In this document: piece by piece, positions 1 through 45,993 of the stretch | Numbering within the stretch: the stretch's first letter is position 1 | Layout: each line of letters begins with the position of its first letter | Made by a program: the position numbers and the translations under genes | From: a virus | DNA: 45,993 nucleotides | Reading direction: 5' to 3' (one strand) | Virus record (IMG/VR): IMGVR_UViG_3300028786_000014 | Span: 1-45,993 of that record | Notes under the pieces: model-generated | Database searches by the model: none | Told to the model about the DNA's origin: nothing | The model's input: only the letters and a program-made list of their open reading frames with translations

Positions 1-126
1 AAGCACGTCCCTGAGGACGTGCGTCAGGCTACCACATCAGAGGTTGGCCTCGATGAAGTCGATAACCGGCTGGAAGGTTTCGACCTCGTCGTTCAGGTTC
101 GCGAGCTTGATCATGTCTTCATCAGT
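1..126. repeat. Left copy of 126-bp terminal direct repeat
   Basis: These bases recur exactly at 45860-45985. The repeat includes a GC-rich hairpin (GCACGTCC/GGACGTGC, bases 3-22) and the 3' end of the first minus-strand gene. It is either the overlap left when a circular contig is cut open or a genuine short terminal redundancy. The length would suit an assembler overlap, so I favour an assembly origin on a circular map. Confidence 0.9.
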
Positions 127-426
127 AAGACCAGCCCAATCGCGGATATCGTTGGGCGGGTACGAGGAATAGTCGTTGTCGTGCTCAATGTCGTCGTCGT
201 CCCTATCCTTCCGGATAATACCCTCGACGACCCCAACGCCCGTGAATGCGGTCCTGACGAACGTGGCGTCAAGGTCGGTTTCCTTGCCCGCAACCTCACA
301 CAGAACACCGAGGCAGCAGTACGAAGACGAGTCTTCGTAGACAGTCTTCAAGTGGCCCTTGGTCTTGTTGTAGTCGCCGCTCTTGAGAGCGTCGATCAGA
401 AGACCCTTGACCTCGGGAACCATCAT
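37..426 (-). CDS. CCLGVLC-family small phage protein, paralog A
   Basis: 129 residues, function unknown. The start is set by the leader AAGGGAGAGAACA just before ATG; the frame stays open further upstream but runs through the intergenic hairpin. Family signature: a helical N-terminus with ALKSGDY (13-19), YCCLGVLCEVA (36-46), an acidic variable middle, DWAGL (96-100), then LND plus a helical end (110-129). Three close relatives lie directly beside it once the circle is closed (45365-45823, 499-918, 985-1386) and a fourth at 5354-5743. Paired Cys at 37, 38 and 43 could bind metal, but nothing proves that. Such proteins occur in many phages and have no known role to my knowledge. Confidence 0.85.
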   Translation of the reverse strand: MMVPEVKGLLIDALKSGDYNKTKGHLKTVYEDSSSYCCLGVLCEVAGKETDLDATFVRTAFTGVGVVEGIIRKDRDDDDIEHDNDYSSYPPNDIRDWAGLTDEDMIKLANLNDEVETFQPVIDFIEANL

Positions 427-498
427 TGTTCTCTCCCTTGTTTGGTCTGAGATGACCGGCCAATCCAGCTCCTTAGGGAGCTGGATCAACCTACCACA

Positions 499-918
499 TC
501 AGAACTGCTCGTCGATGACCTTGGCGATCTTCTCGAACGGCCACATGGCTGCATCGTTGAGAGTCAGAAGGGTCGAAGCCTCTTCTGTGTAACCGTAATC
601 TCCGCCCGGGACGGTGTACTCGACATGAGTCTGGAGATATCCACTGTCGACACTTCGGACGTAACCGCCTTCATCTTCCAGGCCAGCCCAGTGCTGGACC
701 TTTTCGGGCAGGAATGCCGAGCAACCGTCGTACGTCTCACCCTCGGGGTCGAACTCAATGTCAAGTCCGTCCTTGATGGCAACCTCACACAGCACACCGA
801 GGCAGCAGAACTTAGGCTCGCCACTGTCCTCGGGTGTGTATCGGAGCGATCCGGTCGACTGCTTGTACTCTCCGCTTTCGAGAGCTTCGATCCAGAGCGC
901 CTTGATTCGCTTGTCCAT
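499..918 (-). CDS. CCLGVLC-family small phage protein, paralog B
   Basis: 139 residues. It starts at the ATG after leader AAGGGAGAGAACA; upstream in-frame sequence belongs to the intergenic hairpin at 955-975. It has the family order: ALESGEYKQSTGSLR, CCLGVLCEVA, a variable acidic insert, HWAGL, and a C-terminal LTLNDAAMWPFEKIAKVI helix. The middle carries an extra tyrosine/glycine-rich stretch (YTVPGGDYGYT) absent from the other copies, so the variable region differs in length between paralogs while both ends are conserved. Function unknown. Confidence 0.85.
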   Translation of the reverse strand: MDKRIKALWIEALESGEYKQSTGSLRYTPEDSGEPKFCCLGVLCEVAIKDGLDIEFDPEGETYDGCSAFLPEKVQHWAGLEDEGGYVRSVDSGYLQTHVEYTVPGGDYGYTEEASTLLTLNDAAMWPFEKIAKVIDEQF

Positions 919-984
919 TGTTCTCTCCCTTGTTTCGGCTGCGATGCCGCCAAACCAGTCGTACTGGACGACTGGCAAGGTTGG

Positions 985-1386
985 TCACAGTTCGTCGTAC
1001 AGCCTCTCGATGGTGTATGAGATCTCGTAAAAGCTTGCCCCGTTGTCGTTGTCGGAGGAAAGCGATTCCGTCTCAGAACTATATACGTTGTCGTACGATC
1101 CGTTAGCGTGCTTCATGCCAGCCCAGATCCTAACTTCGTACGGCAGGACGCTGCTCTCGTTGTACGTCTCGCCCTCTGATTCTACTACCGGAACGTTGAA
1201 GCCGTATCGGTACCCATAGGACACCTTTACAAGTTCCCATGGCTGAATGACACCCTCCTTTACGGCGATGTCACACAGCACACCGAGGCAGCAGTAGCTG
1301 TCTCCGTCACGGAGTCGCCCAGTAGTCTGGCTGTACTCACCGGATCGGAGAGCAGAGACAAGCTTGTCGGCGATTTCCTTACGCAT
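985..1386 (-). CDS. CCLGVLC-family small phage protein, paralog C
   Basis: 133 residues, starting after AAGGGAGAGAATC-ATG. N-terminus MRKEIADKLVSALRSGEYSQTTGRLR is almost the same as paralog D at 5354-5743, so these two look like the most recent duplicates. It keeps CCLGVLCDIA and WAGM and ends in FYEISYTIERLYDEL. Function unknown. Its 3' end is followed after a few bases by the leader hairpin of paralog B, so the genes form one leftward transcription unit. Confidence 0.85.
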   Translation of the reverse strand: MRKEIADKLVSALRSGEYSQTTGRLRDGDSYCCLGVLCDIAVKEGVIQPWELVKVSYGYRYGFNVPVVESEGETYNESSVLPYEVRIWAGMKHANGSYDNVYSSETESLSSDNDNGASFYEISYTIERLYDEL

Positions 1387-1458
1387 GATTCTCTCCCTTG
1401 TTGGGTTCTGGTCGAACCACACGATGCAGGGGTTTTAGACCCTGCATCATGCTGCTGA

Positions 1459-1767
1459 TCAGAACAGATCTGCGCTCTCGGGAAGCTTGGGCGGCTCGTA
1501 CTCGAACGTGCCGTTGTTGATAGCGTCTACGATCTCGCTAGCCCTAGCCCAGGCATCGCTCTTCGAGTAGAAAAACTCCTGGTGGAGCGGCGCACTCTCA
1601 GCGAGCGTGTCACTCTCCTGCGGCTCCCGGTCGGAGAACACCATCACGGCGTACTCCTTCGGCTCGTATCCCATCATCGCGAAGACCATGGTCTCCAAGA
1701 GCCCGAGAGGCATGCCGTAAACGACCTGACCATTGGTGGCGTCCATCGCGATGTAGTCGTCGTTCAT
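1459..1767 (-). CDS. Hypothetical protein, 102 aa
   Basis: Starts at ATG following AAGGGAGAGAACA. The sequence has a short hydrophobic segment (LGLLETMVFAMMGY, about 21-34) and a C-terminus EYEPPKLPESADLF with a proline-rich acidic tail. I do not recognise the family and see no cysteine or nucleotide-binding motif. It is the first gene in the tandem set that is not a CCLGVLC paralog, and shares only the leader with them. Confidence 0.75.
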   Translation of the reverse strand: MNDDYIAMDATNGQVVYGMPLGLLETMVFAMMGYEPKEYAVMVFSDREPQESDTLAESAPLHQEFFYSKSDAWARASEIVDAINNGTFEYEPPKLPESADLF

Positions 1768-1896
1768 TGTTCTCTCCCTTGTTGACTTGGTTCAAGTGAA
1801 CCAGACGGCCGCTGTCCCTGTCAAGCACCCAAGGACAGAAACCATCCTACCCACTTGAACCGACCGAGGAAACGTCCCTTCGGTCGATCTAGTGAC

Positions 1897-2130
1897 TCAC
1901 TCTTGGCCGGTGTACCCTTCAAGGATGTTCGCAGCGTAGCCACGCACACCAAGGTAATCCAGCTCTGGACCGAGCTTATTGATCAAGGCGGCGCGAAGTG
2001 CGTCGGGATGGTACCCGACGCTTCGACCGACCTTAACATCAGGAGTCACGCCTTCCAGCAGCTTCCGGACTCGCATTTGCGAGACTCCGGACTCTGTGGA
2101 CAGCTCAGCGATGCTCTTGAAAGTAGCCAT
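1897..2130 (-). CDS. Small helix-turn-helix DNA-binding protein
   Basis: 77 residues from the ATG after AAGGGAGAGAACA. The N-terminal half (FKSIAELSTESGVSQMRVRKLLEG, residues 4-27) reads as a helix-turn-helix of the excisionase/MerR type, followed by a basic strand (VKVGRSVGYHPDAL) typical of a wing. The tail (YLGVRGYAANILEGYTGQE) is unassigned. It may be a local transcription regulator; the target is unknown. No integrase is present, so an excisionase role is unlikely. Confidence 0.65.
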   Translation of the reverse strand: MATFKSIAELSTESGVSQMRVRKLLEGVTPDVKVGRSVGYHPDALRAALINKLGPELDYLGVRGYAANILEGYTGQE

Positions 2131-2201
2131 TGTTCTCTCCCTTGTGATCAGTATCTCCTGATACTGCGAAGCCAGCCGTACTAGACGGTTGGCAACGTTA
2201 G

Positions 2202-2408
2202 TCAGGAGACGTGGAAGTGGGTTTCCAACGCGGTCCGCCACCCTCCGTCCTTTTTGATTTCCACTGGTCCGAAATCCACATCAGCGTTCGCTTGCTGAGC
2301 TTCGCTAGCGGAGCAGCAGCGGCACCCGAGGTCGGATACTGTCACTTCGATGTCACCGTGATCAGCCATCGCTTTGGTTGCCATTTTGATCAGCTCGCTC
2401 AGTTTCAT
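2202..2408 (-). CDS. Hypothetical protein, 68 aa, HGDIEV-type
   Basis: Begins MKLSELIKMATKAMADHGDIEVTVSD, a pattern seen in small proteins of many phages (a helix followed by HGDxEV and a beta strand). A CRCC cluster (about 29-32) suggests metal binding in this member. The leader is a variant, AACGAGGGAGAGAAT before ATG. Function unknown. Confidence 0.75.
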   Translation of the reverse strand: MKLSELIKMATKAMADHGDIEVTVSDLGCRCCSASEAQQANADVDFGPVEIKKDGGWRTALETHFHVS

Positions 2409-2479
2409 ATTCTCTCCCTCGTTCTTCCTCTAAGCAGAGGACACGGCACACAGGAAATCCTATGTACCATGCTCGGTGC

Positions 2480-2863
2480 TCAGACCTCGCTGATGTACCG
2501 CATAACCACGTCGATCGGGCGGACAGGAGTGGTGAGGTCTAGGATACCAGACTCGATACCGTACTTCACCATCTCGTGAGAGCTAAGCGCTCCGTCTACG
2601 TCCTCGGAGAAGTAACCCTCGTACACAGAGTCCTTGAGACCGTCCTGCAAGTCTCCCAGAGATCCGTCTCCCACCTTGACCAAGAGAGTCATGTGGGGAA
2701 GCTCGCGTCCGCCCAGCAAGGCCAGGTAGATGTCGAACGTGTTGTCGGAGGTGAACACAGCCCATTCGCCGACGTAGCTGATCTTGGAGACGAACCGAGT
2801 AGGAAGCTCCACGATCTCCAGGTCATTACGGTTGTGGATACCACACTCGCTGTTGTCGCACAT
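2480..2863 (-). CDS. Hypothetical protein, 127 aa
   Basis: Starts after AAGGGAGAGAACG-ATG. The N-terminus MCDNSECGIHNRNDLEIVELP has two cysteines and a histidine that could form a zinc site. The rest is mixed alpha/beta with an acidic C-terminal half (VYEGYFSEDVDGALSSHEMV). No recognised family. Ordinary cassette spacing on both sides. Confidence 0.7.
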   Translation of the reverse strand: MCDNSECGIHNRNDLEIVELPTRFVSKISYVGEWAVFTSDNTFDIYLALLGGRELPHMTLLVKVGDGSLGDLQDGLKDSVYEGYFSEDVDGALSSHEMVKYGIESGILDLTTPVRPIDVVMRYISEV

Positions 2864-2935
2864 CGTTCTCTCCCTTGTTTAAATCTGCTCTGATGAGCAA
2901 CACACGGCTCACTTGCGTGAGCCGCATGCAAGACA

Positions 2936-3478
2936 TCAGAACGATACTTCACGAACCCCGCCACGCGGACCGAACAGAAGCCGCTTGTAAGGTTCGTTGC
3001 CGATCCGCCACTCAAGGCCGCTGTAAGAGACTCTGTAAATGTCGATGTACGAGTCTCGACCAACGACCGGCGTGTCGAACCATCCGGACCGATCTTTGTT
3101 GAGTCGTCCGGACTCGGTGACGTAGTCAAAGCTGTCGCGTCCGCCCTCACGGTAGCGTAGGGACTCCTTGGCCGAGGCCAAGTCTTCCCACCTCTCTACG
3201 TTATCCATGAAGTCGTCGCCACCTCCGTACCCGTTTCCGCCGTGCCAAACACCATACACGTACGGCATGTCGTACACGGCGTCATGGAACGTAGTGCCGG
3301 AGAAGTGGATGTTATCCTGCCCGAAGGCCCACTTCACCTCTCCCACGAGGCCCGTCAGGGCACTGTACACGGCCTGTGCCTCGTCGACACGACCGGCTGC
3401 GTACATTTCCACAGCCTGGACGTACGTGTCGTGCAGAGCGGCAGCCACGGGTTCGTAGACTCGCTTGCTCGCAGTCAT
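2936..3478 (-). CDS. Hypothetical protein, 180 aa
   Basis: The start is ATG after AAGGGAGAGAGCA; the longer open frame upstream has no ribosome site and crosses the intergenic hairpin, so it is excluded. The protein has an N-terminal helical region (VYEPVAAALHDTYVQAVEMYAAGRVDEAQAVYSA split by short turns) and an aromatic, glycine-rich middle (HGGNGYGGGDDF). It is the largest gene of this block. No family recognised. Confidence 0.7.
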   Translation of the reverse strand: MTASKRVYEPVAAALHDTYVQAVEMYAAGRVDEAQAVYSALTGLVGEVKWAFGQDNIHFSGTTFHDAVYDMPYVYGVWHGGNGYGGGDDFMDNVERWEDLASAKESLRYREGGRDSFDYVTESGRLNKDRSGWFDTPVVGRDSYIDIYRVSYSGLEWRIGNEPYKRLLFGPRGGVREVSF

Positions 3479-3545
3479 TGCTCTCTCCCTTGCGTTGCCC
3501 CTAGTGAGCAACACCGTACACCCATTGGATGTGCGATGCAAGACA

Positions 3546-3665
3546 CTAGCGACCGGACTTGCTGATCTGCGTTTTACCGCACTTCTCGCAGAGTCGAAAC
3601 TGTCTGTTGAGGTAGTCTCCAAGGTCTGCCCACAGAGACCAACGGTGAAGGCAAAAGAGGCTCAT
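3546..3665 (-). CDS. Micro zinc-ribbon protein, 39 aa (second of tandem pair)
   Basis: Reads MSLFCLHRWSLWADLG then QFRLCEKCGKTQ and stops. C5, H7 and the C-E-K-C pair give four potential zinc ligands in a CxH...CxxC layout. Start chosen at the ATG overlapping the stop of the previous gene (ATGA), with GGAGAGG upstream. It resembles the next gene (HRW..W, Q.R.CE.CG..Q), so the pair arose by duplication. Similar short HxW/CxxC proteins are common in actinophages. Too short to assign a function. Confidence 0.6.
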   Translation of the reverse strand: MSLFCLHRWSLWADLGDYLNRQFRLCEKCGKTQISKSGR

Positions 3666-3775
3666 ACCATCCTCTCCTGTATGACTCCACAGCGTTCACA
3701 CTCTCTACGCTGGAACGTGGCCCAGATGGAAGAAGTATAAATCTTCCACTTGCCCCACCTATGGAAGACATGCAA
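3662..3775 (-). CDS. Micro zinc-ribbon protein, 37 aa (first of tandem pair)
   Basis: Reads (TTG)HVFHRWGKWKIYTSS then FQRRECERCGVIQERMV. The HRWGKW and CERCG motifs match a widespread small actinophage family and the neighbouring gene. No in-frame ATG or GTG exists, so a TTG start shortly after the previous stop is inferred; the ribosome site is weak. It overlaps the next gene by four bases (ATGA). A hairpin TGGAAGA/TCTTCCA lies inside the coding sequence. Confidence 0.5.
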   Translation of the reverse strand: MHVFHRWGKWKIYTSSIWATFQRRECERCGVIQERMV

Positions 3776-3781
3776 CGTAAG

Positions 3782-3940
3782 TCACTTACCTTCCACCATG
3801 TCGAACAGCTCGTCGAACGAATCTGTCCACACGTCCATGAACATATGGACCTGTTCGGGAGTCAAGCCGACCTTATCGGCCACCTTCTTCTCGACAGGAG
3901 TGATTACCATCTCAGAACAGGTGCACCTGAGATTTTCCAT
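3782..3940 (-). CDS. Hypothetical protein, 52 aa
   Basis: Starts at ATG after GAAGGGAGAAAGAAC, a slightly altered copy of the block leader. Sequence MENLRCTCSEMVITPVEKK then a helix-rich acidic half ending in DELFDMVEGK. The CTC motif near the N-terminus may bind metal. Unknown function. Confidence 0.65.
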   Translation of the reverse strand: MENLRCTCSEMVITPVEKKVADKVGLTPEQVHMFMDVWTDSFDELFDMVEGK

Positions 3941-4004
3941 GTTCTTTCTCCCTTCGGCTGTGATGCCGCTACACGAGGCACCCCGTAGGGTGCCAAGCAT
4001 AGTC

Positions 4005-4409
4005 CTAGTCACAGTCGATGTAAACCTTCGGCGTAACCGCAGGTTCCATCAGTTCATCGACGGCCATACGGAGATTGTACGGCTTCTCGACCCAACCGTT
4101 GATGCCATCATGGTACTTGAGTACCAGAACGATCCTGCGCCGGACGATGAACGGCCAAGCGCTAGTGGTGTCGAGTCCCTCGACGACGCTAGAGTCATAG
4201 CTGGCGAGCTGCCACTCACCCTTGCCGAACCAGTCGTCAAGTTCGTCTTGGATGTTAAGTGAAGTCTCCTCCAAGTCTTCGTCGTAAGAGAAGACATTGT
4301 ATGCATAGTTCCTCGCGCTTACCGGATAGTCGTCCCCGTCTGCCCAGTGAGTGAACACACTAGAGTCGCAGTACTGGAACTCACCGGAGGCGAAACCAAA
4401 CACGGTCAT
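4005..4409 (-). CDS. Hypothetical protein, 134 aa
   Basis: Starts after AAGGGAGAGAATA-ATG. The protein is rich in aromatics and acidic residues (FTHWADGDDYPVSARNYAYNVFSYDEDLEE) and has a central beta-rich part (WPFIVRRRIVLVLKYHDG). It ends VTPKVYIDCD. No known family. Normal hairpin-leader context. Confidence 0.7.
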   Translation of the reverse strand: MTVFGFASGEFQYCDSSVFTHWADGDDYPVSARNYAYNVFSYDEDLEETSLNIQDELDDWFGKGEWQLASYDSSVVEGLDTTSAWPFIVRRRIVLVLKYHDGINGWVEKPYNLRMAVDELMEPAVTPKVYIDCD

Positions 4410-4493
4410 TATTCTCTCCCTTGCCAAACTCAGCATCGGTGATGCTGTGCCAACACACCTACTAGAGATGCGCTGGACCTAGTCACCGATTTC

Positions 4494-4724
4494 TCACTCA
4501 TGCTTGATGCGGAAAGGGCCGGTCGTGGCCCCCTTCTCGAACGCCAGGCGTCCGTATTTGTTGATCCAGCTCAGGACCTTAACCTCTCCCTTGTCGGAGA
4601 GAGGCTTCCAGCACGTGAAGCACAACGCCTCTTCGTGCTGATCTGACTTAAAGGCCACGAGCTGTCCAGCCGGACTGTCGCACCTATCGCACGACTCAAA
4701 CTCCTGGCCAGCGTACTTAGCCAT
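4494..4724 (-). CDS. Small zinc-finger protein, 76 aa
   Basis: ATG follows AAGGGAGAGAATA. Residues 12-15 (CDRC) and 46-49 (CFTC) form two CxxC knuckles some 30 residues apart, the spacing of a treble-clef or zinc-ribbon fold. The C-terminal half is basic (INKYGRLAFEKGATTGPFRIKHE). Could bind nucleic acid or act as an adaptor; no direct evidence. Confidence 0.7.
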   Translation of the reverse strand: MAKYAGQEFESCDRCDSPAGQLVAFKSDQHEEALCFTCWKPLSDKGEVKVLSWINKYGRLAFEKGATTGPFRIKHE

Positions 4725-4791
4725 TATTCTCTCCCTTATAGGCAGTGATGCCGTCACAACGGACGCCTTACGGCGTCCGCCATGATCCTGG

Positions 4792-4989
4792 TCACTGACT
4801 CTTGCAGCCGTTCCTCTTGCAGGTGATGGGAACTAGCGCACCACTCTGCATCGACAGCACGCCTCTGGCGTGCATGCCACAACCAGTAAGGTTGTCCCGA
4901 ACGTACGAGTAGGTACCACCCTTGATCTTGTGGGTGATAGACCTGTCACTTACACCAGTGATAGTCACGACAGCCTGTGCACTGTTCAT
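4792..4989 (-). CDS. Hypothetical Cys/His protein, 65 aa
   Basis: Starts at ATG with AGAAGGGTTGATC upstream, not the block leader. Sequence has ITGVSDRSITHKIKGGTYSYV then CGMHARG and a final CKRNGC, giving Cys/His ligands for one metal site. It lies two bases from the stop of the preceding basic micro-gene, so the three genes 5283-4792 are probably translationally coupled behind one leader. Confidence 0.65.
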   Translation of the reverse strand: MNSAQAVVTITGVSDRSITHKIKGGTYSYVRDNLTGCGMHARGVLSMQSGALVPITCKRNGCKSQ

Positions 4990-4991
4990 GA

Positions 4992-5108
4992 TCAACCCTT
5001 CTTGACCTTGTTCTGCTTGGGGTGCTTCTTCCACGCCTTACCGTTCGGCCTAGACGGGTTGAGGTTACCCTTGTGAGTGGCAGACATCTTCTTCTTACCC
5101 TTAGCCAC
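4992..5108 (-). CDS. Basic micro-protein, 38 aa
   Basis: Very lysine-rich (AKGKKKM..., KKHPKQNKVKKG). GTG start chosen because it overlaps the previous stop by eight bases (GTGGCTAA), as expected for coupled translation; an internal ATG at 5087 would give 31 residues. Likely binds nucleic acid or is a charge-neutralising protein; otherwise unknown. Confidence 0.6.
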   Translation of the reverse strand: MAKGKKKMSATHKGNLNPSRPNGKAWKKHPKQNKVKKG

Positions 5109-5283
5109 GACGCTTGCTCCCAGTCTCGTACATGTACGCGATCCATTCGAACCACGGCATGCCGTCGATGTGGTATTCCTCGTTGCCGAGGTACTTGACG
5201 TCCTCATACTCGACGCCAGCAGCCACAGCGATCTCGCCTTGCAAGGTGGGAAGGCCGGACTGCATCGCTTCGTATCCGTTCAC
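5101..5283 (-). CDS. Hypothetical protein, 60 aa
   Basis: The leader AAGGGGAGAGAT sits directly before GTG, so GTG is taken as the start although ATG codons exist downstream. Sequence contains LPTLQGEIAVAAGVEYEDVKYLG and an aromatic end (GMPWFEWIAYMYETGSKRRG). Unknown function. It heads a small coupled unit with the two genes that follow. Confidence 0.65.
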   Translation of the reverse strand: MNGYEAMQSGLPTLQGEIAVAAGVEYEDVKYLGNEEYHIDGMPWFEWIAYMYETGSKRRG

Positions 5284-5353
5284 ATCTCTCCCCTTGCAGG
5301 ATTCGGCTGTGATGCCGTCACAACGCATCCCCGGGGGGATGCGCTCTGAGTGG

Positions 5354-5743
5354 TCACAGCTGTTCGTAGTTCTCCTCAATCACTACGGCGATCTCGTCGA
5401 ACGTAGCTCCGCTGTCGTTCAAGTCGGATAGGTAGTATTCGTAACCGCCATCGTCCAACTGGTTATATGCGCCCGTGTCGGTCTTCAAGCCAGCCCAGAG
5501 TTGCACAGCCAGCGGAGTAGTGGCGGACGCATCGTTGTAGCGATGCATGTAGCCTTCCAGGGTGTAGCTGTACTGGACTGTCCAACCGCTCTTCTGGCCC
5601 CGTGCCATCTGTTCCTTGTCGTACAGGTCGCAGAGAACACCGAGGCAGCAGTAGCCCTCTTGGGTACGGAGCTGCAACTTCGACTGATCGTACTCGCCGC
5701 TCCTGAGAGCCGTGACGAGCTTGTCAGCGATTTCCTTCTTCAT
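5354..5743 (-). CDS. CCLGVLC-family small phage protein, paralog D
   Basis: 129 residues from ATG after AAGGGAGAGAGCT. N-terminus KKEIADKLVTALRSGEYDQSK matches paralog C closely; CCLGVLCDLYDKEQ, then LWAGLKTDTGAYNQLDD and the conserved end LNDSGATFDEIAVVIEENYEQL. It is the first gene after the leftward control region and is separated from the other four copies by about 4 kb of unrelated cassettes. Confidence 0.85.
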   Translation of the reverse strand: MKKEIADKLVTALRSGEYDQSKLQLRTQEGYCCLGVLCDLYDKEQMARGQKSGWTVQYSYTLEGYMHRYNDASATTPLAVQLWAGLKTDTGAYNQLDDGGYEYYLSDLNDSGATFDEIAVVIEENYEQL

Positions 5744-6162
5744 AGCTCTCTCCCTTGTTCCGCACACACCTTAGGTGTGTGCGTTGAACGGAGGAAGGAT
5801 GCACGGCGGCAACCAAGTGACCCAGAACTATCCTGGACTTGATCTCCTCTTCGTCACCCTCCCCCCACTCTGAGGAGTCGCTAACGGTTTGCGCTGGCCA
5901 CGACGATCTCCCGCACCGACGTATTGTCTTCCCTCGGTATTTCCCAACCGATCTAGGCGTCTCGCAACATCGTTACAGTTGAACGCTGCATCCATCGCGC
6001 CCCACTAGCGACCCCCCAAACAAGGGGGGAAAGAATCCCATGATCATGACTGTGAGATGTTGCGGCTCGCACCTAGGCTGCGGACTTTCGTCCCCTTGAT
6101 GGTCCATCGCTTCACTCACTCACAGCGGGGCGCATTTCAGCACCCGCTGATCTATGGGTAGC

Positions 6163-6182
6163 TCACTATTGAGTTCTCAAGC
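6163..6182 (-). promoter_or_regulatory. rRNA-leader-like antitermination motif
   Basis: The minus strand reads GCTTGAGAACTCAATAGTG about 220 bases downstream of promoter 2. TTGAGAACTCAA(C/T)AGTG is a hallmark of actinobacterial rRNA leaders and 16S-23S spacers, near the Nus-factor boxA. A second copy (CCTTGAGAACTC) is at 6601-6612. The match is seen in the sequence; a role in antitermination is inference. Confidence 0.5.
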
Positions 6183-6398
6183 AACGGTCAGTTGTCCTTG
6201 CCAGCCATTTCCCTAGCATCCGGGCGCCCTGTTGTAGCTACTGCGGTACAGGCCCCACCTGAAAGGTGGGCATAGTGCAGTAACCCGAGCGACGGTCAGT
6301 ATCAACCGCTCTTCTCACGTGCTAGCTGTGCTGGGGTAGGTCCCTGATCAAGCTTCCCTACTGCGACCCGGTTGCCCCGATCGCTCCCTACGCTTCAG

Positions 6399-6427
6399 AT
6401 CTTGCCAGGCTCTTGCGAGCTTGTCAA
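6399..6427 (-). promoter_or_regulatory. Leftward promoter 2
   Basis: TTGACA (6427-6422), 17 bases, CAAGAT (6404-6399) on the minus strand. The flanks resemble promoter 1 (CTTGACAAGC and GATCT in both), so the two look duplicated. A weaker third candidate (TTGATA-17-TACTGC) lies at 6277-6305. Confidence 0.55.
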
Positions 6428-6556
6428 GCCTCTTAGTCTGACCGACTCTTGCGAGTCTGCCGTGGCCTAGTGTGGCGATCTGAGACCCTGTCCGCATCCC
6501 CGAGGGTTAGCATCGGACTAGTGGTCTCGGACCGCCGTAGCGGGCCGACTGATGAG

Positions 6557-6585
6557 ATCATGACTTGCCTACGTTGGCTTGTCAA
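6557..6585 (-). promoter_or_regulatory. Leftward promoter 1
   Basis: On the minus strand TTGACA (6585-6580) is followed after 17 bases by CATGAT (6562-6557). This is a near-consensus housekeeping promoter reading toward the accessory block. A TTGAGAACTC motif sits just upstream of the -35 box. Confidence 0.6.
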
Positions 6586-6807
6586 GATCTGCTGCGTATG
6601 GAGTTCTCAAGGTTCCGTGTTGCGTTGTCCCGTTGTGGCGACGAGGAGAACGCTACTCAGACCGAGAGAGTTGTCAAACATGCAGGTCAGACGTGGTGTG
6701 TGTGGGTGGAATCAGTTTCTAGATAAGCGGACGCTTACCAGGAATGTCATGGTATGTCCGTATCACTGGTTGAGACGTGCAGGTCAGAGCGTGTGTGTGG
6801 GGCGGTC

Positions 6808-6834
6808 TGGACAATGTGGACAAGGTGGACAGTG
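6808..6834 (+). repeat. Three tandem 9-bp iterons
   Basis: TGGACAATG, TGGACAAGG and TGGACAGTG stand head to tail. Such short iterons can bind a replication initiator or regulator. With only three units, chance or another role is possible. Confidence 0.5.
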
Positions 6835-7187
6835 TACAGTCTCCAACCTGCAAATCGTAGCCAATCTGGCCCTACAGCCTGCACATGCTAGGCAGATTGC
6901 ACAGTAATCCTTGCATATCAAGGCCATCTGTCTAGTTGACCATGGAAGCACAGGCGCACACGCGTGTATAGAGGGGACAGCCGCCACATGTATACCTATG
7001 CATGGCAGTGCATGACCATGCGCTCAGATGTCGTGGCTGCTGCTCAGATGAGCGGACAAACTAGGACACACAGTGCATCCATCGCATCACTGACAGTGAG
7101 CCCAAACCTAGACAAACCTACCCAGGCATTGTTAAATCGGGCGAGGTGTGTGTGTGTGAGTCCCCTCAAATTTTCACCATAAATAGA

Positions 7188-7203
7188 TGTGACGTCCATC
7201 ACA
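7188..7203. promoter_or_regulatory. Crp-like palindrome, site 1
   Basis: TGTGACGTCCATCACA matches the TGTGA-N6-TCACA consensus of Crp/Fnr-family regulators exactly. It lies about 350 bases before the terminase gene. See the paired site 55 bases downstream. Confidence 0.6.
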
Positions 7204-7242
7204 GTCATGCTCACAACCCTTGCGGCGCTTGGCTTGTAGTAG

Positions 7243-7258
7243 TGTGACGCAGATCACA
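7243..7258. promoter_or_regulatory. Crp-like palindrome, site 2
   Basis: TGTGACGCAGATCACA again matches TGTGA-N6-TCACA exactly, extended to GTGTGA/TCACAC. Centre-to-centre distance from site 1 is 55 bp, roughly five helical turns, which would place both on one face of the DNA. Confidence 0.6.
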
Positions 7259-7552
7259 CAAAATCATGTGTCCCTGCCGGACGCCAGGCCGCCCTTATAT
7301 ATATATGAGAGAGTAGAACATAGTGCGATAGACTCCAAGGTACAAGGCAACCCCTCAGGGGGTTGCCACTGTACGATAGAGTACATGGCACCTAAGCTAC
7401 TATCTTTCCTAACCGAGACTCTTCTCGGAATCATTCCTCCGTTCCAAGCCAGCCCCCTGGCTGGCGCTTATAATCGAGGGGTGTGGGGAACACCCACGAA
7501 AGGGCCGTCTGTGCGAATTCGCCTACGGCGATAACGCACGAGAGGGCATAGG

Positions 7553-9529
7553 ATGGCAAGGGTATACAAGACGGAGAGTGGACAGGTCTTCAAGAAGGAT
7601 CCTAGGAAGGCTCCCAAGGCTCGCTCAACGCGAGCCCAGGTCACCGACACTCAGAAGCGTAAGCAAACGTTCCTAAACTATGTCAAGGCTGGCAAGTCTA
7701 TTAAGCAAGCCTGCGATGACATGGGCCTCACCGAGGCCCAGTACAAGTACCTACGTCAGAGCGATGCTGACTTCCGGAAGAACATGGATCTGCTGAGGCA
7801 GATGAAGTCTGGAAGCTACGAAGCAGATGAGAACCGCAAGAACATCATGCCGTTCCCTGAGTGGTGTGAAGAGTACCTAGACACCAAGCTCTTCAACCAT
7901 CACCTACAGTGGATCGACGTACTTGAAGGTAGAGACCCTAGGAACCTACACGAGAACCAAGTTTATATTAAGGGCGAGCCAGAGTTCCTTCTGATCAACA
8001 CTCCTCCCGAGCATGCCAAGTCAACGACGATCACCATGAACTACGTGGCCTACCGGATCTGCGAAGACCCGAACATCCGTATCGTGATCGTCTCGCAGAC
8101 ACAGGAGATGGCCAAGCGCTTCCTTCGAGGTGTCAAGGACCGGCTCGCATCGGAGAACAAGAACTACCAGAAGCTCCAGGTAGACTTCGGTCCAGACGGT
8201 GGCTTCGATGCTGGTGCGGCGGCATGGACCGCCGACTCGATCTACATCAGCTCTAGCACTCGTGACTCAGGAGAGAAGGACCCTACGGTTCAGGCTCTCG
8301 GTATCAACGGACAGATCTATGGTTCCCGAGCAGACCTCATCATCCTAGACGACTGCGTAACCGGTAAGAACGCGCACGAGTACGAGAAGCAGATGGACTG
8401 GCTCCAGCGAGAGGTGTACAACCGACTCTCTTATCCGGGAGGACGCATCCTACTCGTTGGAACGCGCCTGTCTCCAGTAGACCTTTATGGTGAGATCGTC
8501 AAGGACGACTACTACGGAGACGAGACTTCTCCATGGACCTACCTGTCGCAGCCAGCAGTGCTAGAGTTCGCAGACAGTGTAGATGACTGGAAGACTCTTT
8601 GGCCAAGGACTAACCGTCCTCCCGTCTCTCTCGCTGGACGATCTCAGGTAACGCAGGACGAAGATGGTCTCTGGCCTATGTGGACCGGAGAGGCGCTTCG
8701 AAAGCGCCGCGCTTCTATGTCACCAAGGAACTGGGCTCTTGTCTACCAGCAGGAGTCTGTAGTCGAAGATGCTATCTTCCCAGTGAAGGCGGTAACTGGT
8801 TGTGTAGACGGTATGCGCGCTGCGGGTGTGATGCAGAGCGGTGCACCAGGACATCGTGCGAACGGTATGGCGGGACTGTATGTTGTCGGGGGCTTCGACC
8901 CTGCGATGACGGGAAACTCAGCGTCGGTCATTATGGGCGTGGATCGAATGAGTGGGGAGCGCTGGATCCTAGACGTATGGACCAAGGGCAACCTCAAGCC
9001 CGATGACATCTTCGATAAGATCAAGGAGCTGACTGTCAAGTACGGTGTGATGGAGTGGCGCATCGAGAAGAACGCGATGAACCTCATGGTCACCCAGAAC
9101 CGTGACATCAGAAACTTCCTAGCCAGTCGAGGATGTATCCTCAAGGAACACTACACGGGCAACAACAAGTGGGACGCCGATTTCGGCGTCGCATCTATGT
9201 CCGCACTGTTCGATGGCTGGGCCGAGAAGAAGGCTCTGATCCATCTTCCGTCTCGTTCCTCCGATGAGGGTATGAAGGCTATGATCGAACAGCTCACAAC
9301 GTGGGAACCACTTCCACCGGGGGTGAAGACCAAGAAGAAGACGGACATCGTCATGGCTCTCTGGTTTGCAGAGATCCGTGCACGAGAGATCGTCAACGAG
9401 GTGAACAACGTCTACCACGTCGACAATCCTTACCAATCCCCCAGGGATCAAAATCGAACTATCACCGTTGATCTCGACCTTATGGGAGTTGCGATGCAGA
9501 CTGACCCAACAGGATGGTGGGGCGGATGA
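7553..9529 (+). CDS. terL: Terminase large subunit with N-terminal helix-turn-helix
   Basis: 658 residues. It packages DNA into the procapsid with ATP hydrolysis and cuts the concatemer. ATPase: Walker A-like TPPEHAKST (150-158), Walker B LIILDD (262-267), coupling motif LLVGTR (300-305). Nuclease: acidic residues in GGFDPAMTG (446-454), EWRIEKN (501-507) and KKKTDIVMALW near 605. Residues 33-75 (RKQTFLNYVKAGKSIKQACDDMGLTE in parts) form a helix-turn-helix typical of small terminase subunits, and no separate small subunit is visible nearby. Start ATG has GAGAGGG upstream. First gene of the rightward late block. Confidence 0.93.
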   Translation: MARVYKTESGQVFKKDPRKAPKARSTRAQVTDTQKRKQTFLNYVKAGKSIKQACDDMGLTEAQYKYLRQSDADFRKNMDLLRQMKSGSYEADENRKNIMPFPEWCEEYLDTKLFNHHLQWIDVLEGRDPRNLHENQVYIKGEPEFLLINTPPEHAKSTTITMNYVAYRICEDPNIRIVIVSQTQEMAKRFLRGVKDRLASENKNYQKLQVDFGPDGGFDAGAAAWTADSIYISSSTRDSGEKDPTVQALGINGQIYGSRADLIILDDCVTGKNAHEYEKQMDWLQREVYNRLSYPGGRILLVGTRLSPVDLYGEIVKDDYYGDETSPWTYLSQPAVLEFADSVDDWKTLWPRTNRPPVSLAGRSQVTQDEDGLWPMWTGEALRKRRASMSPRNWALVYQQESVVEDAIFPVKAVTGCVDGMRAAGVMQSGAPGHRANGMAGLYVVGGFDPAMTGNSASVIMGVDRMSGERWILDVWTKGNLKPDDIFDKIKELTVKYGVMEWRIEKNAMNLMVTQNRDIRNFLASRGCILKEHYTGNNKWDADFGVASMSALFDGWAEKKALIHLPSRSSDEGMKAMIEQLTTWEPLPPGVKTKKKTDIVMALWFAEIRAREIVNEVNNVYHVDNPYQSPRDQNRTITVDLDLMGVAMQTDPTGWWGG

Positions 9530-9966
9530 GATACAGAACCCCAAGTTCTGAGATGTGGCGAAGCGGGAAGAGGAAGTGCTCGGCCTGCAAAGAGTACCAG
9601 AGCCCTGAATCTTACGGCTCCAACAAGGATAGCAAGGATGGACTTTCTTACAGCTGCCGCGACTGTGCGGCAGACAACCAACGAAGAATCAAGTATGGTA
9701 TAACCTCCGCGCAGTACAACAAGATGTTGGCCGATCAGGGTGGAAGGTGTGCAGTCTGTGGCTCACTTGGATGTCAGAGCGGCAAGAAGTTGGCGGTTGA
9801 CCACGATCATGGGTGCTGCCCAGGGAAAAAGTCTTGCGGCCAGTGCATAAGGAAACTTCTATGTCAGAAGTGCAACCAGGCTCTTGGCCTGTTTGGAGAC
9901 GACCCGGATCTGCTACGCAAGGCAGCGGGCTACATTGAGGAGAACAATGACTATCAAGGGCATTGA
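9526..9966 (+). CDS. HNH endonuclease, endonuclease VII-like
   Basis: 146 residues. CSACKEY/CRDC zinc knuckles, then CAVCG, LAVDHDHG, and LLCQKCNQALGLFGDD, the layout of the T4 endonuclease VII-like HNH family. Free-standing HNH genes of this type are usually homing endonucleases. Start ATG overlaps the terminase stop (ATGA). It intrudes between terminase and lysin and overlaps the lysin start by 20 bases. Two relatives lie at 26254-26655 and 38008-38421. Confidence 0.85.
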   Translation: MRYRTPSSEMWRSGKRKCSACKEYQSPESYGSNKDSKDGLSYSCRDCAADNQRRIKYGITSAQYNKMLADQGGRCAVCGSLGCQSGKKLAVDHDHGCCPGKKSCGQCIRKLLCQKCNQALGLFGDDPDLLRKAAGYIEENNDYQGH

Positions 9967-10768
9967 TGTCGCTGGCTATCAGAGTGAGAACTTTGATACA
10001 ACCGACATCCAGTTCGTCATCGTTAAGGCCACCGAGGGAACCTCCTACAAGAACCCAAAGTACGACGCTCAGGTCAAGTACGCACGAGACAAGGCTCTCG
10101 TAGTCGGACACTACCACTTTGTGAACAGCTCTACCAGCATGGATGCGCAGGCCACCTACTTTGTCAAGACTGCGACCGAGCGTGCTGGAGAGTTCCTAGT
10201 TCTCGACTGGGAGTCGCCCGGCGTCGATGACGCCGATAAGAACGAGTTCATCAAGAAGACCAAGGAGCTAGCGCCCGGCCTCAAGGTCGGGCTTTACTGC
10301 AACAAGGACTACTGGAAGAACCGTGATCACTCTAGCTACGCTGGAGACTTTCTGTGGATCGCAGATCCAGACAGTCCGGCTGGTCACCCAGATGTTGTAC
10401 ATCCTTGGGTCGTGCACCAGTATAGTTCGGCGGGAGGTGTTGACCGTGATGTCGCAAACTTCGCTAACCGTGGAGCTATGGCTGTCTGGGCTGGTAAGCC
10501 TGTCCCTAAGCCAAGTCCTGTATACGCTGCTTACCCTGGCTCAGCGTACTTCCGGCTAGGACGTAAGTCACCGCTGATCACTGCGATGGGTAAGCGTCTC
10601 GTAGCAGAAGGCTATAAGGGATACAAGAAGGGTCCAGGACCAGAGTTCACACGTGCCGACATGGCCGCCTATTCTTGGTGGCAGAAGAAGCACGGATACA
10701 AGGGCGCGGACGCCAACGGCGTACCGGGCAAGAAGACATGGGATCTGCTACACGTCCCAAAGGTGTAA
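9947..10768 (+). CDS. Endolysin: GH25 muramidase with peptidoglycan-binding tail
   Basis: 273 residues. Cleaves the beta-1,4 bond between N-acetylmuramic acid and N-acetylglucosamine to release progeny. GH25 signs: GIDVAGYQ with D7, and LVLDWES with D87 and E89 as catalytic candidates; HYHFV and LYCNKDYW are also typical. After a PKPSPVY linker (about 187-193) the C-terminal region (FRLGRKSPLITAMGKRL through KKTWDLL) resembles the binding domain of actinophage lysins. Start ATG with GAGGAGAACA upstream. No signal peptide, so it depends on the holin. Confidence 0.92.
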   Translation: MTIKGIDVAGYQSENFDTTDIQFVIVKATEGTSYKNPKYDAQVKYARDKALVVGHYHFVNSSTSMDAQATYFVKTATERAGEFLVLDWESPGVDDADKNEFIKKTKELAPGLKVGLYCNKDYWKNRDHSSYAGDFLWIADPDSPAGHPDVVHPWVVHQYSSAGGVDRDVANFANRGAMAVWAGKPVPKPSPVYAAYPGSAYFRLGRKSPLITAMGKRLVAEGYKGYKKGPGPEFTRADMAAYSWWQKKHGYKGADANGVPGKKTWDLLHVPKV

Positions 10769-10779
10769 GGAGGTAGCGA

Positions 10780-12597
10780 ATGGCGCTAACTATCGAGTCG
10801 GTCGCAATGAAGGTCGAGAGCCTGCGCCGTGCCGCTGCTGACCGCGACCAGAGAATGCGTGACGTTCACGACGTTCGCTCTGGAGATATCGACACCGTCA
10901 TCCCCGGTGCCATGCCAGACGCATGGCCCAAGCCTATCGTGGCAAACCTTATCGATACGTCTGCTCGTGACATCGCAGAAGTGATGGGCACTATGCCGAG
11001 CATCAACTGCTCGGCTGGTGTAATCACCACGGACAAGTCGAAGAAGTACATGGCCAAGCGAACCAAGATCGCCAACCACTACGTACAGAACAGCAAACTC
11101 CAACACGGTCAGCAGGTTGAGTTCTGCGACTACTACAACACGTACGGCATGGGCATCTACGTAATCGAGGCTGACTTCGAAGAGAAGATGCCTCGCATCC
11201 GTGTAGAGAACCCGATGGGCGTCTACCCTGAGATCGACCTGTACGGTCGTATCAGGAGCTACGCCAAGGTTTGGCGCGAGGAAGCGATCCACCTAGCGGC
11301 CAAGTTCCCTCACCTGCTTCGCATCCTACAGTCCAACGAGACCGGTGGCCAGGAGACGATGGGATGGGCAGAGCGTGAGATCGAAGTCGTCAAGTATATC
11401 GACAACGATCAGATGATCATGTTCCTTCCTCAGCATAGCAACCAGGTCATCGAGATGATGCCGAACCCTATGGGCAAGGTGTACGTCTCAATCGCAAAGC
11501 GTCCAGGCTACGACCGCGAGGTTCGTGGAGCATTCGATGACGCGATCTGGGTTCAGCTAGCGAAGAGCCGGATGGCTCTTCTTGGACTAGAGGCGACAGA
11601 GAAGTCCGTCCGTGCTCCACTCGCAGTTCCTCGTGACGTTCAGAAGATGACGTTCGGAGACGATGCGATCATCCGCACCGACAATCCCGACAAGGTTCGT
11701 CGCGTTGCGCTAGACGTACCGCAGTACGCCTTCCAGGAAGGTCAGATGCTTGAGCAGGAGCTTCGTACGGGTACTCGTACTCCGGAGGCTCGCTCTGGAA
11801 ACATGGATGCGTCTATCATCACCGGTCGTGGAGTCCAGGCTCTCATGGGTGGATTCAACACTGTAATCACTACCGGACAGAACGTGATCGCAATGGCGCT
11901 GCGCCACGCGCTAGCGCTGTGCTTCGAGATGGATGAGAAGCTGTGGCCCGGACTGAAGAAGACCGTCAAGGGAGTCGTCCAGGGTGTACCGTTCGAAGAG
12001 ACCTACGTCCCTTCGAAGGACATTGATGGTGGCTACACCTCTGACGTTACTTACGGTTTTGCTGCTGGACAAGACCCGGCACGTGCGATCGTTGCACTGC
12101 TCCAGCTCCGTGGAGATCAGCTTGTCAGCCGAGACTTCGTCCAGCGTCAGCTTCCAATGGATCTTGACGTTGTCCAGCTCCAGGTCCAGATCGACAACGA
12201 GCAGATGACAGACGCTCTCAAGCAGGGCATGATGGCTTACGCTCAGAACGTACCAGCCATGGCTCTACAGGGCCAGGATCCAATGGACGGTCTGACAAAG
12301 ATGGCTAAGCTCATCGAAGAGCGAGACAAGGGTACGTCGTTCCACGATGCAGTGCTCAAGGTGTTCAAGCCCAAGGAGGCCCCTGGTGGCCCTCAGAACC
12401 CTCTAGCAGCCCTCATGGGTGGAGGAGGCCAGGGCGGACCTGGTGGGCCGCCACAGGGCCAGCCAGCGCCTCCTGGAGGCAACACAGGAGTTCCTGGCGA
12501 GCAGCAGGGACGAGACCTACAGAGCCTACTATCAGGACTGACCAGTAGCGGTCAGCCTCAGATGAGTGCCAACGTAAGGAGGCAGTCCGCTGTATGA
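10780..12597 (+). CDS. Portal protein
   Basis: 605 residues, preceded by AAGGAGG. Position two genes after terminase and size fit the dodecameric portal through which DNA enters and leaves. The N-terminal region (WPKPIVANLIDTSARDIAEVMGTMP) and a mid-region helix set resemble portal proteins of actinobacterial podophages. The C-terminus is a low-complexity Gly/Pro/Gln tail (about 540-580), possibly the disordered end inside the capsid. Confidence 0.85.
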   Translation: MALTIESVAMKVESLRRAAADRDQRMRDVHDVRSGDIDTVIPGAMPDAWPKPIVANLIDTSARDIAEVMGTMPSINCSAGVITTDKSKKYMAKRTKIANHYVQNSKLQHGQQVEFCDYYNTYGMGIYVIEADFEEKMPRIRVENPMGVYPEIDLYGRIRSYAKVWREEAIHLAAKFPHLLRILQSNETGGQETMGWAEREIEVVKYIDNDQMIMFLPQHSNQVIEMMPNPMGKVYVSIAKRPGYDREVRGAFDDAIWVQLAKSRMALLGLEATEKSVRAPLAVPRDVQKMTFGDDAIIRTDNPDKVRRVALDVPQYAFQEGQMLEQELRTGTRTPEARSGNMDASIITGRGVQALMGGFNTVITTGQNVIAMALRHALALCFEMDEKLWPGLKKTVKGVVQGVPFEETYVPSKDIDGGYTSDVTYGFAAGQDPARAIVALLQLRGDQLVSRDFVQRQLPMDLDVVQLQVQIDNEQMTDALKQGMMAYAQNVPAMALQGQDPMDGLTKMAKLIEERDKGTSFHDAVLKVFKPKEAPGGPQNPLAALMGGGGQGGPGGPPQGQPAPPGGNTGVPGEQQGRDLQSLLSGLTSSGQPQMSANVRRQSAV

Positions 12598-12830
12598 CCG
12601 ATTCGGTAACGACTCACGATTCATGGACTAAGCAGAGCGTCGCCCATAAGGGCGACCTTTGTTGGAACTGCAAGTCTGGTACGTATCTGGTGTACAGTTC
12701 AGACGCAACCCAAACTTCCCGGTGCGGTCAGTGCGGGGAACTAGAGCGGGATGCTCCCGCCAAGGTGGAGACACCGAAGACGAGGCCCGCTATCAAGCGG
12801 GCACCTGCCAAGCCTAAGGATAAGGTATGA
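12594..12830 (+). CDS. Zinc-ribbon protein, 78 aa
   Basis: ATG overlaps the portal stop (ATGA). CWNCKSG and CGQCGE give a four-cysteine zinc ribbon (residues 23-51), followed by a basic proline/lysine-rich tail (AIKRAPAKPKDKV). Possibly a small structural or nucleic-acid-binding protein; function unknown. Confidence 0.8.
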   Translation: MTDSVTTHDSWTKQSVAHKGDLCWNCKSGTYLVYSSDATQTSRCGQCGELERDAPAKVETPKTRPAIKRAPAKPKDKV

Positions 12831-13045
12831 GCGACGGAACTTGGTTCTGTGGAAACCATGGAGCCGACGGGGTCTTCGGATCTCTCAAGGGTCCTATGCT
12901 AGCCCCTCACCTACAGATGCCGATGGAGTCTAGTGCGATGGGCGATACCCGTCACATCGCATCCGCCGGTGGAACTCCACCGACTAGCACTATCATCGTC
13001 AGCACCGGCATGACCGGTCCGGGTGGACAGCTAGCGAACAAGTAA
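12827..13045 (+). CDS. Hypothetical protein, 72 aa
   Basis: Starts in a four-base overlap with the previous gene. Contains WFCGNHG near the N-terminus and a glycine/threonine-rich C-terminal half (ASAGGTPPTSTIIVSTGMTGPGG). No recognised family. Its place in the head gene set suggests a minor virion protein. Confidence 0.7.
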   Translation: MSDGTWFCGNHGADGVFGSLKGPMLAPHLQMPMESSAMGDTRHIASAGGTPPTSTIIVSTGMTGPGGQLANK

Positions 13046-13058
13046 TCGAGGAGAGCCG

Positions 13059-13280
13059 ATGGATGAGTACGAGATCGATGAAAGTGTAAGCATCGCACGT
13101 AGGCACGACCGATGGTCTGTGCTCATCGTTGGCCTCAATGGTATAACGCAAGTTGCTACGGCTATGACGAACACCATGGAACAATTTACGGTCATGGCCG
13201 TACAACATGCTAATCAGGCGATTTACGATCGCAAGTTCAAGCAGATGACAGACAACCTAGCTCAATGGGAGAAGGAATGA
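13059..13280 (+). CDS. Hypothetical protein, 73 aa
   Basis: Ribosome site GAGGAGAGCC before ATG. Mostly helical, with a moderately hydrophobic segment (WSVLIVGLNGITQVATAM, about 19-36). Could be a small internal or head-assembly protein. No family match that I recognise. Confidence 0.7.
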   Translation: MDEYEIDESVSIARRHDRWSVLIVGLNGITQVATAMTNTMEQFTVMAVQHANQAIYDRKFKQMTDNLAQWEKE

Positions 13281-13693
13281 CGACACCGGTCTCTGGGCCT
13301 GGACAGTTCAGTCAGAGGACTGACAAGGCTGTGAGTGCTGCCAATAACTCACTCCCTAATGCACAGTACGGCGAGAACGCCGACTACCAGGATATCAAGT
13401 CTTCTGCGCCGATGGCCAACTCTGGTGCCATTGCCTCTTCTTTCAGCAATCTCTTCGGCAACCCAAGCGCCAACGTGGTTGGGCTTGGCGCTGACTCTCA
13501 GATGCCTGACGTTCCAGTAACGGATGGAGCGGCAGCGGGACCAGGCCAGGGGCCTGAAGCTCTAGCTGGCAACAAGTCTCAGAGTTCGCAGTACCTAGCA
13601 AGTTACCTGCCAGCCATTGAGTTCATTGCTAACCAGCCAGGCAGTTCGGACGCGGCACGAAACCTCGTGCGCGTAATCAAGTCTCAGCTTTAA
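13277..13693 (+). CDS. Hypothetical virion-region protein, 138 aa
   Basis: ATG chosen at the overlap with the previous stop, with GAGAAGGA upstream; an earlier ATG four codons upstream is less well placed. Rich in Ser, Ala and Gly with little charge. Ends in a helix (AARNLVRVIKSQL). Directly precedes the 1736-residue protein, so may be its partner or chaperone. Unknown. Confidence 0.75.
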   Translation: MTTPVSGPGQFSQRTDKAVSAANNSLPNAQYGENADYQDIKSSAPMANSGAIASSFSNLFGNPSANVVGLGADSQMPDVPVTDGAAAGPGQGPEALAGNKSQSSQYLASYLPAIEFIANQPGSSDAARNLVRVIKSQL

Positions 13694-13703
13694 GGGGTAG
13701 CCA

Positions 13704-16700
13704 ATGAGTAAGTGGTGGGATGACGATGCTTCTGACGCGAGTCAGGGACTGTTCTCCGATCCGGCACTGGCGCTCCAGATTGCGACCATGCCGATCCAGA
13801 TGATTACTCAGGATAAGGCCAATCAGCAGATCGATGAGCAGAATGCGCGTGAAGCACGTGGAGGATTCCTCAAGCAGACCATGAGCCTAATGGGTTCTGC
13901 TGGACACGCGCTCGACGGAGCGCTGTCCCATGTGCCAGGGTGGGGAGTCACCAAGGACGTAGGTAAGGTAGCTTGGTATCCAGTTGACAAGACTGCATCT
14001 GGTGCATACTGGCTCTACTCTAATGGCGTGAGCCAGCCTCTATCGACACTGTTCCTCATGACTGCAACTGGCCAGGGATCTGGTGTTAGTGGCAAGGATG
14101 CGACCAACTACTTCTCCGCGAGCGACTGGGCAAAGAGCTGGCACAAGGCCAACAACATCTCTCCTGCACAGGTAGTCTTTAACGCAGAGAACACCTATGC
14201 CGCAACTGGCAACAACTCTCTGTTCAGCAACACGCTTGGTTCTGGTGGCAAGAACCTCTCGCAGGCCGAGAAGGATCGTGTCACGCAGCAGGCCAGCAAG
14301 TTCATCAATGACACCGACTACTGGCGCAACAAGCAGGGTTGGAAGTACACCCTAGGCACTGGTTCGCTTGACTTCATGACTAGCCTTGGCATTGATCCTG
14401 CGTACGGCGGAATCAAGGTCGTCAGCGCTGGAACCAAGGGTCTTCGCTCTGTGCGTATCGCAACCGAGACTACCGAGAACGCCAAGGGCATCTCGGCGTT
14501 CAATCGTGTAACCGATGCGGCGACTAAGGGAATCCAGGCTGGACTCAGCAAGACTCCAGAGCAGGCCGCTGCTAGCGCCAACGTCAACAACTTCTTCAAC
14601 TGGACTGAGGGTAAGTCCGCATGGGAGATTTCTCAGCACCCTATTTGGGGTGTTGGTCGTAGGAAGAACCCTGCTGCGGATCAGCTCTCTCAGGTCCTAG
14701 CGAACGCTGACAGCGTTGAGAAGCCCATGATCATGCGCTTCGCAATGGGTGATAACGGAGCAGCGTCTCAACTTGCAGTAAAGAACAAGGATCTGCTAGC
14801 ACAGATCGGTCGCATGTCTGATAACCGCCAGCTTGTCGACTCTGTCAAGTACGACCCAGACCTGTTCACTCACTTCATGCAGGAAGAGCGCGCTGGGCGT
14901 GCGTCTCCCGGAGCGAATCCACAGGGTCCACCTATTGGTGGCGTGTCTCCTTCCACGCTCGGCAAGCGCCTGGTTGAGGCGCCGTACCCACGCCCTACTA
15001 GTCCTGGCCCACGTCAGTCTGGTTGGGATGCGCTGTACGGTGGACTCCAGAAGAAGGCTGACACTTACCGCAAGGTGGTCGGTGACATTCTCACCTCCGG
15101 TAACGGCGTACGCCCGATGGGCGGAGCTGCTGCTACCAGCTTCGCAGACATGCTCAGGTTCCAGGACTGGAAGGCGGGACAGCTAACTAGTCTCGATGCT
15201 CAGATCGGAACCATGCAGGCCAAGGGTGATCAGGTTTCCAATCTACTGGGTGGAGTAGTCAAGGACATCAACGACTTCTCTCCTGGTGAGGCTAACCTAT
15301 TCGGAACCATGAAGAGCCTGTACCGCATGGGACCGCTTGGTCTAAGCAACACTGAGAAGGCTGCTGAACGCACCATCAAGGGTGCGAGCGTTGACCGTTA
15401 CGGGCGCAAGGCTGATGGCGGATTCGTGGCGCGTACGATCCGTCAGGGTTACTACCAGGTTCCCCTTCGCATTGTTCAGTCGTTCGGGGATCGCCTACCC
15501 GAGACTCTAATCAACCACAACGATCCCGACTCTGCTGACCGTGTACTCGACATGCTCAAGCGCGTACCCGCGCTTGGTCAGAGTATGCGTGCAAGCATGG
15601 TCATGGCCTACAGTGCGGCACCGGACAAGATCGCCAAGTCTCAGGTTCTACACCAGATCCAGAGCGACGTCGTTGATCACATGTCTCAGAAGTACAACCT
15701 GAGCCATGACGCCTCCAAGGCTATCGATGACATGATTAAGACTGGTACTACCGGCGCCTACAATAAGCTGATGAATCGTGCGGCACCGAAGAGCCAGATG
15801 TTCTCTGCTGCAGAGAATACTGCTACTTCTCACAGGGCTGATATGATGCAGGATGGTGAGGGATGGATCGTATCTCCACTCGCCAAGACTCAGCTCGCCT
15901 ATAGCGAGCCTCTGCTTGATGTCAAGGAGCTAGATAGGTTCATGTCTCGTCACTCCGGATTCCTTGGTTCCATCAAGGCTTCTGGTGGTAACATGCGTGA
16001 CGCGGTTATGTCCGTGTCTGACAGTCTATCCAACGTCTGGAAGGCAACTACACTCCTACGTCCAGGCTACATGCTACGCGCTCCATCTGAGGAGATGGCA
16101 GCAAGTGCAGTGAAGTTCGGTCTGATGTCCAGCATTATGGATTCGGTGCACGGCGGTAAGAACTGGGCCCTCAATCGAGGGCAGCAGCTTCGAGCGGTGG
16201 CCGGTAAGGGAAGCTACACCTCTGCAATCGGAGGCACTACTTCTCGTATCAAGATCGTTGATCCATCCATGGAACAGCTATCCAAGGAACTCCTTGGAAA
16301 GACCTCTAGGATCAATGTGTCCAAGGCTTGGCCTGTTGTCATGGACCGCATCGACACTGAGCGCGAGGCGATGACCTCACTCCAGAAGCGCATCGACAAG
16401 ATGGCCAAGGATCCAGATCACGACCCTGGAATCCTGGCCGGACTACGCGACGACCTACAGGATCACAAGGATGTTATTGATGAGCACACCGACTACGCTC
16501 ACGAGCTTCTAAGGAATGCTACCGACGCCACCGGGCGTCGTATCGGAGAGGGAGAGATCGAGCACAGGGGAATCACTGTACCGCAGGCATTCTCCAGGGC
16601 TTGGGATAACCCGATCCCTCGTGATCAGATCAGCTCTGATGTTGCGATGCAGACTCTCTTCGCTCGCGGAGAGGCGATCGACACCGCACGTCTGATCAAG

Positions 16701-18914
16701 ACCGGTAGCTGGAGTGCGGTCATGAAGGACGACCCCAACTACATGGAGTCTATGCTTGACGCACTCAACAAGCAGTACGGACAGGATGACCTGTTCAAGC
16801 TGGTAGCAGGAGATCGCAGCATGAAGACCGCAGCCGCATGGCTGCGTACCGACGCTGGACGACTGCACCTATCTCAGCTTGGTCCCGTGGGTCGAGACTC
16901 TGATAAGCTGCTGCTTGGCATCCGTGACACCCTTGAGCACTACACTGCTAGCAATCCTGTGCTCCTAGATAAGATCAGCAAGGGGGAGCAGGTCGGTGAA
17001 GCTGACGTACGTGCTGCAATCCAGCATGACGACCTTCCTCCCGTGCACGGTGAAGAGGTAAAGGGCCTGACCGCTAAGGGCAATACTGAGACGGCCGCAA
17101 GGGTAGTTGACGATCTGATCGAGAAGGGCTTCCGTCGTCTGGGAACCATTCCAACTGACATCATGTCTCGTCACCCAGTATACCTCCGTGCTCAGGAGTC
17201 TCGCATGAGGCAGCTCATTGACGAGGAGCTAAGCTACCAGAAGTCTATTGGTAAGCCTGGAGACAGCATCGACAGCAAGCAGCTCAATGCCATGCTCAAG
17301 AAGTCTGACGGACTCGCTCGCAAGGATATCAGCCAGATTGTGTATGACCCAACTAGGACTACTGCTACGCAGGCTCTTCGCTTCATCGCTCCGTTCCTAT
17401 CGGCTCAGGTCGATGGCCTTGAGCGTTGGGGTGGCCTGATCGCAGAGAAGCCACAGTTCGTTAGTCGGGCTGCTAAGATCTACAACGCACCAGTCGCAGC
17501 CAACCTAGTGACCGACGGCCAGGGAAACCATGTTGACGAGAACGGGTATGTTACCGAGCGGGACGAAAATGGAAAGATCACTGGCAAGAAGTTCGTCGGT
17601 ATCCAGGATCGCATGCTTCACCTAAAGGTTCCGTTCGGGACTAACGGACTGCCTAAGCAGTCCGGTTTCGAGATCCCGATCAAGATCCAGGCGCTCAACA
17701 CGATTCTCCCAGGAGATCCGTGGTGGAACCCTGGAACTGGGCCTGTCGTGTCCATCGCAGCATCCAGTCTAGCCAAGAAGGACCCAGCGATGGGAGACTT
17801 CCTACAGTGGGCAAAGGTGCTGCCGTACGGACCGCAGGGGTTCATGGATTCGGTTACGCCCACGTACATCAAGAACGTATGGAACGCGTACCACCCAGAC
17901 TCCGATAAGTTCCAGCAGACCATGCTAGCCGAATATCAGCGTCAGGTAGCGGACCATGCCAACGGTGGTCCGCCTCCGAATATGGACAAGGCGGAGAAGA
18001 ACGCTAAGAAGTTCATGTACATAAAGGCACTCACTTCTTGGGTGAGTCCTGCTCAGACTAGTACGACTCCACTGACCGGTACTCCATACCAGTTCTATGT
18101 GGACCAGTACAAGAAGATGCAGCAGGTTGACCCCAAGAACGCAGATGCCAACTTCCTACAGCGTTATGGATCTGACTACTTTATCTTCACGACTAGCCTA
18201 AGCAAGTCCATCGGTATCGCACCCACCATCTCTGCACTGAACACCGCCAAGGAGTATAAGGGTCTGATCGCACACGATCCAGACCTGGCGTCGTTCATCG
18301 TAGGAGACACGTACAATCAGGGTGACTTCTCAAGCTCCGCCTACGCGGCAGAGAAGGGGATGACTATCGGAGGACAGAAGGTGCGTTCCAGTGTGTCAGT
18401 CCAGGATGCAGTGACAGACGCACAGCGTAGGCTAGGCTGGGCTCAGTACAAAAAGGTCATGAACAACCTTGATGCATCTCTGATCAGGTCCGGATTCCAC
18501 TCGTATACTCAAAGTGGTGCAGAGCTGTTCCTCGCTCAGAAGCAGAACACTCAGCAGGTTCTAGGCCAGGCGTATCCCGCTTGGTACCAGGACTTTAGCA
18601 CCACAGACGTGAGTGCCGTACCTCGTCGCATCGAGGCGTTCCAGCAGCTAGTTCAGGATCCTCGCCTCAAGAACGATCCCATGAGGCAGGACATTCCATC
18701 CCTCACTCAGTATCTAGCCATGAGGCAGATCATGAAGGTGGCACTCGCAGAGCGAGGCGCCAGCAAGCTAACCTTTGGAGTCAATGGAGATCCAGAGGGT
18801 GAGAACATCGACCTGGCTCAGTTCTGGCGTAGCTTCCAAACGGGTCTAGTTGCTAGCAACACCAAGTTCGCTGACGTGTACAACAGGTACCTATCAAACG
18901 ATGACCTACAGTAA
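13704..18914 (+). CDS. Very large probable internal virion protein, 1736 aa
   Basis: Covers more than 5 kb, the largest gene in the window. Helix-rich and free of obvious membrane segments near the N-terminus apart from a weak one (YWLYSNGVSQPLSTLFLMTA, about 103-122). In podophages such giants are internal core or ejection proteins that enter the cell with the DNA. I see no catalytic motif for a lytic enzyme or an RNA polymerase, although a divergent polymerase cannot be ruled out by eye. Start ATG with AAGGGGTAGCC upstream. It precedes three other probable ejection proteins. Confidence 0.8.
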   Translation: MSKWWDDDASDASQGLFSDPALALQIATMPIQMITQDKANQQIDEQNAREARGGFLKQTMSLMGSAGHALDGALSHVPGWGVTKDVGKVAWYPVDKTASGAYWLYSNGVSQPLSTLFLMTATGQGSGVSGKDATNYFSASDWAKSWHKANNISPAQVVFNAENTYAATGNNSLFSNTLGSGGKNLSQAEKDRVTQQASKFINDTDYWRNKQGWKYTLGTGSLDFMTSLGIDPAYGGIKVVSAGTKGLRSVRIATETTENAKGISAFNRVTDAATKGIQAGLSKTPEQAAASANVNNFFNWTEGKSAWEISQHPIWGVGRRKNPAADQLSQVLANADSVEKPMIMRFAMGDNGAASQLAVKNKDLLAQIGRMSDNRQLVDSVKYDPDLFTHFMQEERAGRASPGANPQGPPIGGVSPSTLGKRLVEAPYPRPTSPGPRQSGWDALYGGLQKKADTYRKVVGDILTSGNGVRPMGGAAATSFADMLRFQDWKAGQLTSLDAQIGTMQAKGDQVSNLLGGVVKDINDFSPGEANLFGTMKSLYRMGPLGLSNTEKAAERTIKGASVDRYGRKADGGFVARTIRQGYYQVPLRIVQSFGDRLPETLINHNDPDSADRVLDMLKRVPALGQSMRASMVMAYSAAPDKIAKSQVLHQIQSDVVDHMSQKYNLSHDASKAIDDMIKTGTTGAYNKLMNRAAPKSQMFSAAENTATSHRADMMQDGEGWIVSPLAKTQLAYSEPLLDVKELDRFMSRHSGFLGSIKASGGNMRDAVMSVSDSLSNVWKATTLLRPGYMLRAPSEEMAASAVKFGLMSSIMDSVHGGKNWALNRGQQLRAVAGKGSYTSAIGGTTSRIKIVDPSMEQLSKELLGKTSRINVSKAWPVVMDRIDTEREAMTSLQKRIDKMAKDPDHDPGILAGLRDDLQDHKDVIDEHTDYAHELLRNATDATGRRIGEGEIEHRGITVPQAFSRAWDNPIPRDQISSDVAMQTLFARGEAIDTARLIKTGSWSAVMKDDPNYMESMLDALNKQYGQDDLFKLVAGDRSMKTAAAWLRTDAGRLHLSQLGPVGRDSDKLLLGIRDTLEHYTASNPVLLDKISKGEQVGEADVRAAIQHDDLPPVHGEEVKGLTAKGNTETAARVVDDLIEKGFRRLGTIPTDIMSRHPVYLRAQESRMRQLIDEELSYQKSIGKPGDSIDSKQLNAMLKKSDGLARKDISQIVYDPTRTTATQALRFIAPFLSAQVDGLERWGGLIAEKPQFVSRAAKIYNAPVAANLVTDGQGNHVDENGYVTERDENGKITGKKFVGIQDRMLHLKVPFGTNGLPKQSGFEIPIKIQALNTILPGDPWWNPGTGPVVSIAASSLAKKDPAMGDFLQWAKVLPYGPQGFMDSVTPTYIKNVWNAYHPDSDKFQQTMLAEYQRQVADHANGGPPPNMDKAEKNAKKFMYIKALTSWVSPAQTSTTPLTGTPYQFYVDQYKKMQQVDPKNADANFLQRYGSDYFIFTTSLSKSIGIAPTISALNTAKEYKGLIAHDPDLASFIVGDTYNQGDFSSSAYAAEKGMTIGGQKVRSSVSVQDAVTDAQRRLGWAQYKKVMNNLDASLIRSGFHSYTQSGAELFLAQKQNTQQVLGQAYPAWYQDFSTTDVSAVPRRIEAFQQLVQDPRLKNDPMRQDIPSLTQYLAMRQIMKVALAERGASKLTFGVNGDPEGENIDLAQFWRSFQTGLVASNTKFADVYNRYLSNDDLQ

Positions 18915-18925
18915 TAGGAGGGGCA

Positions 18926-19810
18926 GTGTCCACACCGCTACCACCAGGGCAGTCCGCTGCCCCTCTACCAAAGGGAAGCTCCGGAGATCCTGTAGTCGAT
19001 GCTCTGATCGCACAGAATAAGGCTATGATGGGCGCTATCTCCGGTGCCAACGCTGGTAAGATCAACGACAACAGCATCATCCATCTACCAGGCTTCAGTA
19101 GTCCTACCATGTCATATTCGCCAACTATGGCATATAGCCAGGCCCGGCTTCTGCCGGTCCAGTGGATGGAGTCTGATCCTTCCAAACTCAAGCAGCTAGT
19201 CAACACCGGTATCCTAAACAAGGTACCAGGCTTCAATCCAGGTATGGGAATGCCCGAGATAATCTCGGCGTGGGATGAGCTTGTCAAGGCTTCGTACGAG
19301 GTTAACCAGTCGAACGGCAAGACCAAGAACTACACTCCTTGGGACATTCTCAACACGTACTCCAACCCGAAGAGTGGTTACGGAACAGTAAAAGATGGTG
19401 ACTGGCTGTATGATTCGACTACTGGAGAAAAGGTCAAGTATGTCGGACCCAAGTCCAAGACGACCACGAACCGGGACGTCAACCTGTCTAGCGCTGAGGA
19501 CGTCAAGGCGCTGACCACTAGCGTCCTCACACAGGCCCTAGGAAGGGCTCCCACGGCTGCGGAGGTGGCTCAGTACAAGTCCACCATCAACGCCCAGGAG
19601 AACGCCAACCCAGCTCTCACGACCACTACTCAGACGTTCGACGATCAGGGTAACGCTGTCTCGCAGAGCAGTAAGGAGACGGGCGGCTTCGACGCCTCGG
19701 CTCAGCAGCAGCTAGTGCAGGACCAGGCTGCCAAGAGTCCCGAGTTCGCAAAGTACCAGAGCGGTACTACGTATTGGAATGCTATGATGCAGATGCTATC
19801 CGGAGGATGA
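18926..19810 (+). CDS. Hypothetical virion protein, 294 aa
   Basis: GTG start after TAGGAGGGGCA. The N-terminus is proline/serine-rich and likely flexible; the middle carries WDILNTYSNPKSGYGTVKDG, and the C-terminal half contains LTQALGRAPTAAEVAQYKSTINAQE, a helical repeat-like motif. Lies between the giant protein and the NlpC/P60 protein; probably part of the internal or tail machine. Confidence 0.75.
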   Translation: MSTPLPPGQSAAPLPKGSSGDPVVDALIAQNKAMMGAISGANAGKINDNSIIHLPGFSSPTMSYSPTMAYSQARLLPVQWMESDPSKLKQLVNTGILNKVPGFNPGMGMPEIISAWDELVKASYEVNQSNGKTKNYTPWDILNTYSNPKSGYGTVKDGDWLYDSTTGEKVKYVGPKSKTTTNRDVNLSSAEDVKALTTSVLTQALGRAPTAAEVAQYKSTINAQENANPALTTTTQTFDDQGNAVSQSSKETGGFDASAQQQLVQDQAAKSPEFAKYQSGTTYWNAMMQMLSGG

Positions 19811-19811
19811 A

Positions 19812-21107
19812 ATGACCGTGAGCGGTGACGACCTGGCCAACTACATGAAGCAGTTCGTAGGCACGCCCTACGTTTGGGGAGGTACCGACCCTTCCGGGTT
19901 TGACTGCTCTGGTCTAATGCAGTATTCGTTCGGCAAGTTCGGCATCAAGATTCCACGAGTAACTTACGATCAGATCGGCCAGGGGCAGGCTGTGAACATG
20001 AAGGGTCTCCGAGCTGGAGACCTGGTGTTCTTCGATACTGACCCTGGCACTAAGGGACCCGACCATGTAGGTATGTACATCGGTGGCGGGAAGATGATCG
20101 ATTCACCTAGACCGGGCAAGAACGTCGAGATCGTAGACATGACTAAGGGGTACTATGCAGACAGGTTCATGGGTGGACGACGAATCGCTGGAGTTACCAA
20201 TGCGGGTGCCAGCAGTTCCGATTTCGCCACGCAAGCAGACGACGTCAAGCTCTCGCCAGAAGAGCAAGCAGCCAACTACGGATGGTCGGTAGCATTCCTT
20301 GAACACAACCCCGAGCTTAAGGATAAGTTCGATCAGGCCGTTAAGAACTCGTGGACGGCTGACAAGTTCCAGGCCGAGATACGAGACACCAATTGGTGGA
20401 AGACGACGAGCGACACAGCTCGCCAGGTTCAGCAGCTAAAGGCTACTGATCCAGCCACGTACAACGCGAACCTATCAGCAGCTACCCTACAGGTTCAGAA
20501 GCTTGCTAGCGAGGTAGGAGCCGCGCTGCCTGTAGGGCAGCTCGGTAAGATCGCACAGAACGTAGTGAACGCAGGTCTGGATGAGGACGGTATCCGCAAC
20601 ATCCTTGGCGGCTACGTCAACTTCACAAAGAACGGAACCATGACGGGTGAAGCTGGCATGCACCAGTACACCATGAAGCAGTACGCTGCTTCTATGGGTG
20701 TGTCCATCTCTGATCAGGCTCTCAAGAATCAGGCTGCCCTGGTAGTCCGCAAGATGGCTACCACTCAGGACTTCGAGTCCCAGCTACGGGATCAGGCGAA
20801 GAGTGCGTATCCCGCATTCTCGTCTCAGATCAATGGTGGACAGACTATGATGGACATTGCGACTCCGTACATGCAGACCATGTCGCAAGAGCTTGGAGTT
20901 CCCAGCACGTCTATCACGCTGCAAGATCCTCTGATCAAGAGTGCACTGAACGGTCTCGACCAGAATGGCAAGCCAGCGGGCAAGACTCTGCTAGACTTTA
21001 CTAGTCAGCTACGCAACGATCCTAGGTGGGGCAAGACCAGCGACGCACAGGATCAGGTAATGTCTGTAGGGCACACCGTCCTACAGTCGATGGGACTGGT
21101 GACTTGA
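19812..21107 (+). CDS. Virion NlpC/P60 peptidase with shared C-terminal module
   Basis: 431 residues. N-terminal NlpC/P60 cysteine peptidase: GTPYVWGGTDPSGFDCSG with Cys32, then LRAGDLVFF and DHVGMYI with His85. It should cut peptide stems of peptidoglycan, helping DNA cross the wall at infection. Residues about 150-431 form a helical module repeated in the next protein (NPELKDKFDQAVKNSW, SPYMQ/TPYMQTMSQ, DPRWGKTSDAQD). Start ATG follows GGAGGATGAA. The C-terminal part probably anchors both enzymes in the particle. Confidence 0.88.
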   Translation: MTVSGDDLANYMKQFVGTPYVWGGTDPSGFDCSGLMQYSFGKFGIKIPRVTYDQIGQGQAVNMKGLRAGDLVFFDTDPGTKGPDHVGMYIGGGKMIDSPRPGKNVEIVDMTKGYYADRFMGGRRIAGVTNAGASSSDFATQADDVKLSPEEQAANYGWSVAFLEHNPELKDKFDQAVKNSWTADKFQAEIRDTNWWKTTSDTARQVQQLKATDPATYNANLSAATLQVQKLASEVGAALPVGQLGKIAQNVVNAGLDEDGIRNILGGYVNFTKNGTMTGEAGMHQYTMKQYAASMGVSISDQALKNQAALVVRKMATTQDFESQLRDQAKSAYPAFSSQINGGQTMMDIATPYMQTMSQELGVPSTSITLQDPLIKSALNGLDQNGKPAGKTLLDFTSQLRNDPRWGKTSDAQDQVMSVGHTVLQSMGLVT

Positions 21108-22390
21108 TGGCTCTAACGTTCGAACAGTTCAAGGCGGGAATCCGTCAGGTAGAGTCTGGTGGCAACTACTCGGTAGTAAACAGCGTCGGTGCAGTCGGTG
21201 CCTACCAGGTTATGAAGTCAAACATTCCGAGCTGGACCAAGCAGGCTCTCGGATACTCTATGACTTGGCAGCAGTTCAGGGATAGTCCTGCCGCTCAGGA
21301 CAAGGTTGCAGACAAGATCCTCGGTGGATTCTTCAACAAGTACGGTGCAGAAGGCGCTGCATCCATGTGGTTCTCGGGTCAGCCGAACCCTAACTCTTCC
21401 GCCTCCGATGGAGGCAACACGGTACGGCAGTATGTTGACAAGGTGATGTCAGCCTCAGGCGGACAGCCTTCTACCGGAGGATCGACAAGTACAGGGACCA
21501 ACACACAGAAGGCTACGTCGATGACACCAGCAGAGACCGCAGAGTCGTACGGGTACGTACAAGGTCTCTTTAACTCCAGTCCGGAGCTGAAGGGACTCTT
21601 CGACAAGGCTGTGAAGGGTCAGTGGACCGCTCAGAAGTTTCAGGCCAGTCTCCGAGACACAACGTGGTTCAAGACACACAGCCAGTCCGAACGAGATTTC
21701 CTCACTCTACAGTTTGGTGATCCTGCTACCGCTTCTGCTAAGTATAAGCAAGCTGTTACTCAGGCGTGGCAAGCAGCGGCGACCATGGGCATCAAGGTCT
21801 CTACCGCGATGAACTCAAAGATCAGCGCAGCCGCTTACAACATAGTGGCCAAGGGTTGGTCTAGCGATGACCTCAAGAACTACCTAGGCCAGTACGTTCA
21901 GTTCAGCCCGACCAACCATCCTGGTGGACAGGCTGGTCAGGACATCGATACGCTACAGCAGTATAGCTACAACATGGGGATTAAGAACTCTGACTCGTGG
22001 TACCAGACACAGCTGAGAAATATCGAACGTGGAACGTCTAGCGTCGAGGATGCGCAGAACGCTATTCGAAAGCAGGCGGAGTCCATGTTCCCAACCTGGA
22101 CTAAGCAGCTCGAAGCGGGTCAGACTGTGTCTGACCTAGCATCTCCTTACATGCAGAGCATGTCTCAGATCCTAGAGGTAGCTCCAGGAAGTATCAACGT
22201 GTTTGATCCTACCATCAAGAAGGCGCTACAGTTCAAGGATCCCAAGACTGGGCAGACTTCTGCTCAGCCTATCTGGGACTTCGAGAACACTCTTCGAGAA
22301 GATCCACGTTGGAAGCAAACCAAGAACGCGCAGGACAGTGTAATGCAGAACGCACACCAGGTACTATCTGACTTCGGACTAGCCTACTAA
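21107..22390 (+). CDS. Virion lytic transglycosylase-like protein with shared C-terminal module
   Basis: 427 residues. N-terminal lysozyme-like fold: RQVESGGNYSVVNSVGAVGAYQVM with probable catalytic Glu16, as in SLT/transglycosylase domains. After a Ser/Thr/Gly linker (about 118-137) comes the same helical module as in the upstream gene (SPELKGLFDKAVKGQW, SPYMQSMSQ, DPRWKQTKNAQD). Start ATG overlaps the previous stop (TGATG). The two proteins thus pair a peptidase and a glycan-cleaving head on one common body. Confidence 0.85.
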   Translation: MALTFEQFKAGIRQVESGGNYSVVNSVGAVGAYQVMKSNIPSWTKQALGYSMTWQQFRDSPAAQDKVADKILGGFFNKYGAEGAASMWFSGQPNPNSSASDGGNTVRQYVDKVMSASGGQPSTGGSTSTGTNTQKATSMTPAETAESYGYVQGLFNSSPELKGLFDKAVKGQWTAQKFQASLRDTTWFKTHSQSERDFLTLQFGDPATASAKYKQAVTQAWQAAATMGIKVSTAMNSKISAAAYNIVAKGWSSDDLKNYLGQYVQFSPTNHPGGQAGQDIDTLQQYSYNMGIKNSDSWYQTQLRNIERGTSSVEDAQNAIRKQAESMFPTWTKQLEAGQTVSDLASPYMQSMSQILEVAPGSINVFDPTIKKALQFKDPKTGQTSAQPIWDFENTLREDPRWKQTKNAQDSVMQNAHQVLSDFGLAY

Positions 22391-22398
22391 GGTGAAAC

Positions 22399-23295
22399 AT
22401 GGCAACCATCAATCCAGGTAACATCACAACGCCTATCGGGCCAGCCGTAACGGTAGACACTAACCTTACCGATGCACTGACAGGTGCCGATCGCGACGCT
22501 TACGTAGCGCTTACCAACGTGTTCGACTCGTACGGACTCGGTACGCTAGCACCAAAGATCTTCGACTACATCAAGAACGGTTACAGCGCTGACACGATCA
22601 GCATCCTGCTACAGAACACAGACGAGTACAAGCAGAGGTTCTCTGGAAACGAAGCGAGGAAGAGTGCAGGGCTTCCTGTTCTCTCTCCGTCTGAGTATCT
22701 AGCCACAGAGGCTAGCTACCGTCAGGTCATGGAGAGCGCCGGACTCCCGTCCGGCTTCTACGATCAGCCAAGCGACTTCACCACATGGATTGGAAAGAAT
22801 GTTAGCCCTACCGAAATTCAGTCGCGTGTCGATCTGGCTACGCAGGCTACGACGCTCTCTAATCCTTCGTACCGCCAGGCTCTTAATCAGATGGGCATTA
22901 GCGATAGTCAGCTTACTTCGTACTTCCTAGATCCGACACGAGCGCTGCCGTCGCTCCAGAAGAGCGCGGCTACTGCAGCGATCGGAGCAGAGGCCCTACA
23001 GCAGGGTCTAACGTTCGATACCCAGTACGCAGATCAGCTTGCCACGAGTGGAATCACTCAGGCTACGGCTCAGCAGGGATACGCTCAGATCGCAGACACT
23101 CTAGGCAAGTACCAGAGTCTAGCTGACATCTATGGAGGAAGTTACTCCCAGCGTACGGCTGAAAACGCAGCGTTCCTAGGTGACGCTCAGGCCGTTCAGC
23201 AGCAGAGGAATCTATCACAGCGAGAGCAGGCTAACTTTAGCGGTGCTACCGGCACCGCGCAGCTAGGTCTAGCAAACAGCACTCAGGCACAGTGA
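22399..23295 (+). CDS. Hypothetical virion protein, 298 aa
   Basis: Helical, Ala/Gln/Ser-rich. YIKNGYSADTISILLQNTDEYKQRF is a motif seen in ejection-type proteins of actinobacterial podophages. The C-terminal 80 residues are Gln-rich (AQAVQQQRNLSQREQANF). Last gene before the tRNA array; a strong promoter follows directly. Confidence 0.75.
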   Translation: MATINPGNITTPIGPAVTVDTNLTDALTGADRDAYVALTNVFDSYGLGTLAPKIFDYIKNGYSADTISILLQNTDEYKQRFSGNEARKSAGLPVLSPSEYLATEASYRQVMESAGLPSGFYDQPSDFTTWIGKNVSPTEIQSRVDLATQATTLSNPSYRQALNQMGISDSQLTSYFLDPTRALPSLQKSAATAAIGAEALQQGLTFDTQYADQLATSGITQATAQQGYAQIADTLGKYQSLADIYGGSYSQRTAENAAFLGDAQAVQQQRNLSQREQANFSGATGTAQLGLANSTQAQ

Positions 23296-23305
23296 CGCGG
23301 TGGGC

Positions 23306-23334
23306 TTGACATACATCAAGCCTTACCGTAATAT
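23306..23334 (+). promoter_or_regulatory. Strong promoter for the tRNA array
   Basis: TTGACA (23306-23311), 17 bases, TAATAT (23329-23334), only one mismatch from consensus. An inverted repeat GGCTTGA-6-TCAAGCC (23303-23322) overlaps the -35 box and could be an operator, or the remains of a terminator for the upstream gene. Confidence 0.75.
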
Positions 23335-23386
23335 AGTTCTTGAACAGTCATACCCACGCGAGGTTGGTCACCCGCTGGGAGCAAGA

Positions 23387-23460
23387 CTTGCTATGGTGTA
23401 ATGGTAGCCCACCCGCTTTGGGAGCGGGGAGCCCCAGTTCGATTCTGGGTAGCTTGACCA
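23387..23460 (+). tRNA. tRNA-Pro (TGG)
   Basis: Anticodon loop TTTGGGA on a CCCGC/GCGGG stem; T arm CCCAG-TTCGATT-CTGGG; 3' CCA encoded. Acceptor stem CTTGCTA/TAGCTTG has T-T mismatches at pairs 2 and 3, and the D stem has one mismatch. Confidence 0.8.
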
Positions 23461-23463
23461 CTT

Positions 23464-23518
23464 TGAGAGAGGCTTAGGCGAAGTCGCCAGCCTTAAACGA
23501 CAGTCATTGCGTCTCTCA
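23464..23518 (+). ncRNA. Structured non-tRNA element 1 in the tRNA array
   Basis: A perfect 7-bp closing stem (TGAGAGA/TCTCTCA) encloses a long hairpin (GGCT, bulge, GGCG/CGCC, AGCC) and a linker TTAAACGACAGTCATTGCG. Size and closing stem mimic a tRNA acceptor, but there is no anticodon arm or TTCRA T loop. It fills the gap between two tRNA genes and has two relatives (24514-24566, 25221-25284). Confidence 0.55.
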
Positions 23519-23521
23519 CAT

Positions 23522-23592
23522 GCCCCACTGATGTAGTGGTAACATACCAGTCTTCCAAACTGGGCTCGCCGGTTCGAACCCGGCGTGGGGCT
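23522..23592 (+). tRNA. tRNA-Gly (TCC)
   Basis: Acceptor GCCCCAC/GTGGGGC fully paired; anticodon loop CTTCCAA on CCAGT/ACTGG; T arm GCCGG-TTCGAAC-CCGGC. CCA is not encoded. Confidence 0.93.
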
Positions 23593-23593
23593 C

Positions 23594-23668
23594 TGCGCGG
23601 TGATGAAACAGGGATCATGCCAGGCTCATATCCTGGTCTTGCGGGTTCGAATCCCGTCTGCGCCACCA
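23594..23668 (+). tRNA. tRNA-Met or tRNA-Ile2 (CAT)
   Basis: Anticodon loop CTCATAT on CCAGG/CCTGG. Acceptor TGCGCGG/CTGCGCC has a T-C mismatch at pair 1, as initiators do, but the anticodon stem lacks the three G-C pairs of an initiator. CAT could also be lysidine-modified to read ATA. CCA is encoded. Confidence 0.85.
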
Positions 23669-23671
23669 CGT

Positions 23672-23744
23672 ATCCCTGACCCAAAGCGGGCGACTGGCCT
23701 CCAAAACCAGTTACGTGTGGGGGCGGAACCTACCAGGGGTGCCA
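23672..23744 (+). tRNA. tRNA-Trp (CCA), aberrant D and T arms
   Basis: Acceptor ATCCCTG/CAGGGGT with discriminator G and encoded CCA; anticodon loop CTCCAAA with one mismatch closing the stem. The T loop reads GGCGGAA instead of TTCRANY and the D arm is short, so it may be divergent or non-functional. Confidence 0.65.
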
Positions 23745-23746
23745 GC

Positions 23747-23797
23747 TTGTCTCAGCATAGCTGAGAACACAAAGGGTCAGCTTCGTCTGACCCGCAA
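23747..23797 (+). ncRNA. Double-hairpin spacer element in the tRNA array
   Basis: Two strong hairpins, TCTCAGC-ATA-GCTGAGA and GGGTCAG-CTTCGT-CTGACCC, fill the gap between the Trp and Gln tRNAs. No U-run follows, so they are not ordinary terminators. They could be RNase III or maturation signals, or a small RNA. Confidence 0.4.
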
Positions 23798-23869
23798 TGC
23801 CTGATCGTCTAATCGGTAGGACACCTGGCCCTGGACCAGGGGGATGAGGTTCGAATCCTTGTCGGGCAG
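23798..23869 (+). tRNA. tRNA-Gln (CTG)
   Basis: Acceptor TGCCTGA/TCGGGCA, discriminator G as usual for Gln. Anticodon loop CCCTGGA on a perfect CCTGG/CCAGG stem gives CTG but has C instead of T at position 33. Confidence 0.78.
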
Positions 23870-23954
23870 CGAGAGCGGAGAAACCGGGTGCAATTCCCGG
23901 TCTCGGGACCACGTCTCGGGTAGGGGAAGCCAGCAATCCGCCGCTCGTGGAAAT
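23870..23954 (+). ncRNA. Structured spacer or degenerate tRNA element
   Basis: Contains a T-arm-like hairpin ACCGGG-TGCAATT-CCCGGT followed by TCTCGGGACCA, resembling the 3' end of a tRNA, but no matching D or anticodon arm. GAGCGG (23873-23878) can pair with CCGCTC (23942-23947) to close the whole segment. Either a broken tRNA or another member of the structured elements. Confidence 0.35.
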
Positions 23955-24037
23955 GGAAGGTAGCGCGGAACGGTCCGCAAGCGGTCTAGAAAGCCGTGCC
24001 GGGTGCAAGCCCGAGGGTTCGATTCCTTTACTTTCCG
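23955..24037 (+). tRNA. tRNA-Ser (AGA)
   Basis: Class II, 83 bases. Acceptor GGAAGGT/ACTTTCC, discriminator G. Anticodon loop CTAGAAA; long variable arm CCGGG-TGCAA-GCCCG. An A34 anticodon normally needs deamination to inosine or reads mainly TCT. Confidence 0.85.
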
Positions 24038-24041
24038 CTTT

Positions 24042-24122
24042 GGATTGATTGAGGCTGGGTCTCAAGAGGTTTGCTAAACCTCCTCACTCGCAAGGGTGCT
24101 GGTTCGATTCCAGGTCTCTCCG
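24042..24122 (+). tRNA. tRNA-Ser (GCT)
   Basis: Class II. Anticodon loop TTGCTAA on GAGGT/ACCTC; T loop TTCGATT; discriminator G. Acceptor GGATTGA/TCTCTCC has mismatches at pairs 4 and 5. Confidence 0.82.
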
Positions 24123-24123
24123 C

Positions 24124-24204
24124 TGGTTGAGTGCTGGGACACACGGGAGGCTGTAACCCTCTCTCCTTCGGGATAGCAGAGTTCGATTCTCTGGCGACCA
24201 ACCA
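24124..24204 (+). tRNA. tRNA-Tyr (GTA)
   Basis: Class II as in bacterial Tyr. Anticodon loop CTGTAAC on GGAGG/CCTCT; variable arm CTCC-TTC-GGGA type; T arm CAGAG-TTCGATT-CTCTG; encoded CCA. One acceptor mismatch at pair 7. Confidence 0.88.
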
Positions 24205-24207
24205 CCC

Positions 24208-24276
24208 GATCTGCTATGATGGTTCATAGCGGCGGCTGCAAACCGCCGCGTCTGAGTTCGATTCTCAGGTGGATCT
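24208..24276 (+). tRNA. tRNA-Cys (GCA)
   Basis: Acceptor GATCTGC/GTGGATC pairs with two wobbles; discriminator T as for Cys; anticodon loop CTGCAAA on GGCGG/CCGCC; T arm CTGAG-TTCGATT-CTCAG. Confidence 0.92.
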
Positions 24277-24281
24277 CTTAT

Positions 24282-24353
24282 GGGCTGTTAGTGTCAACGG
24301 TAGCACGACTGTTTTGCACGCAGTTAGCGAGAGTTCGAATCTCTCACGGTCCA
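24282..24353 (+). tRNA. tRNA-Ala (TGC)
   Basis: Acceptor GGGCTGT/ACGGTCC; pair 3 is G-T, where Ala tRNAs carry their identity wobble. Anticodon loop TTTGCAC; T arm GAGAG-TTCGAAT-CTCTC. Confidence 0.9.
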
Positions 24354-24354
24354 C

Positions 24355-24430
24355 TGGGAAGTAGTATAACGGTACATTACCCCCGCCTGATACGCGGGAA
24401 AACAGGGTTCAACTCCCTGCTTCCCTACCA
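24355..24430 (+). tRNA. tRNA-Ile (GAT)
   Basis: Anticodon loop CTGATAC on CCCGC/GCGGG; T arm CAGGG-TTCAACT-CCCTG; encoded CCA. Acceptor TGGGAAG/CTTCCCT has a T-T mismatch at pair 1. Confidence 0.88.
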
Positions 24431-24440
24431 CGTAAGACAT

Positions 24441-24512
24441 GCCTTCGTAGCTCAAAGGATGAGCAACACCTTGTCACGGTGAAGGGTGAGGGTTCGAGTC
24501 CCTTCGTAGGCG
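24441..24512 (+). tRNA. tRNA-Asp (GTC)
   Basis: Acceptor GCCTTCG/CGTAGGC with one T-T mismatch at pair 5; D arm GCTC/GAGC; anticodon loop TTGTCAC; T arm GAGGG-TTCGAGT-CCCTT; discriminator G. Confidence 0.9.
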
Positions 24513-24513
24513 C

Positions 24514-24566
24514 TGGAGTGAGGATTAAGCATCCTCTTAAGATCGAGCATTGCGCTTGGCGCTCCA
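24514..24566 (+). ncRNA. Structured non-tRNA element 2 in the tRNA array
   Basis: A 7-bp closing stem TGGAGTG/CGCTCCA encloses hairpin AGGAT-TAAGC-ATCCT, linker CTTAAGAT, and hairpin CGAGC-ATTGC-GCTTG. The linker shares TTAA, CGA and CATTGCG in order with element 1 (23464-23518). No anticodon arm or T loop. It sits tightly between Asp and Leu tRNAs. Confidence 0.55.
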
Positions 24567-24570
24567 ACAT

Positions 24571-24645
24571 GGTCCCTTGGCCCAACATGGTAGAGGCAAT
24601 AGGTTTAGGCCCTATACGGTGTCGGTTCGAATCCGACAGGGACTA
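24571..24645 (+). tRNA. tRNA-Leu (TAG), short variable region
   Basis: Acceptor GGTCCCT/AGGGACT; anticodon loop TTTAGGC on ATAGG/CCTAT; T arm GTCGG-TTCGAAT-CCGAC; discriminator A. The variable region is about five bases, whereas bacterial Leu tRNAs normally have a long variable arm. TAG here reads CTA; it is not an amber suppressor. Confidence 0.82.
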
Positions 24646-24657
24646 CTTGAAGTACAT

Positions 24658-24730
24658 GGTCCGGTCGTCTACTGGCTGTGGATACTCGGTTCTCACCCGA
24701 GAGGTCAGGGTTCAATCCCCTGCCGGACTA
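24658..24730 (+). tRNA. tRNA-Glu (CTC)
   Basis: Acceptor GGTCCGG/CCGGACT; anticodon loop TTCTCAC on CTCGG/CCGAG; T arm CAGGG-TTCAATC-CCCTG. Well formed. Confidence 0.9.
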
Positions 24731-24735
24731 CGCTA

Positions 24736-24806
24736 GCCCTCCTAGCTCAATGGTAGAGCACACGGTTGAAGCCCGTGAGACTGAGGTTCGATTCCTTGGG
24801 TCGGCA
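24736..24806 (+). tRNA. tRNA-Phe (GAA)
   Basis: Anticodon loop TTGAAGC on CACGG/CCGTG; D arm GCTC/GAGC; T arm TGAGG-TTCGATT-CCTTG; discriminator A. Acceptor GCCCTCC/GGTCGGC has mismatches at pairs 4 and 5. Confidence 0.85.
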
Positions 24807-24808
24807 CA

Positions 24809-24882
24809 CTTGCGTTAGCTTAAAGGTAAAGCACCTCGCTGTGACCGAGGGGAAACGGGATCGTTACCCGTACGCATGACCA
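24809..24882 (+). tRNA. tRNA-His (GTG)
   Basis: Anticodon loop CTGTGAC on CCTCG/CGAGG; acceptor CTTGCGT/ACGCATG with one mismatch at pair 2; encoded CCA. The T loop ATCGTTA departs from the TTCRANY pattern and no extra 5' G opposite a C73 is evident. Confidence 0.82.
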
Positions 24883-24885
24883 CTT

Positions 24886-24963
24886 GGGTCTGTAAGGTTT
24901 CGATCGGAGGGAAAGCCGCACGCGGAACCCTTCGGGACGCGGGTTCGATTCCCGCCAGATCCA
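24886..24963 (+). tRNA. tRNA-like gene, class II shape, isotype unclear
   Basis: Acceptor GGGTCTG/CAGATCC, T arm GCGGG-TTCGATT-CCCGC and a variable arm CCC-TTC-GGG are well formed. The D and anticodon arms between them do not fold cleanly; AGGGAAA could be a Ser (GGA) loop, but position 33 would be G and the stem is weak. May be degenerate. Confidence 0.5.
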
Positions 24964-24968
24964 CACGA

Positions 24969-24988
24969 CATGCGTACGGCGGCGCATG
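24969..24988 (+). ncRNA. Small spacer hairpin in the tRNA array
   Basis: CATGCG-TACGGCGG-CGCATG, six base pairs, lies in the 31-base gap before tRNA-Arg. Probably a processing signal. Confidence 0.35.
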
Positions 24989-24994
24989 GCTTAA

Positions 24995-25066
24995 GCTCGG
25001 TTCGTTCAACGGACAGGACAGGTGGCTACGAACCACCAGATAGGGGTTCGATTCCCTTACCGAGTA
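24995..25066 (+). tRNA. tRNA-Arg (ACG)
   Basis: Acceptor GCTCGGT/ACCGAGT; anticodon loop CTACGAA on a perfect GGTGG/CCACC stem; T arm AGGGG-TTCGATT-CCCTT. A34 is normally changed to inosine by TadA to read CGT, CGC and CGA. Confidence 0.92.
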
Positions 25067-25067
25067 C

Positions 25068-25142
25068 GCTCCGGTCGCACAGTCTGGTAGTGCATGGGAC
25101 TCTTAATCCCCGAGAACGTCGGTTCGAATCCGACCCGGAACA
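25068..25142 (+). tRNA. tRNA-Lys (CTT)
   Basis: Anticodon loop CTCTTAA; T arm GTCGG-TTCGAAT-CCGAC; acceptor GCTCCGG/CCGGAAC with one C-A mismatch at pair 2; discriminator A. Confidence 0.88.
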
Positions 25143-25143
25143 C

Positions 25144-25219
25144 GCCCTGCTAGCTCAACGGTTTAGAGTACCTGTTTAGTAATCAGGAGACGTGGGTTCG
25201 ATTCCTACGCGGGGCTCCA
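25144..25219 (+). tRNA. tRNA-Thr (AGT)
   Basis: Acceptor GCCCTGC/GCGGGGC; anticodon loop TTAGTAA on CCTGT/TCAGG; T arm GTGGG-TTCGATT-CCTAC; encoded CCA. A34 may be read as such or modified. Confidence 0.9.
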
Positions 25220-25220
25220 C

Positions 25221-25284
25221 AGTGAGAAGCACGGCCGTTGGGCGGCCGTGTTCTGACCGACAACGCCTTGAGTTGCGTCTCACT
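25221..25284 (+). ncRNA. Structured non-tRNA element 3 in the tRNA array
   Basis: A perfect 7-bp closing stem AGTGAGA/TCTCACT encloses hairpin CACGGCC-GTTGGGC-GGCCGTG and a second hairpin CAAC-GCCTTGA-GTTG. The first loop (CGTTG with its flanking C) can pair with CAACG of the linker, so a pseudoknot is possible. The 3' end GTTGCGTCTC matches element 1 (ATTGCGTCTC). Fills the Thr-Asn gap. Confidence 0.55.
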
Positions 25285-25287
25285 CAT

Positions 25288-25358
25288 TCTCGAATAGGAC
25301 AAAGGTAGTCCGGGTGGCTGTTAACCATCACATCTAGGTTCGATTCCTGGTTCGAGAG
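25288..25358 (+). tRNA. tRNA-Asn (GTT)
   Basis: Acceptor TCTCGAA/TTCGAGA fully paired; anticodon loop CTGTTAA on GGTGG/CCATC; T loop TTCGATT; discriminator G. Confidence 0.92.
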
Positions 25359-25359
25359 C

Positions 25360-25426
25360 TGCGCTACTAAAGGATAGGTCTGAGCCTCCTAAGCCTAGAT
25401 CGAGGGTTCGAATCCCTCTAGCGCTA
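25360..25426 (+). tRNA. tRNA-Arg (CCT), shortened D arm
   Basis: Anticodon loop CTCCTAA; T arm GAGGG-TTCGAAT-CCCTC; acceptor TGCGCTA/TAGCGCT with a T-T mismatch at pair 1. Only about 14 bases separate acceptor and anticodon stems, so the D arm is reduced; total 67 bases. Confidence 0.78.
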
Positions 25427-25427
25427 C

Positions 25428-25498
25428 GCTCCCTTCGTCTAATGGAAGGGCCGCTGTCCTACAAACAGCAGATGGCAGTTCGATTCTGTCAGGGAGCA
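25428..25498 (+). tRNA. tRNA-Val (TAC)
   Basis: Acceptor GCTCCCT/AGGGAGC fully paired; anticodon stem GCTGT/ACAGC with loop CCTACAA, giving TAC but with C at position 33; T arm GGCAG-TTCGATT-CTGTC. Confidence 0.88.
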
Positions 25499-25556
25499 CT
25501 CGTAACGTCAGACCGGCAGACGTTGCTGTATCCAAGTCCGGTATCATCGAGACGAG
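25499..25556 (+). ncRNA. Structured element 4 at the end of the tRNA array
   Basis: Closing stem CTCGT/ACGAG (5 bp) encloses hairpin AACGTC-AGACCGGCA-GACGTT. Loop bases ACCGG can pair with CCGGT at 25538-25542, an H-type pseudoknot. The stem-hairpin-linker order resembles elements 1-3, but the linker sequence is different. Confidence 0.45.
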
Positions 25557-25560
25557 CTTG

Positions 25561-25588
25561 ACCCGCATCCCCCTAGGTGCGGGTTATT
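25561..25588 (+). terminator. Terminator after the tRNA array
   Basis: ACCCGCA-10-TGCGGGT stem followed by TATTGG. Seven base pairs and a weak T-run suggest a partial terminator between the tRNA array and the scaffold gene. Confidence 0.55.
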
Positions 25589-25622
25589 GGCGTTTCATCC
25601 AACTAAGAATCTAGGAGTTCGC

Positions 25623-26108
25623 GTGACTAATTGGGGATTTGACGACAGCCAGACTGGCGACCAGGGCAACAACAACTTCGATACGCCCGGTGGGCTTCGA
25701 CAGTTTGCGGAGAAGACTCAGCAGGAGAACAAGGCTCTCAAGGATCAGCTAGCAGAGATTCAGAGGACCCTCCAGGTTCAGAGTGTTCAGTCTGTATTCA
25801 ATGATCTAGGCGTTCCAGGTGCAGCAGCGCTGTACCAGGGAGATGCCGATCCAGCGAAGATCAAGTCGTGGGTCGACGACCAGCGCAAGATCTTCGGTGG
25901 CAACACTCAGGGGACGCCAGATACGACCCCACCAGTTGACGTACGACCAGCAGAGTCTCTTCCTCCGATGCTCCAGCAGCAGATGGAGGCGTTCAACCAG
26001 GCGGGCCAGCAGGGCTCGCCACTTGGAACGGTTGAGCAGGCTCATGCGAACGTCAACGATGCCACTGATCTACAGGGACTTATCAATGCGATGAACTTCG
26101 GACGATAA
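25623..26108 (+). CDS. Probable capsid scaffolding protein
   Basis: 161 residues, GTG start with TAGGAG six bases upstream; the longer frame from 25587 lacks a ribosome site. A coiled-coil (FAEKTQQENKALKDQLAEIQRTLQ, about 25-48) and an otherwise polar, Gln/Pro-rich sequence right before the capsid gene fit a scaffold that guides procapsid assembly and is later lost. No enzymatic motif. Confidence 0.75.
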   Translation: MTNWGFDDSQTGDQGNNNFDTPGGLRQFAEKTQQENKALKDQLAEIQRTLQVQSVQSVFNDLGVPGAAALYQGDADPAKIKSWVDDQRKIFGGNTQGTPDTTPPVDVRPAESLPPMLQQQMEAFNQAGQQGSPLGTVEQAHANVNDATDLQGLINAMNFGR

Positions 26109-26165
26109 AGACAAGAAAGTCTTGTCGCAGTCCGCTAGCAACTTCGTTGCGTAGCTAAGCCCTCT

Positions 26166-26185
26166 CCTAGTGAGGACTAGGTATG
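26166..26185 (+). promoter_or_regulatory. Hairpin presenting the capsid-gene ribosome site
   Basis: CCTAGT-GAGG-ACTAGG folds with the Shine-Dalgarno core GAGG exposed as the loop, six bases before an ATG at 26183. That ATG opens a short frame identical at first to the sequence just ahead of the capsid gene. Two more hairpins, GACAAGA-AAG-TCTTGTC at 26110-26126 and GCAAC-TTC-GTTGC at about 26139-26151, precede it. Confidence 0.6.
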
Positions 26186-26224
26186 GCTAACGCCTTTACA
26201 CCCGTCCTTTCGAAGACTAGTTAA
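26183..26224 (+). other. Orphan 5' end of the major capsid gene
   Basis: ATG GCT AAC GCC TTT AC starts an open frame of 13 codons (MANAFTPVLSKTS) that then stops. The same GCTAACGCCTTTAC occurs at 26655-26668, there in frame with the capsid protein. The natural capsid start therefore seems to be here, cut from the rest of the gene by the HNH gene. Frame across the insert is not kept (469 bases between repeats). Confidence 0.65.
26186..26199 (+). repeat. Direct repeat flanking the HNH insert, left copy
   Basis: GCTAACGCCTTTAC, 14 bases, identical to the copy at the other side of the HNH gene. Confidence 0.9.
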
Positions 26225-26253
26225 CACTTCCCGAAAGGACGTGAGACCAAGGA

Positions 26254-26655
26254 GTGAAACGCTGCAATAGGTGCGGCATCGAGAAGCCCGTGGAAGGCTT
26301 CTATCGGAATAGTAGATCCAGCGATGGACTACAGGGCTACTGTAAGCAGTGTGATAAAATCAGGCGTGAAACACCTGAACGCATGGAAGCTAAAAAACAT
26401 AGCGCATGGTTGGGCCAGCTTAAAAAGTATGGCATAACCGAATCCGAATACAATCAGATGTTCTCTGACCAGATGGGACTTTGTCGTATCTGTCAGAAGC
26501 CAGAAGTTGACATCAGGCTAGCAGTTGATCACGATCACGAGACCGGCAAGGTCCGTGGACTGCTGTGCAAGAGATGCAATATGGCTATTGGTCTGCTTGA
26601 CGATGACCCACAGATCGTGACTAGCGCAGCCCTATACCTCCGAGGCAACAAATAG
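26254..26655 (+). CDS. HNH endonuclease inserted in the capsid gene
   Basis: 133 residues. CNRCGIEKPVEGFY and CKQC knuckles, CRIC, LAVDHDHETGKVRGLLCKRCNMAIGLLDDDP: endonuclease VII-like HNH, the same family as the genes at 9526 and 38421. GTG is the only possible start after an in-frame stop; the AAGGA just before it is too close to be ideal. The stop codon TAG overlaps the right direct repeat. Probable homing endonuclease that has invaded a conserved site in the capsid gene. Confidence 0.85.
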   Translation: MKRCNRCGIEKPVEGFYRNSRSSDGLQGYCKQCDKIRRETPERMEAKKHSAWLGQLKKYGITESEYNQMFSDQMGLCRICQKPEVDIRLAVDHDHETGKVRGLLCKRCNMAIGLLDDDPQIVTSAALYLRGNK

Positions 26656-26668
26656 CTAACGCCTTTAC
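26655..26668 (+). repeat. Direct repeat flanking the HNH insert, right copy
   Basis: GCTAACGCCTTTAC begins with the last base of the HNH stop codon and continues in frame into the capsid protein (ANAFTGTAAMSNLV). Confidence 0.9.
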
Positions 26669-26681
26669 CGGTACCGCTGCA

Positions 26682-27620
26682 ATGTCGAACCTCGTCCAGA
26701 CCGCCTATGACAGGGCGCTGGAGTTCGCACTGCGTGCGCAGCCGACTTTCCGTAACATCGTAGACAAGAAGCCAGTGGCCCAGGCAATGCCTGGATCTAG
26801 CGTTGTCTTCGAGCTTTACCAGGATCTAGCACAGCAGATCACTCCGCTCAACGAGCTGGTTGATCCCGATGCCGTGGCTGCTGGACAGCCGACCACCGTT
26901 ACGGTTACTCTGAACGAGTACGGTAACGCGATCCTCGTGTCTAACAAGCTTGATCTGTTCAGCTTCACCGACGTGACCGCAGGTCTCGTCAACCAGGTGG
27001 CGTGGAACCTGATCGACTCTATCGACCTTATCGTACAGAACGTTCTACAGGCAGGAACTCAGGTCATCCGTCAGAACGGTGACCCAGCTACTGTCAACCC
27101 AACGTACAACGGTGGTACCACTGCTGGTGTAACGACTGCTTCTATCTACAGTTCCAAGGCTATCCGCCTTGCAGTAGCAAAGCTTCGCTTCCAGAAGGTC
27201 CACCCTAACAAGGGTTCGTACTACACCACGTACATCTCTCCCGAGGTCTCCATGGATCTCCGTGCCGAGACTGGTAACGCAGCTTGGCGTCCACCGCACG
27301 AGTACTCTTCTGCCGGTAACATCTGGGCAGGAGAGATCGGTGAGTACGAGGGTTCTGTATTCATCGAGACCCCTCGCGTGAACTACGCACTGACCGGTGC
27401 TGGTGCTGCGGTTAACGTCTTCCAGACCTACACCGTAGGTCAGCAGGCGCTAGCCGAGGCTGTTGCCGAGGAGTTCCACACCGTTCGTGGACCAGTTGTA
27501 GATAAGCTTACCCGCTTCCAGCCTCTTGGTTGGTACGGCGTAGCAGGATGGTCTCTGTACCGTCCCGAGTCTCTGATCCGCACCGAGACTACTGCTTCCA
27601 TCCACACCACTGGAGCGTAA
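26682..27620 (+). CDS. Major capsid protein, N4-gp56-like; 5' end interrupted
   Basis: 312 residues from the first in-frame ATG. The pattern YTVGQQALAEAVAEEFHTVRG and FQPLGWYGVAGWSLYRPE near the end is that of the N4-gp56 capsid family with an HK97-type fold. No Shine-Dalgarno precedes this ATG, and the frame is open upstream through ANAFTGTAA, which matches the orphan start at 26183. So either translation restarts here after the HNH gene, or RNA splicing or ribosome bypassing joins the two parts. Confidence 0.88.
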   Translation: MSNLVQTAYDRALEFALRAQPTFRNIVDKKPVAQAMPGSSVVFELYQDLAQQITPLNELVDPDAVAAGQPTTVTVTLNEYGNAILVSNKLDLFSFTDVTAGLVNQVAWNLIDSIDLIVQNVLQAGTQVIRQNGDPATVNPTYNGGTTAGVTTASIYSSKAIRLAVAKLRFQKVHPNKGSYYTTYISPEVSMDLRAETGNAAWRPPHEYSSAGNIWAGEIGEYEGSVFIETPRVNYALTGAGAAVNVFQTYTVGQQALAEAVAEEFHTVRGPVVDKLTRFQPLGWYGVAGWSLYRPESLIRTETTASIHTTGA

Positions 27621-27625
27621 TTGAT

Positions 27626-27653
27626 AGAGGGGGCCTACGGGCCCCCTCTTTCT
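27626..27653 (+). terminator. Rho-independent terminator after the capsid gene
   Basis: Perfect 10-bp stem AGAGGGGGCC/GGCCCCCTCT with loop TACG, followed by TTTCTG. Probably lowers transcription into the decoration and tail genes, giving excess capsid mRNA. Confidence 0.85.
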
Positions 27654-27666
27654 GATAGGAGAACAA

Positions 27667-27990
27667 ATGTCTGGTCTCGATAACACGAGCTACACCGTAC
27701 GTACAGTCACTGGAACCACTGCTACGGCAACCGCCCAGGACTCTGTCATCATCTTTACCAACGCAGCAACCAAGACGCTGACCCTTCCTCCGGTCGCGAC
27801 TACTCAGCCGGGTCGAGAGTATTACGTCATCTGCAATAACACCGGCGTTCTTACCATCGATGCAAACGCTGCCGAGCTAATCAACGGAGCTGCTACGTTC
27901 GCAGTAGTAGCTGGAACCGCTGGTGGTTCTACCGGTCGTGCAGGAGTCGTGTCTGACGGAACTCAGTGGTTCACCACTTACTCTCAGTGA
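27667..27990 (+). CDS. Decoration or cement-like protein 1
   Basis: 107 residues after AGGAGAACAA. Beta-rich: SVIIFTNAATKTLTLPP, PGREYYVICNN, and WFTTYSQ at the end. Same design and start (MSG.DNTSYTVRT) as the next gene. Position after the capsid and small beta fold suggest a capsid-binding or head-fibre protein; not proven. Confidence 0.75.
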   Translation: MSGLDNTSYTVRTVTGTTATATAQDSVIIFTNAATKTLTLPPVATTQPGREYYVICNNTGVLTIDANAAELINGAATFAVVAGTAGGSTGRAGVVSDGTQWFTTYSQ

Positions 27991-28000
27991 GTGATGCGGT

Positions 28001-28333
28001 ATGAGTGGAAGCGACAACACTTCTTATACCGTAAGAACGGATAGCACTGGCGGTGCTATCCACACACCGTGGCGAGATACCGACTCGGTAATCATCTACA
28101 ACTCAAACGGATTTGCGTTCCTCGATCTGCCGAAGGCTTCTACCGTCCCCGGGCGTGTAGTAACTGCAAGGCCGATCGGTTCCGGTTCGTACATCTTCTT
28201 TCCGTTTGCAGGTGACTCTGTGAACGGCAACGCCAACCTAGACGTAATGTCTGGTGGTGTCGCTGCAATCGTTAGCGATGGAGTCAATAGCTGGTTCACC
28301 TTGTACTCTCGCAACACACAAGTAGACCCATAA
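28001..28333 (+). CDS. Decoration or cement-like protein 2
   Basis: 110 residues. MSGSDNTSYTVRTDSTG, DSVIIYNSNGFAFLDLP, PGRVVTARP, VVSDGVNSWFTLYS: a diverged duplicate of the previous protein. The two could form mixed oligomers or serve different sites on the head. Confidence 0.75.
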   Translation: MSGSDNTSYTVRTDSTGGAIHTPWRDTDSVIIYNSNGFAFLDLPKASTVPGRVVTARPIGSGSYIFFPFAGDSVNGNANLDVMSGGVAAIVSDGVNSWFTLYSRNTQVDP

Positions 28334-28349
28334 CAACTGGAGCCTCCCT

Positions 28350-28673
28350 ATGGCAAACTGGATCTTTACGACTCCTACTGTCAGGGAGGCTCCGTTTGCA
28401 TGGAACCCACTGATGGAACGCTACTCTATGAACCGAGCTATCTCGATCGTAGAAGTTAGTCCTGGAGTGTACGAGCAAGTACGCTACGACGCGTACACCA
28501 ATGAGCTTGGTGCAGTAAACCTGCCCAAGGTACCTACCGATCCGTACCCCGAGCCTTCGCTCGGGCTTCACTATTTCCGTGGTGGATACGAGTGGATCGT
28601 AGATGACGCAACCAAGGCGGCGCTTATCGCCGCCAACGTGGGTGTAGACAACACCAATTTCACCCCGGCATGA
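28350..28673 (+). CDS. Hypothetical virion protein, 107 aa
   Basis: Starts MANWIFTTPTVREAPFAWNPLMERYSMNR. Beta-rich with aromatic clusters and YFRGGYEWIVDD near the C-terminus. Possibly a head completion or tail attachment protein. The ribosome site is weak (CTGGAGCCTCCCT). Confidence 0.7.
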   Translation: MANWIFTTPTVREAPFAWNPLMERYSMNRAISIVEVSPGVYEQVRYDAYTNELGAVNLPKVPTDPYPEPSLGLHYFRGGYEWIVDDATKAALIAANVGVDNTNFTPA

Positions 28674-28686
28674 CGAAGGAGAACTC

Positions 28687-28860
28687 ATGGCTGCAAAGCC
28701 TAACAAGAAGGCTCCACTCGGTCAGGGTGGAAGGTTCGCTGCCGTAGCCAAGGCTGCTGGTGGCGGAAAGAAGGGTGCAGCTATCGCTGCCTCTGCCGGA
28801 AGGAAGAAGTACGGCAATGCCAAGATGACCAAGATGGCTGCCAAGGGAAAGAAGAAGTAA
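28687..28860 (+). CDS. Basic Ala/Gly/Lys micro-protein, 57 aa
   Basis: Starts at ATG with GAAGGAGAACTC upstream. Composition is histone-like: AAKPNKKAPLGQGGRFAAVAKAAGGGKKG and ends MAAKGKKK. Probably binds DNA inside the head or neutralises charge. Stop overlaps the next start (TAATGA). Confidence 0.8.
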   Translation: MAAKPNKKAPLGQGGRFAAVAKAAGGGKKGAAIAASAGRKKYGNAKMTKMAAKGKKK

Positions 28861-29114
28861 TGACTCAGTACGATCCGGCGATCGAGCCTTGCGATCCGAA
28901 CTACCAGCCGTACCTTGACATGCTCAAGTACGGCCAGTCCGTCATCGAGGGCCCAGGTGGAACTACCACCCACATCGAGAACAACGAGAAGGGCATCCTA
29001 GAGACCAACCTCTTCGGTGTCATCGCACTGCACCAGCAGGCAGACCTGTCCTCCGCCCATGACGCTGAGCGTCAGGGCGTGTATCGAACAAACAGCGTGG
29101 GCGACAATGACTAA
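28860..29114 (+). CDS. Hypothetical protein, 84 aa
   Basis: ATG shares its A with the previous stop. Acidic N-terminal half (YDPAIEPCDPNYQPYLDML), then TTTHIENNEKGILETNLFGVIALHQQ. Function unknown; coupled on both sides by overlaps. Confidence 0.75.
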   Translation: MTQYDPAIEPCDPNYQPYLDMLKYGQSVIEGPGGTTTHIENNEKGILETNLFGVIALHQQADLSSAHDAERQGVYRTNSVGDND

Positions 29115-29361
29115 GAGGAAGAACAACTGCTCTTCCGGTTGTCTCACCAAGGACCACAAGTCTTGGGGCGATTGTGTTCGAGCCAAGAGAGTCAACCTAG
29201 ATCCCGAACTAGCTGACACCCAAGCCCGTAAGGCTTGGGACAGAGAGCTTGAGGATTTCAGGGACGCTAAGTCCCAGGGCATCAACCCACGTGGAACAAC
29301 TCGTGCGAAGATCGATGAAGCAGTACGAATCAGCAACGAGACTGGAGTAGCGTATGGCTGA
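29107..29361 (+). CDS. Hypothetical protein, 84 aa
   Basis: ATG chosen at the overlap with the previous gene; the frame is open further upstream but would overlap that gene heavily. Sequence MTKRKNNCSSGCLTKDHKSWGDCVRAKRV has three Cys and a His; the rest is a charged helix (ADTQARKAWDRELEDFRDAKSQG). In actinophages such CxxxC-DHxSxGxC proteins sit by the tail genes; role unknown. Confidence 0.75.
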   Translation: MTKRKNNCSSGCLTKDHKSWGDCVRAKRVNLDPELADTQARKAWDRELEDFRDAKSQGINPRGTTRAKIDEAVRISNETGVAYG

Positions 29362-29791
29362 GCAGGTAGTTAGGATCGAAGGGGTAGCGCCCACCCTTGG
29401 GTCTATTCCCGTAACCATTACAAGCACCACTCCATCAACCGCTCCAGCCTCATCCTCCATTCTGGCCGGTAGTGTTATCGATGATAGTGCTATTATCACC
29501 ATCCCAGCCAATCGAGCCTGGTATGGATGGGTCTCACTTACGGCTTCCCTCGCTGGAGCAAGTCAGACTTCCACGGTATCAGTGAACACTACGGGTACTG
29601 GAGTGATCCCAGCGGACACTGTAAGTCTACTTGCCCTCACTCTAGCAACCGGTACGACTAACGACGGAATCGCGCTAGATATGCGAACCCCCTACATCTA
29701 CGTATACGCGGGCTCCACTGCCGCAACCCTAGATGTATCAATCGACGGAGCAGCTACCAACACTGCTACGGCGTACGGCTTTCTACTGTAA
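29354..29791 (+). CDS. Hypothetical beta-rich virion protein, 145 aa
   Basis: Overlaps the previous gene by eight bases. Ser/Thr/Ala-rich beta strands throughout (VTITSTTPSTAPASSSIL, YIYVYAGSTAATLDVSIDG). Resembles receptor- or head-decoration proteins with a jelly-roll-like fold, but I cannot name the family. Confidence 0.75.
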   Translation: MAEQVVRIEGVAPTLGSIPVTITSTTPSTAPASSSILAGSVIDDSAIITIPANRAWYGWVSLTASLAGASQTSTVSVNTTGTGVIPADTVSLLALTLATGTTNDGIALDMRTPYIYVYAGSTAATLDVSIDGAATNTATAYGFLL

Positions 29792-29800
29792 GGAGTGACT

Positions 29801-30724
29801 GTGGCAGTCACCTTCAAGGACGTTGTGTCCCGAGTGGAGCAGCAGCTACTTGGTTACACCAAGGACCAGGCTTCTGTATCACAGCTCGTGCAGCCCATGA
29901 CTGCCACGGACACTACGTTCTCTATCGATCCAGAGACTGTGCGCAACATCTCTCGGGGCCTGATCCAGATCGGCGACGAGATGATCCTCGTAAAGAAGTA
30001 CGACGTAACGTCCGGCATTGTTACCGTTATGGGTGGACTGAATGGACGTGGCGTACTCAGCACCGTACCGGCTTCTCACTCCGTTGACGATCTCGTCACA
30101 GACGATCCTCGGTTCCCGAGGGCTCGCGTCAAGGAAGCTATCAACGACACTATCATCGGTACGTATCCAGACCTATGGGTGTTCGGCGAGTACGAGTTCC
30201 CCAAGATCGCAGCACGTTACGAGTACCCTATCCCCGCTGCCGCGGAGGACGTATACAAGGTTACCGCCAACACTATCGGTCCATCAGCAGTGTGGTTCCC
30301 CGTAACTAACTGGCGTTTCAACCCCGTAGCATCTACGGGAACTCAGGTAAAGCCAACGCCTACGCCTACAGGCAAGAGCGTTCAGATCTACAACTACATC
30401 ACCCCTGGACGAAACATCAGGGTGAGCTACACCACCGCTCCGACGCTACTATCTGCCGACGCCGACCTGTTCTCTTCTACGGGATACCCAGATCGTTATG
30501 TAGATATGATCACGTATGGAGCTTGCTACAGACTTCTTCCTGCGTACGAGGCGGGACGACTACAGCAGCAGAACATCGAAGCGACTGAGCGAGCACCGCT
30601 CGTACCTACTTCCGCTGCATCGGACACGGTCAAGTTCTTCTTCTCGCTATACGACAAGCGTCTGACCGAAGAGCGCGACAGGCTACAGCGTCTATTCGAT
30701 AGCTACCAGAGCTTCAACTCGTAA
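29801..30724 (+). CDS. Head-tail connector or tail adaptor protein
   Basis: 307 residues. GTG at this position is five bases from TAAGGAG; an alternative GTG two codons earlier would touch the ribosome site. Contains beta-rich middle (LIQIGDEMILVKKYDV) and a C-terminal helical pair (RLTEERDRLQRLFDSY). Position between head genes and tail fibre, and size, fit a podophage head-tail adaptor. Assignment is by context. Confidence 0.65.
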   Translation: MAVTFKDVVSRVEQQLLGYTKDQASVSQLVQPMTATDTTFSIDPETVRNISRGLIQIGDEMILVKKYDVTSGIVTVMGGLNGRGVLSTVPASHSVDDLVTDDPRFPRARVKEAINDTIIGTYPDLWVFGEYEFPKIAARYEYPIPAAAEDVYKVTANTIGPSAVWFPVTNWRFNPVASTGTQVKPTPTPTGKSVQIYNYITPGRNIRVSYTTAPTLLSADADLFSSTGYPDRYVDMITYGACYRLLPAYEAGRLQQQNIEATERAPLVPTSAASDTVKFFFSLYDKRLTEERDRLQRLFDSYQSFNS

Positions 30725-30732
30725 GGATTACA

Positions 30733-32115
30733 ATGACCGTAAGGTTCTATTCCAGTATCGCGCAGCAGACTACACTGACCGGTACTTACTCTCCGTCAGC
30801 TACCGTAATTGCAGTGGCGGGAACCACGGGGTTCCCGTCCTCTACTCCATACACCCTATCGCTAGACTATGGAGCACCGAACGAGGAGCTAGTTGAAGTT
30901 ACTGGTGTAGCAGGTCTATCACTGACCGTCACCCGAGCAATCGACGGAACGTCTGCGACTACTCACAACGCAGGTGCTATCGTTCGACACGTCTCGTCCG
31001 CTCGTGACTTCGCAGACTCTCGTGCACACGAGAACGCATCTCAGAACGTACATGGAATCCAGGTTGGTAGCTCTGTCGTCGGCACCACAGACACTCAGAC
31101 TCTGAGCAACAAGACTCTAACTACGCCTACCATCACCGGTAGTGTAAACCTGGTTAGCCCTAACATCACAGGAACCGTGACCGGTTCCGCTACGTACAAC
31201 ACTCCTACGCTTACGGGTCCAGTTCCAGTCAATGGAGCGCTAGACATTACCGGAACCGTAGCAGCGTCCAACCAGCTCGACGTTACCGGAGCGGCAAGCC
31301 AGTCCGGTTCCCTGCAGCGTTGGCTCTCCAACGGTGGTACTCAGCTAGCGAACGTTGACGGCACCGGCAAGTTCTTCCTAAGCCGAACCGCAGTCATCAG
31401 TACAAACGGAGCGGCGGCAGTGCCGCTCCTGGTACAGGGTGCAGCAAGCCAGTCGGTAGACCTTCTACGCGTACAGGACAGCGCCTCGGTCAACCAGGTT
31501 ACCGTAGGCAGCACGGGCCAGTTCAGCTCCCTTAAGGGAACTCTGCTGGTAGGAGATCCATCTCCAGGTACTGGTGGCGTAACCATGAAGGCCGGACCAT
31601 CGGCCACTAGGGTAGCAGAGTTCCAGAACGCTGCTGGTACGGCACAGGTTACTATCGACAACGTCGGACTTCTGACTACGCAGAACATCACCATCCTAGG
31701 CGAGCCTGCATGGACAGTGTTCACGCCTCTGTGGACCTCGTCTGGTACTGCACCGGCCATCGGCAACGGATCGCTTACAGGAGGATTTAGGCAGCACGGA
31801 CGCACCATCACGGTGCGTTGGTTCTGGCAGGCAGGTTCTACTACTACGTTCGGAACTGGTAGCTGGTTCTTTAGCTTCCCCTCCGGTAAGCCTCACATCT
31901 CAACTGGAACTAACCAGGCAGGTACGGGACCTGCGTTTGGATCCAGGTCTACGTTCCGAAATGGAACCGCTCAGGCGGATCCTACCGACTTCACTCGCAT
32001 CCGAATCTCTGACGCCGTAGTCGGAACCCTTTGGGGAACTACGGTTCCGGCAACGTGGGTGTCTGGTGACTACATCAACGTTACAATGACGTACGAGACC
32101 GACAACAGTATCTAA
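30733..32115 (+). CDS. Tail fibre or spike protein
   Basis: 460 residues. The N-terminal domain (FYSSIAQQTTLTGTYS..., LDYGAPNEELVEVTGV) is a beta domain common to virion attachment modules. Residues 115-190 have TLSNKTLTTPTITGSV-type repeats of a trimeric fibre shaft. The C-terminal 120 residues (WTVFTPLWTSSGTAPAIGNG, TVRWFWQAG, FSFPSGKP) match a receptor-binding tip domain found in many actinophage fibres. Likely binds host surface sugars. Confidence 0.85.
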   Translation: MTVRFYSSIAQQTTLTGTYSPSATVIAVAGTTGFPSSTPYTLSLDYGAPNEELVEVTGVAGLSLTVTRAIDGTSATTHNAGAIVRHVSSARDFADSRAHENASQNVHGIQVGSSVVGTTDTQTLSNKTLTTPTITGSVNLVSPNITGTVTGSATYNTPTLTGPVPVNGALDITGTVAASNQLDVTGAASQSGSLQRWLSNGGTQLANVDGTGKFFLSRTAVISTNGAAAVPLLVQGAASQSVDLLRVQDSASVNQVTVGSTGQFSSLKGTLLVGDPSPGTGGVTMKAGPSATRVAEFQNAAGTAQVTIDNVGLLTTQNITILGEPAWTVFTPLWTSSGTAPAIGNGSLTGGFRQHGRTITVRWFWQAGSTTTFGTGSWFFSFPSGKPHISTGTNQAGTGPAFGSRSTFRNGTAQADPTDFTRIRISDAVVGTLWGTTVPATWVSGDYINVTMTYETDNSI

Positions 32116-32123
32116 GGACTAAT

Positions 32124-34040
32124 ATGGCAGACATCGTCCACAGGATTCCGTGGCAGCTATCTAACTTCTCCGACACCGGAGCTGGTGGACAGTATGCCCT
32201 ACAGGATGTTCTGTACGACTACGCAGTAGGAGGCATCCCGTTCCTGTCTGCCACCAGGGATCAGTGGCCTTACACCGAAGGAATGGCACCGATCAAGAAG
32301 GACCAGTTCGATACGTTCGCCGAACCTGGTGAGCAGTCCCTGCAAGGCTGGTGGCTACGATCTCAGTCCGACTTCGCAGATGGAGCGGGTGTCCTGTACC
32401 AGGACCCCGACTCCACCAACCCGTACATCAGGCAGCACAACCTACGGTTCAACACTAGTCTAGGTATCGACTCTTGGAGCCCTGGTAACCTAAAGCTTCT
32501 ACGAAATAGCAGCACTAAGGTATCCAACGCAGCAGCGGCTCCGACTCAGGTTCGAGGTTTCGTAGATGGCACTGGAGTCGATGCCTTCTGGTATATGACT
32601 GGAACCAGTCTACAGAAGGTGACCGATGCTGCGACCAGCACGGTCACTACTAGTGGTGGAACGAACCGCTGGATTACGTCGTCCGGTACTACGTACTGGC
32701 TCGCTAAGAGCGATGGACTCTGGACCGGAGTGGATGGAGGAGCGGCTGTCAACACGTTCGCAAACCCTCTAGACATGGTCGAGTTCATCAAGGGTCGACT
32801 AGTTGCGACCTCTGGCCCGAGCGTGTACATCATTACAGGTGCAACTCTACCAACCGCGACTTACACCCACCCGAACGCGAACTTCCGATGGACCTCGATC
32901 TCCGAGGGTCCGAACTCTATCTACCTAGCTGGCAACGACAGCACGACCGGATACGTCTTCAAGCTACAGATCGACGGAAGCACAGCACCTCCAACGCTAG
33001 GCGCTCCAGAGGTAACTGCTACCATGCCAGCCGGTGAGCGTATCAACACGATCTACACGTACATCGGTACGTTCATGGGCATCGCAACCACCAAGGGATT
33101 CCGAGCAGCTCAGATCGATACCAACGGTGACGTTGGATACGGTCCGCTTCTATTCACTGTAACCAACGGATGCTCTGGGATCGTCGGGTTCGACCACTAC
33201 ATGTGGATCGGATCTACCGACTCTCACGATGGATCGTCCGGACTGTATCGCATCGATCTCGGTGAGGTGGTACAGACGGGAACCACCGACAACCCACTCA
33301 GGTTCGCTTACTCAAGGGACGTATACTCCAACGGAAACTCTGGAGCAATCACGTCGGTGACGATGTTCGGCAGCTCCGACCGCAAGGTGTACAACATAGT
33401 CGGTACCGGTGCAATCCTTGAGTCTGCTACCACTCTAGTACCAGAGGGATACATCTTCACGGGACGTATCCGCTTCAATACCGAGGAACCCAAGCTCTTC
33501 AAGTTCTTCTCCATCCGCACCCCACCTCTACTGGGAGACCTCGTGGTCTCCCTGATTCCAGAAGGCGGAGGAGAGATTCCTTATGTAACTTATGGTCCGG
33601 CATTCGCCCCAGGCCAAGGCGATATTGCTACCCCCCAGCCTCCTGGTCCACAGAACTGGATCGAACTCAAGTTCATCCTCAGGAGGAGTCCGACTGATGT
33701 GACCGCAGGAGCGGTCATGAATGGCTGGCAGGTCAAGGCTCTGCCAGGTTCCATCCGCCAGCGCATTATCCAGCACACGTTCCTTCTCTTCGACGATGAG
33801 ACGGACAAGGGTGGACAGCGCAACGGCTACGATGGATATGCGCTCGATCGACTGAACGCGTTCAGAGAGGTCGCTCGCAAGGGGGACGTAGTGCTCTTCC
33901 AGGAACTGCAAGACAACACCAGTACGCTGGTCGTAGTCGATGACTGGAAGTTTACGCAGCTATCGCCACCGGGAGCAGATCGTGCCTCCCTTGGTGGTTA
34001 TCTCACCGCCACTCTCCGCACCGTTGCGGAGACTGCATAA
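32124..34040 (+). CDS. Large tail protein, probable tail tube or nozzle
   Basis: 638 residues, beta-rich throughout (many YIITGAT, YLAGNDS, YMWIGSTDS blades), which suggests a beta-propeller as in podophage tail nozzle proteins. Begins MADIVHRIPWQLSNFSDTGAG. Follows the fibre gene and precedes the lysis region. No enzyme motif. Confidence 0.75.
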   Translation: MADIVHRIPWQLSNFSDTGAGGQYALQDVLYDYAVGGIPFLSATRDQWPYTEGMAPIKKDQFDTFAEPGEQSLQGWWLRSQSDFADGAGVLYQDPDSTNPYIRQHNLRFNTSLGIDSWSPGNLKLLRNSSTKVSNAAAAPTQVRGFVDGTGVDAFWYMTGTSLQKVTDAATSTVTTSGGTNRWITSSGTTYWLAKSDGLWTGVDGGAAVNTFANPLDMVEFIKGRLVATSGPSVYIITGATLPTATYTHPNANFRWTSISEGPNSIYLAGNDSTTGYVFKLQIDGSTAPPTLGAPEVTATMPAGERINTIYTYIGTFMGIATTKGFRAAQIDTNGDVGYGPLLFTVTNGCSGIVGFDHYMWIGSTDSHDGSSGLYRIDLGEVVQTGTTDNPLRFAYSRDVYSNGNSGAITSVTMFGSSDRKVYNIVGTGAILESATTLVPEGYIFTGRIRFNTEEPKLFKFFSIRTPPLLGDLVVSLIPEGGGEIPYVTYGPAFAPGQGDIATPQPPGPQNWIELKFILRRSPTDVTAGAVMNGWQVKALPGSIRQRIIQHTFLLFDDETDKGGQRNGYDGYALDRLNAFREVARKGDVVLFQELQDNTSTLVVVDDWKFTQLSPPGADRASLGGYLTATLRTVAETA

Positions 34041-34056
34041 CCAAGGGGAGAGGGTT

Positions 34057-34389
34057 ATGGATTCGACAACTCTTACTACCGTCATCACAACTATCACTGG
34101 TGTCGTAGGTGGAATGTACGGTGGAGTCAGGTACGGCAAGCAGTCTGCTCTAATGGACGCCGCCAACTCCTCCACCGTAGCTACCAACACCGTTGACATG
34201 CTACAGGCACAGGTTCAACACCTCGAAGAGGTTAAGGACGAGCAGCATGAAGTCATCGTGGATCTAACGGCAAGGGTAAACCTGCTAGAAGACATGGTCA
34301 CTCAACGAGCAGCAGTGTCCGAAGTGCACGATGACATCAAGGCAGCTCGGGTTGTCATTGACAAGATCGCAGAGAAGGTCGGAGCATGA
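34057..34389 (+). CDS. Membrane-anchored coiled-coil protein, lysis region
   Basis: 110 residues, ATG after AAGGGGAGAGGGTT. N-terminal hydrophobic segment (TTVITTITGVVGGMYGGV, about 6-23), then a coiled-coil (MLQAQVQHLEEVKDEQHEVIVDL). Could be a second holin or a spanin-like or anchoring protein. Overlaps the next gene by four bases. Confidence 0.75.
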   Translation: MDSTTLTTVITTITGVVGGMYGGVRYGKQSALMDAANSSTVATNTVDMLQAQVQHLEEVKDEQHEVIVDLTARVNLLEDMVTQRAAVSEVHDDIKAARVVIDKIAEKVGA

Positions 34390-34616
34390 AGCCGACCTGG
34401 TACGATCGACGTATCTACGCTCCAGTATCGGAGCGAGAGCACGCTGCTGTGAGATACGTTCAACGTGTACTGCACTGCGCCGAGACCGGTGAACTCGACA
34501 ACGAGACGGTCTCTCACATCCGTGGGTTCCAGGCCCTTTTTGGCCTACCTACAACCGGCATCGTAGACGATGCCACAGCCCAACAGATCAACAATGTATG
34601 GCCAGAAGGAGTCTAA
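34386..34616 (+). CDS. Small peptidoglycan-binding-like protein
   Basis: 76 residues. VRYVQRVLHCAETGELDNETVSHIRGFQALFGLPTTGIVDDATAQQI resembles a PG_binding_1 domain (helical, with FQxxxGLPxTGxxDxxT). No catalytic domain, so it may target the lysin or virion to the wall. Start overlaps the previous stop (ATGA). Confidence 0.8.
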   Translation: MKPTWYDRRIYAPVSEREHAAVRYVQRVLHCAETGELDNETVSHIRGFQALFGLPTTGIVDDATAQQINNVWPEGV

Positions 34617-34816
34617 TGAACAGCAAGGTTCTAGATATCACCGAGCGTACCGCAGCGACGTTTGCGTTTGCGTTCCTGTCCGCTTTCAGCTTCTCTGATC
34701 TCAGCACCGCACGCGATGCTGCTATCGCAGGAGCCGCAGCAGCGGCATCTGTAGTCAAGGGACTACTAAAGAACTACCTAGGAGTTAAGGGCGACGAGCC
34801 AACTCCAGGAGCGTAA
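34616..34816 (+). CDS. Holin, r1t-like
   Basis: 66 residues starting at the ATG that shares its A with the previous TAA. Two hydrophobic segments (AATFAFAFLSAFSFS and AAIAGAAAAASVVKGLL) and a basic end (LKNYLGVKGDE) are typical of the r1t holin family in actinophages. Forms the membrane holes that release the GH25 lysin. Confidence 0.82.
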   Translation: MNSKVLDITERTAATFAFAFLSAFSFSDLSTARDAAIAGAAAAASVVKGLLKNYLGVKGDEPTPGA

Positions 34817-34828
34817 CACATAGAAGAA

Positions 34829-34856
34829 GCCCCCCTCTTTCGAGGGGGGCATTTCT
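34829..34856. terminator. Bidirectional terminator at convergent transcripts
   Basis: GCCCCCCTC-TTTC-GAGGGGGGC with ATTTCTTC on the plus strand and TTCTTCTA on the other. Ends the rightward late block and the leftward replication block. Confidence 0.92.
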
Positions 34857-34864
34857 TCGTTTGA

Positions 34865-35149
34865 TCAGAACTTCGCTACCATAGCGTCTTGGTCATCGCT
34901 CTCAAGCTCCCAGCGAACCTCGCTCGCATCGGACAGTCCGATGTATCGAACTCCACCCTGGATCACGAGTGCGGCAGACTCCTTGATCTGGGCACGAGCA
35001 GAGCCTACGACACCAGCAAGCTCCTCATCCATGATCGCGTCTAGATCGATGTCTGCCATAGCCTTGTTGGCAGCATCCTTTGCGACCTGCTGTACGCGAG
35101 GGTTGATCACGGCGTAGGCGAGAGTGTCTACGGTCGTCTGGTCCATCAT
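34865..35149 (-). CDS. Hypothetical protein, 94 aa
   Basis: ATG one base after the stop of the previous gene; a TTG at 35185 with GAGGT upstream is an alternative. Mostly helical: TVDTLAYAVINPRVQQVAKDAANKAM, then an amphipathic segment and EVRWELESDDQDAM. Last gene of the leftward replication unit. Unknown. Confidence 0.7.
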   Translation of the reverse strand: MMDQTTVDTLAYAVINPRVQQVAKDAANKAMADIDLDAIMDEELAGVVGSARAQIKESAALVIQGGVRYIGLSDASEVRWELESDDQDAMVAKF

Positions 35150-35150
35150 C

Positions 35151-35312
35151 TTACTGCCACCTCTGATTGCGTTGGGTTCGGACAAGCTCTTCTACCTCAG
35201 ACTCAAGGCGAAGAACCCTCTTGGCAAGCTCCTCGTTGCTAGCCTTGATGGCTAGCAACTCTCTTATCACTTCGTTGATGTTGACTGCGGCGTACGCACC
35301 GAGCCATTCCAT
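35151..35312 (-). CDS. Coiled-coil micro-protein, 53 aa
   Basis: MEWLGAYAAVNINEVIRELLAIKASN then EELAKRVLRLESEVEELVRTQ, a clear heptad coiled-coil. Ribosome site AAGGAG eight bases before ATG. Overlaps the end of the upstream Cys-rich gene by 46 bases. Function unknown. Confidence 0.75.
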   Translation of the reverse strand: MEWLGAYAAVNINEVIRELLAIKASNEELAKRVLRLESEVEELVRTQRNQRWQ

Positions 35313-35428
35313 GAGCCTCGCTCCTTATGCTGGCAGGTGCAACCCTTGTCGTTGCAGTGAGGCTTGGCATCTCGCGGCTTACCGATACCCTGATAGTCTA
35401 CCGCCGACACACACTGCTTGCAGATCAC
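35267..35428 (-). CDS. Cys-rich micro-protein, 53 aa
   Basis: GTG start overlaps the previous stop (GTGA). CKQCVS and HCNDKGCTCQH provide two potential zinc sites. A TTG start 27 bases earlier would add nine residues. Member of a train of tiny overlapping genes. Confidence 0.6.
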   Translation of the reverse strand: MICKQCVSAVDYQGIGKPRDAKPHCNDKGCTCQHKERGSWNGSVRTPQSTSTK

Positions 35429-35496
35429 TTGCCATCCTGACTGTGGATCGGGCAACCACTAGCGTCGCCACGGGCTCCGCATGTACACTCGTTCAT
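35425..35496 (-). CDS. Cys-rich micro-protein, 23 aa
   Basis: MNECTCGARGDASGCPIHSQDGK. CxCG...CPxH is a compact metal-binding pattern. The ATG overlaps the previous stop (TGATGA) and its stop overlaps the next start, so it is probably translated by coupling. Confidence 0.5.
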   Translation of the reverse strand: MNECTCGARGDASGCPIHSQDGK

Positions 35497-35588
35497 CAGT
35501 GACCGCCTTCTCGTGCTGGCTGCTCGTCCCACTGAGGGGGAGCTTCATCGTCAGTCTCGTCGTGCTGAGGCTCGGGCTCGTTGCTCAT
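35496..35588 (-). CDS. Acidic micro-protein, 30 aa
   Basis: MSNEPEPQHDETDDEAPPQWDEQ, disordered and very acidic. Starts in a four-base overlap (ATGA) with the upstream gene and ends overlapping the next. Short acidic peptides may mimic DNA; untested here. Confidence 0.55.
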   Translation of the reverse strand: MSNEPEPQHDETDDEAPPQWDEQPAREGGH

Positions 35589-36016
35589 CGGTACGTCACC
35601 CAATCGAGTTCGAGGGACAGAGTTCCGTTCGCGTTCAGTGCGAAGACCGGCTTGAGTTCCTGATGTTCGACCTTCACGTCCGCGATCTTGATGTAGTCTT
35701 GCCTGGTCGCGGTCTCGTAGTGCGAGCCGTACCACCACTGATCCGAAATGTTCGGATGGTCGGAGCGCTTATACAGCTTCTCTCCGGTATCCACTATACG
35801 GAAAGCCTGGATCATCGAGTAGTTCTGGTTCTGGGCCTTGTTCGGATACGGACCGAACACCTCGGTTACAACGTCACCCTTCCTGCGGTCCGGAACCTTC
35901 ACCCAGTTGAAATCCTTGTCGTACATGGAGTGCTTCTGATCCGAGTCCTCCAAGAACTCCGACCGGACTACGGTCCGATACACCTTGGTGCTCAACTCCA
36001 GCATGGTGCGTGCCAT
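35585..36016 (-). CDS. Hypothetical protein, 143 aa
   Basis: Basic and aromatic mixed protein (VYRTVVRSEFLEDSDQKH, GPYPNKAQNQNYSM, WWYGSHYETATR). ATG at 36016 has only a distant GGAAGGA; an ATG four codons later is possible. Its first 140 bases overlap the end of the deaminase frame, see there. Unknown. Confidence 0.7.
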   Translation of the reverse strand: MARTMLELSTKVYRTVVRSEFLEDSDQKHSMYDKDFNWVKVPDRRKGDVVTEVFGPYPNKAQNQNYSMIQAFRIVDTGEKLYKRSDHPNISDQWWYGSHYETATRQDYIKIADVKVEHQELKPVFALNANGTLSLELDWVTYR

Positions 36017-36461
36017 CTAGGGTCACGATCCTTCCGACTTCTGCCGCCTGTATGAGGTTCCAGCATTGCTGGCATGGTGCGGTCGTGATGTAGAGAGTGC
36101 CGCCCTTCGAGGCGGCATGACCAGCCCGTAGAAGGGCATTGGCTTCTGCGTGAATGGCCACGCAGGGATGCGCGTTGTAGTCTGACCCAGGCTCGATACA
36201 GGGCCAAGGCTTTCCGCACGAGCACTCGTCTGGTCCATAACCAAACCCGTCTTTCATCATCTGCACCTTGAAGTGAAGTCCACGTGGACATCCTCCATCG
36301 ATGCAGTGAGGAGCGCCCGATGGCGCTCCGTTGTACCCTGTTGATACGATCCTGTTGTCTAGAGTGAGGACGGCCCCCACCTTTCGGCGGGAGCACGTCG
36401 CTCGTTCTGCTACTATCTCAGCGATAGCCAGGAACGTATCATCCCATGAGGGACGACTCAC
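35874..36461 (-). CDS. dCMP deaminase, with long overlapping tail
   Basis: Converts dCMP to dUMP for thymidylate synthesis. Start GTG before SRPSWDDTFLAIAEIVAER, the usual N-terminus, overlapping the previous stop (GTGA). Zinc site: HAE (104-106) and PCQQC (129-133); CSRRKVGA and TGYNGAPSG are family signatures. The family usually ends around residue 150; beyond that the sequence here (HHAGVEHQGVSDRSPVG...) looks like out-of-frame translation and overlaps the next gene by 143 bases, so the true C-terminus may be altered by a small frameshift. Confidence 0.88.
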   Translation of the reverse strand: MSRPSWDDTFLAIAEIVAERATCSRRKVGAVLTLDNRIVSTGYNGAPSGAPHCIDGGCPRGLHFKVQMMKDGFGYGPDECSCGKPWPCIEPGSDYNAHPCVAIHAEANALLRAGHAASKGGTLYITTAPCQQCWNLIQAAEVGRIVTLDGTHHAGVEHQGVSDRSPVGVLGGLGSEALHVRQGFQLGEGSGPQEG

Positions 36462-36532
36462 CTTCCGGGCCTTTCGTTGCAGTAGCACTTCTTGAGTGGC
36501 TGCCTACACGTAGCGCACTTAGGACCGAACAT
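36458..36532 (-). CDS. Cys-rich micro-protein, 24 aa
   Basis: MFGPKCATCRQPLKKCYCNERPGR: CxxC and CxC, a minimal zinc ribbon. Both ends overlap neighbours (TGATG before, GTGA after), supporting translation. Function unknown. Confidence 0.55.
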   Translation of the reverse strand: MFGPKCATCRQPLKKCYCNERPGR

Positions 36533-36687
36533 CAGTCGCTCTTCGGGTCCAGATCGTACGGGTACTCACCGTTCTCGCGCTTCTGTTCAGCGCGGTCGAA
36601 CGAATCCTGCCACTGTGCGTCGAACTCGTCAGCCTTAGCCTGGAGTTCAGACTCGTTGTTGTCCTGGTTTCCGCTGTGCTTACCCAC
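36532..36687 (-). CDS. Hypothetical charged protein, 51 aa
   Basis: GTG start with a perfect GGAGGT eight bases upstream, inside the end of the previous gene. Charged helix (ESELQAKADEFDAQWQDSFDRA) and EYPYDLDPKSD end. Unknown. Confidence 0.7.
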   Translation of the reverse strand: MGKHSGNQDNNESELQAKADEFDAQWQDSFDRAEQKRENGEYPYDLDPKSD

Positions 36688-36925
36688 GGTCGGTTACCTC
36701 CAACTCGATGATGTAGTATTCGTCCGACTCTAGGTGCGTACCGTTCACGGGGACGTAGACGCTAGAGTCAGACTTGTCAACCGCTACCCCGTTATCGTAC
36801 GCGATGTCAGCCAGATCGTCAAGCGCTTCCTGGTACGTCCACCTTGCGGGCGGAACGATCTCCGTCATGACAAGGTCACTCCCCTTCGGGAGCGATTCAT
36901 TGATGATCACGTAGACGTTAGTCAT
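36680..36925 (-). CDS. Hypothetical protein, 81 aa
   Basis: ATG after GAGGAATC. Alpha/beta: VYVIINESLPKGSDLVMTEIVPP, a helix (YQEALDDLADIAYDNG) and a beta end (YYIIELEVTDRG). Unknown function; sits between primase and deaminase. Confidence 0.75.
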   Translation of the reverse strand: MTNVYVIINESLPKGSDLVMTEIVPPARWTYQEALDDLADIAYDNGVAVDKSDSSVYVPVNGTHLESDEYYIIELEVTDRG

Positions 36926-36931
36926 GATTCC

Positions 36932-37564
36932 TCACGTTCTAATCCGAGACCGCAGGGGCTCGGGACCCTGGCTCACTAGGATAGAGTTTACATCCTCCTT
37001 GGGCGCAAGCGCAAGTCGGATGGCACCCACTTCCCTGACTAGCATGTCGCCGAAACGCTTGCCAGCCTCATCACCCTCCTGCCAAACGTACACTCGGGTG
37101 AAGTCTTCGAACACGTTGCTCCAGTGATCCTTCCACTTCTCAGCTCCACTGATACCAACGCATGGCACGCCAGCGATGTTGCTAGAGAGAGCGTCGATCT
37201 CACCCTCAGACACGGCGATGTAGTCACCAGCCTGAGCTAGGAACTGCACGCCCCACAGAGTGGTCTCAAGACCGCTCCACGTCATGTACTTCTGGTGTCC
37301 ATGCTCTTTGCAGGAGTGATCACGCATGCAACGGAAGTTCATGTTAACCGGACCGGAGGGGGTAAGGTAGGGAATGGCCAGCCTACCCTCTAGGTTCTCG
37401 TGGCCAGGGATAGGATCACGAACTACGCCAAGTCCTACGGAACGCGCGACTTCCAGATCGATTGCCCGCCCTGCCAGATACCCTTCGGCCTCCGGTAGGT
37501 ACTCCATGTACTGCATTGTCGCTCTTTCCAGCGACCTCCGCTGTACGCTTGAGAGCATCGCCAT
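36932..37564 (-). CDS. DNA primase, TOPRIM part
   Basis: TOPRIM core: DYIAVSEGEIDALS (114-127) with the catalytic Glu, GVPCVGISGAEKW, and VYVWQEGDEAGKRF (158-171). Upstream CRMRDHSCKEHGHQKY-like segment may bind metal. Makes RNA primers for replication. The zinc-finger part of the same enzyme is encoded upstream in another frame and overlaps this one by up to 149 bases. An internal ATG (MQYMEYLPEAEGYL) with GGAAAGAG upstream is a possible independent start. Confidence 0.82.
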   Translation of the reverse strand: MAMLSSVQRRSLERATMQYMEYLPEAEGYLAGRAIDLEVARSVGLGVVRDPIPGHENLEGRLAIPYLTPSGPVNMNFRCMRDHSCKEHGHQKYMTWSGLETTLWGVQFLAQAGDYIAVSEGEIDALSSNIAGVPCVGISGAEKWKDHWSNVFEDFTRVYVWQEGDEAGKRFGDMLVREVGAIRLALAPKEDVNSILVSQGPEPLRSRIRT

Positions 37565-37721
37565 ACTTGAGCCCTTCGTGTTTCATGACGCACTGCACGG
37601 CGTTGCCCTTGACGCCACAGCTATGGCATACGAACACGTTTAGCTGTGTACTCACGGACGCACTAGGCGTCCGTTCGTTGTGGAAAGGGCATTTGTATGC
37701 ACGCCAACCAGTGTCTTCCAT
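37416..37721 (-). CDS. DNA primase, CHC2 zinc-finger part
   Basis: CPFH (11-14) and CHSC (32-35) form the CHC2 zinc motif; GWRAYKCPFHNERTPSASV and LKYGDALKRTAEVAGK are family-typical. ATG with GGAGAG upstream; the frame is open to a TTG at 37820 and the extra residues (LLESYGGEPC) look primase-like. After AEVAGKS the frame no longer resembles primase, while the TOPRIM part continues one base over, so this is a split or frameshifted gene. Confidence 0.78.
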   Translation of the reverse strand: MEDTGWRAYKCPFHNERTPSASVSTQLNVFVCHSCGVKGNAVQCVMKHEGLKYGDALKRTAEVAGKSDNAVHGVPTGGRRVSGRAGNRSGSRAFRRTWRSS

Positions 37722-37785
37722 GCACGGCTCTCCGCCGTACGATTCGAGGAGAGGGCCGATCGCAAAGACCGGCCACTCTCGCTCT

Positions 37786-37845
37786 TCACTTCTTCCTGAG
37801 CCAGTAGACGATGAGCGCAACGAAGATCACGTCCCATCCGTTCAT
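37786..37845 (-). CDS. Single-pass membrane micro-protein, 19 aa
   Basis: MNGWDVIFVALIVYWLRKK: one hydrophobic helix with a basic end. Lies three bases after the previous stop, with GAGTGAATC upstream as a weak ribosome site. Could be a membrane toxin or tether; short, so uncertain. Confidence 0.5.
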   Translation of the reverse strand: MNGWDVIFVALIVYWLRKK

Positions 37846-37848
37846 GAT

Positions 37849-37986
37849 TCACTCATCATCGTCGTCATCGTAGTTGGCTACCAGGTTCTCGATCTCCGCT
37901 ACGTCCTGCTCTTGCGGAAGGTTTCCGGTCGACTGGTGGAACGCGTCCACCACATCATCGAACAGCTTGTCCTTGTCTTTAGCCAC
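37849..37986 (-). CDS. Acidic micro-protein, 45 aa
   Basis: GTG start after AAGGAAGG. AKDKDKLFDDVVDAFHQSTGNLPQEQ is helical; the end is YDDDDDE. Unknown function. Confidence 0.7.
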   Translation of the reverse strand: MAKDKDKLFDDVVDAFHQSTGNLPQEQDVAEIENLVANYDDDDDE

Positions 37987-38007
37987 TCTTGCAGCCTTCC
38001 TTCTTGT

Positions 38008-38421
38008 CTAGGTGTCGGGCCTTACCTTGCCGATCGCCTTGTATGCGGGTGGATCTACTAGGTAGTCAGCGATCCTATACGCGAAGTCAGGATCGTCCCT
38101 GAGGTGACCTAGCAGCTTGTTGCACGTGGTACAAAGCAGACCTCGTACGTATCCTGTCGCGTGATCGTGATCGACAGACAGCTTTTTGGATACGCCCTTA
38201 GCTCTCCGACACAACCAGCACACGCCGCCCTGAGCGGCGTACAGCTCGTCGTACTGTCCAGCCTTAAGTCCGTACGTCTGCTGTACCATACGTTCGTGAG
38301 AAGCCCGTTTGCGGGCTGCCTTGATGGCATTGTTGTGGGTAGCGCATCTAGGTCCAGGATGTGGGGCCGGGCGTTTAGAGCCCGGCCCACAATCCTTACA
38401 CCTTTTACTTGCCCTTGCCAC
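38008..38421 (-). CDS. HNH endonuclease, endonuclease VII-like
   Basis: CKDCG, CWLCRRAKG, LSVDHDHATGYVRGLLCTTCNKLLGHLRDDP: same family as the genes at 9526 and 26254. GTG start inside the end of the Cys-rich micro-gene; an alternative GTG lies at 38451. Likely a homing endonuclease lodged among replication genes. Confidence 0.85.
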   Translation of the reverse strand: MARASKRCKDCGPGSKRPAPHPGPRCATHNNAIKAARKRASHERMVQQTYGLKAGQYDELYAAQGGVCWLCRRAKGVSKKLSVDHDHATGYVRGLLCTTCNKLLGHLRDDPDFAYRIADYLVDPPAYKAIGKVRPDT

Positions 38422-38482
38422 TGTTCGGCTTCGGATCTGTGGTACAACCACCCTTGCGGCAGTTAATGTCGGGACAGCTCAT
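38405..38482 (-). CDS. Cys-rich micro-protein, 25 aa
   Basis: MSCPDINCRKGGCTTDPKPNSGKGK with three Cys. ATG overlaps the previous stop (ATGA). The same style of short metal-binding peptide recurs through this block. Confidence 0.5.
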   Translation of the reverse strand: MSCPDINCRKGGCTTDPKPNSGKGK

Positions 38483-38661
38483 CGGTTACCCCCTCTCACA
38501 TTGCCGGTACCCAGGCAGGTACCGCATCCGATCCATTGCTTAGCGGTGCGAATCTGAGGATGTTCGAAACCGGGCTCGTTGTACAGTGATGCGACTTCTT
38601 CTTCCCTACCGCCTCGGCCTTGACAGGTACCACAAGGCTGCCAGATTTCCTGACTAGTCAT
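38479..38661 (-). CDS. DnaJ-type zinc-finger protein, 60 aa
   Basis: CGTCQGRG (10-17) and CGTCLGTG (46-53) are two CxxCxGxG motifs as in the DnaJ cysteine-rich domain. ATG after AGGAGGACT. May bind unfolded protein or serve as a structural zinc module; no J domain. Confidence 0.8.
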   Translation of the reverse strand: MTSQEIWQPCGTCQGRGGREEEVASLYNEPGFEHPQIRTAKQWIGCGTCLGTGNVRGGNR

Positions 38662-39547
38662 AGTCCTCCTGACCCCACTTAGCCATGCTGTCTGCGAAAA
38701 GGTCGATCTTGTCCTCGGCTGGTACGTAGAGTCCATCTCGGAACACTACATCTATCGGTTCGGGTTGCTCGGTCTCCTCGATCCTACAGTACATAGGATC
38801 TGCCTTCATCCGGAAGAACTTCTTCGCCATAGCATCACCAGGGCCGAAGCGGTTCTTGACGACTGCTACGTCGAGAGTACCAGCGTGACCATCTCCCCAT
38901 AGCGTGATTACAAGGACGGGAAGCTGAGACGCCTTGCCCATGATCGCGGAACGTGGAGGCGGACTACCAGCCTTAGTGCTCTCAGATGTGTGGTGCACGA
39001 TCGTGAGCGCAGTCTGCTGATCACGAGCCATCACCTTCATCTCGGCCATGAGAGCCCAGTAGTTCTGCTCGCCCGCACCCTCGTAATCAACGTCCATCAG
39101 GATGTCAACGATCGTGTGGTGCGGGTACATCCCGTTCACCTCACGGAAGGCTTCCGCCTCACGCCACATATGGTCTAGCGTAGGCGCTGCATGGAAGCTC
39201 CACTTGACGTGACTCCATTCGCCAAGCGTATCCTGCGCTAGGTGAGGAGTGTTGAGGACCATCTCCTCTGCTTCCTCGCCACCGATACCGGACCGCATAG
39301 ACAGAACTCGTGCAGCCATGGTGAAGTCATCAGAGTCAGAGGAGTGGTAGAGGGTTGGGACAACGTCTCCCATCTTATCTACCACGTTGAGCGCGAACAT
39401 AGTCTTCATCGATCCGGGAGGACCCGCGATCATGTGGATAGAAGACCTTCGAAACGTGATCTTCTTTTCTGCGAAGATAGGGTAAGGATTAGGAAGGGCC
39501 TCTCCAGCAGAGAGGCCCCTACTAACCGCCCTTGCGAGCGTCTTCAA
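38654..39547 (-). CDS. RecA/DnaB-like ATPase, probable replicative helicase
   Basis: 297 residues. Walker A GPPGSMKT (42-49), Walker B HHTIVDILMDVD (about 143-154), and VHHTSESTKAG further on as in RecA-fold helicases or RepA-like ATPases. TTG start six bases after AAGGAG. Most likely unwinds DNA with the neighbouring primase. N-terminal DnaB domain absent, so it is a short form. Confidence 0.82.
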   Translation of the reverse strand: MKTLARAVSRGLSAGEALPNPYPIFAEKKITFRRSSIHMIAGPPGSMKTMFALNVVDKMGDVVPTLYHSSDSDDFTMAARVLSMRSGIGGEEAEEMVLNTPHLAQDTLGEWSHVKWSFHAAPTLDHMWREAEAFREVNGMYPHHTIVDILMDVDYEGAGEQNYWALMAEMKVMARDQQTALTIVHHTSESTKAGSPPPRSAIMGKASQLPVLVITLWGDGHAGTLDVAVVKNRFGPGDAMAKKFFRMKADPMYCRIEETEQPEPIDVVFRDGLYVPAEDKIDLFADSMAKWGQEDYD

Positions 39548-39550
39548 CTA

Positions 39551-39658
39551 CTACTCCTTCTCAGGAGGTTCGTTCCCTCCGAGAGTTTCCTCGAATCGCT
39601 TTGCAGCCTCATCAAGGTCTCGATCCTGTTCATCCCCGCCCGATGAGCCCCTACCCAT
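39551..39658 (-). CDS. Acidic micro-protein, 35 aa
   Basis: MGRGSSGGDEQDRDLDEAAKRFEETLGG then NEPPEKE and two stop codons. ATG overlaps the previous stop (TGATG). Its end supplies the AAGGAG for the ATPase gene. Unknown. Confidence 0.6.
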   Translation of the reverse strand: MGRGSSGGDEQDRDLDEAAKRFEETLGGNEPPEKE

Positions 39659-40047
39659 CAGAGAATGCTGGCCGGGGGAACGTACTTGACTGTGTAGACC
39701 TTAGCGTCGAACCCACCGTCAGTCTTCTCGCTCGAAGTCCAGGCCGCACCGATGGTGCCGCCCTCCTTGACCTCCGAGACGCCAGCCTCCTGAAGCGCAC
39801 CCTTGAGAGCGTACAGAAGACCGCCCTTGAAGTAGATGCGCTTCTCTTCACCCTCGTTGTCGCGGATGGTTACGGTGAGCTGCTTGCGAGGCTGGCCATA
39901 CGAGTTGAGCTTGACCGCCTTGGTCTTATAGTCCAACTCGTCGCCGACCATAGGCTCACGAGTGACCGTCCCCTGGACGGGAACGTTCACCTCAAGGAAC
40001 TTTGCGGCGGGAACGGACGGTCCGAACAGGTCTGACTGCGAACTCAT
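39658..40047 (-). CDS. Hypothetical protein, possible ssDNA-binding, 129 aa
   Basis: Beta-rich with an N-terminal SDLFGP motif and QLTVTIRDNEGEEKRIYFKGG, WTSSEKTDGGFDAKVYTVKY. Size, position beside helicase and nuclease, and beta-strand pattern suggest an OB-like single-strand binding protein, but no defining motif is visible. ATG after TAGGAGAACAC. Confidence 0.6.
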   Translation of the reverse strand: MSSQSDLFGPSVPAAKFLEVNVPVQGTVTREPMVGDELDYKTKAVKLNSYGQPRKQLTVTIRDNEGEEKRIYFKGGLLYALKGALQEAGVSEVKEGGTIGAAWTSSEKTDGGFDAKVYTVKYVPPASIL

Positions 40048-40076
40048 GTGTTCTCCTAGTTACTTAGTGTGTCGCC

Positions 40077-40415
40077 TCAGAAGAGGCTTACCTTGGGTGC
40101 CTGAGCTTCCCACGGCTTTGCAACAGCGGGTGCAGCAGGCCTCTCCCACGGAGCCTTGACCTCAGACTCCTTGTTCGGCTCTTCGGAAATCTTGGTAGCA
40201 CCAAGCTCCCGAGCCATCATCTCCTCCGTCGCCTTCTCGGCGACGGTGCGAGACTCCTTGTTAGCAGCGATCTCAGCCTCTTGGTACTCACGAACCGCAG
40301 CTACATACATCTTTGCGATATCGGTCGGGCTGAGTTCAACGGGAACTTCGACCTGCTGCTCGGCGAACCCGTAAGAGAACGCCTTGCTCGGGTATCGGAA
40401 CGTTACAGTGTTCAT
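40077..40415 (-). CDS. Hypothetical protein, 112 aa
   Basis: ATG overlaps the previous stop (ATGA). N-terminal part is beta (VTFRYPSKAFSYGFAEQQVEV), middle a long charged helix (TEEMMARELGATKISEE), and the C-terminus is rich in Pro/Ala/Trp (PWERPAAPAVAKPWEAQAPKVSLF), which may be a protein-binding tail. Unknown. Confidence 0.7.
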   Translation of the reverse strand: MNTVTFRYPSKAFSYGFAEQQVEVPVELSPTDIAKMYVAAVREYQEAEIAANKESRTVAEKATEEMMARELGATKISEEPNKESEVKAPWERPAAPAVAKPWEAQAPKVSLF

Positions 40416-40636
40416 GCGAACGCCTTGTCGGTCAGCTTGAACTCGTCCTTCGTGATGGGATCCTTGATTACCGTGATCATCTCGCTCTCGTCCCACTTGA
40501 CGATAATGCTGTCCGTCATCTCGATGCGAAGAGCGAGATCCTCGGCAGCATCGGTGTAGTGATTCTTCATCAGGTAGTCGAACGCGAGAGTCAGGCCAAG
40601 AACCTTGCCGGTATCGATGTCAGTAGGGATATCCAT
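40412..40636 (-). CDS. Hypothetical protein, 74 aa
   Basis: ATG inside the end of the nuclease gene with ACCAGG upstream. Helix-rich start (VLGLTLAFDYLMKNHYTDAAEDLAL) and a beta end (IVKWDESEMITVIKDPITKDEF). Unknown. Confidence 0.65.
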   Translation of the reverse strand: MDIPTDIDTGKVLGLTLAFDYLMKNHYTDAAEDLALRIEMTDSIIVKWDESEMITVIKDPITKDEFKLTDKAFA

Positions 40637-41420
40637 CCTGGTCCGCCCTATCGTAGAACTTGGCACGGGCTGTAGGCCCGGCCTCTAGCATGCAGTTATC
40701 CTGATTGAAGCAGAAGCGACAGTTGTAACCTGCGTTAGTCTTATAGATCTTCTTAGACATCTGCTCGTACACTGCCTGATACTTCTCTCCGATATCCTTC
40801 GGTGACACCTGAGAAAGGTCAACCGGTCGTGCCTTACTGGACAGCGGGGAAAGCATGCCCCACAGACCCTTGTCGTACATGAAGGGCTCAGGTGCGTACG
40901 GCCCCTGCATAAGCAGGGCCTTGTACGTTTCGAGCTGGAAGTTATCCTTCGGCTTCTGGCTTCCGGTCTTCCAGTCGATGATGACTTGGCCGTACTTCTT
41001 GTGTTCCCCGATAATGTCGACGTAACCCTTGATCGGGATGTCCAGTCCTGGCAGCTTGCCACTGGCGTCGTACTCGACCTCGAATACTTCTACATCTTCA
41101 AGGAACTCTACTGCGTTGTTGTAGCAATCCACAACACGTTTTAGCGCCTTGTCTTCTACGATTGGAGCTTCGGCGCTCCCGCCGAAGAGCCACTTCGACA
41201 TGTCTGGTTCGGTGCTCATCTGCCTTGAGATGAGATCGTAGAAGATTCCTTCAAGGTTGGGATCGCAACCATCAAGGTGCTGTTCAATTGCGGTGTGAAC
41301 GGCAGAGCCGATCGGGATGTACCATGTTTGCTTCTCCTCGGCCTTGCGTACCTTAGTAAGATACCAAGACCGAGGACAGCGAGTGTAGCTATTGTACTGC
41401 GAGTAAGAGATATACTCCAC
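40620..41420 (-). CDS. RecB/Cas4-like PD-(D/E)XK nuclease with Fe-S cluster
   Basis: 266 residues. Catalytic set: H42, D135 (GYVDIIGE), D149 and K151 (IDWKTG), Q162 and Y166. C15 together with C234, C237 and C243 fits the four-cysteine iron-sulfur cluster of Cas4/AddB-type nucleases. Likely a 5' exonuclease in replication or recombination. GTG start after AGGAGG. First gene of the unit after the tRNA-like leader. Confidence 0.88.
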   Translation of the reverse strand: MEYISYSQYNSYTRCPRSWYLTKVRKAEEKQTWYIPIGSAVHTAIEQHLDGCDPNLEGIFYDLISRQMSTEPDMSKWLFGGSAEAPIVEDKALKRVVDCYNNAVEFLEDVEVFEVEYDASGKLPGLDIPIKGYVDIIGEHKKYGQVIIDWKTGSQKPKDNFQLETYKALLMQGPYAPEPFMYDKGLWGMLSPLSSKARPVDLSQVSPKDIGEKYQAVYEQMSKKIYKTNAGYNCRFCFNQDNCMLEAGPTARAKFYDRADQDGYPY

Positions 41421-41747
41421 GCAACCTCCTAGGTGAGCCTTCGGCCCCCTTGACCGGAGGGAGAAACAGGAACCACAGGCCAGACAGTTCCCCGTCCTAA
41501 CCCGTAGGCGACCTATGGTCCCGTTAGCTTAGCATGCCTACCCCGTAGGGTTGGTACCGGGTTGACCGGTGTCTATCGACCAGCCTTGACCGGTCTCAAG
41601 ATCTTAACCTAAGCCCTTGATCTAGCGAAGGTACAGGAATCGAACCTGTGCGGGGCCCGCGAGGCCCCTGTGCCCACCACACCCTCTCTCCTAGGTTGCG
41701 ACCCTAGGAACAACCGTTCAGCCCGTCAGCTTCTCGGTAACTACAGT
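41421..41747. other. Non-coding leader before the nuclease gene
   Basis: No supportable gene. Contains three copies of TTGACCGG on the plus strand (41450-41457, 41562-41569, 41586-41593), a tRNA-like fold, and a TCCTAGG/CCTAGGA hairpin near 41691-41711. Probable regulatory leader. Confidence 0.6.
41625..41687 (-). tRNA. tRNA-like element, anticodon CGC (Ala?), truncated
   Basis: Minus strand: acceptor AGAGGGT/ACCTTCG (one mismatch), anticodon stem GGGGC/GCCCC with loop CTCGCGG, T arm ACAGG-TTCGATT-CCTGT. The D arm is very short and the variable region only two bases, total 63 bases. A diverged or dead tRNA, far from the main array and on the other strand. Confidence 0.5.
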
Positions 41748-42143
41748 CTACACCGTCCAGCCCTTGGCCGCAACTTTCGCGCGGTGACGCTTCGAACGGT
41801 CACGGTTGCATTGCAGACAGCGACCAGCCTTGTCCTTGGCACCGTCTACGGTAAGGTCATGATCGTTTACGCACGCCTCCCGCTCGTTGCGGGGAGGCTC
41901 TTTGTACTCGGTAGGCCACGCTCCAGCACGCATAGTGACCTTCTTGTCCATGAGCGTAGCGTAGTTCCAGCACTGAGAGAAGACTGGACACTTCGAACAT
42001 ACTACCTCGGCCTCTTCGAAGTGTCGTTTATTTAGACTTGCATCTTCTGACAACAGCCAGAGCGAGGAATCATACTCTCGACAGAGAGCATCCTCCTCCC
42101 AGGAGCCACCGCCAGGTGGCTCGTTCATGAGACTACTTAGCAT
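41748..42143 (-). CDS. WhiB-like iron-sulfur transcription factor
   Basis: 131 residues. Four Cys (C21, C49, C52, C58) in the CxxCxxxxxC arrangement of WhiB proteins, which bind a [4Fe-4S] cluster and act with the host sigma factor. RAGAWPTEY replaces the usual glycine-rich turn. A C-terminal extension has CVNDHDL and CLQCNRDR, an added zinc-like knuckle. ATG after GGGAAGGGC; a second ATG lies five codons on. First gene after a strong promoter. Confidence 0.9.
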   Translation of the reverse strand: MLSSLMNEPPGGGSWEEDALCREYDSSLWLLSEDASLNKRHFEEAEVVCSKCPVFSQCWNYATLMDKKVTMRAGAWPTEYKEPPRNEREACVNDHDLTVDGAKDKAGRCLQCNRDRSKRHRAKVAAKGWTV

Positions 42144-42174
42144 GCCCTTCCCTCATTCTTCCTCCGGTCAACAA

Positions 42175-42195
42175 GGCAGCCCCCCAAGGGCTGCC
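42175..42195. terminator. GC hairpin before the WhiB gene
   Basis: GGCAGCCC/GGGCTGCC, eight base pairs, no T-run. Lies between the sRNA terminator and the WhiB start. Confidence 0.45.
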
Positions 42196-42209
42196 GCTTA
42201 GGAGGATAT

Positions 42210-42309
42210 AAAAAGGTGGCCTTCTGGCCACCTAGTTCACTGAGGACAGGAGTATCCCCTTTATCTACTCTACCATCCGGCCCGAGAGGGCCGGACTAGA
42301 GAACCTTCT
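42210..42309 (-). ncRNA. Probable small RNA of about 100 nt with its own promoter and terminator
   Basis: Predicted to start just after the TATACT box and to end at AGGTGGCC-AGAA-GGCCACCT followed by TTTTTATA, a good rho-independent terminator. Inside are CCGGCCC-TCTC-GGGCCGG (42277-42294) and a GAGTA/TACTC hairpin (42250-42270). It could be a free small RNA or an attenuator controlling read-through to WhiB and the replication genes. Confidence 0.6.
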
Positions 42310-42315
42310 AAAAGC

Positions 42316-42345
42316 AGTATAACGGCGTCCCCCCAAGGCTGTCAA
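42316..42345 (-). promoter_or_regulatory. Strong leftward promoter for the sRNA and replication block
   Basis: TTGACA (42345-42340), 18 bases, TATACT (42321-42316) on the minus strand. It sits between the small gene ending at 42363 and the sRNA. Confidence 0.75.
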
Positions 42346-42362
42346 GCCCGGGGGGTGACGCG

Positions 42363-42470
42363 TCACCAAGAGTAGTCGGGTGGTTCCAGGCGATCACGCA
42401 CTCTCTGCTCCCAGAGTTGTGCGTCAATCAGATCCGCCCTAGACTCCTCCTCAACCTCCTGGTACCCCAT
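42363..42470 (-). CDS. Charged micro-protein, 35 aa
   Basis: MGYQEVEEESRADLIDAQLWEQRVRDR then LEPPDYSW. ATG overlaps the upstream stop (TGATG). Helical and charged. Unknown. Confidence 0.65.
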   Translation of the reverse strand: MGYQEVEEESRADLIDAQLWEQRVRDRLEPPDYSW

Positions 42471-42709
42471 CACACGAGCTGAGGGGTGAAGCCCACGGTC
42501 TCACCCGCTTCGCGGGTGATCTCCTCGCCGGTGTCCTCGATCTGGTCACCGGACACGTTGAACAGGGAGACTCCGCCCACTACGTTGCCGTTGCTGCCGT
42601 CCTCGAACAGTCCGACGACGGCCGGGAGGCCGTACTCGGGCTCGATGATCAGCTCGGCAGTGAAGGGCATGGGACGGACGCCAGTGACGTTTACCAGCTT
42701 GTACTGCAT
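42470..42709 (-). CDS. Hypothetical protein, 79 aa
   Basis: Starts with leader AAGGGAGATCATC-ATG, a variant of the accessory-block leader. Beta-rich: YKLVNVTGVRPMPFTAELII, VVGGVSLFNVSGD. Divergent from the phosphoesterase gene with only about 25 bases between starts. Unknown. Confidence 0.75.
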   Translation of the reverse strand: MQYKLVNVTGVRPMPFTAELIIEPEYGLPAVVGLFEDGSNGNVVGGVSLFNVSGDQIEDTGEEITREAGETVGFTPQLV

Positions 42710-42734
42710 GATGATCTCCCTTGTGTGCTAGACT

Positions 42735-43508
42735 ATGGTCATGACGGTCAAGACCACGGTGATTCTACCGGATATCCAGTATCCATTTCACGATTCTCTG
42801 ATGCTACAGAAGATCCTTAAGGTTGTCAAGGAGGTACAGCCCGACTCTGTACTCAGCATCGGAGACGCCATAGACTTCCCACAGGTCTCTAGGTGGAGCA
42901 TCGGTACGGCTGGAGCCTACGCTCCCACCCTACAAGAGCACATAGATGGGTTCCGCCATGACGTCCTGCATGGGCTTAGGGAAGCCGCTCCCGGATCGAA
43001 AATCACTTGGCTTGAGGGCAACCACGACCTTCGGCTCCGAGATTTCATCGGGAAGTACGCTCCGCCACTGAGGACGCTCCGAGCCCTTGATGTCCAGGAA
43101 CTCTTCGGTCTGGCTGAGTTTGACATCAGTTACGAACGAGGCCCACTCAGAGTAGCCACGAACACCTATGCGGTTCATGGTCATGAGCTTGGCACTTACG
43201 TGTCTACTCCCCACGCTTGGGATCAGAAGTTCATGAAGAGGTACGGAAGCGAGAAGAACTTCGTTTTCGGACATACCCACCAGCCTTTCGTTACTACACG
43301 TGCCACTGGCTTCGGTGGCAAGGTTTCCCCGTGGTTCACTATGAACGTGGGAAGCATCATGGATCCAACCGAGGCTCGCTACATCAAGGACGGTTCCGTC
43401 AGTTGGACCATGTCATTCGCGCTACTGCGCGATGACGGTAAGCGTGTGTGGCCCGAGCTGGTTATCGCAAACAACCGCTCGTTCTGGATTAACGGAGTTA
43501 AATATTGA
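42735..43508 (+). CDS. Calcineurin-like metallophosphoesterase
   Basis: 257 residues. Motifs in order: LPDIQYP (11-17), SIGDAID (41-47), LEGNHDLR (93-100), VHGHELG and FGHTHQP, a two-metal phosphoesterase. Substrate unknown; phage enzymes of this kind may act on nucleic acids, cyclic nucleotides or repair ends. The ATG at 42735 or 42741 may start it; no clear ribosome site, so it could be leaderless or poorly translated. Confidence 0.9.
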   Translation: MVMTVKTTVILPDIQYPFHDSLMLQKILKVVKEVQPDSVLSIGDAIDFPQVSRWSIGTAGAYAPTLQEHIDGFRHDVLHGLREAAPGSKITWLEGNHDLRLRDFIGKYAPPLRTLRALDVQELFGLAEFDISYERGPLRVATNTYAVHGHELGTYVSTPHAWDQKFMKRYGSEKNFVFGHTHQPFVTTRATGFGGKVSPWFTMNVGSIMDPTEARYIKDGSVSWTMSFALLRDDGKRVWPELVIANNRSFWINGVKY

Positions 43509-44179
43509 GTACGCTAGACTACGACCAGATCATGCCTATCGTGAAGAGCGTAGCAACCTCAGTGTCATCTAAGTTTCCCCCGTATGTTCGATCCGATGAC
43601 ACCGAGGGTGCGCTACTCCTGTGGACGTATCAGAACAAGTCCACACTTGAGGGCATGATGGAGGACGGGGGTGCTTACATCCCCAAGATCGCATCCATGA
43701 TGCGCAAGGCGGCTTTCAGCCACTGCGCAGCAGAGAAGGCAGCGTCGGAAGGATATGATCCGTCTGACATTTACCGCTACTCTGCACCCAAGATCAAGTC
43801 ACTCATCGCCGATGCGATGGACTATGAAAACTGGCAGTCGTTCAACTCGTTCGGGGATGGACAGCCGAAGGCTGCCACCCAAACCTATAACGAGCGCACG
43901 ACAGAGCTAGTAGATATCAAGAACGCCATGTCAAAGCTCAATGACGACTCGTACAACATCCTTGTTTACCAGTTCAAGTACGAACTGACTTCCGAGGAGA
44001 TCGGCACGATCCTCGGCATGACGGCCGAGGCGGTCAGGAAGCGGTCCCAGAGGGCCGTCAAGGCCCTACAGAAGGAGCTTGGGTACAAGGACGCACAGCC
44101 TGCTCCGCAGGCCGGTAGGCGCCCTGTCAGGAGCAACGCAGCATGGCGTGCTGATCTTTCCACTAGCTATGAAGGCTAA
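43505..44179 (+). CDS. Sigma-factor-like protein
   Basis: 224 residues. TTG start overlaps the previous stop with CGGAG eight bases upstream. Residues 138-190 (LNDDSYNILVYQFKYELTSEEIGTILGMTAEAVRKRSQRAVKALQKEL) match sigma region 4, the part that reads the -35 box. N-terminal region resembles region 2 only loosely. May redirect host RNA polymerase to phage promoters. Confidence 0.8.
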   Translation: MSTLDYDQIMPIVKSVATSVSSKFPPYVRSDDTEGALLLWTYQNKSTLEGMMEDGGAYIPKIASMMRKAAFSHCAAEKAASEGYDPSDIYRYSAPKIKSLIADAMDYENWQSFNSFGDGQPKAATQTYNERTTELVDIKNAMSKLNDDSYNILVYQFKYELTSEEIGTILGMTAEAVRKRSQRAVKALQKELGYKDAQPAPQAGRRPVRSNAAWRADLSTSYEG

Positions 44180-44196
44180 CGCAAGGTGACGGGGCT

Positions 44197-44216
44197 ACTC
44201 CGAAGAGTAGCCTCAT
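44197..44216. terminator. Hairpin between convergent genes
   Basis: GGCTACTC-CGAA-GAGTAGCC, eight base pairs. Little T-run on either side; likely still the end of the sigma gene transcript and of the accessory block. Confidence 0.6.
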
Positions 44217-44218
44217 CA

Positions 44219-44365
44219 TCATTCGTCAGACTCGGTCATGTCTGGGAAGTCTTCCGGATGGAAGTGCACCCATGCCGCCGCTAGATTGTCTCGTTGTTCG
44301 CGATACGTCAGTGCGACACCTGCTGTTGCCAGCATGCCTACACCTAGTACGATATTGAGTATCAC
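44219..44365 (-). CDS. Small membrane protein, 48 aa
   Basis: GTG start after AAGGGGAATCGGA. N-terminal helix ILNIVLGVGMLATAGVALTY crosses the membrane; the C-terminal half is acidic (HPEDFPDMTESDE). Unknown; last gene of the accessory block. Confidence 0.65.
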   Translation of the reverse strand: MILNIVLGVGMLATAGVALTYREQRDNLAAAWVHFHPEDFPDMTESDE

Positions 44366-44376
44366 TCCGATTCCCC

Positions 44377-44898
44377 TTAGAAGAGCTTTACTGGTGGCTT
44401 CTTGCGCCTGTAGAACTTGGCTATAGAATCGTTAGGCTCTACGATCGGACGGGTTTCCCCGTCCGGCATGAGTAGTACGGCCTTATCGATAACAGCCACC
44501 ACTTTAAGAGCCTTAGACCAAGAGTACATCACTCGGTCTCCGACCTTCCAACCATCGACGTTAGTTCCAGGAGCACCGCTCTTGGCCTTGGTGTCGATGG
44601 CATACTCTTGCCATGGTTCAATCGGACCTAGGTATCCGTACCTGCTATCTCCGGTCGTCACCCAATAAAGATCGCCCTCGTTCCATGCGATGTGATGAAC
44701 CTTGCCGGTGACGGCATGCTTGAAAGGCTCTCCCATCTTGAGAGTGGGAGGCACTTCCTTTAGGCCCTTCGTGAGCAGATCGTAGAACGCATTGACTATT
44801 TCCTTTGCGACTTCTTCTACGGTCTGCTCTTCTCGCTTTGGATCTTCCAGGTACGCTACGAGAGCCTTTATCTGCTCGCTCTTAGTAGCCGTGTCACA
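44377..44898 (-). pseudogene. Hypothetical protein with apparent 5' frameshift
   Basis: The frame reads TATKSEQIKALVAYLEDPKREEQTVEEVAKEIV then a beta-rich body ending FYRRKKPPVKLF. The first part looks like the N-terminus of a known actinophage type (ATKxEQIxALVAYLE), but no in-frame start exists until an internal GTG at 44754. An ATG at 44899 with GGAGGT before it would enter the frame if the single T at 44896 were absent. Either a sequencing error or a real frameshift; from 44754 a 125-residue fragment could still be made. Confidence 0.65.
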
Positions 44899-45097
44899 TC
44901 ACCTCCGTTACGATGTTCGTGGTGATCTCGGCCTTGAAGACGGGCACCCAACTAACATTGTGAACGTAGTGAGTCTGTGAAGTGTTGCTAGCGGCGGCAA
45001 CAGCCGCTGCATTTGCATCCGCCTGGTTGTTATACCAGTTCCAGTCGCCGTGACTGATATCGTTCAAGTCCGCCGACACGTTGTACATGGTAGCCAT
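44894..45097 (-). CDS. Hypothetical protein, 67 aa
   Basis: ATG after GAAGGGGAAAGC. Ala/Asn-rich helix (NQADANAAAVAAASNTSQTHY) and a beta end with WVPVFKAEITT. Its stop lies inside the start region of the next gene. Unknown. Confidence 0.75.
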   Translation of the reverse strand: MATMYNVSADLNDISHGDWNWYNNQADANAAAVAAASNTSQTHYVHNVSWVPVFKAEITTNIVTEVM

Positions 45098-45183
45098 GCT
45101 TTCCCCTTCGCTGTGAGTCCAGAGGAGAGCGCACCGGAGAGAGAGTACAGTGCGCCCCCTTCAAGAATCACAGTGAGCATAGC

Positions 45184-45274
45184 GTGAGTGGGGATGGGTT
45201 CAGATCTACCTCGGGATGGCAAATCCCTCAGACGGTAGGACGGTACTTATATTCCCGTAGCCATCCCCACTCAC
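45184..45274. ncRNA. Structured element closed by a perfect 14-bp stem
   Basis: GTGAGTGGGGATGG (45184-45197) pairs exactly with CCATCCCCACTCAC (45261-45274). Inside, CTACC/GGTAG and GGGAT/ATCCC nest into a second hairpin, and ACGG...CGT can pair again. No coding potential. It lies between an accessory gene and a membrane peptide in a 180-base gap. Strand is not certain; on the minus strand it would be part of the accessory transcript. Confidence 0.6.
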
Positions 45275-45278
45275 ACGA

Positions 45279-45365
45279 TCACATCCCCATAGAGATGGAG
45301 ACGAACAACAGTGCTGCCATAATCGTCAGCACGACGATGAGACCGATCTTCTCGTTCTTGTCCAT
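45279..45365 (-). CDS. Single-pass membrane micro-protein, 28 aa
   Basis: MDKNEKIGLIVVLTIMAALLFVSISMGM: charged N-terminus and one long hydrophobic helix. ATG overlaps the stop of the preceding paralog (TGATG). Could be a small membrane regulator or toxin; unknown. Confidence 0.65.
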   Translation of the reverse strand: MDKNEKIGLIVVLTIMAALLFVSISMGM

Positions 45366-45823
45366 CACAGATCCGCGCTGTACTTCTCGATGAGAGCGGC
45401 GATACCGGAGAAAGAAGTCCCGGAATCGTTCATCTCCGCGAGAGACATGGGGAATTCGCTTTCCATCTCGTACGCCTCGGCTGAATCGTACGGATGAGGG
45501 TTGCACACCGAACCATCGTCGGTCTTCAAGCCAGCCCAGATCATGACTGCGTTCGGAACGAGATCGTCCCGATCGTCGAACTTGATGTTTTCATAAACAT
45601 CGTACGACTCGTCGGTGTCTTCGTCCGAGAACGAAGCGGACTTCCCTGCGACGCGGTTGACCTGGACTCCATCCTTGATAGCAAGCTCACACAGCACACC
45701 GAGGCAGCAGTGGCCTATAACTTCACCGCTCTCATTGTCGACCTGGACGAGAGCTTTGCTCGCCTGGTTGTAGACACCGGAACGAAGAGCTTCGGACCAG
45801 AGTTCTGCTATTTCCTGCTTCAT
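45365..45823 (-). CDS. CCLGVLC-family small phage protein, paralog E
   Basis: 152 residues, the longest copy. ATG after AAGGGAGAGAACA. ALRSGVYNQASKALV, CCLGVLCELAIKDG, an acidic insert (FSDEDTDESYDVYENI), IWAGLKTDDGSV, and the conserved end LAEMNDSGTSFSGIAALIEKYSADL. On the closed circle it lies directly before paralog A, so four copies are consecutive. Confidence 0.85.
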   Translation of the reverse strand: MKQEIAELWSEALRSGVYNQASKALVQVDNESGEVIGHCCLGVLCELAIKDGVQVNRVAGKSASFSDEDTDESYDVYENIKFDDRDDLVPNAVMIWAGLKTDDGSVCNPHPYDSAEAYEMESEFPMSLAEMNDSGTSFSGIAALIEKYSADL

Positions 45824-45859
45824 TGTTCTCTCCCTTGTTCGGTCTGAGATGACCACCCG

Positions 45860-45985
45860 AAGCACGTCCCTGAGGACGTGCGTCAGGCTACCACATCAGA
45901 GGTTGGCCTCGATGAAGTCGATAACCGGCTGGAAGGTTTCGACCTCGTCGTTCAGGTTCGCGAGCTTGATCATGTCTTCATCAGT
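45860..45985. repeat. Right copy of 126-bp terminal direct repeat
   Basis: Identical to 1-126. The eight bases after it (TACTGATG) do not match base 127 onward; they are the reverse complement of CATCAGTA at 120-127, so the contig end folds back on itself for a few bases. Confidence 0.9.
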
Positions 45986-45993
45986 TACTGATG
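45896..45993 (-). CDS. Duplicate 3' end of paralog A (partial)
   Basis: The same stop and last codons as the gene at 37-426, present again only because the contig end repeats. Not a separate gene. Confidence 0.85.
   Translation of the reverse strand, partial: SVTDEDMIKLANLNDEVETFQPVIDFIEANL

What the first reader, a model, noticed from the sequence alone, without database searches (positions are those of the whole stretch)
23464..25284. A family of small tRNA-sized RNAs that are not tRNAs inside the array
Elements at 23464-23518, 24514-24566 and 25221-25284 each have a 7-bp closing stem, a first hairpin, and a linker with shared bases (TTAA..CGA..CATTGCG in the first two, TTGCGTCTC in the first and third). 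They exactly fill gaps between tRNAs but lack anticodon and T arms. A fourth candidate (25499-25556) has the same plan with a possible pseudoknot between loop ACCGG and CCGGT. They may be decoys for tRNA nucleases, tRNA-like regulators, or substrates of the tRNA maturation machinery. I know of no described family that matches.
Basis: partly seen in the sequence, partly recalled or inferred. Interest (0 to 1): 0.82.

Follow-up and report, generated by a model that had tools for sequence, protein, structure and literature searches.

The report
tRNA mimics inside a phage tRNA array
A soil phage related to known Streptomyces phages carries, wedged between about 22 tRNA genes, several small structured RNAs that are not tRNAs, two of which are recognisable imitators of tRNA (a Y-RNA-like "inside-out" tRNA and a tmRNA stripped of its tag), so its tRNA array is also a kit of tRNA look-alikes whose roles can be tested.

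Summary
The window is a Beephvirinae-like phage with a tRNA array at 23387-25499. E2 (24514-24566) and E3 (25221-25284) each have one homologue, with helices kept through base changes (16/16 and 18/19 pairs). E1 (23464-23518) is weaker. They are not clearly one family: E1 is the best non-self match to the E3 model (E about 0.001), while E2 is separate. E4 is different: an H-type pseudoknot leader conserved in 20 of 20 relatives examined, with compensatory changes in 7 of 8 pairs.

23871-23953 is a circularly permuted tRNA fold, the plan of the YrlA tRNA-mimic module of bacterial Y RNAs. It has 17 covarying members and no Ro60 gene in the window or eight complete relatives. 24886-24966 is a tRNA-like-domain-only tmRNA (58 bits against a cut-off of 47), with homologues in four large Streptomyces phages; the published DS6A form of this RNA inhibits tmRNA.

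Best reading: structured RNA cassettes co-transcribed with, and probably freed by, tRNA maturation. E1-E3 are most likely shape-selected spacers. The Y-like module and mini-tmRNA are probably decoys of tRNA-handling machinery. The functions are inferred; no expression data exist here.

The parts
23306..23334 (+). sigma-70-like promoter (TTGACA-17-TAATAT) upstream of the array
   Evidence: 1 found, 1.1 expected by chance; a similar TTGACA-type site in the nearest relative L016, not clearly in others
23387..25499 (+). tRNA array covering all 20 amino acids (20 genes by ARAGORN plus tRNA-Arg(CCT) 25360-25426 and a Trp-like gene 23670-23746)
23464..23518 (+). E1: self-closed structured RNA in the Pro-Gly gap (closing helix TGAGAGA/TCTCTCA counting 23463)
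   Evidence: z -3.2; similarity to L016 Pro-Gly gap p about 0.003; best non-self hit of the E3 model in the window
23871..23953 (+). Y-RNA-like, circularly permuted tRNA-mimic module: closing stem 23873-23878/23941-23946, T arm 23884-23900, capped acceptor hairpin 23902-23920, D arm 23925-23939
   Evidence: model R1: 17 members, 98.8% of cells paired, 17 of 21 pairs with double changes; none in reverse strands or shuffles with the strict descriptor
24514..24566 (+). E2: three-way-junction structured RNA in the Asp-Leu gap
   Evidence: homologue L041 1104-1154, 16/16 pairs kept; no other member
24886..24966 (+). tRNA-like-domain-only tmRNA (no tag frame, no pseudoknots); invariant G3:U70
   Evidence: Rfam RF00023 58 bits, cut-off 47; homologues L016, LuckySocke, GiJojo, BRock, pSt2308; 96.5% of cells paired, 9 pairs with double changes
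25221..25284 (+). E3: three-way-junction structured RNA in the Thr-Asn gap; hairpin loops GTTGGGC and GCCTTGA could make a short loop-loop contact (not tested)
   Evidence: homologue L016 4060-4123, 18/19 pairs kept, 4 double changes
25499..25556 (+). E4: H-type pseudoknot in the leader of the scaffold/capsid genes, followed by a terminator-like hairpin and a conserved CTAGGAG
   Evidence: conserved in 20 of 20 relatives aligned; 7 of 8 pairs with double changes; 0 of 500 shuffles reach the covariation score

Best explanation
The tRNA array is a polycistronic RNA operon into which several kinds of structured, self-closed RNA cassettes are inserted at tRNA junctions. SHOWN: the folds of E2, E3, the Y-RNA-like module, the mini-tmRNA and E4 are kept by compensatory changes; cassettes change junction and are gained or lost between relatives; each ends in a short leader just before the next tRNA. 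INFERRED: they are transcribed with the tRNAs and released by the same enzymes (RNase P cutting the downstream tRNA's 5' end, tRNA 3' processing cutting upstream). INFERRED: E1-E3, which have no conserved sequence core across phages, are selected for shape and act mainly as structured spacers that keep neighbouring pre-tRNAs apart. INFERRED: the Y-RNA-like module (an 'inside-out' tRNA with capped acceptor stem and no anticodon loop) and the tag-less mini-tmRNA act as tRNA mimics that occupy tRNA-handling proteins (tRNA nucleases, PNPase or modification enzymes; SmpB and trans-translation). E4 is a separate cis-acting leader of the capsid operon.
For: Gaps as a class: closing helix of at least 5 bp in 79 of 94 gap sequences against 25 of 94 coding controls, median z -1.67 against -0.59. 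In 34 distinct arrays, 174 of 667 junctions carry an insert of 20 nt or more, with U at -1 in 134 of 174. Movement: E2 at Asp-Leu here and Lys-Thr in L041; Y-like module at Gln-Ser here and in L016, Pro-Gly in most relatives, Gln-Ala in L082 and Pro-Phe in L043; mini-tmRNA at His-Arg here and Arg-Lys in L016. Covariation. Mimic functions: TLD-only tmRNA is reported to inhibit tmRNA strongly (PMC4131195; PMC11915505); the YrlA tRNA-like domain is modified by tRNA enzymes and binds PNPase (PMC8394870), and has been proposed as a competitive inhibitor of an anticodon nuclease (PMC7790460).
Against: No RNA data: transcription, cleavage and abundance are untested. Most junctions in the same arrays have no insert of 20 nt or more, so spacers are not required. 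E3 keeps loop sequences as well as stems, which hints at more than a spacer. The window copy of the Y-like module does not itself reach the Rfam YrlA model.
Confidence: 0.5

Rival explanations
1. E1-E3 are themselves trans-acting decoys or inhibitors (of tRNA nucleases, tRNA-modifying enzymes or defence effectors), a kit of diversified RNA bait that turns over quickly in an arms race.
For: They sit beside two genuine tRNA mimics; rapid gain, loss and movement; E3 and its homologue keep loop sequences.
Against: No tRNA feature (T-loop, acceptor end) in E1-E3; no Rfam match; each has at most one homologue.
Confidence: 0.22
2. E1-E3 are degenerating remnants of lost tRNA or mimic genes that still fold.
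For: Clear remnants exist: the 43-nt Pro-Gly insert of L001/L003 is a shrunken Y-like module (model hits); Manuel Gln-Tyr (33 nt) looks like the T arm of a lost tRNA-Ser; Abafar Ile-Leu keeps only the tail of the 244-nt element.
Against: Double compensatory changes in E3 (4) and E2 (1) point to maintained structure; no tRNA homology.
Confidence: 0.15
3. E1-E3 are small self-cleaving ribozymes like the theta (HDV-like) ribozymes found beside phage tRNAs.
For: Compact folds next to phage tRNAs; theta ribozymes are described in that setting (PMC10879173).
Against: No HDV-type or other ribozyme model matches at permissive thresholds; only a nested three-way plan is supported, with no double pseudoknot.
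Confidence: 0.05
4. The cassettes are DNA-level elements (recombination or homing sites) and their RNA folding is incidental.
For: Cassettes move between junctions; an endonuclease VII gene lies nearby.
Against: All are on the tRNA strand; G-U pairs are used in E2, E3 and the mimics; the folds are nested multi-arm RNAs rather than palindromes.
Confidence: 0.08

Closest known systems
YrlA, tRNA-mimic effector module of bacterial Y RNAs (Rfam RF02553)
   Same: Same order of parts: closing stem, T arm, acceptor stem capped by a loop, D arm, closing stem. Family-B copies in relatives match the module part of the model at 28-35 bits, among the best in their genomes.
   Different: No Ro60/TROVE gene in the window genome or eight complete relatives; only a 6-bp closing stem bounded by tRNAs instead of the long Ro-binding stem; the window copy itself is not matched by the model; embedded in a tRNA array.
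Ro-linked Y RNAs of other actinophages (Lumos, Satis, Cashline, FuzzBuster)
   Same: Homologous module plan; they lie beside Ro-like or RNA-binding protein genes; FuzzBuster matches RF02553 at 33 bits.
   Different: Stand-alone next to a Ro-like gene. In FuzzBuster the ends of the transcript form a longer basal helix (read directly), absent here.
TLD-only tmRNA of mycobacteriophage DS6A
   Same: tmRNA tRNA-like domain without tag frame or pseudoknots in a phage (PMC4131195; PMC11915505).
   Different: Here inside a tRNA array, with a conserved GCCGCAYGCGG hairpin in place of the mRNA-like domain, shared with four large Streptomyces phages. DS6A itself was not available for alignment.
Circularly permuted tRNA genes of red algae and archaea
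   Same: 3' half precedes 5' half in the gene.
   Different: Those are ligated into working tRNAs by splicing endonuclease (PMC3978253). Here the acceptor helix is capped by loops as short as 3 nt and there is no anticodon loop.
Theta (HDV-like) ribozymes next to phage tRNAs
   Same: Small structured RNA adjacent to phage tRNA genes (PMC10879173).
   Different: No HDV-like match in the array.

Membership tests
   E3 model finds E1 at E 0.0013 but not E2; E2 model finds E1 only at noise level
   E4 is an H-type pseudoknot with its own covariation and position
YrlA / bacterial Y RNA (for 23871-23953) | Permuted tRNA module: T arm, capped acceptor, D arm within a closing stem | tested here: met
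   RF02553 structure line shown
YrlA / bacterial Y RNA (for 23871-23953) | Score over the Rfam gathering threshold (69 bits) | tested here: not met
   No match for the window copy; best relatives 28-35 bits
YrlA / bacterial Y RNA (for 23871-23953) | Long basal stem that binds Ro60/Rsr | tested here: not met
   6-bp stem flanked at once by tRNAs
YrlA / bacterial Y RNA (for 23871-23953) | Linked Ro60 (TROVE) gene | tested here: not met
   Absent in window genome and 8 complete relatives, found in FuzzBuster
YrlA / bacterial Y RNA (for 23871-23953) | Carries tRNA modifications; binds PNPase | not testable with these tools
   needs biochemistry
tmRNA, TLD-only form (for 24886-24966) | tmRNA covariance model over its cut-off | tested here: met
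   58 bits against 47
tmRNA, TLD-only form (for 24886-24966) | G3:U70 alanine identity pair | tested here: met
   invariant in 6 of 6
tmRNA, TLD-only form (for 24886-24966) | No tag reading frame or pseudoknots | tested here: met
   81 nt; the 304 model positions of that region are replaced by 12 nt
tmRNA, TLD-only form (for 24886-24966) | Inhibits endogenous trans-translation | not testable with these tools
   shown for a DS6A-like molecule in the literature only
tRNA | Anticodon and T arms in E1-E3 | tested here: not met
   no tRNA hit to E1-E3 at E up to 5
Theta/HDV-like ribozyme | Match to an HDV-like model or double-pseudoknot fold | tested here: not met
   no match at E up to 5

The most novel reading that the evidence does not exclude
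The array is an RNA-based counter-defence island: alongside spare tRNAs it expresses a panel of tRNA look-alikes (a Ro-free Y-RNA module that cannot be cut at an anticodon, a tag-less tmRNA that titrates SmpB, and fast-evolving three-way-junction RNAs E1-E3) which together blunt host tRNA-cleaving defences and ribosome rescue.
Probability: 0.2. Interest if true: 0.88.

Novelty: new variant of a known kind. Interest (0 to 1): 0.62.

Why it matters
Phage tRNA arrays are usually read as tRNA supply or as replacement for tRNAs cut by defences. Here about a quarter of the junctions in 34 related arrays hold inserts, among them a conserved Y-RNA-like tRNA mimic without Ro60 and a tag-less tmRNA, neither annotated in the public records examined. 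If the mimics are expressed they give direct, small, testable inhibitors of tRNA nucleases and trans-translation, and they show that the Y-RNA tRNA module can live apart from Ro60.

Tried and rejected
Theta/HDV-like ribozymes: no Rfam match at permissive thresholds. Circularly permuted tRNA that is ligated into a working tRNA: rejected as best reading because acceptor loops shrink to GAT or GATA in L067 and L035 and the closing stem leaves no normal anticodon loop. RF02553 hits alone: not used as proof, since tandem tRNAs give sub-threshold YrlA scores and 13 of 14 control genomes ring. Blastn of E1, E2 and E3 against 50,697 phage records: only chance-level hits. The 244-nt insert of relatives: no Rfam family. 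Ro60 in bacterial genomes near FuzzBuster's: one Propionicimonas hit, not informative for Streptomyces. An MFE fold of 23871-23954 misses the T and D arms; the comparative structure was preferred because all its pairs hold in all six family-A members. The family-B acceptor helix is bulged or imperfect in several members, so its exact pairing there is less certain.
Full report
WHAT THE WINDOW IS. The window is a phage of the Beephvirinae type (relatives Immanuel3, Manuel, FlowerPower), a virus record of 45,993 bases. Its tRNA array lies at 23387-25499 between a minor tail/hypothetical gene and the scaffold and major capsid genes (phrog major head protein at 26682-27620). ARAGORN finds 20 tRNAs. 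Rfam adds a weak tRNA-Arg(CCT) at 25360-25426, and a Trp-like gene with an abnormal T loop lies at 23670-23746.

CHECK OF THE OBSERVATION. E1, E2 and E3 fill the Pro-Gly, Asp-Leu and Thr-Asn gaps as stated and fold better than dinucleotide shuffles (z -3.2, -2.05, -3.1). No Rfam family covers them. The decisive test is relatives. I fetched arrays of 13 named phages and more than 200 IMG/VR loci. E2 has one homologue, in L041 at a different junction (Lys-Thr): all 16 pairs are kept, one double change (A-U to G-C) and two single changes. E3 has one homologue, in L016 at the same junction: 18 of 19 pairs are kept with four double changes spread over all three helices. With two sequences each, shuffle controls are weak (E3 reached by 91 of 500, E2 by 257 of 500), but every slid version pairs far worse. 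E1 resembles the L016 Pro-Gly insert (p about 0.003). No further members were found by exact motif scans or models.

ONE FAMILY? Pairwise tests give p 0.03, 0.03 and 0.43. The E3 model picks E1 as its best non-self match in 46 kb (20.9 bits, E 0.0013) above its own reverse-strand artefact of 16 bits; the E2 model does not. So E1 and E3 may be related, and E2 is not shown to be. What they share with many other inserts is a plan: closing helix, hairpin, 5-9 nt purine-rich linker, second hairpin, closing helix, short leader.

E4. The fourth candidate is a different, well supported element. In 20 relatives a hairpin with a loop-to-downstream pseudoknot follows the last tRNA. 96.3% of cells pair, 7 of 8 pairs have double changes (for example ACCGG/CCGGT, GCTGG/CCAGC, GTCAG/CTGAC), and no shuffle reaches the covariation score. 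It precedes a terminator-like hairpin and a conserved CTAGGAG, so it is most simply a cis-acting leader of the scaffold/capsid genes (inference).

THE Y-RNA-LIKE MODULE (23871-23953). Reading the gaps of relatives showed a recurring 81-92 nt insert whose order is: closing stem, T arm, acceptor 3' strand, short loop, acceptor 5' strand, D arm, closing stem. A strict descriptor found hits only on the tRNA strand (40 forward, 0 reverse, 0 in Markov-shuffled sequence; some forward hits are chance combinations of neighbouring tRNAs). A relaxed one gave 17 distinct clean elements scoring above all others. A model from six family-A copies (100% of cells paired, 11 of 21 pairs doubly changed) recovers family B and L082 at E 1e-6 to 1e-11. 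On 17 members 98.8% of cells pair and 17 of 21 pairs have double changes. The acceptor stem is capped by CAC, GAT, GATA or longer loops, so aminoacylation is unlikely. This is the plan of YrlA, the tRNA-mimic module of bacterial Y RNAs (RF02553 alignments; description in PMC8394870). Relatives score 28-35 bits on that model, the window copy none. Other actinophages carry unannotated copies beside Ro-like or RNA-binding protein genes (Lumos, Satis, Cashline, FuzzBuster). Here TROVE is absent from the window genome and from eight complete relatives. Manuel (L006) lacks the insert at Pro-Gly and had no model hit at E below 0.1; L001, L003 and L051 keep only weak or remnant hits. So it is YrlA-like, but not a Y RNA by the defining Ro partnership.

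THE MINI-tmRNA (24886-24966). Rfam scores it 58 bits against a cut-off of 47 with the whole mRNA-like domain missing. Of 27 related records only the window and L016 pass. Full-length matches (about 82% identity; pSt2308 73.5%) exist in Streptomyces phages LuckySocke, GiJojo, BRock and pSt2308, none annotated as tmRNA. In six sequences 96.5% of cells pair, nine pairs have double changes and G3:U70 is invariant. TLD-only tmRNA is known from mycobacteriophage DS6A, and a similar molecule strongly inhibits tmRNA, perhaps by titrating SmpB (PMC4131195; PMC11915505).

HOW IT MOST LIKELY WORKS. Shown: inserts occur at 174 of 667 junctions in 34 arrays (some counted inserts are divergent tRNAs that ARAGORN missed, for example the 68-nt Asn-Val class); U precedes the next tRNA in 134 of 174; gap sequences close on themselves far more than coding controls; cassettes move between junctions. 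Inferred: RNase P and tRNA 3' processing free them. E1-E3, without a conserved core, are most likely shape-selected spacers. The two mimics probably act in trans on tRNA-handling proteins. For the Y-like module the published suggestion that the YrlA domain competitively inhibits an anticodon nuclease (PMC7790460) is the most concrete model. None of this has been tested by expression.

Noticed in passing
24886-24966: tRNA-like-domain-only tmRNA, with unannotated homologues in Streptomyces phages LuckySocke, GiJojo, BRock and pSt2308; a conserved GCCGCAYGCGG hairpin replaces the mRNA-like domain.
   Followed up: yes
L257 2501-2568, L258 3001-3068, L259 2501-2547, L251 600-662: Unannotated YrlA-like Y RNAs next to Ro-like or RNA-binding protein genes in phages Lumos, Satis, Cashline and FuzzBuster.
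   Followed up: partly
L250 about 535-668: Microbacterium phage BAjuniper carries two tandem YrlA-like modules between tRNA-Pro and tRNA-Asn, with no TROVE gene.
   Followed up: partly
L001 2341-2584 and L002, L003, L008, L009, L011, L018, L035, L037, L038: A 242-245 nt structured insert that changes junction between relatives (Asp-Leu, Leu-Phe, Leu-Lys, Glu-Phe); no Rfam family.
   Followed up: partly
L004 2864-2925, L006 2392-2452, L035 3947-4006: Insert with two hairpins whose loops CCCCAAG and CTTGGGG are complementary while the stems change: a likely kissing-loop RNA at three different junctions.
   Followed up: no
L003 2961-3025, L007 3783-3847, L011, L018, L006: Conserved 65-nt Arg-Lys insert with a closing stem that changes (AGAGGC/GCCTCT, CGAGGC/GCCTCG).
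   Followed up: no
23670-23746: tRNA-Trp-like gene (anticodon CCA) whose T loop reads GGCGGAA instead of TTCRANY; not recognised by ARAGORN or Rfam.
   Followed up: no
25557-25623: Hairpin with loop CCCCTAGG upstream of a conserved CTAGGAG ribosome-binding-like site; loop and site could pair (possible translational control of the scaffold gene).
   Followed up: no
26254-26652: Endonuclease VII (HNH-type) gene inserted between the scaffold and major capsid genes.
   Followed up: no
43505-44176: Protein with sigma-70 region 4, a possible phage sigma factor.
   Followed up: no

Follow-up and report, generated by a model that had tools for sequence, protein, structure and literature searches.

The DNA examined here, an IMG/VR virus record of 45,993 nucleotides referred to below as the window, lies near Streptomyces phages of the subfamily Beephvirinae. 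A long terminal direct repeat, apparently not fully identical (positions 1-134 and 45860-45993), suggests a near-complete genome. A tRNA array is followed by the gene preceding the capsid gene, which is named scaffolding protein in two relatives, and then by the capsid gene, whose product matched PHROG 1357, major head protein (9.4e-87); no second capsid copy was found in the window. Between tRNA-His and tRNA-Arg of the array, an 81-nt stretch of the plus strand (24886-24966) matched the Rfam tmRNA family RF00023 with 58 bits in its tRNA-like part only and was not called by ARAGORN.

All features of the capsid locus are on the plus strand. The 14-mer GCTAACGCCTTTAC occurs exactly at 26186-26199 and again at 26655-26668, with no third copy in the window. 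Base shuffles produced an exact 14-mer repeat within 26150-26750 in only 3 of 5000 cases, and the repeat is therefore not due to chance. The first copy is preceded by GAGGACTAGGT-ATG, a ribosome site with a start codon at 26183 that opens the short reading frame MANAFTPVLSKTS ending at TAA 26222-26224; this region (26172-26224) aligns with the intact capsid start of relative L014, TTAGGACTAGGCATGGCTAACGCCTTTACC. The second copy is in frame with the capsid protein and forms capsid codons 2-6 (Ala-Asn-Ala-Phe-Thr). The offset of 469 nt is not a multiple of three (469 mod 3 = 1). Between the copies lies an HNH gene of the Endonuclease VII type (26254-26655, 133 aa, GTG start), whose protein matched Pfam PF02945 Endonuclease_7 (E 2.9e-24) and PHROG endonuclease VII (5.9e-41). 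This arrangement had been recognized in the preliminary description, and each of its elements was confirmed. Two features had been missed. The second copy follows an ATA where the first follows ATG, which makes the repeat 17 nt long with one mismatch in the start codon, and the HNH stop codon TAG (26653-26655) overlaps this ATA in the sequence ATAG (26652-26655). GAGG at 26642-26645, in the 3' end of the HNH gene and 6 nt 5' of the ATA, is a candidate Shine-Dalgarno (SD) sequence. With ATA as codon 1, the proposed capsid gene spans 26652-27620 and has the predicted mature N-terminus ANAFTGTAAMSNLV.

To define the normal capsid start, capsid N-termini of named phages and of IMG/VR records were compared, 107 distinct ones in all. 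GCNAAYGCNTTYAC follows codon 1 in every one of them, as demanded by the search pattern. Codon 1 itself was ATG in 66 cases, GTG in 27, TTG in 2, ATA in 6, ATC in 3, ACG in 2 and GTA in 1. In 95 of the 107, ATG, GTG or TTG is followed by GCNAACGCNTTYAC, stands behind a ribosome site and is free of an HNH gene. Moreover, 29 named Streptomyces phage records match the window DNA, and the ten that were examined all have a GTG start and no HNH gene. Judged from these N-termini the normal capsid start is MANAF and not MSNLV; relatives starting at MSNLV, which would have spoken against the preliminary description, were not seen, and its view that the HNH gene displaced the MANAF terminus, so that expression of the capsid must be unusual, holds. 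When IMG/VR was scanned for this N-terminus with a first codon ending in a base other than G, 13 contigs emerged, each of which belongs to a lineage already collected. By parsimony on the capsid tree, non-canonical codons arose about nine times (five changes to ATA, two to ATC and one to ACG, plus the single GTA row).

The distribution of the HNH gene was determined by tblastn with four HNH proteins against the 700 nt upstream of every capsid start. It was present in exactly five lineages, namely the window, L044, L073, L099 and, as a remnant, L028. Among the capsid loci collected, the window protein is 47-63% identical to its intact relatives at this site, and the intact proteins are mutually 47-75% identical, which indicates an old family. 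All five insertions occupy the same nucleotide, a site that is empty in the 95 canonical-start loci. Common to the intact inserts are GGAYGTGAGACC on the left side, represented in the window by GGACGTGAGACC (26237-26248) and in L044, L073 and L099 by its counterpart GGATGTGAGACC, and [A/G]TA at the right. In the remnant (L028:664-775) two gene ends are joined in frame to a 36-codon reading frame, the TAG of which still overlaps the capsid ATA. The stop/start overlap [A/G]TAG was thus found in 5/5 HNH lineages. Codon 1 is ATA or GTA in all five, and none of the 95 canonical loci carries the HNH gene (Fisher p = 7e-6 for the association with an NTA codon, over distinct loci and with kinship ignored).

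In a capsid tree from which the first 12 codons had been excluded, each of the five HNH lineages had a branch of its own, mostly beside HNH-free relatives with canonical starts. Because of these positions the invasions were probably independent, and the same nucleotide would have been hit five times or more. The Endonuclease VII/HNH domain and the sporadic occurrence at a fixed site that is empty in close relatives are what one would expect of a free-standing homing gene, and we infer that this putative homing endonuclease spread by homing. Two further Endonuclease-VII-like sequences are present in the window, at 9571-9945 on the plus strand and 38059-38280 on the minus strand (the identity with the HNH at the capsid site is 36% and 43%, respectively). 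The 5' end of the HNH gene also contains a perfect 6-bp inverted repeat, GAAGYC-N7-GRCTTC (26281-26300), which retains 6/6 pairs in all five capsid-site HNH genes and at most 5/6 in 65 others; in the window it shows a double change, C-G for T-A. As a significant RNA hairpin it was rejected, since its folding was no better than that of shuffled sequences.

The reading that we favour, with a probability of about 0.7 on the sequence evidence, is that the HNH gene displaced the capsid start and that translation begins at the near-cognate ATA at 26652-26654. In this reading, a free-standing HNH gene of the Endonuclease VII type has invaded the junction of ribosome site and capsid codon 2, and its 3' end has swapped the capsid start codon for ATA, or for GTA in one lineage. 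The HNH stop codon TAG is completed by the G of the capsid Ala2 codon (GCN), creating the four-base stop/start overlap [A/G]UAG, of the ATGA kind. Because this overlap has to end in G, no stop other than UAG fits and codon 1 becomes NUA, a constraint that follows from the genetic code and fits all five HNH lineages. Ribosomes terminating at this UAG, or recruited by the GAGG or AAGGG that lies six nt upstream of codon 1 within HNH codons for LRG or LKG, would restart on AUA or GUA with initiator tRNA and produce (M)ANAFTG.... In the window, an AUA start would give the virion capsid N-terminus ANAFTGTAAMSNLVQ. Both the initiation at AUA and its coupling to termination of HNH translation are inferred from this arrangement. 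(Re)initiation, one of three mechanisms offered in the preliminary description, is thereby the best supported of them, at ATA 26652 rather than at ATG 26682 as suggested there.

The upstream copy in the window (ATG plus 14 nt) is best read as a relic of the recipient's own start left by the insertion, because in L014, the nearest relative, the native leader and start align with it. The relic would now encode only a 13-residue leader peptide. The insertion would have joined 14 nt inside the capsid gene, and the 14-bp duplication may mark a break within the first capsid codons, at the HNH cut site, followed by one-sided repair. No second capsid start was found upstream in L028, L044, L073 and L099. 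The repeat, which the preliminary description had made the central feature, is absent from four of the five HNH lineages and is accordingly a one-off relic rather than the mechanism.

Several observations bear on where capsid translation starts. No ATG, GTG or TTG lies in the capsid frame of the window between the upstream stop TAG 26622 and ATA 26652, and none of the HNH lineages has an in-frame ATG, GTG, TTG or CTG between the upstream stop and codon 1. This stop lies directly before the ATA in L099, as it does in the HNH-free L103; the remaining HNH lineages have it 10-14 codons ahead of codon 1. A canonical in-frame start is thus missing at the conserved position, and the capsid must start at codon 1 or at the ATG of codon 11, unless ribosomes bypass the insert. 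A start at codon 11 (26682-26684 in the window, MSNLV...) would involve either reinitiation, some 27 nt beyond the HNH stop, or SD-independent initiation, with the first ten codons left as untranslated remains. It requires no unusual start codon, and an ATG is present at codon 11 in all odd-start loci and most others; several canonical-start relatives, however, have Leu there. The amino acids of codons 2-10 are also kept in the odd-start lineages: ten of these, each compared with its nearest canonical relative, summed to 47 synonymous and 2 non-synonymous codon differences in this segment, and L099 and L103, both with ATA, differ by 4 synonymous and 0 non-synonymous codons. Against an AUA start, most of these substitutions could be older than the loss of ATG in the respective branch.

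Anti-SD pairing was calculated as well and averaged -6.2 kcal/mol at codon 1 of the odd-start loci versus -2.7 at codon 11. In the window, GAGG before the ATA reached -5.9 kcal/mol; ATG 26682 formed only a weak duplex of -3.1 kcal/mol, in line with the earlier remark that it lacks an SD sequence. The candidate SD sequences of L044, L073 and L099 (GAAGGGC or CAAGGGC) ranged from -4.0 to -4.9 kcal/mol. The internal SD of the L028 remnant is weak (-1.7 kcal/mol), which argues against an AUA start, as does the fact that AUA is normally an inefficient start codon and the capsid protein the most abundant protein of the virion. The local fold predicted for the window, L073 and L099 hides the candidate SD in a small stem; that HNH translation would open it is suggestive only. 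In Corndog, a phage with a comparable HNH junction, the detected peptide begins directly behind the near-cognate codon (PMC4351075). On balance, a capsid start at codon 11 is unlikely, but it is the chief rival of an AUA start.

Ribosome bypassing, also considered in the preliminary description, would start at ATG 26183, take off within GCTAACGCCTTT, skip 469 nt and land on the matching codons at 26655. Take-off and landing sequences are indeed identical in the window. Matched sites are not kept among the homologues, and bypassing is conceivable in the window only, because the take-off copy is missing from the four sister lineages, which share the HNH junction. Furthermore, the upstream copy needs no additional function, as it aligns with the native start of relatives, and the gap is nearly ten times that of T4 gene 60, where 50 nt are bypassed. 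We regard bypassing as very improbable here, even though it was left open for the Corndog tape measure gene (PMC4351075).

Removal of the insert from the mRNA as a group I or other intron, the third mechanism of the preliminary description, has even less in its favour. Introns do occur in capsid genes of actinobacteriophages, as demonstrated by RT-PCR for LittleE (PMC3706429), and in L234 Rfam recognizes a group I intron within the same capsid gene. The search that detected the L234 intron found no covariance-model core here: with E values up to 1 admitted, Rfam matched nothing in the window insert, and the inserts of L028, L044, L073 and L099 gave no match either. In addition, 402 of the 469 nt are HNH coding sequence, the four sister lineages lack an upstream start for a first exon, and the Corndog parallel shows no splicing. 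An assembly artefact or a defective genome is the least credible reading: the window insertion, including the upstream copy, is known from one contig, but the junction type recurs in five lineages, the L044 and L073 types each in several contigs and thus not as assembly errors, and neither the capsid nor the HNH frame is otherwise disrupted. Two recoding events were discarded. Read-through of the UAG cannot make capsid because the two frames differ, and a -1 frameshift at the HNH end would involve poor re-pairing (AAA to CAA or AGG to AAG) and is blocked in L099, where the capsid frame has a TAA immediately ahead of codon 1.

Intron-like inserts in the capsid gene of other loci continue the reading frame of the preceding exon with YALAA and a stop codon, which corresponds to the C-terminus of the ssrA/tmRNA degradation tag. 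They are located at L234:5100-5381 and L234:5640-5960 and, on the minus strand, near L201 position 5900, L230 position 2901 and L239 position 2603. Their codings (TAC GCA CTC GCC GCG TAA, TAC GCG CTT GCA GCG TAA and TAC GCC CTA GCG GCG TGA) differ synonymously and occur at two different insertion sites; among all loci collected, [YLFV]ALAA before a stop was found only these five times. The second insert of L234 is the Rfam group I intron, and the first insert type gave no Rfam match. When the exon frame is continued into the introns of LittleE and BAKA, which RT-PCR has proven, it ends in ...ATAAA and ...LAAAAA before the stop. Possibly, the YALAA inserts are introns by which the protein made from unspliced mRNA is marked for ClpXP; no report of introns appending an ssrA-like tag was found in the literature searched.

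An odd codon 1 is not confined to loci with an HNH gene. Seven distinct loci have one without HNH, and HNH coupling is therefore not required for it. One of them, L103, has ATA and is a sister to L099, which has ATA plus HNH; L103 looks like a deletion scar of an HNH insertion because its TTAGATAGC resembles the last bases of the L099 HNH gene, TTAAATAGC. In L070, L234, L268, L032 and L038/L040, ATA, ATC or ACG lies 9-10 nt behind an SD sequence. L070, L234 and L268 have a GTG in frame three codons upstream, which might be used as start instead; L103, L032 and L038/L040 have no such alternative. The 12-mer TGATCTTACGGC is common to capsid and tape-measure ACG starts (L038:2986-3002, L040, and L300, the phage Firecracker, near 1416), and TGATC can extend anti-SD pairing.

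We tentatively suggest, as a possibility that goes well beyond the window, that these phages initiate at AUA, GUA, AUC and ACG efficiently enough for a major capsid protein, so that an HNH parasite can use the capsid start as landing site and stop-codon donor, and that the near-cognate codon persists as a scar after loss of the parasite (L103, perhaps L070 and L268). Such starts may be helped by an infection-induced relaxation of start-codon proofreading or by a phage initiator-like tRNA(CAU), which could raise the initiator supply. By eye, a tRNA(CAU) at 23594-23668 on the plus strand of the window seems to lack a Watson-Crick 1:72 pair, like initiator tRNAs, and the same apparently applies to L013, L014, L032, L099 and L107.

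The closest known counterpart is the tape measure gene (tmp) of the Cluster O mycobacteriophages Corndog, Firecracker and YungJamal. There, too, an HNH gene is inserted at the start of a structural gene, no canonical start is left and a near-cognate codon, ACG, replaces ATG; the most N-terminal peptide, AIHIDIYAHLQK, begins right after the ACG, RT-PCR revealed no splicing, and the authors left an ACG start or bypassing open (PMC4351075). A first residue of Ala fits better with removal of the initiator Met than with bypassing. In the Firecracker junction (L300), GGGGTGATCTTACGGCA, the HNH stop TGA lies four nt before the ACG and, unlike in the window, does not overlap the start. The Corndog type is further restricted to one phage cluster, whereas the capsid site appears to have received at least five separate insertions, all with NTA. 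Free-standing HNH genes of T4-like phages such as mobE resemble the present case in their intergenic position beside an essential gene, their overlapping start and stop codons suggestive of coupling, and their spread by homing; in mobE, however, the endonuclease start overlaps the upstream stop (UAAUGA, with a canonical AUG), and here it is the downstream essential gene that lost its start (PMC2988022). In the genes-in-pieces nrdA of Aeh1 and gene 60/mobA of T4, an essential gene likewise stays functional after HNH insertion, but the protein is split into two chains, whereas here at most the start codon is replaced (PMC2988022). Finally, the AUA or AUU starts of S. aureus infC, ccpN and cvfC1 also stand behind an SD sequence; AUA with an extended SD works at about 10-30% of AUG, and these codons keep expression low, in contrast to the major virion protein produced here (PMC13009471). 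A search of the literature on homing endonucleases and major capsid proteins found no report of an HNH gene at a capsid start. The mechanism thus has one experimental parallel, and the recurrence in the capsid gene and the forced NTA/TAG overlap are new as far as we could find.

Near-cognate starts are generally regarded as rare and weak. In these phages the most strongly expressed virion gene appears to use them repeatedly, and the cause would be a homing gene that consumes the start codon. This would generalize the open puzzle of the Corndog tmp gene. It is also a warning for annotation, as gene finders will place such capsid starts ten codons too late. Because a single gene family offers empty, occupied, remnant and scar alleles, the survival of start-codon loss in an essential gene becomes testable.
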